The notes under the pieces are model-generated. The model did not search any database, had not been told where the DNA came from, and saw only the letters and a list, made by a program, of their open reading frames with translations. A program made the position numbers and the translations under genes. Below, in pieces: positions 1-30,175 of a stretch of DNA of 30,175 bases (its first letter is position 1; every line of letters starts with the position of its first letter). The DNA comes from a virus: the IMG/VR virus record IMGVR_UViG_3300035698_006747, positions 1 to 30,175 of that record, one strand, 5' to 3'.

Positions 1-7
1 ACATAAT

Positions 8-988
8 CTACCTCCACTCCAAAGCCATCTTATTAGTAGTTTCCATTTCCCTAGGATCCCAGTACTTCTGAATAAATCCTAAAGGCGGTTGATCTATAAA
101 CCTTAAAGGATTATCCCAAGTCATACAATAGTCATGGAACTCACACCCAAAGTAATTAGAGCAGGATTTAGGATTTTGTCTAAAGCACTGCATTACAGAA
201 TCTGAATCTTTACAATGCATTAGACGCTCCATGTCTCTATCAAGATCATCTAAAAGATCAAGAGTATTCCATAGCCAAACATTCATCTGAGAAGGAGATT
301 TAAAAGCAGGGACTCGTTTAAAGTTAATATTATAACCTTGAGGATTTACAGGTCCACCACGCTTAAGGAATTTAAAACTCGTACCGCAAAACTCCACACC
401 TTTCACCAATCCAGCTTCACGTTCTTCAGGAAACAAGCAGTAAAGACAGTGTGAATAAGTACCATTCTGAATAGATAAATGAAACTTATCTTCCCACTGA
501 CGATTAAAGTCACCGCCTTTAGATTTATGATCCCAAGAGAAGACTCTACCAGATTCCTTATGACGCATTACAGTATCCATTCGAAAGTAAAGGACACGCT
601 TTTCATCAACAGGAACGGTACCGGAGATCTCAGTGAAGAGGACTTCATTTTCCTCTAAATCACGTTGATAGTGTCCAGCGAAGGTAGGGATGGCTAAAGT
701 TACACCATCGGGATCTTTTGGTCGGTAGAAATGATCAGTGTCAGGTGGGAGTTCTTCACGGTAACGAAGGAGGAAAGCACCTAAAGCACCATGAACATCA
801 TTGTAGCCATGAATCATCATGTGTTCACGAGCTATATGCCAGCACTCACCAAAGAAAAGGTCATGTCGATGAGCTTCAGGTTGCCAGCCGCAGATGTGTT
901 TGAAGAAGTATGAACGGGGACAGGAATAGTAATCATCTAGTTTAGAAGAATCACGTACGTCCCAGCAAGGGTGGTAAGGGATAGGCAT
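8..988 (-). CDS. Cas4/RecB-like PD-(D/E)XK exonuclease, probable Fe-S enzyme
   Basis: 326 aa. Seen: Asp138 in an FRMD segment, a DHK triad at 153-155 and QxxxY at 174-178, which together match the PD-(D/E)XK nuclease core of RecB/Cas4 proteins. A lone N-terminal Cys23 (in YSCPRSY) and a C-terminal trio Cys276, Cys282, Cys288 fit the split four-cysteine iron-sulfur cluster of the Cas4/AddB group. Known of the family: Mg-dependent DNA exonucleases used in end resection; phage members act in replication or recombination. It lies at the end of the leftward operon, 1 base after a 58-aa gene, in the same arm as a DNA ligase, which fits DNA metabolism. No CRISPR array or Cas1 is present, so a CRISPR role is not implied. 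The class is fairly sure; the exact polarity and partner are not. Confidence 0.82.
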   Translation of the reverse strand: MPIPYHPCWDVRDSSKLDDYYSCPRSYFFKHICGWQPEAHRHDLFFGECWHIAREHMMIHGYNDVHGALGAFLLRYREELPPDTDHFYRPKDPDGVTLAIPTFAGHYQRDLEENEVLFTEISGTVPVDEKRVLYFRMDTVMRHKESGRVFSWDHKSKGGDFNRQWEDKFHLSIQNGTYSHCLYCLFPEEREAGLVKGVEFCGTSFKFLKRGGPVNPQGYNINFKRVPAFKSPSQMNVWLWNTLDLLDDLDRDMERLMHCKDSDSVMQCFRQNPKSCSNYFGCEFHDYCMTWDNPLRFIDQPPLGFIQKYWDPREMETTNKMALEWR

Positions 989-989
989 C

Positions 990-1166
990 TTATTTTCCTT
1001 TCATTAGTTCCTGATCTAGTAAGATTAGAGTAAGGCGAAGGATGCGTTGGTTGAGTTCTTCTCTGGCTCCTATATAACTTCTAGGTTTACCATTGAAGTC
1101 TGGTTTATCTAATAAAGCTTCCTTTCGCCACTTAGTCAATGTCCTCTTAGTTATTATACTGCTCAT
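990..1166 (-). CDS. Small hypothetical protein (58 aa)
   Basis: A complete frame from ATG at 1166 to TAA at 990-992. It starts MSSIITKRTLTKW and ends LMKGK, is basic, and has a helical C-terminal half. Its start overlaps the end of the upstream gene by 20 bases and its stop lies 1 base before the nuclease start, so it fills what would otherwise be an unexplained 158-base gap in a tightly packed operon. The AAAGGAAAATAAG before the nuclease ATG lies in its last codons, suggesting translational coupling. Function unknown. Confidence 0.7.
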   Translation of the reverse strand: MSSIITKRTLTKWRKEALLDKPDFNGKPRSYIGAREELNQRILRLTLILLDQELMKGK

Positions 1167-1443
1167 TATATTCTTGCTCCTTCCATTTCTTTTCTACTAG
1201 TTCAATATGTTCTTGCATTAAGACAGAAGAAGTTATAGTAGCCATTTTAGGAAACTTATTAACCTCTATTAATTCCATAGAAGCCTTTCCTATAGCCTTT
1301 CCTGCATTAACTCCTGTCTTAATTCTAGGAATTAGCCAGTTTAAGCGTCTTAGCTTTTTCTTAGCTTCCTTTTCATCTAAATTATAAACAAAAGGACCTA
1401 GGAATATCTTTCCAGTGCGAGTAGTTGTTTTAAGTCTTAGCAA
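1147..1443 (-). CDS. Hypothetical protein (98 aa)
   Basis: 98 aa, lysine-rich, with a basic patch at residues 27-33 (EAKKKLRR) and a hydrophilic C-terminus rich in Glu, Gln and Asn. No cysteine cluster, membrane segment or motif is recognised. The start is supported by AAAGGAGGTGATTTAGTT, a near-complete match to the anti-Shine-Dalgarno sequence, just upstream. It is a member of the leftward operon. Function unknown. Confidence 0.65.
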   Translation of the reverse strand: MLRLKTTTRTGKIFLGPFVYNLDEKEAKKKLRRLNWLIPRIKTGVNAGKAIGKASMELIEVNKFPKMATITSSVLMQEHIELVEKKWKEQEYNEQYNN

Positions 1444-1457
1444 CTAAATCACCTCCT

Positions 1458-1757
1458 TTAAAATACTACATTTCTTTCTATATAACTCCCATTTTTGAAA
1501 AGTAATAAATTCAATCTTCCATGCTTATGAGCAAAGATAGCACTTGCAATAGAATTCATTACATTCAGAGAACAAGGAACTATATAGTCTTTAGATGAAG
1601 AACCTTCCATTACATCTGAAAACTGTCTAATCATATTGTTGACAGCATAGCGACTCATACGACCTTCTGATAAAAAGATTATCTCACCAAACTTTTCAGC
1701 CGAGCTAAAGTCATGAGCTGATTTATTAACTATATAAACTCTAGATTTTTCATTCAT
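1458..1757 (-). CDS. Hypothetical protein (99 aa)
   Basis: The frame is open to 1802, but I place the start at ATG 1755-1757. It is preceded by GGAGATAAG and lies just past the stop of the upstream gene, whereas the longer start would overlap that gene by 44 bases. The 99-aa product begins MNEKSRVYIVNKSAHDF and contains an EKFGEIIFLSEG segment and a serine-rich middle. The VNKSAHDFSSAEKFG portion reads like a family recurring in phage early regions, but I cannot name a function. Confidence 0.68.
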   Translation of the reverse strand: MNEKSRVYIVNKSAHDFSSAEKFGEIIFLSEGRMSRYAVNNMIRQFSDVMEGSSSKDYIVPCSLNVMNSIASAIFAHKHGRLNLLLFKNGSYIERNVVF

Positions 1758-1758
1758 C

Positions 1759-1983
1759 TTATCTCCATTTTGAGGCAGGGATAGGTTTTTTAGTGTAAGC
1801 AATTGGATTTAAAACTTCCATACTCATAAAGCGAAAATGACAGTCTACACAACCATAATTTCTCTTACACCATTGAGAAGTGGCATAGCGACTGCCCTTA
1901 GCCGCTACACCACGAGAGTCTATAACATACATATCACCTCTGCAATTAGGGCATATGAAACTTCCTTTTAGTCTCTTAGTCAT
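1759..1983 (-). CDS. NrdR-like zinc-ribbon protein
   Basis: 74 aa. Seen: Cys11-x2-Cys14 followed by VIDSR (residues 20-24), then Cys45-x2-Cys48 followed by HFRF and SME. This order, CPxC...V-x-DSR...C-x2-C-x2-RF...E, matches the N-terminal zinc ribbon of NrdR, the repressor of ribonucleotide reductase genes. Full NrdR proteins are about 150 aa and carry an ATP-cone, which is absent here. It may therefore be a free-standing DNA-binding ribbon or a phage antagonist of host NrdR (inference). An Ogr/Delta-type zinc finger is an alternative. It overlaps the upstream gene by 8 bases. Confidence 0.62.
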   Translation of the reverse strand: MTKRLKGSFICPNCRGDMYVIDSRGVAAKGSRYATSQWCKRNYGCVDCHFRFMSMEVLNPIAYTKKPIPASKWR

Positions 1984-2392
1984 CTGGTTCTACTACTTCA
2001 CGTGAGGTTGATACAGGAGTATGATTAGCTCCAGTTCTAGCCATTATACCGTGAGGGGCAGTGGAAGTTTTAATCTCTTCTCGATGATTTTTCTCAGGAC
2101 GTCTATCTCCTGTAAGAGGTAAAGGTTTGGTGTCTTGTGCTTTGTTTAATTTTGAAACGAAGGGGAAGTTAAGTTCTTTTCTTTTTCCTTCTTCAAATAC
2201 TTTTTCAGCAATACCTTTACCAAAAGTAGCTTTATCTTCTCTCTCAGGTAAGAACTCATAATCATCTACAATCTCATCTGGATTGCAAACATGAGGTTCT
2301 ATTAAGGTAAGAATGATTCCTTTTTTAGGTATACCTTTTAGGAAAGTTTTTAATTCCCTTCCACAGGCAGCGCAGTGGTAGTTATTAGCCAT
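1976..2392 (-). CDS. Zinc-knuckle-like hypothetical protein (138 aa)
   Basis: 138 aa. An N-terminal HCAACGREL (Cys7, Cys10) and a downstream HVC (His34, Cys36) could bind one zinc. After about residue 75 the chain turns hydrophilic and is probably disordered, rich in Lys, Glu, Thr and Pro. The ribosome site GAGGAGG lies in the last codons of the preceding gene, whose TAG stop immediately precedes this ATG, so translation is probably coupled. Function unknown. Confidence 0.65.
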   Translation of the reverse strand: MANNYHCAACGRELKTFLKGIPKKGIILTLIEPHVCNPDEIVDDYEFLPEREDKATFGKGIAEKVFEEGKRKELNFPFVSKLNKAQDTKPLPLTGDRRPEKNHREEIKTSTAPHGIMARTGANHTPVSTSREVVEPDD

Positions 2393-2725
2393 CTAAACCT
2401 CCTCAATTTCTACTAACAATGCCTTCCAAGGTTCAAAGTCAGCTGAAAGTTCAAGAAGAGTAGCTTTGAGTTCTATTCCACGGCGGAGAAGAGCAGCGAC
2501 TTCCTTTGCTTCCCCTGTCTTAGCAGGAACGAAGCCAAGTATCATGATGTCAGTTTCGCCCTTTTCACTTCCAGATATTATAATAGCATCTGGATCAAAG
2601 CGGTTAGAAGGGTCTGGAACCAAGTTAAGAGTTTGTCCTTCTTCTAATCTCGCTATATTTTCTTTCCAACCCTTGCGAAATTTTACGCCTGCCACGTAGA
2701 ATGATTTGTTGTACTTTTCAGTCAT
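2393..2725 (-). CDS. Stand-alone HIRAN-domain protein
   Basis: 110 aa that are essentially one HIRAN domain. Seen: FYVAGVKF (9-16), EEGQTLNLVPDPSNRFDPDAI (about 28-48) with the family's Leu-x-Pro, Asn and Asp-Pro-x-Ala pattern, then ILGFVPA (62-68) and an ALLRRG helix. Known: HIRAN domains occur in HLTF/Rad5 helicases, where HLTF's binds 3' ssDNA ends, and as single-domain proteins in bacteria and phages. The neighbours include a ligase and a Cas4-like nuclease, consistent with recognising stalled forks or DNA ends. The fold call is firm from the pattern; the role is inferred. Confidence 0.8.
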   Translation of the reverse strand: MTEKYNKSFYVAGVKFRKGWKENIARLEEGQTLNLVPDPSNRFDPDAIIISGSEKGETDIMILGFVPAKTGEAKEVAALLRRGIELKATLLELSADFEPWKALLVEIEEV

Positions 2726-2739
2726 TAGTTTTTCCTTTC

Positions 2740-3018
2740 TTAGATTAAAGGTTTTCCAGCATCATCAGCTACTCCCCACTTAACAGCTACTTCCACATAA
2801 GCATTATCATCAAAGGGAGGTTGATAGTCTTTACAAGCTGCTATTGAATTTTCTCCATTCATTCCTAAGCACTCACAAAAGCAGCCCATTGCTCTAGCGT
2901 GAATGTCAAACATCTTCATCTGAGCTATAGTAGCAGCTACTTGAATGTTATTGAGAAGTTCTGGATCTTTTTCTTTTACCGAGTTTTCAAAGTCTTTTAT
3001 AATAGTTTTACCTTTCAT
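2740..3018 (-). CDS. Hypothetical protein (92 aa)
   Basis: The frame extends to 3048, but ATG 3016-3018 is preceded by GAGGAGGAAAAAG, the best ribosome site, and agrees with the end of the upstream 55-aa gene, which overlaps by 11 bases. The product is 92 aa with an acidic helical N-terminus, then a cysteine-containing stretch (GCFCECLG and AACKDYQ) and an acidic tail. Four cysteines within about 17 residues could bind metal. No family recognised. Confidence 0.65.
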   Translation of the reverse strand: MKGKTIIKDFENSVKEKDPELLNNIQVAATIAQMKMFDIHARAMGCFCECLGMNGENSIAACKDYQPPFDDNAYVEVAVKWGVADDAGKPLI

Positions 3019-3175
3019 CTTTTTCCTCCTCTTCAAAAGATATATCACTTCTAGACAAATCTGTATAAGTTCCAGCTCCTATAATTTTATAGTTTAGAAG
3101 CTTTAATTGATCTTGTATTCTATGTCTTTCTGCAGGTGGAATTGCTGGAGTTATTACTAATTTAAATTGTTTCAT
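3008..3175 (-). CDS. Small hypothetical protein (55 aa)
   Basis: Complete frame from ATG 3173-3175 to TAA 3008-3010. It starts MKQFKLVITPAIPPAERHR, a beta strand followed by a Pro-rich turn and an amphipathic helix, and ends in an acidic FEEEEKDER tail. It begins 5 bases after the ligase stop and its last codons carry the ribosome site of the next gene, which argues for a real coupled gene. It resembles half of a ferredoxin-like fold, but no function is evident. Confidence 0.65.
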   Translation of the reverse strand: MKQFKLVITPAIPPAERHRIQDQLKLLNYKIIGAGTYTDLSRSDISFEEEEKDER

Positions 3176-3179
3176 CTCT

Positions 3180-4031
3180 TCACTCTATCCCTAGTTCAGG
3201 GATCTTCAAATCAAAACTTCCCTTAGGGACTCCTTTATTGGTTAAGTGTTGGTAGTGAACTATAATTTCCTTTCCTGCAATCTGATCTCGAATGTTCCAA
3301 AGTAAGGATTTCTGATCATCATCTAACCCTGCTCCAACGGAGAACTCGTCACCAGGCTCAGACATACAGTCTATAGAACCTATCCTTTCTTTCCCTACTC
3401 CAGCAATAGAAACTTCTTCATTCCAACCTATAGCAATGTAAGAATCCTTACGCTTAGGTTTAAACTTCATTCCATAGATGCTACGCTTTTCTCTATAGTC
3501 ACCTAGAAAATGACGAACTACAATTCCTTCATAGCCCATTTTAATAACTTTATCGTAAATCCTCTTTACATCATCCAGTGTTTCACATATCCAATAAGGA
3601 GCAAGTTTAATGTTTAAAGGAAAGGTAGGCTCTAAACTTTTCAAGTATAAACATCGCTTTATCTGAGGAGTATCATGATGCTTTACATCAAAGACATGAA
3701 ACTCCATCTCTTCATGTCGAGGATGGAGATTAACAGTACGGGAAACAATAGAATGAATAAGTTCATGCCCACCCTCAAGAAACAGCTCATGAGAATAAAG
3801 TTCTCCATCTAAAGGAATTTTAAAAAGCCCTGTATTAATTAACTGCTGATTAATATGAGGAACGGAGTAGAATAAATTCTCTTCGCTGGTAAGGAGAAGT
3901 GGAGCAGTAGGCAATGGAGTGTTAGAACATCTATCTCCATCGTACTTAGGTTGGACGATGTAAGGAGGCTGCCACTTGGCAAGACGCTTTTCCTCAAAAG
4001 GATATAGTAGTTGAATTCCCTTACGAGCCAT
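3180..4031 (-). CDS. ATP-dependent DNA ligase
   Basis: 283 aa, the size of a minimal viral ligase. Nucleotidyltransferase motifs appear in order: motif I KYDGDR (29-34, Lys29 the adenylated nucleophile), motif III DGELY (75-79), a FHVFDV strand (111-116), motif IV EGIVVR (168-173) and motif V KFKPKR (189-194), followed by an OB-fold-sized C-terminal domain. Known: it seals nicks using ATP by way of a ligase-AMP intermediate. In a phage it joins Okazaki fragments and repairs nicks before packaging. The start overlaps the upstream gene by 11 bases. No DNA-binding domain precedes motif I, as in other small phage ligases. Confidence 0.93.
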   Translation of the reverse strand: MARKGIQLLYPFEEKRLAKWQPPYIVQPKYDGDRCSNTPLPTAPLLLTSEENLFYSVPHINQQLINTGLFKIPLDGELYSHELFLEGGHELIHSIVSRTVNLHPRHEEMEFHVFDVKHHDTPQIKRCLYLKSLEPTFPLNIKLAPYWICETLDDVKRIYDKVIKMGYEGIVVRHFLGDYREKRSIYGMKFKPKRKDSYIAIGWNEEVSIAGVGKERIGSIDCMSEPGDEFSVGAGLDDDQKSLLWNIRDQIAGKEIIVHYQHLTNKGVPKGSFDLKIPELGIE

Positions 4032-4278
4032 CTGGAGCGTCTTTCATTAGCTTACGGTAGCATTCTACTGCTTCAGGCCAGGTCTTAAAGTCATGATGAT
4101 TTCCGTAATCGCTTACATAGATTCCATATTGAAAATAACTATTTTCATAATTATTAGCAAGTGATCTAATTGATACAGCAGTTCCATTATAAGCAGCTTT
4201 AAGATTCTCAGCCATCCTCATCATTTGCTGTGGTGTAGGTTCTTTCGAATTTCCTATTCTATACAGTTTCTTTTTCAT
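4021..4278 (-). CDS. Hypothetical protein (85 aa)
   Basis: 85 aa, mixed alpha/beta, with an aromatic-rich middle (SYFQYGIYVSDYG) and a helix ending ECYRKLMKDAPDGS. The ATG is preceded by GGAAGGAAATGAAAG. It is the first gene after the terminator at 4317-4358, so it depends on read-through or an unseen promoter. No family recognised. Confidence 0.62.
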   Translation of the reverse strand: MKKKLYRIGNSKEPTPQQMMRMAENLKAAYNGTAVSIRSLANNYENSYFQYGIYVSDYGNHHDFKTWPEAVECYRKLMKDAPDGS

Positions 4279-4316
4279 CTTTCATTTCCTTCCATTTGAC
4301 ACCATTGTAGAGATTT

Positions 4317-4358
4317 AAAAAAAGATGGGAAGGGAACAAGGCAACCCTTCCCATCTTT
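4317..4358 (-). terminator. Rho-independent terminator (leftward)
   Basis: A perfect 14-bp inverted repeat: AAAGATGGGAAGGG at 4321-4334 and its complement at 4345-4358, with a 10-base loop. Read on the - strand the 3' arm runs into seven consecutive T (4323 to 4317). It lies between the 119-aa gene and the next leftward gene, ending the transcript of the strong promoter at 4882-4910. Confidence 0.9.
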
Positions 4359-4370
4359 GGCGGAAAAGTA

Positions 4371-4396
4371 CGGTAAACTTATTCGGTAAACTTATT
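4371..4396. repeat. 13-bp tandem direct repeat over a stop codon
   Basis: CGGTAAACTTATT occurs at 4371-4383 and again at 4384-4396, followed by a partial third CGGTA. The second copy contains the TAA stop (4392-4394) of the 119-aa gene. It is probably a slippage or duplication product just inside the terminator. Confidence 0.85.
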
Positions 4397-4751
4397 CGGT
4401 ACTTTCCGCAGCCTCACGAAGTTTGTTCAAATACTCCTGTTGCTCTTCTTCATTCATGGTCTTGAACTTGGCAAGGGATGCCTGAATAGGATCAATTCTG
4501 CCACCGGAGGTAGCAACACCCATCTTTGCAGATGCCATGGCAGTTTGGATCTCTTCTTCCGTTTTACCAGCAGTATGCATACGCCGTACTGCGGCCTGCA
4601 AGGTAACAACCCAGTTGGAAATAGCATTGGAATTTACAGCATCACTGCCGAATACTTCAATGGCTTCTTCTACTGTCTCAGGTACTTCAACATAGCAAAG
4701 GCTTTCACGTTCGAGTTTGGGCGATTTTGCAGAAACTTCTTGGGATTTCAT
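4392..4751 (-). CDS. Hypothetical early protein in its own expression cassette (119 aa)
   Basis: 119 aa, acidic, almost all helical: a VPETVEEAIEVFG segment (23-35), an AISNWVVTLQAAVRRM helix, then a C-terminal Glu/Gln-rich helix ending AESTE. The ribosome site AAGAGGAG lies 9 bases before the ATG. Unlike its neighbours, the gene has its own consensus promoter (4882-4910), about 130 bases of leader and its own terminator (4317-4358), and its codons are visibly richer in G and C. This arrangement suggests strong, independent expression early in infection. The fold looks like the small helical proteins with a V-P-x-S/T-x-x-E-A start seen in many phages; function unknown. Confidence 0.72.
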   Translation of the reverse strand: MKSQEVSAKSPKLERESLCYVEVPETVEEAIEVFGSDAVNSNAISNWVVTLQAAVRRMHTAGKTEEEIQTAMASAKMGVATSGGRIDPIQASLAKFKTMNEEEQQEYLNKLREAAESTE

Positions 4752-4766
4752 AGTACAGTTCTCCTC

Positions 4767-4814
4767 TTAGTTTGATAATACAGTTAGTGTGAATGATGGA
4801 ACAGGATAGTACAT
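4767..4814 (-). CDS. Possible 15-aa leader peptide
   Basis: A 15-codon frame (MYYPVPSFTLTVLSN, then TAA) in the leader between the promoter at 4882-4910 and the 119-aa gene. It is preceded by AAGGAGGTGATAA, a full complement of the 16S rRNA 3' end and the strongest ribosome site in the window, though 13 bases from the ATG. Its stop overlaps the ribosome site of the next gene (AAGAGGAG), so it could couple or tune translation. It may instead be only a ribosome standby site. Confidence 0.4.
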   Translation of the reverse strand: MYYPVPSFTLTVLSN

Positions 4815-4881
4815 ACTGCAGTTATCACCTCCTTCCATTGACTTGCGCAGTTGAGTTGATAATTCCTTGACTTATAAATTG

Positions 4882-4910
4882 ATTATATATGTTCTTTGCA
4901 TAGATGTCAA
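4882..4910 (-). promoter_or_regulatory. Consensus sigma70 promoter (leftward)
   Basis: On the - strand: TTGACA (4905-4910), a 17-base spacer and TATAAT (4882-4887), a perfect match to the sigma70 consensus in both elements and spacing. It drives the leader and the 119-aa gene. The bases just before the -10 (GAACATA) recur in the rightward promoter at 10365-10393. Confidence 0.9.
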
Positions 4911-4931
4911 GGCATTTTTTGGTACAATTGC

Positions 4932-5249
4932 TTAGGCTTCCATCTCCTTTTTTAACAAAGTCATTAACTTCTTAGCCTTTTCAGGGTCATTGAGAATACT
5001 TTCCAACGTCTCAGTTCCTTCCTTGTCTTTACTTTTCTTATTCACTACCGTTAGTTTAGTAGCGAAGGCAAGTTTACGATCTACTTCAGCATAACGAGAA
5101 CGTAGAGATAATAGTTTGTTAAGATGCATATTTCGCACTCTGTCTAACTTCTCTAATATTAAGATGATAGGAAGAATTCTATTACGAATGTCTAGTAGTT
5201 CTTCTTTTAGAGAAAGTTTTTCATTGCCAGGTAATGTATGGGAGTTCAT
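4932..5249 (-). CDS. Coiled-coil hypothetical protein (105 aa)
   Basis: 105 aa, nearly all helical, with two heptad-like stretches (about residues 12-60, then 70-105) separated by a Lys-rich loop. Known phage motifs are absent. The ATG overlaps the upstream stop as ATGA (4-base overlap), and GGAGGTGA lies 8 bases upstream, so the pair is coupled. Function unknown. Confidence 0.65.
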   Translation of the reverse strand: MNSHTLPGNEKLSLKEELLDIRNRILPIILILEKLDRVRNMHLNKLLSLRSRYAEVDRKLAFATKLTVVNKKSKDKEGTETLESILNDPEKAKKLMTLLKKEMEA

Positions 5250-5470
5250 GATGGGTCACCTCCGTTTTGAAATAATACAAAGGGTGGATCATAATTCTTT
5301 AACATGTAGAGAAATCTCACTTCTAATGTATAAACCTTGACTTTACCGGATTTTCCTGTTGCAGTTGTTCTTTGCATCTTTCTTGGTAAAGGAGATTTAT
5401 AAATAGGAGGAGGTTTTTCTCTAAAGATTTCTTTTATATCTTTTAAACATTGCTCTCGTTTATTTCCCAT
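5246..5470 (-). CDS. Hypothetical protein (74 aa)
   Basis: 74 aa with a basic, proline-rich middle (KPPPIYKSPLPRK) and a beta-like C-terminal third (KVKVYTLEVRFLYML). AAAGGAGGTACT precedes the ATG. The 3' end carries the GTTTT/AAAAC hairpin motif (5264-5278) and the ribosome site of the next gene. No function recognised. Confidence 0.62.
   Translation of the reverse strand: MGNKREQCLKDIKEIFREKPPPIYKSPLPRKMQRTTATGKSGKVKVYTLEVRFLYMLKNYDPPFVLFQNGGDPS
5264..5278 (-). repeat. GTATT/AAAAC hairpin motif before a ribosome site
   Basis: On the - strand GTATTATTTCAAAAC, directly followed by GGAGG and the ATG of the 105-aa gene. It is a relative (13 of 15 bases, in opposite orientation) of the motif at 18691-18705. 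See the finding on this family. Confidence 0.45.
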
Positions 5471-5515
5471 AGTACCTCCTTTATTGATTAAGGATGTACA
5501 GTCCTTAGTTAAGTA

Positions 5516-5683
5516 TTATCCTTCTACGGTAATAGTAAGAGTTTGAAAAGGTTTTCCACCTGCTCGGGAAATAGTCTGTGGTACATAGATTACAAAAGGA
5601 TTAGCTTCACCTTTTACCTCTACCTCATAGCGATCTCCACCAGCCTTCCTTGCCATTTTAGTAAGCTTAAATTTAAGTTTCAT
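5516..5683 (-). CDS. Small hypothetical beta-rich protein (55 aa)
   Basis: Complete frame from ATG 5681-5683 to TAA 5516-5518. AAGGAGAAACTTA precedes the ATG. The 55 aa start MKLKFKLTKMARKAGG, carry a central PFVIYVPQTISR and end in a TLTITVEG strand, so the protein is probably a small beta barrel or sheet. It fills a 250-base gap. The pattern looks like a conserved small phage protein, but I cannot assign a role. Confidence 0.72.
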   Translation of the reverse strand: MKLKFKLTKMARKAGGDRYEVEVKGEANPFVIYVPQTISRAGGKPFQTLTITVEG

Positions 5684-5720
5684 TAAGTTTCTCCTTTTTT
5701 AGTTGCAGTAAGATGTTATA

Positions 5721-6029
5721 TTAATAAAGATCTTTAAGATAACCTTTTTCTTCAAGAGCAATCCATGAACGTTTGACTGCTTCTTCTGAGCCGAGAAAAC
5801 CACAAGGACAAAAAAATTGATAACCAACTCCTACAAAACTTCTGCAGAGAGCACAGATTGCTGCCCCTTTTTGTGTATTTGAACGAGGAAATTCTCTTTC
5901 ACCTTTCCAAGAATTCATAGTATTAGTAAACTTAGGCCAGCAATCACACGGTTTCTTTTGCTCAAGTATTTTCAAGAGTCTTTCTGCATGAATCTTTTCT
6001 GTGTAGATTTTTTTATTTTGCTGAGTCAT
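5721..6029 (-). CDS. Cysteine-cluster hypothetical protein (102 aa)
   Basis: 102 aa with three cysteine pairs: Cys28/Cys30 (CDC), Cys59-x2-Cys62 (CALCRSFVG) and Cys74/Cys76 (CPCGFLG), followed by a conserved-looking EEAVKRSWIALEEKGYL helix. This spacing suggests one or two structural zinc sites. It overlaps the upstream gene by 17 bases. Proteins with CxxCR-FVG and CPC-LG-EEA patterns occur in phage early regions without known function; that is recall, not a search result. Confidence 0.68.
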   Translation of the reverse strand: MTQQNKKIYTEKIHAERLLKILEQKKPCDCWPKFTNTMNSWKGEREFPRSNTQKGAAICALCRSFVGVGYQFFCPCGFLGSEEAVKRSWIALEEKGYLKDLY

Positions 6030-6216
6030 TTCTTATCTCCTTTATAATTATCTTATCTCCTTCATGTACATGATAGTTAACTATAAACCTAGTAACTCCT
6101 AACTTCTTAGCCAATCGAGTTATAGCATTTTGCTTAGCTTTTTCAGGAGTATTTGCACTAGTACGGATTTTATGTACTTCTTTATGATAGTTAAGAGTTA
6201 CTAAGAAAGGTTTCAC
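6013..6216 (-). CDS. Hypothetical protein (67 aa), GTG start
   Basis: The frame is open from GTG 6225, but the only ribosome site (AAAGGTGG, spacer 5) points to the GTG at 6214-6216, giving 67 aa. The content is beta strand (KPFLVTLNY), helix (TPEKAKQNAITRLAKKLG), strand (FIVNYHV), strand (KIIIKEI), a small ferredoxin-like arrangement. Function unknown. Confidence 0.6.
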   Translation of the reverse strand: MKPFLVTLNYHKEVHKIRTSANTPEKAKQNAITRLAKKLGVTRFIVNYHVHEGDKIIIKEIRNDSAK

Positions 6217-6246
6217 TTTTACCACCTTTATATCAGTTGAATTTTA

Positions 6247-6402
6247 TTATCTCCACATTCTGTAACCATAGTATCTATTAACTTGATTTAAGAAACCAGG
6301 GCCTAAGTTCCATCCTGAATGACTTTCAGTGATGTAAAGAATAGGAGGTCCACCACAACCTATTTTTATTTCTGTCATCTCATAGTATCGTAAATAGTAC
6401 AT
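6247..6402 (-). CDS. Small hypothetical protein (51 aa)
   Basis: Complete frame from ATG 6400-6402 to TAA 6247-6249. It is preceded by GGAGGTGGTAAT, one of the better ribosome sites in this arm. The 51 aa are unusually aromatic and glycine-rich (nine Tyr/Trp, ten Gly/Pro), starting MYYLRYYEMTEIKIG with a SGWNLGPGF turn. The upstream 28-aa gene stops 1 base before, so they form a pair. Function unknown. Confidence 0.65.
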   Translation of the reverse strand: MYYLRYYEMTEIKIGCGGPPILYITESHSGWNLGPGFLNQVNRYYGYRMWR

Positions 6403-6403
6403 A

Positions 6404-6490
6404 TTACCACCTCCAAATTATATATGCAAAGAATACCCAAAAAGGAATAGCCATGATAGTTGCTATTACAATACCTTTAAAGAATTTCAT
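6404..6490 (-). CDS. 28-aa single-pass membrane peptide
   Basis: Frame from ATG 6488-6490 to TAA 6404-6406. The ATG overlaps the stop of the upstream gene as ATGA. After MKFFKG the chain is one hydrophobic segment (IVIATIMAIPFWVFFAYII) and ends WRW, a basic-aromatic membrane boundary. Its ribosome signal is weak, so expression would rely on coupling. It could modulate the host membrane or be an accessory lysis or exclusion peptide; this is inference. Confidence 0.5.
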   Translation of the reverse strand: MKFFKGIVIATIMAIPFWVFFAYIIWRW

Positions 6491-6717
6491 CTTTTACTAA
6501 GTCTCCTTGTTTTAGGTGAACAGTGTTGAACTTTGGAATTTGAAGGACCACGATGATGGTTGGAAGAACGTGCAACGTAGAATTCCCTGTTGTGAAGAGG
6601 AACTATTTTATGGTAGTGATTATTCATCTTATCTCTCAAAGGCTTTGCATCTTCTCTTTTTGCAAAGGTTTCATCTGTAGCTATTGTACTATTTGATCTT
6701 CTCCTGATGATAAACAT
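6487..6717 (-). CDS. Basic hypothetical protein (76 aa)
   Basis: 76 aa, strongly basic (FIIRRRSNS at the start, KTRRLSKR at the end) with several histidines (NNHYHK, SNHHRG). The ATG follows AAAGGAGATAGACT. The N-terminal part (FIIRRRSN...DETFAKREDAKPLRDKM) resembles a beta-hairpin plus helix of small nucleic-acid-binding proteins, but no family is recognised. Confidence 0.6.
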   Translation of the reverse strand: MFIIRRRSNSTIATDETFAKREDAKPLRDKMNNHYHKIVPLHNREFYVARSSNHHRGPSNSKVQHCSPKTRRLSKR

Positions 6718-6788
6718 AGTCTATCTCCTTTCAATGAAGTTGTTTTTAGATTAAGTGTCTTGCTCTTGAGCAGATTTCTCTTTTTAAC

Positions 6789-7040
6789 TTATCTTTCATT
6801 CTTCCATGCTTTCACGATAGCCTTTAAGGTAGCTCTAGTCTCTTTTGCTAAATCTCCTCTCCAATATATTATATTGTTAAGAATGTAAAGAGCCTGAATT
6901 CTAGCTTCATAACGACTAGCCATTCCTTGTCCTGCGATTGCATAGTTAACAGCCCAGTTTAAAGTGCCTTTGTGACTATTATCTATAATATTCTGACAGG
7001 CTTTATAGAAATCATCGAGGATATATTCTTTCTTTTCCAT
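6789..7040 (-). CDS. Helical hypothetical protein (83 aa)
   Basis: The frame extends to 7067, but the ATG at 7038-7040 follows GGAAGGAG at 8 bases and avoids the overlap with the upstream gene. 83 aa, all-helical, with NWAVNYAIAGQGM, EARIQALYILNNIIYW and a basic C-terminal helix. Function unknown. Confidence 0.62.
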   Translation of the reverse strand: MEKKEYILDDFYKACQNIIDNSHKGTLNWAVNYAIAGQGMASRYEARIQALYILNNIIYWRGDLAKETRATLKAIVKAWKNER

Positions 7041-7060
7041 AATCTTTACTCCTTCCAATT

Positions 7061-7252
7061 CTAACATTTATCATAAAGTTTACTATCCAAGAACTTAGAT
7101 AAATCATTAAGTTCCTCTCTATTCAATCCTACATATTCAACTTTCTTAGCTAAAGCAAGTTGAATCTTAACTTGATGAAGTCTCATCAGACGAAGTTGTC
7201 TGTCTGAAGCATCTTTCATGACTTCTTCCGGTGTCTTAATGTCGGTGGGCAT
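7061..7252 (-). CDS. Helical hypothetical protein (63 aa)
   Basis: 63 aa, helical, starting MPTDIKTPEEVMKDASDRQL and ending SKLYDKC. AAGGAGGTGAATAAACT precedes the ATG, a strong ribosome site. It lies 3 bases after the stop of the 57-aa membrane gene. No family recognised. Confidence 0.62.
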   Translation of the reverse strand: MPTDIKTPEEVMKDASDRQLRLMRLHQVKIQLALAKKVEYVGLNREELNDLSKFLDSKLYDKC

Positions 7253-7255
7253 AGT

Positions 7256-7429
7256 TTATTCACCTCCTTCATTGTAAACTATTCTACCAAAAGGTAGTCT
7301 TTCCTTCATTGTACTGGATACTTCATTACAGTAAAGATAATTTACTGCAGCACAGAATGGTACTGTTATGGAAATCAGCGCTAGCAATATGCTAGCTAAG
7401 AATAAAGTTCGCCAGATAGTAGATTTCAT
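7256..7429 (-). CDS. Small membrane or signal-anchored protein (57 aa)
   Basis: Complete frame from ATG 7427-7429 to TAA 7256-7258. Basic N-terminus (MKSTIWR), hydrophobic segment at about 8-27 (LFLASILLALISITVPFCAA), then a hydrophilic tail ending VYNEGGE. It may be an inner-membrane anchor with an external tail or a cleaved peptide. The tail encodes the ribosome site of the next gene, arguing that the frame is kept. Function unknown. Confidence 0.62.
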   Translation of the reverse strand: MKSTIWRTLFLASILLALISITVPFCAAVNYLYCNEVSSTMKERLPFGRIVYNEGGE

Positions 7430-7432
7430 TCT

Positions 7433-7702
7433 TCATCCTTCCTCCATAATACTTTGAAGCATCTCAGCCATAACTAAAGAACCTATTTTAGAATCTCCTT
7501 TAATAATAGATGAAATACTTTGAGCCATAAGTCCTTTATTACCGGCTAATGCAACTCTACATTCAACTTTATCTGAATACTCATTATCATCATTTAGTAT
7601 GATGATGCAAGTTTTCTTACACTCTATCGCTTTCTTAAGTAAGAATTGAAAGGATTCGTATAAGGCCTCAAATTGTTCTGTTCTAACTGATTCTTCATTC
7701 AT
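7433..7702 (-). CDS. Hypothetical protein (89 aa)
   Basis: 89 aa, starting MNEESVRTEQFEALYESF. A helix is followed by two strands (TCIIILNDD, KVECRVALAG) and C-terminal helices rich in Met and Ser. A GGGGATAAACTATC site precedes the ATG. Function unknown. Confidence 0.6.
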   Translation of the reverse strand: MNEESVRTEQFEALYESFQFLLKKAIECKKTCIIILNDDNEYSDKVECRVALAGNKGLMAQSISSIIKGDSKIGSLVMAEMLQSIMEEG

Positions 7703-7708
7703 GATAGT

Positions 7709-7897
7709 TTATCCCCTTTCTCCTTTAAATATAGCGAATAAGACCGGAACTTCCTGCTTGTTAAGATATTCATAAGTATAATGAACTACCTTGTTAAGCA
7801 TTTCTTCCTTGCCAATACAACCTTCCATGTAAGACTCTACGATACTGTTAATAGTATCTGCTGTCTCACTGTCAATTTCTAAAGCATGTTCGATCAT
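7709..7897 (-). CDS. Acidic hypothetical protein (62 aa)
   Basis: 62 aa, acidic, helical, starting MIEHALEIDSETAD and ending FAIFKGERG. AAAGGAGGAGGACTAAC precedes the ATG. It is the first gene after the promoter-like sites at 7959-8038. Function unknown. Confidence 0.6.
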   Translation of the reverse strand: MIEHALEIDSETADTINSIVESYMEGCIGKEEMLNKVVHYTYEYLNKQEVPVLFAIFKGERG

Positions 7898-7958
7898 GTT
7901 AGTCCTCCTCCTTTAAAGTTACATTCACAACCTACTAAAAAATTTATCCTACTGAACC

Positions 7959-7987
7959 ACCATACCATTAAATCCACTCAATGTCAA
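7959..7987 (-). promoter_or_regulatory. Promoter candidate (leftward)
   Basis: On the - strand: TTGACA (7982-7987), a 17-base spacer and TATGGT (7959-7964). The -35 is perfect and the -10 matches 4 of 6 positions. It sits in the 143-base gap upstream of the 62-aa gene. Confidence 0.6.
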
Positions 7988-8009
7988 TAAGCAATCAGTC
8001 ATCTACTTA

Positions 8010-8038
8010 ATTACAGTTTGACATTACAGTTGAGTCAA
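8010..8038 (-). promoter_or_regulatory. Second promoter candidate (leftward) with a direct repeat
   Basis: On the - strand: TTGACT (8033-8038), a 17-base spacer and TGTAAT (8010-8015), 5 of 6 at each element. It contains a direct repeat ATTACAGTT at 8010-8018 and 8023-8031, 13 bases apart, which could be an activator or repressor site. Confidence 0.5.
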
Positions 8039-8040
8039 TG

Positions 8041-8967
8041 CTACGTTTTATCCAAAAACATAGGATCATTGTTTATACTTAACTTCTCTTCCTGCAATCT
8101 ATCCTTCTCTTCTCTATCAGCTACTATATCATTATAACTACGTTCGGCCGGAGTGTTGTCTTCCTCTGGCTTATCTATCTCTTCATCCAGTTCATCCATC
8201 TGCTCTTGTAACTTCTCCTTCTTCACTTTCAACTTATACTGTTTCCTCTTCTCTGCTTCCTCTTTCTTCTCCTTCTCCTTAACTATCTCCACTTCCTTCA
8301 AATGCTTCTCTTGAATCTCTACCGTTACAACTCCTGATGGGACACCTTTAGGTATAATAACTTTCCCAAACTCTGGATGTATAGTAACATCAGCTTTAGC
8401 TAGCACTTCTTCTAACTCCTTCTTAGCCTGCTTAGCTAATTCTATACTTTGATTCTCCTTAAAGTTAGTTCTAAAAGCTTCAGCTTCTTTCCTTTGCTCT
8501 TTTGTTATAGGTCCTCCAGTATATCTTTTAGTTGATGTAGATGGTTTTGATTCTGTTATAGGCTTAGTTCTTTCATAAGAAGACTCTGGCGGAGCATAAC
8601 CACCTGCCCTCTCATGCCTTCTTTCATCCAACTCGAAGTTATGAAGAGTATTTCTCTTTCCTTTATCATCTGGATTACAAGGTACACCAAACCTTCCTTC
8701 TAATATAGCATGAGCTTCTTGTGCAGTGTCTATCATTCTAACAGCGCCAGATTCTGTAAGATGTATTACTAATTGTTCAACTACTATTTTCAATATGTCT
8801 GACCTAAATCTAATTAGTCCTACTATCCCTTCATTCTCTATCCACTTCATCAATGTAGCTAAATGTCTACTCTGCAGCCATACCTGCATTGGTACATCTC
8901 GTTTATAAGTCTCTGGATTACTAAGCGCGCTTCCTCGTGTACTATCTACGACCGGACTATTACTCAT
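8041..8967 (-). CDS. Coiled-coil hypothetical protein (308 aa)
   Basis: 308 aa, the largest unassigned protein of the left arm. Residues 25-95 look globular and helical (VPMQVWLQSRHLATLMKW onward), 120-160 are Pro/Ser/Thr-rich and probably unstructured, and 218-266 form a Lys/Glu coiled coil (KEKEKKEEAEKRK region). A short beta element (GKVIIPKGVPSGVVTVEI, 201-218) lies between. The start overlaps the stop of the 36-aa zinc gene as ATGA. A scaffold-like or replication-accessory role is possible, but nothing in the sequence decides it. Confidence 0.7.
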   Translation of the reverse strand: MSNSPVVDSTRGSALSNPETYKRDVPMQVWLQSRHLATLMKWIENEGIVGLIRFRSDILKIVVEQLVIHLTESGAVRMIDTAQEAHAILEGRFGVPCNPDDKGKRNTLHNFELDERRHERAGGYAPPESSYERTKPITESKPSTSTKRYTGGPITKEQRKEAEAFRTNFKENQSIELAKQAKKELEEVLAKADVTIHPEFGKVIIPKGVPSGVVTVEIQEKHLKEVEIVKEKEKKEEAEKRKQYKLKVKKEKLQEQMDELDEEIDKPEEDNTPAERSYNDIVADREEKDRLQEEKLSINNDPMFLDKT

Positions 8968-9074
8968 ATCTTTCTCCTTTTAATAAGTTTATTAATACAT
9001 CTAATACATTTACCTCTATTCATATTCCAGATAGTTCTTTTCTTCTTACATTCTTTACACTTGCCATGATGCAT
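8964..9074 (-). CDS. 36-aa zinc-finger-like microprotein
   Basis: Complete frame from ATG 9072-9074 to TGA 8964-8966. The 36 aa carry Cys6-x2-Cys9 and Cys23-x2-Cys26 in a very basic chain (MHHGKCKECKKKR start, KLIKRRKI end), a minimal four-cysteine zinc knuckle. It follows GGGAGAGAACT and overlaps the next ATG as ATGA. It is the first gene of the transcript from the promoter at 9225-9253. It probably binds nucleic acid (inference from charge and Cys spacing). Confidence 0.68.
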   Translation of the reverse strand: MHHGKCKECKKKRTIWNMNRGKCIRCINKLIKRRKI

Positions 9075-9092
9075 AGTTCTCTCCCTTCTCCA

Positions 9093-9218
9093 ATATGTCG
9101 ATATGTCGTATATGCTGTATTGCTATTGGAGCCCCTCACTCCCTCTTTTTATTTTTTTTTTTTAGAGTGTAGTGAGGTACCCCATCGACATTAAGACATA
9201 TCATCATTAACGACATAT
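9093..9218. promoter_or_regulatory. Array of CGACATAT boxes
   Basis: Two copies of ATATGTCG (9093-9100, 9101-9108) and, 85 bases away in the opposite orientation, three related boxes: CGACATTA (9186-9193), AGACATAT (9194-9201) and CGACATAT (9211-9218). The last abuts the predicted start site of the promoter at 9225-9253. The symmetric layout suggests an operator or replication-initiator array. Confidence 0.6.
9134..9177. other. Poly-T-loop hairpin between the CGACATAT boxes
   Basis: CCTCACT (9134-9140) pairs with AGTGAGG (9171-9177), with a second short CTCT/AGAG helix inside. The loop is dominated by T, including a 12-T run at 9152-9163. In the leftward transcript it gives an A-rich loop in the leader of the zinc microprotein gene. 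It is not followed by T on either strand, so it is not a simple terminator. Confidence 0.6.
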
Positions 9219-9224
9219 ATTTAC

Positions 9225-9253
9225 ATTATATATGTAGAACATAGGAATGTAAA
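9225..9253 (-). promoter_or_regulatory. Strong sigma70-like promoter (leftward)
   Basis: On the - strand: TTTACA (9248-9253), a 17-base spacer and TATAAT (9225-9230). The -10 is perfect and the -35 is 5 of 6. The spacer holds ATGTTCTACAT, a 4-bp dyad whose complement TGTAGAACAT recurs in the rightward promoter spacer. It drives the 9074 to 8041 gene pair and probably beyond. Confidence 0.82.
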
Positions 9254-9302
9254 GGTATTTATTGGTGTCATTTGCCGGAGATGAGTGGTAGAAAGAAGGC
9301 AT

Positions 9303-9336
9303 AAAAATACCCTACGTCTTGGATTAAAACGTAGGG
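9303..9336 (-). terminator. Rho-independent terminator (leftward)
   Basis: CCCTACGT (9310-9317) and ACGTAGGG (9329-9336) form an 8-bp stem with an 11-base loop. On the - strand the 3' arm is followed by TATTTTTAT. It lies 38 bases past the stop of the 68-aa gene and separates that unit from the promoter at 9225-9253. Confidence 0.82.
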
Positions 9337-9373
9337 CAGGACAATTGTAGGTGATACATGATACTAGGTTGGA

Positions 9374-9580
9374 TTAATTTAATGATTGAGCCTTTTTAAT
9401 GAACTCAGCTGGATTAGTGATCGCTAATTGCTCTAATCTGTAAGGCATGTTGAGTTTGAGAAGGTCTAGAGCACTAGCGCATATTTTAACTGACACACCT
9501 GTTTTAGCAGCTAGTTGAGTCGGTGTTAAACACCCATTTTTATAAGCCTTCCTAGCCAACTTATATTGACGATTATTCAT
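9374..9580 (-). CDS. Small HTH-like protein (68 aa)
   Basis: The frame is open from a TTG at 9595, but the ATG at 9578-9580, overlapping the upstream stop by 8 bases, is the likely start. 68 aa, basic. Residues about 19-37 (LTPTQLAAKTGVSVKICAS) have the Ala-x3-Gly spacing of a helix-turn-helix. It may be an early regulator acting with its partner upstream; this is inference. Confidence 0.58.
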   Translation of the reverse strand: MNNRQYKLARKAYKNGCLTPTQLAAKTGVSVKICASALDLLKLNMPYRLEQLAITNPAEFIKKAQSLN

Positions 9581-9953
9581 CTTCAGTAGTCTCAACTGCG
9601 GCCATCATGGTTTGGAATTTGACCGGATCATCTACCGCAATCGCAGCCATTGCTTCCGGCAATCCCATTGCGGTATAAACGGCCAACTTCTCAGCGCGTG
9701 ATTTGACCTTTTTACCAATATCGCTAGCAAGGAAAGTTTGTCCATCAAGGCCTTTCAATTCATCAATCGACAATGACCTCCAAGGCCTTTGACCTGCGAT
9801 AAATCGGTTAGCACATAACCAGTTGCTGATGTCCGTATCGGTACAGGTTGAAAAGTCAATATAGATACCGATCTGAACTTTATCGCCTGCGTCATTCTTA
9901 ATTGATCCTGTATGCCGAACTTTACCTATGGTCTGTCCTAGTGTCTGTGTCAT
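9573..9953 (-). CDS. Hypothetical early protein (126 aa)
   Basis: 126 aa from the ATG at 9951-9953, preceded by AAGGGGTAACACC. The same frame is open to an ATG at 9998 with a weaker AGGTGATAC site, which would add 15 residues. It has a beta-strand N-terminus (QIGIYIDF), a DISNWLCANRFIAGQRPWR segment, then helices ending in an acidic TTEDE tail. It is richer in G and C than nearby genes. It is the first gene of the leftward transcript, so probably expressed very early. Function unknown. Confidence 0.72.
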   Translation of the reverse strand: MTQTLGQTIGKVRHTGSIKNDAGDKVQIGIYIDFSTCTDTDISNWLCANRFIAGQRPWRSLSIDELKGLDGQTFLASDIGKKVKSRAEKLAVYTAMGLPEAMAAIAVDDPVKFQTMMAAVETTEDE

Positions 9954-10031
9954 GGTGTTACCCCTTTCAAGCGCATAGCGCCTGTAGTTGCGTACCATGT
10001 ATCACCTGCAAATTGTCAAAGAGCAAATTAT

Positions 10032-10060
10032 GCGCTTAAGCGCCATGTGCAATGATGCAC
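10032..10060 (-). other. Structured leader: palindrome plus small hairpin
   Basis: GCGCTTAAGCGC (10032-10043) is a perfect 12-bp palindrome. Next to it GTGCA/TGCAC (10047-10051 and 10056-10060) forms a 5-bp stem with a tetraloop. A related GCGCATAGCGC lies at 9971-9981 inside the ribosome-site region. All are within the predicted transcript of the 126-aa gene. Confidence 0.6.
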
Positions 10061-10079
10061 TGAACTCGAATTGACCTAT

Positions 10080-10107
10080 ATCATATCAGAATGATTGCTA
10101 TTGTCAA
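10080..10107 (-). promoter_or_regulatory. Leftward promoter of the control region
   Basis: On the - strand: TTGACA (10102-10107), a 16-base spacer and TATGAT (10080-10085), so a perfect -35 and a 5 of 6 -10. Transcription would start near 10073 and give a leader of about 120 bases before the 126-aa gene. Confidence 0.75.
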
Positions 10108-10189
10108 CCACTATCGTAACCCACCGTTATCATTGACAATAATCACTAGGCCGAAGGGGGATTTTCTAGCCCAAAAGCCGGCGGGTTAC
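10100..10189. repeat. Interleaved inverted repeats
   Basis: Pair 1: ATTGTCAA (10100-10107, overlapping the -35 of the leftward promoter) and TTGACAAT (10133-10140). Pair 2: GTAACCCACCG (10116-10126) and CGGCGGGTTAC (10179-10189), one mismatch in 11. The pairs interleave rather than nest. They look like operator or initiator sites; no protein can be assigned. Confidence 0.55.
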
Positions 10190-10364
10190 CTCTCTCACAT
10201 TTTGTTAAAAGAATATAAAATGACGACTTTTGGTACAATTAGGAGTAGGAAATTAGACACTATGTATTATAATAAAACGAAGACTACTAAGTAAATAGTA
10301 CTAGAACATATGCGACACCATTTGACCAATGCTCTACCTAGTAACAATTGTGCCGAATAATGGG

Positions 10365-10393
10365 TTGACAAGATCTTGTAGAACATGTATAAT
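10365..10393 (+). promoter_or_regulatory. Consensus sigma70 promoter (rightward, morphogenesis arm)
   Basis: TTGACA (10365-10370), a 17-base spacer and TATAAT (10388-10393), a perfect consensus match. The predicted start is near 10400, 30 bases before the first rightward gene. The spacer contains TGTAGAACAT, also present in complement in the promoter at 9225-9253. Confidence 0.92.
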
Positions 10394-10429
10394 GGAGGTA
10401 GATAATGGGAATATAGGAGAAGGATTAAG

Positions 10430-10636
10430 ATGGAGGGTTTCTATAAGATTAAAGGCACTAAATTTAAATTAGTCTATCAAGGTGGTCATCATAATATATA
10501 CTGTGATGATAGTAAACACCTACACACTGATGGTGGAAAGTGTCATCCAGATGTAGGATCTTTTGTTTTGATAAAGAATACTTTTAAATGTGACTGTGAG
10601 AGATGGAAAAATGGAAACTCCTGCTTTAGAAACTAA
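10430..10636 (+). CDS. Cysteine-rich hypothetical protein (68 aa)
   Basis: 68 aa. Cysteines at 25, 38, 54, 56 and 65 and several histidines (GGHHNIYC, KCHPD, KCDCERW) suggest a zinc-binding fold. The ATG follows AGGAGAAGGATTAAG, 30 bases after the predicted start of the strong rightward promoter, so it should be the first and highly expressed product. The CDC-x2-W-x4-SC end recalls SWIM-type zinc motifs only loosely. Function unknown. Confidence 0.68.
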   Translation: MEGFYKIKGTKFKLVYQGGHHNIYCDDSKHLHTDGGKCHPDVGSFVLIKNTFKCDCERWKNGNSCFRN

Positions 10637-11177
10637 TGGAAACAGTCTATACGGCTTTGAGATGCGAACGGTGGATAAGCGTAGAGCTGTACCTGGAGAA
10701 CGTAAGACCTATGACATCAAGCAGCTCTGGCAACGCAATCATGAGATCCTGCAACTTGCCCTTACCATCCCCAAGCATAAAGAAATAGCCCGTCTCCTAG
10801 GTATTACCGAAGCTACTGTCTCCAATACTTTAAATTCCGAGTTAGGCCGTAAGAAACTTTCCCAGCTCCGCCAACGACGAGATGAGGATTCTATTGACGT
10901 ACTTAAGGAAGTTGGAAAACTTTTACCTAAAGCTATAGAGACTTACAATAAAATCCTAGATGGTGAGAATATTTCAAAGCTGCAAAAAGAAACTGCTGAC
11001 ACTCTGACAATGGATATAGGCGGTTATCGTGCTCCTACTCGAACTGAGGTTAAGGGATCTCACCTTGTCTTAACCGGAGATGAGATAGAAGGTTTTGTTG
11101 AGAGAGGAAAAATTGCAGCTAAAGCAGCTGGCTTAATTGTAGATGCTTCATTTGAGGAGGTAAAATCTAGTGCATGA
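10611..11177 (+). CDS. HTH DNA-binding protein, candidate terminase small subunit
   Basis: The frame starts at GTG 10590. The ATG at 10611 has AGATGGAAAA upstream and gives 188 aa. A helix-turn-helix lies at about 56-80 (KEIARLLGITEATVSNTL). It is followed by a helical region whose last part (LQKETADTLTMDIGGYRAP, then an ERGKIAAKAAG helix) resembles phage small terminases, which bind pac/cos DNA and deliver it to the large subunit. Position at the head of the morphogenesis arm fits, although the large terminase is 5.7 kb away. A phage transcription factor is the main alternative. Confidence 0.58.
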   Translation: METPALETNGNSLYGFEMRTVDKRRAVPGERKTYDIKQLWQRNHEILQLALTIPKHKEIARLLGITEATVSNTLNSELGRKKLSQLRQRRDEDSIDVLKEVGKLLPKAIETYNKILDGENISKLQKETADTLTMDIGGYRAPTRTEVKGSHLVLTGDEIEGFVERGKIAAKAAGLIVDASFEEVKSSA

Positions 11178-11337
11178 TAAGAATGAAACTATAGTTATAA
11201 TAGCTGTAACTACTATCGCTATTGCAGCTATGCTTATTCTAAAAGTAGATGCATCTGAAATTGTCTCAGGAGTCTGTGGTGGATTAGTAGGTTATCTAAC
11301 CAAATCTTCGTTTGATAATAAAACAAAGGATTCCTAA
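11170..11337 (+). CDS. Small two-segment membrane protein, holin-like (55 aa), GTG start
   Basis: Complete frame from GTG 11170 to TAA 11335-11337, overlapping the previous stop by 8 bases and the next ATG by 1. GAGGAGGT lies 8 bases before the GTG, an excellent ribosome site. 55 aa: a hydrophobic helix at 8-24 (IVIIAVTTIAIAAMLIL), a second weaker one at 31-44 (IVSGVCGGLVGYL) and a charged tail. Size and topology fit a small holin or pinholin, but many phage membrane peptides look alike and the endolysin is far away. Confidence 0.6.
   Translation: MHDKNETIVIIAVTTIAIAAMLILKVDASEIVSGVCGGLVGYLTKSSFDNKTKDS
11310..11324 (+). repeat. GTTTG/AAAAC-type motif before a ribosome site
   Basis: GTTTGATAATAAAAC, 12 of 15 bases shared with the motif at 18691-18705 and, like it, followed by AAAGG and an ATG 12 bases downstream. 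It lies inside the last codons of the membrane-protein gene. Confidence 0.35.
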
Positions 11338-11591
11338 TGATAGGAAAATATTTCTTAAATATTCTTATTGGTCTAGATCAATTCGGTAATGCTATTGCAG
11401 GTGGAGATCCTGATGAAACTATCTCTAGCCGCTTAGGAAAATTAAAGATTAAACATAATGGAACTATTCCTTGGCGGAGACCTTTTTCTAAACTAATAGA
11501 CTATGGCTTAGACAAAATTGATTCTAACCATTCCATAGATGCAATCGAATCTGATGAAGGTAAGAATGCACTATTTGATAAAGAAGGATAA
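11337..11591 (+). CDS. Conserved-looking phage protein (84 aa)
   Basis: 84 aa. After a short hydrophobic N-terminus (YFLNILIGLDQF) comes GGDPDETISSRLGK, then IPWRRPFSKLIDYGLDKID and an NHSIDAIESDEG end. The order GLDQF...GGDPDETISSR...H-x-x-DAI-x-x-DEG matches, from memory, a small protein widespread in phages of many hosts and usually located near lysis or morphogenesis genes. Its function is unknown to me. Its TAATG overlap with the membrane peptide suggests coupled expression. Confidence 0.75.
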   Translation: MIGKYFLNILIGLDQFGNAIAGGDPDETISSRLGKLKIKHNGTIPWRRPFSKLIDYGLDKIDSNHSIDAIESDEGKNALFDKEG

Positions 11592-11594
11592 ATC

Positions 11595-11945
11595 ATGATA
11601 GATAAATACGGAATATCTTTAGACGGAGTGGCTGGAATTACTTTTGCAATAGCATCTACTGCTGCTGCTCAAAATTTCTCTGCTGCTCAAATGAGTAATA
11701 TTAATGGATGTAAAGCTATAGGATGTGTAATAACTTGTGAAGGTGAAAGTATCCGCTTTGCTTATAATGTAGATCCTATCGCTGGACCTTTAGCTTGGGT
11801 AGGTGCTTTAGGTCATGTACTCTTTGCTAATCAATCTATGGTAATTCAAAACTCTAACAGTATAGCAAACTTCCGCTTTCTAAGCCTAGGTGAGCAATCT
11901 CCTGCACAACTTATGGTAACTATGTACTACGAGATAGGAGCATAA
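11595..11945 (+). CDS. Hypothetical structural-type protein (116 aa)
   Basis: 116 aa, rich in Ala, Ser, Asn and Gly with alternating beta strands (GITFAIAST, CKAIGCVITCEGESIRFAY, HVLFANQSMVIQN) and no long helix. Three cysteines cluster at GCKAIGCVITC. No signal peptide. Composition fits a small virion surface protein or fibre domain. It starts 3 bases after the previous stop. Family not recognised. Confidence 0.6.
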   Translation: MIDKYGISLDGVAGITFAIASTAAAQNFSAAQMSNINGCKAIGCVITCEGESIRFAYNVDPIAGPLAWVGALGHVLFANQSMVIQNSNSIANFRFLSLGEQSPAQLMVTMYYEIGA

Positions 11946-11946
11946 G

Positions 11947-12780
11947 ATGAAAAAACTATTAATAATTCCAGCTTTTTTCTTTCTTATTATATTCTCTACA
12001 ATGGCTCTATCTCCTATCGGAGGTGGGCCTATAGGTCCTGTTCCTCCAAGTGATATAGCTTACAATGCTGCTACTTGGAATGGATCACAGTTAGCTCCTA
12101 CTCAAAATGCTGTAAGGGATTGGATAGTAGGTTCTGCCGGAATCTATCAACCTTTAGCGGCTTCTTTAATTTCAATAAGTGCGTTAACAGAAACTGCTGG
12201 TGGATTTCTCTATGCTACAGCTGATAATGTCTATGCTTGGTTAAATCCAGGAGTAGCTAATTCTATGTTGGTAGGTTCTAGTCCCACTACAGTTCCTACA
12301 TGGATATTATCTACTGGTACTGGTGCTCCAGTAATGAATGTTTCTCCTACCTTAACCACTCCTAATATAGGAGCTGCTACTGGTACAAGTGTTACTGTTA
12401 CAGAAGCGATTTCGGGACTTGCGGCGCGCGGAACCACTATAACAGGCAATGTAGCACTCAACACCACAGATTTGCATAGCAAGATGTATCTTGCAACTGC
12501 CGCTGCAATAGTAACTCTTGATGCTGCTGCCGATGCCGGGTACGGTGCGCTGGCAATGTTCATTGTCAGAGATACCGGAGAAACATTAAACCTCAACCCT
12601 GATAACGCTGAGAAGTTTAATCTTCACGGAGTAGCACTTGCAGCCGGTAAATCAATAGATTCCCCTGGACAGCCTGGTGACATTATATGTATTGTAAGCA
12701 CAGACGATGCTGACGGGTCGGGAACTGACGGGTGGAGAACGCTTGGCTATGTAGGTGGTGATTGGGCTAATGGAGGATAA
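11947..12780 (+). CDS. Fibre-like protein with N-terminal signal peptide (277 aa)
   Basis: 277 aa. N-terminus MKKLLIIPAFFFLIIF is a typical Sec signal (basic start, about 15 hydrophobic residues, then STMALS). Residues 35-150 are tail-fibre-like, with AYNAATWNGSQLAPTQNAVRDW resembling the SQLAPTQNAVRD element common in phage fibres. The C-terminal 110 residues are a beta domain (DLHSKMYLATAAAIVTLDAAADAG...) like those ending tail fibres. Base composition changes near 12400: the first half is AT-rich like the genome, the second clearly richer in G and C, so the gene looks chimeric. Export of a fibre-type protein is unexpected. Confidence 0.68.
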   Translation: MKKLLIIPAFFFLIIFSTMALSPIGGGPIGPVPPSDIAYNAATWNGSQLAPTQNAVRDWIVGSAGIYQPLAASLISISALTETAGGFLYATADNVYAWLNPGVANSMLVGSSPTTVPTWILSTGTGAPVMNVSPTLTTPNIGAATGTSVTVTEAISGLAARGTTITGNVALNTTDLHSKMYLATAAAIVTLDAAADAGYGALAMFIVRDTGETLNLNPDNAEKFNLHGVALAAGKSIDSPGQPGDIICIVSTDDADGSGTDGWRTLGYVGGDWANGG

Positions 12781-14187
12781 ATGAAAAAACTACACTGGTT
12801 AATTATACTTCTTATTCTTGCAGTTGCAGCACCTACTGGAGCATGGTTGAACCTCTCGATGGTTTCTGGCTCTCCAGGGTCTTCTAACTATTATGCTGAG
12901 TTACCCATCACAATAGCCGCAGGTGAAGCAACTGGCTTGAAAACATCTGCTGATTTTGCCGATGCGCCTTATGGTGCCGACCTGCCTACCGGGTGGGATT
13001 TTACGGTCGGATGGGCAGGTATCGGCACTGGCCCATCAATTGATGGTTCTGATACGTTTAGCACTACTGGTGGTGGTGGTCTATTCAAGACATACCTAAC
13101 TGAGAACACAACGTATGTTTTAGAATTTGATGGCGTTACTTCTGCTACAACGGTTGAGTTTAGAACAAGAACCCTTGGTGGTACTACTATCTTAATCGGT
13201 ACTGGATTTGATAGGTATGTGTTTACGACCGGGGCAGGGCATGTTCAAGTTTATTTCAGAAACACATCGGCAGGCAGTACGGTCGTAACACTATTTACAA
13301 TCCGCAAACTCTCAGGCAGCAACGCAATCCTGACAGAGCTTAACAGGACGAAGAGGGCAAATGAGACGGAGTTGTGGGATGCTGCGGCGAGTATTTTCAC
13401 AAGCGGGACTTATTCGTGGTCACCTTTGGGCGGCAACACAATTGCAAACGTAGGCAATGAGCTTGAAGTAACTTATGTAGACAATCAAAACGGGACCAAT
13501 GATTTATTCCGAGACAGTGCTGATTTAACGCAGGATTTAGTTATAGGTGATAAATATCAACTCACTGTTGACGCATATTATAGCGGTGGCGCTGGTAATA
13601 CTAAATTAAGGGTTTCTGATGGGATTGCGGTCCAAACCGGTGCCGCATTAACTACTACGAAAACTCCTTACGTATTTGAGTTTACTGCTCAATCCACTAC
13701 GGGTGGTTTTCTTACATTACAAAATATGGCCGCTGGTAATGTTGCCTATCTGGACAATGTATTCCTTCAGCAAATGCAACCCACAGTCACCACCCTGAAA
13801 AGAGTTGCCGACGTTGAGACTGTGCTTGATACGAGCTATGTGGATTATTCGGCCGCGGCTGGACTTGTCACAATCAAAGAAGGCGAAGATGTCACAGTAA
13901 TTTACGACGATGCTGTTCTAACCCGTGAAACTGTGAGCGATGCTTCCGTTATCTACAGCAAAATCAATAAAAAGTTTGGGGATAACGTGGCTGAAGCAAC
14001 TGTTATTCGGTTCGGAGTTGGTACGGTTATAGCAACTGGAACATGCACTCTTAATACGATTTATAAGGTTAGTGTGACTCAAGCGAATCATTATGGGGTT
14101 GGTGTTGTAGCAGATAATATTTTTGTATCTGACGGAACAGAAACTAACGATGCTAATAATCAAGTATGGGCGGTGAATACTCCATGA
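12781..14187 (+). CDS. Adhesin/fibre-like protein with signal peptide and CBM-like domain (468 aa)
   Basis: 468 aa, starting directly after the previous stop. MKKLHWLIILLILAVAAPTGA is a predicted signal peptide. The rest is beta-rich with many Thr, Gly and Ser. Residues about 190-330 (TSGTYSWSPLGGNTI..., DLVIGDKYQLTVDAYY..., GNVAYLDNVFLQQ) have the order of a carbohydrate-binding jelly-roll: strands, a YxLTVDAYY core and a closing YLDNV strand. A C-terminal segment (NDANNQVWAVNTP) resembles fibre tips. Codon use after the signal sequence is richer in G and C than in genes on either side. It probably binds surface glycans; whether it is in the virion or secreted is open. Confidence 0.66.
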   Translation: MKKLHWLIILLILAVAAPTGAWLNLSMVSGSPGSSNYYAELPITIAAGEATGLKTSADFADAPYGADLPTGWDFTVGWAGIGTGPSIDGSDTFSTTGGGGLFKTYLTENTTYVLEFDGVTSATTVEFRTRTLGGTTILIGTGFDRYVFTTGAGHVQVYFRNTSAGSTVVTLFTIRKLSGSNAILTELNRTKRANETELWDAAASIFTSGTYSWSPLGGNTIANVGNELEVTYVDNQNGTNDLFRDSADLTQDLVIGDKYQLTVDAYYSGGAGNTKLRVSDGIAVQTGAALTTTKTPYVFEFTAQSTTGGFLTLQNMAAGNVAYLDNVFLQQMQPTVTTLKRVADVETVLDTSYVDYSAAAGLVTIKEGEDVTVIYDDAVLTRETVSDASVIYSKINKKFGDNVAEATVIRFGVGTVIATGTCTLNTIYKVSVTQANHYGVGVVADNIFVSDGTETNDANNQVWAVNTP

Positions 14188-14501
14188 GTTGGTTTTCATA
14201 TAAGAAAAAACCTAAACGAGATAAGTACACTACTGTTATTCTTGATAGAATACAATTCTATTTTTATGAGGATAAGTCAAGATTTCTTGCAGCTATAAGC
14301 GATCCTGATCATCTAAGAAAAAACTGGGTTGGAGCTACGTTTAAGAAAAGAAATGAGATTCATATCTATATGGGAACTCAATCAGATGAGGATAGAGATA
14401 AGAATAAGCGATGGTTAGGTCATGAAGTATGGCATCTTCTCGAATATCAAAATCCTGAGAAGTTTACAGATCCAGATATAGATGGAGGAAGATTAAAATG
14501 A
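14184..14501 (+). CDS. Small HExxH putative metallopeptidase (105 aa)
   Basis: The start at ATG 14184 overlaps the upstream stop as ATGA. A longer frame from 14166 is possible but less likely. 105 aa with a basic N-terminus, two strands (KYTTVILDRIQFYFY and EIHIYMGT) and HEVWH at residues 80-84, an HExxH zinc motif, within RWLGHEVWHLLEYQ. Glu87 or acidic residues in the tail could give the third ligand. The layout, an edge strand (NEIHIYMG) before the HExxH helix, is that of minimal zincins. It is encoded among exported fibre-like proteins, so it might process virion or host surface proteins (inference). No signal peptide is seen. Confidence 0.66.
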   Translation: MSWFSYKKKPKRDKYTTVILDRIQFYFYEDKSRFLAAISDPDHLRKNWVGATFKKRNEIHIYMGTQSDEDRDKNKRWLGHEVWHLLEYQNPEKFTDPDIDGGRLK

Positions 14502-16921
14502 AAAAGACTAGATTAGCTACTTTTGTACTTTTCTTTGTTTTAATAGCAACCTTTGCTTGGTCTCAATATTTTCCAGATATTATTGTAACTTCTCCTAATG
14601 GAGTCTGGACTGATACTAGAGCCTATGCAACTATTGATGCTGCTATTACAGCGGTAGGAGCTAATGTTAGAGATATTTATATTGTTAGGGAAGAAGCTAC
14701 CACTGCTCTAACTATTCCTATTACTGCTAATCTTCACTTTCTTGGTTCAGGTGCAATAGCTAATACTGGCCAGCTTGATATTGAGACTTATAATATTATT
14801 GCAGGTGATCGTCAGATCTTTACTGGGACTGGTGATATAGACTGGGATGATGGAGCTATTGTACGAACTACTTGGTTTGTTGATCTTGATGAAGCATTAG
14901 ATGTAACTAATGATGATGCTTTAACAATGGTAATAGCACAGACAGAAACTACTGATGATGATATGGCAGTTGGTGATGATGTAGTTCTTCGTTGGGAATC
15001 TCCTTTCATTATTACAGTAGATGCAGGAGATACTTTATCAAATGTAAAGAATATAGAAGCATGGAATTATCAGATCTTAGCCGGTGCAGGGGAAGTAGAC
15101 TTCCTTGATGGTAGTGAGTTAAATTTAGATTGGTTTCTTAATCTACGTGCTGTATTAACTTGGGTAGGAGCTGAAGAAGTAACTATTCATGTATACGGAG
15201 ATCATGTTGTAGATTTAACTGATGCTACTACAATAAATGAGAGATTAGATCTATCTAACGGAGTATTTGATATAACTGCAGGAATTACTCTTACAACTGT
15301 AGGTTATGTAAAAGCTGGCCCTAGAGCATTTGAACTTACTGGAGATATAATCATTAATGGGTATCTTGATGCAGGATTATTCCAAGTATTTTCTGGTGCT
15401 GGTACTGCAACTATCGGTGCAGGATATACTAGAGATATAGTACCACAGTGGTGGGGAGCAGTTGGAGATGGTGTGACAGATGATGTAACTGCTATCAATG
15501 CTGCTATAGCATCATTTGATGCAACTAACGGTGGTACTCTTTATTTTCCAGCTGGGAAGTATTTAACAGAATCTCCAATAAACTTATCAGCAATAAGTAA
15601 TACCGTAAAAAGAAACGGAGTTATAATTCGTGGGTCTTCAAAGACAGGTTCTGGAGGTAATACCGGTACTGGTATTATCATCAATCATACAGGAGTTGGA
15701 ATTGAGTGTGTAGGTGCTAGATATTTAACATTTAAAGATCTTCTTATAACTGGTAGTGCTGTTAATACTCCTACTGTTGGAATTCTTCTAGCAAGAGGTG
15801 GAGCTGGTGTAATTGATGGTGGAAGTGCTGGAGAACATCTTTTTGAGAATGTTCAGTTTATGGGAAGTTATTCTATTGCTAATGTATTCAGTTATGCGTC
15901 TGAGATAAATAGTTATAGAAATTGTGGATTCTATAATAATGAAGATGGAGGAAAAAATCTTTGGCTTACAAGTGATAATGATGAAGGAGTTGCAAGTACA
16001 TTTATAACTATTGATACAGGTAATAAGTCTAATACTGTTCACTGGATAGATCATTGTAACTTTAATAATGCAGGAGGTACAAACTCCGATAACATCTATA
16101 TGAGAGGAGTTACAAATATAAGAATTAGGGATAATTATTTTGTAATGACAGATGCAGCATCTAGAGCGAATATCTATGTTAATGCTGATACTTATGTTAC
16201 ATCTCAAATGATAGTTAATGGATCTCGTTTTGAAACAGGTCAATTAGCTGAATATGGTATTCAAGTAGCTGGTGGTGTGACTTGTAATAACTGGACAGTT
16301 AATAGTAATCACTTTGATGCAAATTCATTTGCTATGTACTCAGCTGATACTTTATTGCAGACACTGACACTGTTTGGAAATTATGATGAAACTCCAGCAC
16401 AAGGCTTCTCATTTTATGCTATATCTCTAGGTAATATAAATACAATGAATATAGCTTATACAACAAGTCTTTATACTAGACAATCAAATATTATAGTCTC
16501 AGCTAGTAGAATCGGAACTCTTGGAACACAGACTGTAAGTATTACTGATAATACTATATTATATCCAGATACAGGATTGCAAACAAATACGGTTAGAGTT
16601 AGTAATATGATTACTCTCGATAATACTGGAACTCCGAGTGTCACTGAAAGTAATACATTTACTACTGGAGGAACAACTACTATCACTAATTTTTTAGGTG
16701 GAACAGCAGGGCAAATCATTCATATTTCTGCTGGACATACTGTAACTATAGATTTGACAGGAACTAATATTACTGGAAGTAGTGCTGATATACAGTTAAC
16801 TTTATCAGATGCTATTTCATTCATGTGTATTAATGGTAATACATGGAGATTGTTAAACTTTAATGACGCTAACGCTGATAATAGACAGAAAGGTGCTGGT
16901 GGAGATCTTTATAACAGCTAA
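14498..16921 (+). CDS. Tailspike-like right-handed beta-helix protein with signal peptide (807 aa)
   Basis: 807 aa, the largest gene here. Residues 1-22 (MKKTRLATFVLFFVLIATFA) form a signal peptide. Residues 30-320 hold three copies of a GAG-type block (IFTGTGDIDW at 107-116, ILAGAGEVDF at 193-202, VFSGAGTATI at 297-306), each followed by a WF or WWG. At 316-360 PQWWGAVGDGVTDDV...AINAAIA...GGTLYFPAGKY is the classic start of a Pectate_lyase_3 beta-helix, as in tailspikes that cleave surface polysaccharide. The C-terminal 100 residues form a beta cap. It overlaps the HExxH gene by 4 bases. Function as a glycan-binding or depolymerising spike is likely; the export signal is odd. Confidence 0.8.
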   Translation: MKKTRLATFVLFFVLIATFAWSQYFPDIIVTSPNGVWTDTRAYATIDAAITAVGANVRDIYIVREEATTALTIPITANLHFLGSGAIANTGQLDIETYNIIAGDRQIFTGTGDIDWDDGAIVRTTWFVDLDEALDVTNDDALTMVIAQTETTDDDMAVGDDVVLRWESPFIITVDAGDTLSNVKNIEAWNYQILAGAGEVDFLDGSELNLDWFLNLRAVLTWVGAEEVTIHVYGDHVVDLTDATTINERLDLSNGVFDITAGITLTTVGYVKAGPRAFELTGDIIINGYLDAGLFQVFSGAGTATIGAGYTRDIVPQWWGAVGDGVTDDVTAINAAIASFDATNGGTLYFPAGKYLTESPINLSAISNTVKRNGVIIRGSSKTGSGGNTGTGIIINHTGVGIECVGARYLTFKDLLITGSAVNTPTVGILLARGGAGVIDGGSAGEHLFENVQFMGSYSIANVFSYASEINSYRNCGFYNNEDGGKNLWLTSDNDEGVASTFITIDTGNKSNTVHWIDHCNFNNAGGTNSDNIYMRGVTNIRIRDNYFVMTDAASRANIYVNADTYVTSQMIVNGSRFETGQLAEYGIQVAGGVTCNNWTVNSNHFDANSFAMYSADTLLQTLTLFGNYDETPAQGFSFYAISLGNINTMNIAYTTSLYTRQSNIIVSASRIGTLGTQTVSITDNTILYPDTGLQTNTVRVSNMITLDNTGTPSVTESNTFTTGGTTTITNFLGGTAGQIIHISAGHTVTIDLTGTNITGSSADIQLTLSDAISFMCINGNTWRLLNFNDANADNRQKGAGGDLYNS

Positions 16922-16926
16922 ACTAT

Positions 16927-18480
16927 ATGAATAAAGAAATTCAAGATATACACTCTCTATGTTCTGTTAGTACTAGAATGACTGCTCAGTCGTTTTTTCC
17001 TGAGCGATTCTATATGCCTTTTGCTGATAAAGTTCATGGAGAGATATTTAAACTTATTGATGGTCCTGAGAATAAAGTTGCAATTGCAGCTCCTCGTGGT
17101 TGGGGAAAGACTTCTATTGTAGCTTTAGCATTAATGGCTAGATATATTCTATTTAATCATACAGGGTTTATCTGCTACATTAATAAAAGTCATGATGCTG
17201 CCAGTTTACAGACTGAAAACTTACGTCGTGAGTTAGTAACAAATAGAGAGATAAGATACTTTTTTGGAAATTTTAAAGCTAAGGAAGTAGGGAAAGAACA
17301 GTTTGATGAAGTATTTTCAAAGAAAGCTTGGGTTGCTTATAATACTCTAGTCTGGCCAAGAGGGGCAGGACAGCAGGTTCGTGGAGTCCTTTTCAAGAAT
17401 GATCGGCCAGGACTTATTATTATAGATGATCTTGAAGATCCTGATATGATTCAGAGTGAAGAATATAGAAAAAACCAATACGAATGGCTTTATGCAGATG
17501 TTGTTAAAGCTGTACCACGTATAGGACCACAAGCTAAGAATTATAAAATAGTCTATATTGATACTTTAAAACATGAAGATTCAGTTCTTCAAAAACTTCT
17601 TGACTCAGATGAATGGGCTTCTGTAAGACTTGAAGCTTGTGACGATAACTTTAAATCTACTGCCCCTCTCTTTATGTCTGATGAGGATATAGGAAAGGAA
17701 TGGGAGAATCATGTAAAGTCAGGACAAACAGATGTATTCTTTCGTGAGCTTCGAAATCTTCCTATTTCAACTAAAGACGCTTCATTTAGAAAAGAGTATT
17801 TTCATTACTATAATATACCTCAAGAATCAGGGATTAGAGAAGGAGATATTAATAAACTAGACGCAGATGTACAAAATGATTCAAGAGTGGAATGTGCAGT
17901 AATTGTTGATCCTGCAAAAACAGTTAAAATTCATTCTGCTGAAACTGCAATAATAGGCCTTGGCTTTGACTTTACAAGAGCTAGAGTCTATGTTCGAGAT
18001 GCGATATCTGAAAAACTATATCCAGATGAGATTTATGATGAGATGTTTGGAATGGCTACAAGGATAGGAGCAAAAGTAATAGGATTTGAGGAAACATCTT
18101 TAAATGAGTTTGTTAAACAACCTATTAAAAATGAGATGTTTCGCAGAGGGGATTTCTTTCAAATGGTCTGGCTTAAAGCTAGAGGCGGTCAAGGAGGAGA
18201 GAAAGGTAAAACTTTACGAATTAGGGAGCTTGTACCTTACTATCGTGGAGGTTATATTTATCACAATGCAGCTTGTACAACTATGAAGGTTTTAGAAGCT
18301 CAACTTATGATGTTTCCTAGGTCAGCTCTATGGGACTTAATGGATTGTTTAGCTTATTTAATTTCCTTGCTTGAAATGGGAGAGAGGTACTTTTCTCCTT
18401 CAGAAAATTCAGATGATGTAGAAGCTGAATTTGATGGTCTTGAGTATGAAGATCCTGTCACAAACTGGAGGGTAGCATGA
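16927..18480 (+). CDS. terL: Terminase large subunit
   Basis: 517 aa, usual size. ATPase domain: Walker A APRGWGKTS (55-63), a Walker B strand LIIIDDLED (163-171) and a coupling segment at about 205-215. C-terminal RNase H-like nuclease: Asp328 in CAVIVDPAK, Glu388/Glu389 in GFEET and Asp470/Asp473 in WDLMDCLAYL, the three acidic positions of TerL nucleases. Known: it pumps DNA into the procapsid using ATP and cuts the concatemer. No clear Shine-Dalgarno precedes the ATG (AGCTAAACTAT), so expression may depend on coupling to the tailspike gene 5 bases upstream. The family is certain. Confidence 0.96.
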   Translation: MNKEIQDIHSLCSVSTRMTAQSFFPERFYMPFADKVHGEIFKLIDGPENKVAIAAPRGWGKTSIVALALMARYILFNHTGFICYINKSHDAASLQTENLRRELVTNREIRYFFGNFKAKEVGKEQFDEVFSKKAWVAYNTLVWPRGAGQQVRGVLFKNDRPGLIIIDDLEDPDMIQSEEYRKNQYEWLYADVVKAVPRIGPQAKNYKIVYIDTLKHEDSVLQKLLDSDEWASVRLEACDDNFKSTAPLFMSDEDIGKEWENHVKSGQTDVFFRELRNLPISTKDASFRKEYFHYYNIPQESGIREGDINKLDADVQNDSRVECAVIVDPAKTVKIHSAETAIIGLGFDFTRARVYVRDAISEKLYPDEIYDEMFGMATRIGAKVIGFEETSLNEFVKQPIKNEMFRRGDFFQMVWLKARGGQGGEKGKTLRIRELVPYYRGGYIYHNAACTTMKVLEAQLMMFPRSALWDLMDCLAYLISLLEMGERYFSPSENSDDVEAEFDGLEYEDPVTNWRVA

Positions 18481-18686
18481 TAGATCCTTTAACAGGAATT
18501 CTCGGTGGGATTATAATAGCTGGTATATCAGTTGCAGGCGGAAAGTACATGGGAGCTAATGGAAAAGTTACTGATGAACATTGTACTGAAAGACAGAAAG
18601 CTTGCAGTGCTTTAGTCCTTTCAAAATTAGATAACTTAGAAAATCTTATTAATAAAGCTATCGCAAATAAGACTATAAGTTTATAA
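18477..18686 (+). CDS. Small membrane-anchored protein (69 aa)
   Basis: 69 aa, overlapping the terminase stop as ATGA. An N-terminal glycine-rich hydrophobic helix (GILGGIIIAGISVAGG, 7-22) is followed by a soluble HCTERQKAC element and a short coiled coil (LSKLDNLENLINKAIAN). One membrane pass plus a C-terminal helix fits small phage membrane proteins placed beside terminase genes, some annotated as holins or spanin-like; the two cysteines resemble a recurrent CxxRxxAC signature. Role uncertain. Confidence 0.62.
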   Translation: MIDPLTGILGGIIIAGISVAGGKYMGANGKVTDEHCTERQKACSALVLSKLDNLENLINKAIANKTISL

Positions 18687-18690
18687 CTAC

Positions 18691-18705
18691 GTTTTGGAAT
18701 AAAAC
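18691..18705 (+). repeat. GTTTT/AAAAC hairpin motif before a ribosome site
   Basis: GTTTTGGAATAAAAC: a 5-bp stem with a pentaloop, preceded by ACTAC and followed by AAAGG and an ATG 11 bases later. It fills nearly all of the 29-base gap between two genes. It is the best representative of a family of related sites. Confidence 0.5.
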
Positions 18706-18715
18706 AAAGGTTTAA

Positions 18716-19879
18716 ATGGCTCTTCAAACAATCAGAATAGGTGCTGTGGAATATGCTGCTCAGTATGATGATGGAGATTTTCCTAGCGCTATTGAAACTA
18801 CACAGACTATAAAAGCAGGATCAGCAGTAGATCCTAATGACGTAGTTGTATTAGGCGATATACCTGTAATAGGTAATGCAGTATCTGCTCTTGCTGTCAT
18901 AGCTGATCATTCAATAGTTCGTGGAGATGGTGGAGTTAAAGCTGTTCAAGATAGTTTAGTAATAATAAGTGATACAGGTGGAATTACTATACCTAATGGA
19001 TTAACTATTGGTTGTGTAGCAGTTCCAGCAGCTATCACTATCGAAGTAGATGGAGACTTACTTCTATCAAATCGTCTTGGATTAGGAATAACTCCTGCTT
19101 ATGATATACACATTCAAAAGGCTGCTTCACCAACTATATTATTAGATGATACTACTAATAATTGCTTAACATTCCTACAATCACAGAATCTCTGGGGTTA
19201 TGTTGGTACTACTAGCGCTCACGGTTTTAGAGTTCAGACTAACTCTGTTAATCGAATAGGTATTACATCTGCTGGTGTTACTAATATAGGGGATGCTGGA
19301 ACTACTAATTATGCAAGTTTTTTAGTAGATGGCGAATTAAACTTAGCCGGAACTGCGAGAGTACTTAATCATCAGACGATTGATGTTTCAGCTATGAAAA
19401 GGGGTGTGGGTAGTCCGCCCGGGGAAGGGCTTAAAGACGGTTTTCCAACATTAGATTTTGATGATGCAGTTGACGAAGAAATTTTCTTTTCTTTTAAAAC
19501 TCCTTCTCGTCATGATCCTGCAACTGATATGTCTTTACATATAATGTTTTTTGTAGATACTGCCCCGGTTGGTGCAGCAGGTGTTGCATGGGCTATAGAA
19601 TGGAAAGCTACAGCTGAGACTGAGACTATTGATTTTACAGCTGGAACGACTACGATAGTAGATGTAGTTGCAATTACAACTGGAACACCTGCTAACGATG
19701 CTGTAAGAATTGATTGTGAAGATTTAACTGGTGGAGCTGGTGCAATAGCAGCCCATGATTTTATACAGTGTAGACTATATCGAGATGTTAGTGATGCAGG
19801 AGATACCTTTGTTGGAGATGTAAGATTAATAGAAGTGCATGTTCACTATACATCTAACAAATTAGGAACAGCTACTTAA
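18716..19879 (+). CDS. Fibre-like virion protein (387 aa)
   Basis: 387 aa, beta-rich, with no signal peptide. The N-terminal 60 residues look like an attachment domain. Residues 90-200 have fibre features (GDLLLSNRLGLGITPAYDIHIQ, the LGIG-TP-x-x-IHI pattern of tail-fibre shafts; VNRIGITSAGVTNIG). The C-terminal part from about 225 (KRGVGSPPGEGLKDGFPTLD) is a separate domain ending HVHYTSNKLGTAT, encoded with a short GC-rich patch at 19395-19440 at its boundary, suggesting module exchange. Its place between terminase and portal suggests an appendage or fibre. It is preceded by the GTTTT/AAAAC hairpin motif. Confidence 0.62.
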   Translation: MALQTIRIGAVEYAAQYDDGDFPSAIETTQTIKAGSAVDPNDVVVLGDIPVIGNAVSALAVIADHSIVRGDGGVKAVQDSLVIISDTGGITIPNGLTIGCVAVPAAITIEVDGDLLLSNRLGLGITPAYDIHIQKAASPTILLDDTTNNCLTFLQSQNLWGYVGTTSAHGFRVQTNSVNRIGITSAGVTNIGDAGTTNYASFLVDGELNLAGTARVLNHQTIDVSAMKRGVGSPPGEGLKDGFPTLDFDDAVDEEIFFSFKTPSRHDPATDMSLHIMFFVDTAPVGAAGVAWAIEWKATAETETIDFTAGTTTIVDVVAITTGTPANDAVRIDCEDLTGGAGAIAAHDFIQCRLYRDVSDAGDTFVGDVRLIEVHVHYTSNKLGTAT

Positions 19880-19889
19880 GGAAACTAAA

Positions 19890-21845
19890 ATGCCTTACAT
19901 AGTATCAGGTGAGCCTGGGAGTGGATCAATTACTGACTATTCCAGAGAAAGTTATGATTATGAATATCCAGATGGTTTGAACTTAAAGCCAGGATCTGAT
20001 CTTCATACTTATTTAAAAAGTCAGATTATGCTTCGGGCTACAGAATCTCGTAATGAGATGTCTAAAAGATTTCCTAGTTGGAATAAAATAGATGAGATGT
20101 TAACTCTCTATATTCCACTTAAGGATAAAGAAACTACTATTAAAAATCAAGATTCTACAAAACCTGTTTCTATTATATTTCCTTATACTTATTCTATGTT
20201 AGAAGCATTATTAACCTATATGTCCATGGCTTTCTTTCAAGATCCTATGTTTCAATATGAAGGAGTAGGGCCTGAAGATGTTAAGGGAAGTTCTTTATTG
20301 GAGTTAGTAGTACGTATTCACTGTATTAAAACTAAGGTTCCTCTTGCAGTTCATTCAGTCCTGCGAAATGCTCTAGCTTATGGGATAGGTCCTGGAGCGC
20401 CTGGGTGGGAGAGAAGACATGGATTAAAGCCTATTTCATCTGAGATTAAGTTTGATGGCCCAGAAGGAGAAACCTCTAATAAAGAAGTTAACTGGGTTGA
20501 ATCTTTACTATTCGAAGGTAATAATTTAAGTGCGATAGATCCTTATAATTGGCTTCCTGATCCTTCAGTTGATGTAAGTAATATTCAGAAAGGAGAATAT
20601 GTAGGCTGGATAACTAATGATAACTTAATAAATATGCTAGCAGAGGAAAAAGAAGAAGATAATCAGATGTTTAATGTTAAGTATTTAAAAGGTATTAAGA
20701 ATAAAAAGTCTTCTTTTTCAACTGATCAGTCTAGTAGAAATAAAAAATATGGAGGGTCAGATCCTAAGTCATCTACTACCAGTGCTTCTACAAGTCAAGT
20801 AGATAATATAAATATGCATGTGAACTTAATCCCAAAAGAGTGGAAACTGGGGACTAGTGAATATCCTGAAAAGTGGTTATTTACACTTTCCTCTGATGAG
20901 ATTATTACTTCTGCTTCTAAACTAGCCCACGCTCATGGAATGTATCCTGCGGCTGTAGCTGCTCCAGAATTTGATGGGTTTTCACCTACTCCAATCGGTA
21001 GATTAGAAATTCTCTATGGCTTACAGCATACGTTAGATTTTTTATTCAACTCTCATATATCTAATGTTAGAAAATCTATTAATGATATGTTAGTTGTTGA
21101 TCCTTTCTTAGTTAATATTAATGATCTTAAGGATCCAGAACCTGGAAAACTAATTCGCTTACGTCGTCCTGCATGGGGAAAAGGTGTTGATAAGGTAGTT
21201 CAGCAACTTCAAGTTACTGATATTACTCAGCGAAATATAGGCGATTCAGCTTATATAACTCAATGGATGGATAGAATATCAGGGGCAGATCAATCTATGA
21301 TGGGATCACAGAGACAAAGTGGTCCTGATAGAACGACTAAAGCTGAGTTTCAAGGGACTAGAGGAAGTGCAGTATCTCGTCTCCAGCGTATTGCAATGCT
21401 GACTAGTATGCAGTTTATGCAAGATATAGGGCATATGTTTGGAGTGCATACACAACAGTATTTAAGTGAAACTACTTATGTAAAAATAGCTGGCAGGGAA
21501 CAGGAAAGACTGACTAAGTTATTTGGTAAGCAAGCTGAAAATAGAATTCCTGTTAATCCTTATGAACTTGCAATGAACTATGATGTAATTGTACGAGATG
21601 GTTCAATTCCAGGAGGTAATTTCTCTGATGTTTGGGTAGAGCTTTATAAGATAATAGCTACTGATGAAAATTTGAAGCAAGAATATGATACCTTTCGTAT
21701 CTTTGAGTATATAGCCGGGGAACTTGGAGCTAAGAATATTCAGGATTTTAAACGTAACATGAGTCAAATCCAGCCTCAAACTATGCCAGATGAAGAAGTA
21801 CAAAAAGAAGTTCAAGCAGGTAACCTTGTACCAGCAGGAGCTTAA
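19890..21845 (+). CDS. Portal protein
   Basis: 651 aa, in the size range of podovirus portals. Features: an N-terminal helix region (MSKRFPSWNKIDEMLTLYIP), LLTYMSMAFFQDPMF, a central wing, LRRPAWGKG and a C-terminal helical stem with RTTKAEFQGTRGSAVSRLQR, the basic helix with Thr-Ala-x-Glu typical of phage portals. Known: a dodecameric ring at one head vertex through which DNA enters and leaves, and which docks the terminase. It lies between terminase and scaffold/capsid as in most tailed phages. AAGGAAACTAAA precedes the ATG. The assignment rests on length, context and the C-terminal pattern. Confidence 0.85.
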   Translation: MPYIVSGEPGSGSITDYSRESYDYEYPDGLNLKPGSDLHTYLKSQIMLRATESRNEMSKRFPSWNKIDEMLTLYIPLKDKETTIKNQDSTKPVSIIFPYTYSMLEALLTYMSMAFFQDPMFQYEGVGPEDVKGSSLLELVVRIHCIKTKVPLAVHSVLRNALAYGIGPGAPGWERRHGLKPISSEIKFDGPEGETSNKEVNWVESLLFEGNNLSAIDPYNWLPDPSVDVSNIQKGEYVGWITNDNLINMLAEEKEEDNQMFNVKYLKGIKNKKSSFSTDQSSRNKKYGGSDPKSSTTSASTSQVDNINMHVNLIPKEWKLGTSEYPEKWLFTLSSDEIITSASKLAHAHGMYPAAVAAPEFDGFSPTPIGRLEILYGLQHTLDFLFNSHISNVRKSINDMLVVDPFLVNINDLKDPEPGKLIRLRRPAWGKGVDKVVQQLQVTDITQRNIGDSAYITQWMDRISGADQSMMGSQRQSGPDRTTKAEFQGTRGSAVSRLQRIAMLTSMQFMQDIGHMFGVHTQQYLSETTYVKIAGREQERLTKLFGKQAENRIPVNPYELAMNYDVIVRDGSIPGGNFSDVWVELYKIIATDENLKQEYDTFRIFEYIAGELGAKNIQDFKRNMSQIQPQTMPDEEVQKEVQAGNLVPAGA

Positions 21846-21847
21846 CT

Positions 21848-22162
21848 ATGGATGATATGGAAGTTAGAATTAATGCTACTAAAGATCAGATAGAAGATTT
21901 TACAGAGTCTATTTTATGGAAGGACATCAAGAATGAATTAAAAATCTGGCAAACAGCTGCTATGCAGGAATATGCTCAGGTAATAGGTAATGTTATAGAA
22001 GGGAATTCTGGGATAGAGAATTCTGATATGCACTTAGGAAGTCTTTATGGCAGAGAAAGAACAATAGATTTTTTACTAGGTTTACCTGAGATGTTTTTAC
22101 AGTTACTTGAAGATAAAGTAAAGGAGAAGGAAGATGAGTCTAGATCCAAATCAACCGACTGA
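21848..22162 (+). CDS. Portal-adjacent hypothetical protein (104 aa)
   Basis: 104 aa, acidic and helical, starting 2 bases after the portal stop. ILWKDIKNELKIWQTAA (22-38) and GRERTIDFLLGLPEMFL (68-84) resemble a small protein often found directly after portal genes in podovirus-like phages; its function is not known to me. It overlaps the next gene by 29 bases. Confidence 0.65.
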   Translation: MDDMEVRINATKDQIEDFTESILWKDIKNELKIWQTAAMQEYAQVIGNVIEGNSGIENSDMHLGSLYGRERTIDFLLGLPEMFLQLLEDKVKEKEDESRSKSTD

Positions 22163-22598
22163 TCAGGAAATAGTTAGTAGAATGCCTTATTGGGTGAGAA
22201 CAATGGCAGCAGCTATTAATGCAGTAGTTGCTACTTCTGGCTTTACTGTTACTAATTTAGACGTGCCAGCTGCCACTACTTCACTGACTGTAGGTTCTGA
22301 ACTATCAGCAGCTGGGCATGAAATAGTTATCTGTACTGGTCTTGGATTACTTATTGATATAGCAACTATTATTGGAGGAACTGAAGGGCAGATAAAAACT
22401 TTTATATTCCAAGATGCTTTGATAAGTATAACAGATGGTGTGAAGAATAGCGGAAAGTTTTATTTAGATAGCTTACCTGCTCTAGGTACAGAAACCTTTG
22501 CTATAAATGATGTTCTTACTTTAGTAAATATAGGTGGTGATGGAGCTGCTACTTATGGATACTGGAAGGAAATTAATAGACTTACAGCTGTTAAATAA
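22134..22598 (+). CDS. Hypothetical virion-type protein (154 aa)
   Basis: 154 aa, with a helical N-terminus (DQEIVSRMPYWVRTMAAAIN) and a beta-rich, Gly/Thr-rich remainder. The N-terminal helix may act as a capsid or portal anchor and the rest as an exposed domain. AAGGAGAAGGAAG precedes the ATG. Lacks known motifs. Its location within the head cluster suggests a minor structural protein. Confidence 0.6.
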   Translation: MSLDPNQPTDQEIVSRMPYWVRTMAAAINAVVATSGFTVTNLDVPAATTSLTVGSELSAAGHEIVICTGLGLLIDIATIIGGTEGQIKTFIFQDALISITDGVKNSGKFYLDSLPALGTETFAINDVLTLVNIGGDGAATYGYWKEINRLTAVK

Positions 22599-22605
22599 CC
22601 ACTAT

Positions 22606-22620
22606 GTTTTAATCCAAAAC
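22606..22620 (+). repeat. GTTTT/AAAAC hairpin motif before a ribosome site
   Basis: GTTTTAATCCAAAAC in the 34-base gap before the scaffold gene, preceded by ACTAT and followed by AAAGGAGAG. It matches the complement of the 18691-18705 motif at 14 of 15 bases, so its stem and flanks are the same with the loop inverted. Confidence 0.5.
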
Positions 22621-22632
22621 AAAGGAGAGACT

Positions 22633-23511
22633 ATGTCATCGAAGCCAGAGGAAAATCCAGGAAATGAAGAAGAATCAAAATCAGTAGTAGATCAAATAGG
22701 AGATATGCTTGCTATAGGAGAAGTTGTTGATGATCCAGAGCCTGAGTTAGATGTTGATTTGGAGGTAGATGATCCTACACCAGATCCTGATCCAGATCCA
22801 GATGGCCCTCCTACAGATGTAGATTTAGAACCGGAGCCAGATCCTGAGCCTAAGCCAGAAGATTCTACTATAACAGAATTAAAAGAGAAGAATAGGCTTC
22901 TACAAGAAAAAATTGATGCTCAAGTTAAAGAACCAGAACCAGAACCAGAACCTACTCCTAAACCTGATGTTATAGAAGAAGTAAACTTTATTGATGATGA
23001 TGTGGATCTTGATGAACTATCTAGAGATTCTAAAGCTTTAAATACGCTTCTTAATAAAGTCTACGCTGCTGGTGTTTCTAGTACTAGAACAGTACAAGAA
23101 ACTACTTTGCGAAGTATTCCTGATATTGTTAAGAATAACATCACAGTTCAGGCAACCCTTAAAAAAGAAGTCACTAAATTCTATGATGGTAATAAGGATC
23201 TTGCACCTTTCAAGAAAGTTGTAGCTTCAGTTTATGAAGAATTAGCTTCTGATAACCCTGACTGGACTGTAGCTAAGACATTTACTGAAGTGGAAAAGGA
23301 AACTCGTAATAGACTAGATCTTAAGAAAAAGGCAGTTGATCCTGATTCTGATGATCCAAATGATCCAGAGCCTAATCTTGAACCGGATCCTGAACCAAAG
23401 AAAAAAGGCCCTAAATTTGCTGCTACTAAAGGTAATAAACAAAGGCAGAAACAAAAACCTAAAACAAATTCTCTTCTATCTGAAATAGATGAGATGAATA
23501 AAGATTCTTAA
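22633..23511 (+). CDS. Head scaffolding protein
   Basis: 292 aa from the ATG at 22633 (AAAGGAGAGACT upstream); the frame is open further upstream but overlaps the previous gene. It is extremely acidic and proline-rich at 33-77 and 101-112 (repeated Asp-Pro and Glu-Pro), with a short coiled coil at about 80-97 and a helical C-terminal half that becomes basic (KKKAVDPDSDD..., KGNKQRQKQKPK). An acidic, Pro-rich N-terminus, helices and a basic tail directly before the capsid genes are the hallmarks of phage scaffolds, which nucleate capsid assembly and then leave. Confidence 0.78.
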   Translation: MSSKPEENPGNEEESKSVVDQIGDMLAIGEVVDDPEPELDVDLEVDDPTPDPDPDPDGPPTDVDLEPEPDPEPKPEDSTITELKEKNRLLQEKIDAQVKEPEPEPEPTPKPDVIEEVNFIDDDVDLDELSRDSKALNTLLNKVYAAGVSSTRTVQETTLRSIPDIVKNNITVQATLKKEVTKFYDGNKDLAPFKKVVASVYEELASDNPDWTVAKTFTEVEKETRNRLDLKKKAVDPDSDDPNDPEPNLEPDPEPKKKGPKFAATKGNKQRQKQKPKTNSLLSEIDEMNKDS

Positions 23512-23526
23512 ACAGGAGGTAACAAA

Positions 23527-24879
23527 ATGTTAGATAGTAAATTCACTGAGGGAGATGTTGTTGTTGATAAGTTTCATATCCCGCTTGCTAGCTATGCGAT
23601 GTCGGAAAGGGACTATGTTCTTCGTCCCACTGCGACTGCAGGTCCTATGACAGTTTCACTTCCACCTGTAGCATTGGCAGTAGGTAGGTTTTATTCTATC
23701 ATCGGTAGAGATCTTAGTATGACCAATACAGTAACGATTCAAGATCTTGATGATAGTGAACAATGGGAAGGTGATGTTGTTCTATTTGAGTCCGGTCAGG
23801 GGCAGTTGTTTTATTCTGATGGTATGAAGTGGTGTCTGCGAACTTTTGCTGATATAGAAATCGGTGCTTCTACCAGAGGATCGTATAGTAAAACAGCTGC
23901 TGAAATCCATGGTATGACAGCTCGCGGTGGACGCTTTCGTGCGGAAGCTAGATCACAGGATGTAGCAATCCTCGTTAATGCTGACGGAGTTCATGGTCAG
24001 GGTATTGCTTATGGAAGTCTATTTGCCCAGACTGTTAATGCAGTTTATGCTGAAGCAATCGCAAAGGGTGGATCTACAGTAACTACTATTCGTGGTGCTA
24101 TGATTGCCTGTGATTCGGAAGGTACACCTACAGCGATTGGTACTATGTACGGTGCTCATATTCGTGTGAAGACATCTGTGCAGCCTACCTTATATAGAGG
24201 TCTTGTAATTGAGCATGAGAAGTTTGGTGCTGGTACTCTTCTCGATGAATATATCAAGATCATTGATACTACTTTCGTCGCTGGAAATGTGGTAGCTACC
24301 TACGGTCTTCGAATGCTGACTACTGGAACTATTACCACTGGAATCTCTCTCGAAAGTCCAATGGCTACTGGTATTCAGGTTGTATCAGCTCTCACTCTCG
24401 CAACTAGTAGAGCGATTAGATCTGCATGCACCTTAACGGCTGGTAATCTCGGTGATGGTTATGGCTTGAATGAGTTTGATCTCACAGCGGCAGGTGTAGC
24501 AGCTGGTCATCTTGCAGCTATATCTTCCTGGATTAATGTACCTACTGGAGTAACTGTTGGAGTCGGTGGAAATTTTGTAGCTGCTCAAACTAACGGTGTC
24601 TGGTCAGATGCTGGAGCTACCATCACTGGTGCAGTTGTTATCACTGGAATGGTTACACAGGGAATTATGGGAACTGCTGATCCTACAGCACTTTGTATTT
24701 TCAGTTCTAATATTTCCGGTGATGTACTTCACGCTCTCTTCTATTCTCCTGCACCAGTTGCAAGTCTTGGATATGTTGTAGATACTAACACTGGATCATC
24801 TAAGATTGGATCTATTCCACTCTTCACAACTAATGGTGCTACTCAGTACTGGGTACGTATCTATGACGCTGCTACATAA
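23527..24879 (+). CDS. Abundant structural protein, possible head decoration or fibre (450 aa)
   Basis: 450 aa, beta-rich. An N-terminal domain (residues 1-110: VTIQDLDDSEQWEGDVVLFESGQGQLFY) is like those on short fibre or head-fibre proteins; residues 110-450 are Gly/Ala/Thr-rich strands. Its ribosome site AACAGGAGGTAACAAA is almost identical to the capsid gene's, and its codons look like those of the capsid gene (more GGT, CGT, CTC), which suggests high copy number. Location between scaffold and capsid fits a head decoration or head-fibre protein. No enzyme motif is seen. Confidence 0.62.
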   Translation: MLDSKFTEGDVVVDKFHIPLASYAMSERDYVLRPTATAGPMTVSLPPVALAVGRFYSIIGRDLSMTNTVTIQDLDDSEQWEGDVVLFESGQGQLFYSDGMKWCLRTFADIEIGASTRGSYSKTAAEIHGMTARGGRFRAEARSQDVAILVNADGVHGQGIAYGSLFAQTVNAVYAEAIAKGGSTVTTIRGAMIACDSEGTPTAIGTMYGAHIRVKTSVQPTLYRGLVIEHEKFGAGTLLDEYIKIIDTTFVAGNVVATYGLRMLTTGTITTGISLESPMATGIQVVSALTLATSRAIRSACTLTAGNLGDGYGLNEFDLTAAGVAAGHLAAISSWINVPTGVTVGVGGNFVAAQTNGVWSDAGATITGAVVITGMVTQGIMGTADPTALCIFSSNISGDVLHALFYSPAPVASLGYVVDTNTGSSKIGSIPLFTTNGATQYWVRIYDAAT

Positions 24880-24908
24880 TTTAAACTTACTTCATAAGGA
24901 GTTAACAA

Positions 24909-25016
24909 ATGACTAAGAAAGTCGATGTACATAAACTTAGGGATAAGGCTATAGCCATTTCTAAAAAGGCTTCTAAGCCTGATCTTAAACCGGCTGCAGT
25001 TAAATCTAAAAAATAA
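24909..25016 (+). CDS. 35-aa lysine-rich microprotein
   Basis: Complete frame from ATG 24909 to TAA 25014-25016, preceded by ATAAGGAGTTAACAA. 35 aa, eleven of them Lys, starting MTKKVDVHKLRDKA with Ala/Pro spacers (KASKPDLKPAAVKSKK). Such a chain is unstructured and could bind nucleic acid or acidic capsid surfaces. It lies directly before the structured RNA at 25024-25078. Function unknown. Confidence 0.66.
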   Translation: MTKKVDVHKLRDKAIAISKKASKPDLKPAAVKSKK

Positions 25017-25023
25017 CTCACTT

Positions 25024-25078
25024 TCACGGGATAGGGAGCATGCCCTGAAAAGCTGGTTCCTGGCCAGCCTTCCCGTGA
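25024..25078 (+). ncRNA. Structured RNA element, predicted three-way junction
   Basis: P1: TCACGGGA (25024-25031) with TCCCGTGA (25071-25078), 8 perfect pairs. Inside it, P2: AGGG/CCCT (25033-25036, 25043-25046), and P3: GCTGG/CCAGC (25052-25056, 25064-25068). Joining strands are T, GAAAA and CT. It fills the gap between a stop at 25016 and the ribosome site of the gene at 25113. The following TTACTTT is only weakly T-rich, so a partial terminator is possible. It has no match to a riboswitch or ribozyme consensus I know. Confidence 0.6.
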
Positions 25079-25112
25079 TTACTTTCTAGGAATACCTTAA
25101 GGAGGTATTAGA

Positions 25113-25532
25113 ATGAAATTAACAGTAATGAATAGAATTACATTGTCAGGTCTTCTTCCTTTAAAAGCTAATTTTCTTAATCATATGCTTATTGAAGAAG
25201 CAAGAAAAGTACTTTCCTTTAGTGAAGTGGAGCATAAAGCTCTTCAATTCCGTACTTTAGATGGAGGAAAAGTTACTTGGAATGAAACTCAACTTACCAA
25301 TAAAGAAACTGGTAAAACTGTTCCTAAGAATATGGAACAGGGGATAGTTGAAAGAATGGTCATGGCTGAGCCTGACAATTTTGAAATGAGACCTACTGTC
25401 GATGAAGTTGAATTAGAATTCGGAGACGTAGTAACTAGATTAATCTGTGAAGCTTTGAAAGCTCTTAATGAGGCTGAAGCATTAGATATGAATCAACTTG
25501 CCTTATATAAGAAATTTATAAAGTCTTCTTAA
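25113..25532 (+). CDS. Conserved-looking phage protein before the capsid gene (139 aa)
   Basis: 139 aa: MKLTVMNRITLSGLLPLKANF, then LSFSEVEHKALQFR, a central KVTWNE, and a helical end (NQLALYKKFI). The order MKL-x-V-x-x-R-L-x-L-x-x-L-LP...SF-x-E-x-E-H...W-N-E matches from memory a small protein in many phages whose role is unknown. AAGGAGGTATTAGA precedes the ATG. Possibly a capsid assembly factor, judged only from position. Confidence 0.72.
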   Translation: MKLTVMNRITLSGLLPLKANFLNHMLIEEARKVLSFSEVEHKALQFRTLDGGKVTWNETQLTNKETGKTVPKNMEQGIVERMVMAEPDNFEMRPTVDEVELEFGDVVTRLICEALKALNEAEALDMNQLALYKKFIKSS

Positions 25533-25551
25533 CATAACAGGAGGTAACACA

Positions 25552-26844
25552 ATGTTCTTAGGAATGCGTGGAACTGGTGATTGGGTAGCAGATCAAAGAC
25601 CCATGAACTGGAGACAGAATATTCTCTATCTATACCCTAACGGAATGGCTCCACTTACAGCTATTCTCTCTATGATGCCTTCAAAGAAGGTTGATGATGC
25701 ACAGTTTCACTGGTGGACTGAGAAGATTGGTTCTGTAGGTGGAGATGTTGGAGGTGTATTTACTATCGCTGATCTTTCCGTGCCTTATGTTACTGATGGG
25801 GTAGCGGGAGATGTACTGTATATTACTATGACTGCCTTACTCGGTAATCAGATTCGAATAGGTCATCAGATTCTTCTTCGTGATGCTTCTGACTATTCTG
25901 TAGATGTAGTTGGAAAGGTTGTAGGTAATAGTATTGCGGCTACAGCTGTGGTATCAGTACAGTTGCTGGAAGATGATGATAATTCAACTACTCATGATCT
26001 CTCAGATTGTGACAGTTTTCTTATCATCGGTAATATTAATGCTGAGGGGGCTGAGATGCCTGATGCTGTATCGTTGAATCCTACGAAGCATTATAACTAT
26101 ACGCAGATCTTTCGTTCTCCTCTTAGCATTACTCGAACTGCTCGAAAAACTCGACTGCGTACCGGAGATGATTATCAGAAAGCTAAACGTGAGTGCTTGG
26201 AGAATCACTCTATTGAAATGGAGCTTGCATATTTCTGGGGTATTGCTACTGAAAATACTGGAGCTAATGGTAAACTGGAGCGTACCACGAAGGGTATTAT
26301 TAACTTTATCCGTGATCAAGCTCCGGATAACGTAGATGATTACCAGTATAATCTGACTTATTCTACCTTGACCTGGGCACAGGGTGGTGAGACCTGGTTT
26401 AAGTACTATCTGGAACAGATCTTTCGCTACGGAGCAGCTGAGAAATTAGCCTTTGTAGGTTCTGGAGCGCTGCTAGGAATTGACGCACTGGCTATGGCAG
26501 GTGGTCAGGTTAATCTTACTCCTGGTCAGAAAACTTACGGTATGCAGATCCGTGAGTGGATGACTCCTTTTGGTTCACTGATGATGAAAACTCATCCACT
26601 GTTTAGTTTCGATGCGACTACTCGAAACATGATGGTGATTATAGAACCTAAGGAACTTAACTATAAATTCATTGATGATACTACCTTCTTTGGTGAGAAC
26701 AGTTCTAAGACAACTTCTCAGGGTAATAATGCTCGAAGGATTGATGGTACTAGTGAGGAATATCTCACTGAGTGCGGTCTTGAATTTGGGTTCCCTGAAA
26801 AATGTGCTGTGTTGAACGGAGTTGGTCTTCCCAGTTTGGTTTAA
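25552..26844 (+). CDS. Major capsid protein
   Basis: 430 aa. The N-terminus (MRGTGDWVADQRPMNWRQNILYLYPNGMAPLTA) and the following KVDDAQFHWWTEKI are typical of a family of HK97-fold capsid proteins found in podovirus-like and environmental phages. NPTKHYNYTQIFRSPLSITRTA and a long helix (RECLENHSIEMELAYFWG) follow, then a C-terminal beta domain. Position after scaffold, a strong AACAGGAGGTAACACA ribosome site and codon use richer in G and C than neighbours all fit the most abundant virion protein. The HK97-fold identity is inferred by family resemblance, not modelled. Confidence 0.88.
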   Translation: MFLGMRGTGDWVADQRPMNWRQNILYLYPNGMAPLTAILSMMPSKKVDDAQFHWWTEKIGSVGGDVGGVFTIADLSVPYVTDGVAGDVLYITMTALLGNQIRIGHQILLRDASDYSVDVVGKVVGNSIAATAVVSVQLLEDDDNSTTHDLSDCDSFLIIGNINAEGAEMPDAVSLNPTKHYNYTQIFRSPLSITRTARKTRLRTGDDYQKAKRECLENHSIEMELAYFWGIATENTGANGKLERTTKGIINFIRDQAPDNVDDYQYNLTYSTLTWAQGGETWFKYYLEQIFRYGAAEKLAFVGSGALLGIDALAMAGGQVNLTPGQKTYGMQIREWMTPFGSLMMKTHPLFSFDATTRNMMVIIEPKELNYKFIDDTTFFGENSSKTTSQGNNARRIDGTSEEYLTECGLEFGFPEKCAVLNGVGLPSLV

Positions 26845-26863
26845 CCTTTTCCCCGGCAAGGGC

Positions 26864-26915
26864 TAATACGGAGGGAGTTAGGAACAGATGTAGCTTTCTT
26901 TCTCCCTTCGTATTA
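26864..26915 (+). other. Long hairpin after the capsid gene
   Basis: TAATACGGAGGGAG (26864-26877) pairs with CTCCCTTCGTATTA (26902-26915): 14 pairs, one of them G-U in the rightward RNA, with a 24-base loop. No T-run follows, so it is not a standard terminator. It may be an RNase processing or mRNA-stabilising site that lets capsid mRNA outlast the downstream genes. Confidence 0.7.
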
Positions 26916-26924
26916 AAATAAAAC
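26910..26924 (+). repeat. GTATT/AAAAC-type motif before a ribosome site
   Basis: GTATTAAAATAAAAC, 12 of 15 bases shared with the motif at 18691-18705, followed by GGAG and an ATG 11 bases later. It overlaps the 3' arm of the long hairpin, so the two structures would compete. Confidence 0.4.
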
Positions 26925-26935
26925 GGAGATTTAAA

Positions 26936-27664
26936 ATGAATCTGCTAGCACTTCGTCTACAGTTTAGAACTTTATCAGGTCTTTATAATATAGTAGCTGC
27001 TGATGGTTCTGATAATGGAGCTAACTTTTTTATCAATGCAGGACAGCGTCATCTAGACCGTCTTGATGAGACGCAGAAATCTCCTGCTAAAGCCTATAGA
27101 TGGTTACTAGCAGATTTCTATGCTGCAAGTTTTTCATACTGTAGAGCGATTAAAGAAGTATGGGTAGCTACTACTACAGCCAGATGGCAGTTAGAAAAGA
27201 AAGATCTTGCAGATTTAATGGCAGCTTATTTTACTACTCTCCCATCAGGAATGTCTAGTGGAGCTCCTTTATATTATGCACCTATGATAACTAGAGCTGC
27301 CCCAGAAACTTTTGAAACTCCTTCTGATGAATTCGAAGCTTTCTCAGGTTATGTAGATGTATTGTCAGCGGAATCAGCTAATTACAATGCAGTTTTAATT
27401 TCTCCTCCTACAGATCAGAAAACTATGGTAGAAATAAAAGGTCTATTCTACTCTCATCCATTGGAAGAAGATACAGATAAAAGCTTCTGGTCAGAAGTTC
27501 ATCCGGATATTCTAATCATGTCTGCTTTAAGATCAGTAGAAATAATGAATAGAAACACTCAAGGTGTAAGAGATATGGATGCTGCTATTTTAACAGCTAC
27601 TACAGGGATTGGTAAAGATTTAGTTGAAGAAGAAATTGCAGAGGTTACACAGATAGAGGGGTAA
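26936..27664 (+). CDS. Head-tail adaptor-like protein
   Basis: 242 aa, the first gene after the capsid gene. N-terminal helices (LALRLQFRTLSG, NGANFFINAGQRHLDR) followed by a beta-rich middle (AIKEVWVATTTARWQLEKK) and a C-terminal helical part. The FINAGQRHLDRLDETQKS segment is typical of phage adaptor (head-to-tail connector) proteins that sit below the portal. In podoviruses this gene normally follows the capsid. Assignment rests on position and this segment. Confidence 0.65.
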   Translation: MNLLALRLQFRTLSGLYNIVAADGSDNGANFFINAGQRHLDRLDETQKSPAKAYRWLLADFYAASFSYCRAIKEVWVATTTARWQLEKKDLADLMAAYFTTLPSGMSSGAPLYYAPMITRAAPETFETPSDEFEAFSGYVDVLSAESANYNAVLISPPTDQKTMVEIKGLFYSHPLEEDTDKSFWSEVHPDILIMSALRSVEIMNRNTQGVRDMDAAILTATTGIGKDLVEEEIAEVTQIEG

Positions 27665-27667
27665 ACT

Positions 27668-27961
27668 ATGAGTAAGTTAGGAGACGATCAAAGAAATTTT
27701 GCGAAGAATTTTCCTTTGTTGCTTCTATTTGCTTTAAATCAAGGATATGAAGTTACCTTTCAACCTGAACATACTAAACATATTAAGAAAAGTTATCACT
27801 ATGATGGAAGAGCAAAAGATATTAACTTGTTTAAAGATAATATTTTTCTAGATAAAACTGCCCATCATGAACCTCTTGGATCTTTCTGGGAATTTTTAGG
27901 AGGTACTTGGGGTGGAAGATGGAATGATGAAAATCATTACTCCTGGGGAGAAAGAAGATGA
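27668..27961 (+). CDS. Minimal M15-family endolysin (peptidoglycan peptidase)
   Basis: 97 aa. Zinc site in the family's order: S-x-H-x-x-G-x-A-x-D at 42-51 (His44, Asp51) and a distal His90 in NDENHYSW, with GGTWGGRW before it. This is the signature of M15 (VanY/L-alanyl-D-glutamate type) peptidases, which cut peptide cross-links in peptidoglycan. Family members are usually about 130-150 aa; this one is only the catalytic core, with no wall-binding domain or signal peptide, so a holin or other export step is expected. It lies among connector genes, and the next gene overlaps its end as ATGA. It could instead be a virion-associated lysin. Confidence 0.85.
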   Translation: MSKLGDDQRNFAKNFPLLLLFALNQGYEVTFQPEHTKHIKKSYHYDGRAKDINLFKDNIFLDKTAHHEPLGSFWEFLGGTWGGRWNDENHYSWGERR

Positions 27962-28443
27962 AGGCTATAAAAGGTGAGACAGTAGAACAGCAAATAATAT
28001 CTATTGATACAGCTATTAGCAGATTAATGCGAAGACAGCGTAAAGATATTTCTGCTATAATAACTCCTTTTCCTATCTCTGGTTATGTAGATAATCCAAA
28101 GAAAGGGGTTGTTTTAAACTATATGTTTCCAGTAGATGGTAAGATAACCATCGGAGGTTTGTTTGTAGAAGATATGCCTAAAGAAGGTATTGATATCTTT
28201 CTTAATATTTATAAAGTAGATGATGTAAATAGTAAGAATATTTTTACTATAAAACCTTATACTGTAATAAAACCTGATATAGATATTGCAGGTGGAGACA
28301 GGTTAAAAATAATAGTTATCGCTAAAAGAGATAGTAAAGTATCTAAAATTTGGGCTTCATTTCTTTGGGTTCCTGCAGTTAAAGAAACTGAAATTAAAAA
28401 ATTTTTACTTGAAGAATTAGAAAAGGAGGAAGAAAATGACTAA
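27958..28443 (+). CDS. Hypothetical virion protein (161 aa)
   Basis: 161 aa. A short helix (TVEQQIISIDTAISRLMRRQRK) is followed by a beta-sandwich-like region (GYVDNPKKGVVLNYMFPVDGKITIGG...) and a Glu/Lys-rich helical tail. An N-terminal oligomerising helix plus sandwich is common in small phage spike or collar proteins. Overlaps the endolysin stop by 4 bases. No family recognised. Confidence 0.6.
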   Translation: MKAIKGETVEQQIISIDTAISRLMRRQRKDISAIITPFPISGYVDNPKKGVVLNYMFPVDGKITIGGLFVEDMPKEGIDIFLNIYKVDDVNSKNIFTIKPYTVIKPDIDIAGGDRLKIIVIAKRDSKVSKIWASFLWVPAVKETEIKKFLLEELEKEEEND

Positions 28444-28570
28444 GGGAAATTCATTGCCTGAGTATAAGAAAGGTACAGCTGATAATGATCGGAAGAGTCT
28501 TGGACAGAAGTCAGACAAACCTACCAAGACTGAAAAAGGTAGTTTCATTGAATCTAGAAAAGGTAAGTGA
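28436..28570 (+). CDS. 44-aa basic microprotein
   Basis: Complete frame from ATG 28436 to TGA 28568-28570; AAAAGGAGGAAGAAA precedes it. 44 aa, eleven Lys, starting MTKGNSLPEYKKGTADND and ending FIESRKGK, probably unfolded. It overlaps the previous gene by 8 bases and the next ATG by 1 (TGATG). Like the 35-aa gene at 24909 it starts MTK and is lysine-rich, so the two may serve similar purposes. Confidence 0.66.
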   Translation: MTKGNSLPEYKKGTADNDRKSLGQKSDKPTKTEKGSFIESRKGK

Positions 28571-30021
28571 TGAGAGAATTTTATACCTCTATAGATGAAG
28601 CATTTTTAAAAGGTCTAAGATCAGATAGGACTCCTAGTAATGCTCAAGTTTTACAGGAAGCGCTAGGGTTTAGGATAGGAAAGAAAGAACTTGAAGGTAT
28701 TCCTTTTCTTACTAATCCTTTGCCTTTAGGTATTGATGTACACTATAATTGGCCTTTTCCTCAGTTTCTTAAACAAGAGAGTTGGAAGATTCTTATTGTT
28801 AGAGATGATATACTTATGGCAGATAGAGTTTATTCTTTAGATGCTTCATATAATGCTACTTGGATCTTTGATATAGATACATTAACTTTCGGTCAAGGTG
28901 AGTTAATGGAGATGGCAGACTTTGGTGAGTATGTATTTATGACTAATGGAGTTGTAATGCTTTACTGGGATCCTACATTAGCAGCATGGCAAGTTACTAC
29001 AGCTATTGCTAATGTCCCTTTAATGAATACTGTATGTAATTTTAAAGGGCAGTTAATAGGAGGAGGGGTTCAATCTGTCTGGCATGACTGTGATGAAAAG
29101 TCTATCGTCTGGTCAGATATAGGTAGTATTAGTTGTACTCCTGATTTGAAGAATACAGCAGGCTATAGACGAGATCCTGTTGGCGGAGAAGTACTTCATG
29201 TAAGACGATTAGGTGATGTAGTGATAATTTATAGTACTGCAGGAGTTACTAAAATGTTCCCTGTTAATTCTCCTGCTACTACTTTCGGGTTTGAAGAACT
29301 CCATGATATAGGACTTAGAAATAGAGGTGCTATGAATGGTAATCTTAAGAAGCATGTGTTTGTAGATATTGAAAATAACTCATGGCAGATTACTACTAAG
29401 GGATTGGAAAAGCTCGGTTATCAAGAATTTGTAGCAGCGTTAGATGCTATAGATACTGTTGGAGAAGATCAACCTATTATAATTTCTTATGAACCAGATA
29501 ATCAAGATTTCTACATCACAGATGGTACGGATAGTCTTTTACTTTCACCTCAAGGTTTAACTAACTATCCATTTCCTCAAAGTGCAGTTTGGTATGATGA
29601 TGAGAATAGACAAAGTCATTGTGGTCTACCTGAGACAATAGATACTATTGTAGGAACTATTACTGAAGCTACTATCCCTGACTTTTATCCTATAATAGTT
29701 ACACATGACTTAGACATGGGTTATAGAGGAGAGAAAACTATCTTCTCTGTTGAGATAGGTTCTTCCATGTTTATAAATACTGAAGTAGCTGTTGATTGGA
29801 AAGTTAATAATCTAGCTAACTGGGAGCGTACTGATTTCTTTCCTATTAATGCTCAAGGGGTAGCATCTATTATTATAGCAGGAACAGATTTTAGAATTGT
29901 TCTAAGAGGCACATTTTTTATAGGTAACTTTTCTAATCTAAACTATATGACTATTAGATGGAAAATGACAGACTTAAGAGGATTGAGAGGTGTTTATGCA
30001 TCTCCTCCGAGAGGACAGTAA
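28570..30021 (+). CDS. Tail protein, P22 gp10-like candidate (483 aa)
   Basis: 483 aa from ATG 28570; a GTG 3 bases upstream is in frame. Repeating strands with Trp/Tyr-rich WD-like turns (SWKILIVRDDILMADRVYSLD, DFGEYVFMTNGVVMLYW, GDVVIIYSTAGVTKMFPV) suggest a beta-propeller followed by a C-terminal sandwich. This is like the packaged-DNA-stabilising tail proteins (P22 gp10 type) that join adaptor to tail tip. Position two genes after the endolysin and before another tail gene fits. Not confirmed by a profile search. Confidence 0.58.
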   Translation: MREFYTSIDEAFLKGLRSDRTPSNAQVLQEALGFRIGKKELEGIPFLTNPLPLGIDVHYNWPFPQFLKQESWKILIVRDDILMADRVYSLDASYNATWIFDIDTLTFGQGELMEMADFGEYVFMTNGVVMLYWDPTLAAWQVTTAIANVPLMNTVCNFKGQLIGGGVQSVWHDCDEKSIVWSDIGSISCTPDLKNTAGYRRDPVGGEVLHVRRLGDVVIIYSTAGVTKMFPVNSPATTFGFEELHDIGLRNRGAMNGNLKKHVFVDIENNSWQITTKGLEKLGYQEFVAALDAIDTVGEDQPIIISYEPDNQDFYITDGTDSLLLSPQGLTNYPFPQSAVWYDDENRQSHCGLPETIDTIVGTITEATIPDFYPIIVTHDLDMGYRGEKTIFSVEIGSSMFINTEVAVDWKVNNLANWERTDFFPINAQGVASIIIAGTDFRIVLRGTFFIGNFSNLNYMTIRWKMTDLRGLRGVYASPPRGQ

Positions 30022-30175
30022 TGTTAACTAAGCTCTTGCCAGATCAAGTATCTGCTCACTGGGATATTATTAAGTATGCTATTCAAGAATCCTTACCTCC
30101 TATTGCAGGAGAAGGGCCTGACAAGATGAATAATATCTTAACAGCTCTTCTATGTAGTAAAGCAGAATACTGGAT
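30021..30175 (+). CDS. Tail-region protein, N-terminal fragment (runs off the edge)
   Basis: ATG at 30021 overlaps the previous stop as TAATG. 51 codons are visible. MLTKLLPDQVSAHWDIIKYAIQ and SLPPIAGEGPDKMNNILTALL resemble, from memory, a protein following the gp10-like gene in many phages, built around an LLPDQVS...W-x-x-I-K-x-A...LPP...PDKMN pattern. The C-terminus is outside the window, so nothing can be said of its full function. Confidence 0.7.
   Translation, partial: MLTKLLPDQVSAHWDIIKYAIQESLPPIAGEGPDKMNNILTALLCSKAEYW

Follow-up and report, generated by a model that had tools for sequence, protein, structure and literature searches.

Three large genes of an uncultured podophage-type contig, here named P1, P2 and P3, are each predicted to start with a cleavable Sec signal peptide, and their products are very probably exported to the periplasm. 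Moreover, comparison with related contigs gives good support to export itself being the selected property. Phage fibres and spikes are taken to stay in the cytoplasm until lysis and, to our knowledge, tailspikes carry a virion-docking N-domain and no export signal. We found no published precedent in the open-licence literature for tail fibres or tailspikes with a Sec signal. If our prediction is right, uncultured phages that tag large fibre- or tailspike-like proteins for export put tailspikes to an unusual use. Some phages would then act on the host envelope or matrix through secreted proteins, or finish their virions outside the cytoplasm. Automated "tail fibre" annotation of such genes would also be misleading, and some spikes of uncultured phages might be secreted glycan enzymes that could be put to practical use.

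Results

The contig and its relatives

The window is the whole 30,175-base virus record; this contig is of the podophage type and has Desulfofustis phage MD01 among its relatives (Table 1). MD01 (LS06-2018-MD01, OP947158) is the closest annotated relative that we found, with 47% identity in the capsid protein and 46% in the large terminase subunit (TerL), while phage 119X of the Fredfastierviridae is more distant. Both possess related major capsid and TerL proteins and a gene order similar to that of the window. MD01 differs, however, by having no large signal-bearing gene, its large fibre-like genes being signal-free. Its host was assigned through CRISPR spacers (PMC10370329), and the host of the present phage is inferred via one distant relative. 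Genes were called with a simple ORF chooser, and the portal and capsid genes were named after their annotated relatives in MD01. No tRNA was found in the window.

The related contigs used for comparison are metagenomic, mostly incomplete and kin to one another. In one contig (L089, JAHFMX010000007.1), filed under the MAG "bacterium isolate nzgw467", TerL, portal and capsid genes occur together with a P3 homologue, so that it looks like a phage contig binned in a MAG. It is the sole cellular-genome match to the P3 N-domain and gives no direct host assignment.

Table 1. Features of the P1-P3 region and of genes compared with it. A slash marks the predicted cut; a single position is that of the gene start.
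Feature	Position	Strand	Basis or remark
TerS-like gene	10590	+	
Shine-Dalgarno AGGAG of P1	11936..11940	+	sequence
P1, 277 aa, fibre-like	11947..12780	+	mature motif PIGGGPIG
P1 signal peptide, 22 aa (ALS/P) or 20 aa (TMA/L)	11947..12012	+	n/h/c rule; weight matrix 9.3
Shine-Dalgarno GGAGG of P2	12772..12776	+	sequence
P2, 468 aa, no known family	12781..14187	+	Pfam, PHROG
P2 signal peptide, 21 aa (TGA/W)	12781..12843	+	weight matrix 8.8; near-identical in G020
111-aa ORF without signal, zincin-like HEVWH motif (HExxH type)	14166..14501	+	between P2 and P3
Shine-Dalgarno GGAGG of P3	14484..14488	+	sequence
P3	14498	+	
P3 signal peptide, 22 aa (AWS/Q)	14498..14563	+	positive by the rule; weight matrix 5.4; signal kept in 19/19 homologue loci
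P3 conserved mature N-domain, residues 23-310, strand-rich	14564..15427	+	identity, AlphaFold
P3 junction (PQWWGAVGDGVTDD) and variable pectate-lyase-type beta-helix, residues 311-807	15428..16918	+	PF12708
TerL	16927..18480	+	PHROG 38, E 7e-61
Fibre-like gene without signal, conserved RIGS..YDD N-terminus, variable C-terminus	18716..19879	+	
Portal	19890	+	
Second fibre-like family without signal, PTD..P.YIR N-terminus	22134..22598	+	
Major capsid protein	25552	+	
Glycan-enzyme genes in the TerS-TerL slot of relatives	L040 11167-14794; L048 11916-13383; L077 3137-5953		

P1, P2 and P3 start with predicted signal peptides

The sequence-only reading had described three MKK starts, each followed by a hydrophobic segment and a small-residue cleavage site. 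These ORFs are indeed as described, with a strong ribosome-binding site ahead of each and an ATG that adjoins or overlaps the stop codon of the preceding gene. Nearby on the 3′ side of the hydrophobic segments, we saw no in-frame start preceded by a ribosome-binding site. The three genes had also been called consecutive, which is not the case, as the 111-aa ORF separates P2 from P3.

Each N-terminus shows the tripartite organisation expected of Sec/signal-peptidase I substrates: a charged n-region, a short hydrophobic core and, marked by small residues at -3 and -1, a plausible cleavage site. The predicted cuts fall between MKKLLIIPAFFFLIIFSTMALS and PIGGG in P1, between MKKLHWLIILLILAVAAPTGA and WLNL in P2, and between MKKTRLATFVLFFVLIATFAWS and QYFPD in P3, whose predicted mature N-terminus is QYFPDIIVTSPNGVWTDTR.

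Signals were called with a home-made explicit rule for the n-, h- and c-regions and with a von Heijne-type matrix that recognised E. coli controls. In the related contigs the rule was positive for 34 of 936 genes as against 2 of 2896 internal-methionine pseudo-starts and 27 of 4680 shuffled N-termini; hydrophobicity arising by chance was rejected. As the matrix, at a cut-off of 7, separates genes from internal controls poorly, it served as a supporting test only. A small ORF at 11595 reached a matrix score of 8.4, yet failed the rule.

P3 combines a conserved N-domain with a variable beta-helix

P3 resembles podoviral tailspikes such as P22 gp9 by its right-handed beta-helix, its PQWWGA.GDG.TDD junction, its conserved N-part and its exchangeable C-part. 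It differs from them by its signal, as none was found in the tailspikes of eight isolated phages that have the same junction. P3 matches PF12708 over residues 320-363 (E 1.8e-11) and a PHROG tail spike family (E 2.4e-4), and its family profile retrieved AlgE mannuronan epimerases (E 2e-9) and an iota-carrageenase from the PDB sequences. On these profile matches P3 is a candidate polysaccharide depolymerase; no active site was traced in it. Of the downstream domains proposed beforehand, only the pectate-lyase-like beta-helix of P3 has database support. The "fibre" of P1 and the "carbohydrate-binding" domain of P2 found no such backing: neither protein has a Pfam match, a significant PHROG match or a match among isolated phages. 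The AlphaFold model of P2 was unusable (pLDDT 30). That of P3 reaches a pLDDT of about 90 over residues 61-300 and is poor in its C-terminal half; as only the N-domain of this model is reliable, its Foldseek matches are weak, with none in the PDB at E <= 0.001 and five in the viral library.

A search of viral contigs with the single P3 sequence retrieved no relatives, but a five-sequence alignment did. Eighteen viral loci, several being repeat extracts of already fetched contigs, carry the N-domain, as does the MAG-binned contig. In our searches of viral and cellular genomes it is confined to one phage clade, near TerL. Wherever a locus extends to TerL (12 viral loci and the MAG contig), this gene lies 3′ of P3, within about 2.6 kb. 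Identity among the homologues is 63% at residues 23-120, decreases to 36% within the N-domain and is about 15% past residue 360 in the beta-helix.

All 19 loci carry a signal. These signals have small residues at -3 and -1, are mostly 20-24 residues long and are Gram-negative in style. Among the 18 P3 sequences, however, the mean pairwise identity is only 0.32 in the signal as against 0.59 in the first 60 mature residues. To retain the pattern but not the residues is typical of a signal peptide and not of a docking peptide.

Signal-bearing genes cluster between TerS and portal

In the relatives, the interval from TerS to portal contains 94 genes of at least 200 aa, not counting terminases and portal, and 28 of them are signal-positive, as against 1 of 243 such genes elsewhere (Fisher p about 2e-16, a value that ignores the relatedness of the contigs). 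The lone exception, a P3 homologue, belongs to G004 and sits at a contig end. Unrelated N-domains carry signals at the same loci in L006, L011, L014, L018, L020 and L025, and signal-bearing spikes with unrelated N-domains sit at the same locus in G007, G008 (lipobox type), G013 and G017. The mature start of P1, of the PI(S)GGGPIG type, resembles those of signal-bearing genes in G004, G005, G012 and L080. A survey of related phages for the same three-gene block had been suggested: large signal-positive genes do recur in the TerS-portal block, but their domains differ and five contigs (G002, G003, G006, G015 and G019) have none.

These comparisons lend good support to the claim that selection acts on export itself: relatives always retain the signal although its residues vary, and at the same loci unrelated domains stand behind different signals.

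P2 and part of P1 are shared with a distinct lineage

The C-terminal half of P1 is 72.5% identical to a signal-bearing gene of G020 that has a different N-part, and P2 is about 50-57% identical to a G020 gene over its full length, including the signal. No match to the TerL or portal of the P1-P3 clade was found in G020, one structural protein of which is akin to those of the Pseudomonas phages NV1, UFV-P2 and Bjorn. Judging from these comparisons, G020 is an unrelated podophage lineage that shares P2 and the C-half of P1. G+C content is 0.43-0.49 in the P1 C-half and P2 (12400-14100) as against 0.35-0.36 in P3 and TerL, which is consistent with an import of the segment from the P1 C-half through P2.

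A relative of the 111-aa ORF (28% identical, with a lipobox-like N-terminus) lies at 3057-3533 of L063, near the P2 homologue of G020. At 4314-9513 of L063 (G020), a fibre-type block shows five signal-like N-termini, four of which were called by the rule and one, at 8545, read by eye.

Discussion

From the starts, the signal anatomy, its conservation and the exchange of domains described above, we infer the following course of events. During infection, P1-P3 would be synthesised as precursors with cleavable Sec signal peptides and would cross the host inner membrane. Their destination would be the periplasm (the closest relative whose host is known is a phage of the Gram-negative Desulfofustis), and they would remain there until lysis. 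Lysis would then free them as tailspike-like, non-virion proteins that bind or cleave glycans. The likely gain would be a trimming of host surface or extracellular polysaccharide that frees the progeny from debris and matrix. As a whole, this explanation is tentative, with close to an even chance of being right.

The pectate-lyase-type beta-helix of P3, its alginate epimerase and iota-carrageenase matches, the glycan-enzyme neighbours in relatives and the signal-free fibres alongside all argue for free glycan-acting proteins. That P1-P3 are virion proteins was an assumption of the sequence-only reading, and these genomes carry separate fibre families without signals. The 18716 product is a candidate virion-attached receptor-binding protein, and an N-terminus like that of the 22134 family heads a 656-aa MD01 protein. 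Soluble phage polysaccharide depolymerases that are freed at lysis and act outside the particle have been described (PMC5380687); their release is as proposed for P1-P3, whereas Sec export is not described there. A free depolymerase kept in the cytoplasm would also be freed at lysis, so that release alone fails to explain a selection for export.

Two further observations weigh against free proteins. A conserved mature N-domain followed by a variable beta-helix (63% to 15% identity) is the usual pattern of virion docking, and no other large tailspike candidate was seen among the late genes of G009. P3, and perhaps P1, might instead be exported, fold in the periplasm and dock on finished virions at lysis, the N-domain being the docking module. 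The architecture is that of virion receptor-binding proteins, the N-domain occurs in only one phage clade near TerL, and the P22 tailspike adds to finished heads in vitro. On the other side, the signal-bearing spikes at the same locus in G007, G008, G013 and G017 have unrelated N-domains, P2 and the C-module of P1 are also found in a lineage whose structural proteins are unrelated, and fibre families without signals are present. We consider such late docking rather unlikely. The broader proposal is improbable. In it, the receptor-binding or depolymerase spikes of this podophage clade would be produced outside the cytoplasm, Sec-exported and matured in the periplasm, and would arm the virions only at lysis, so that virion assembly would be finished across the inner membrane.

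An export that precedes lysis would be easiest to understand if the proteins had work to do before the cell bursts. The exported proteins could bind or degrade nascent polysaccharide or receptors of the living cell, together with phage glycan enzymes, and thereby block superinfection or change the surface. The TerS-TerL slot of relatives also holds genes for a family 2 glycosyltransferase, an NAD-dependent epimerase, methyltransferases and a radical-SAM/glycosyltransferase fusion, which would suit such a role but may instead target phage proteins or DNA. A parallel is WceF of Pantoea stewartii, a tailspike-like beta-helix enzyme with an export signal that acts on the exopolysaccharide of its own bacterium (PMC7949094). 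Unlike P3, WceF is encoded by a bacterial biofilm operon rather than by a phage, and is exported by Tat and not by Sec. Against an action on the living cell, the C-termini of P1-P3, read by eye, show no recognisable outer-membrane anchor or sorting signal, and the block adjoins TerL among apparently late genes. We regard this role as unlikely.

The N-termini had also been proposed as virion anchors, uncleaved hydrophobic segments fixing the fibres to the tail or another part of the virion. Hydrophobic N-termini are capable of protein-protein contacts, but the cores have the length of signal peptides and not of transmembrane segments, the n-regions are charged and the P3 homologues keep small residues at -3 and -1. 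Moreover, a docking peptide should be conserved, whereas here strong conservation starts at the cleavage site, and the mature part next to the hydrophobic stretch is better conserved than that stretch itself. Anchoring is thus very unlikely. Finally, wrong start codons, with true starts downstream leaving the hydrophobic segments untranslated, have a negligible probability and were rejected, as no point in their favour was found and the Shine-Dalgarno sequences at the MKK ATGs, the coupling to upstream stops and the equivalent start in 19 homologue loci all stand against them.

Signal-peptide endolysins such as Lys44 of fOg44 and SAR endolysins use the host Sec machinery (PMC6116005). They resemble the predicted P1-P3 as phage proteins that engage host Sec, and differ by targeting peptidoglycan for lysis. 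A lysis-enzyme reading of P1-P3 was rejected. The window has a probable M15-type endolysin at 27668-27961 (PF13539, 24.2 bits against a cut-off of 25), which, unlike the Lys44 and SAR types, carries no signal.

Three contigs that also hold glycosyltransferase-like genes encode Thr/Pro-rich TTLAPTT repeats (L002 10320-10682, L003 20134-21402 and L004 8672-9658), and one might guess that these repeat proteins are glycosylated.
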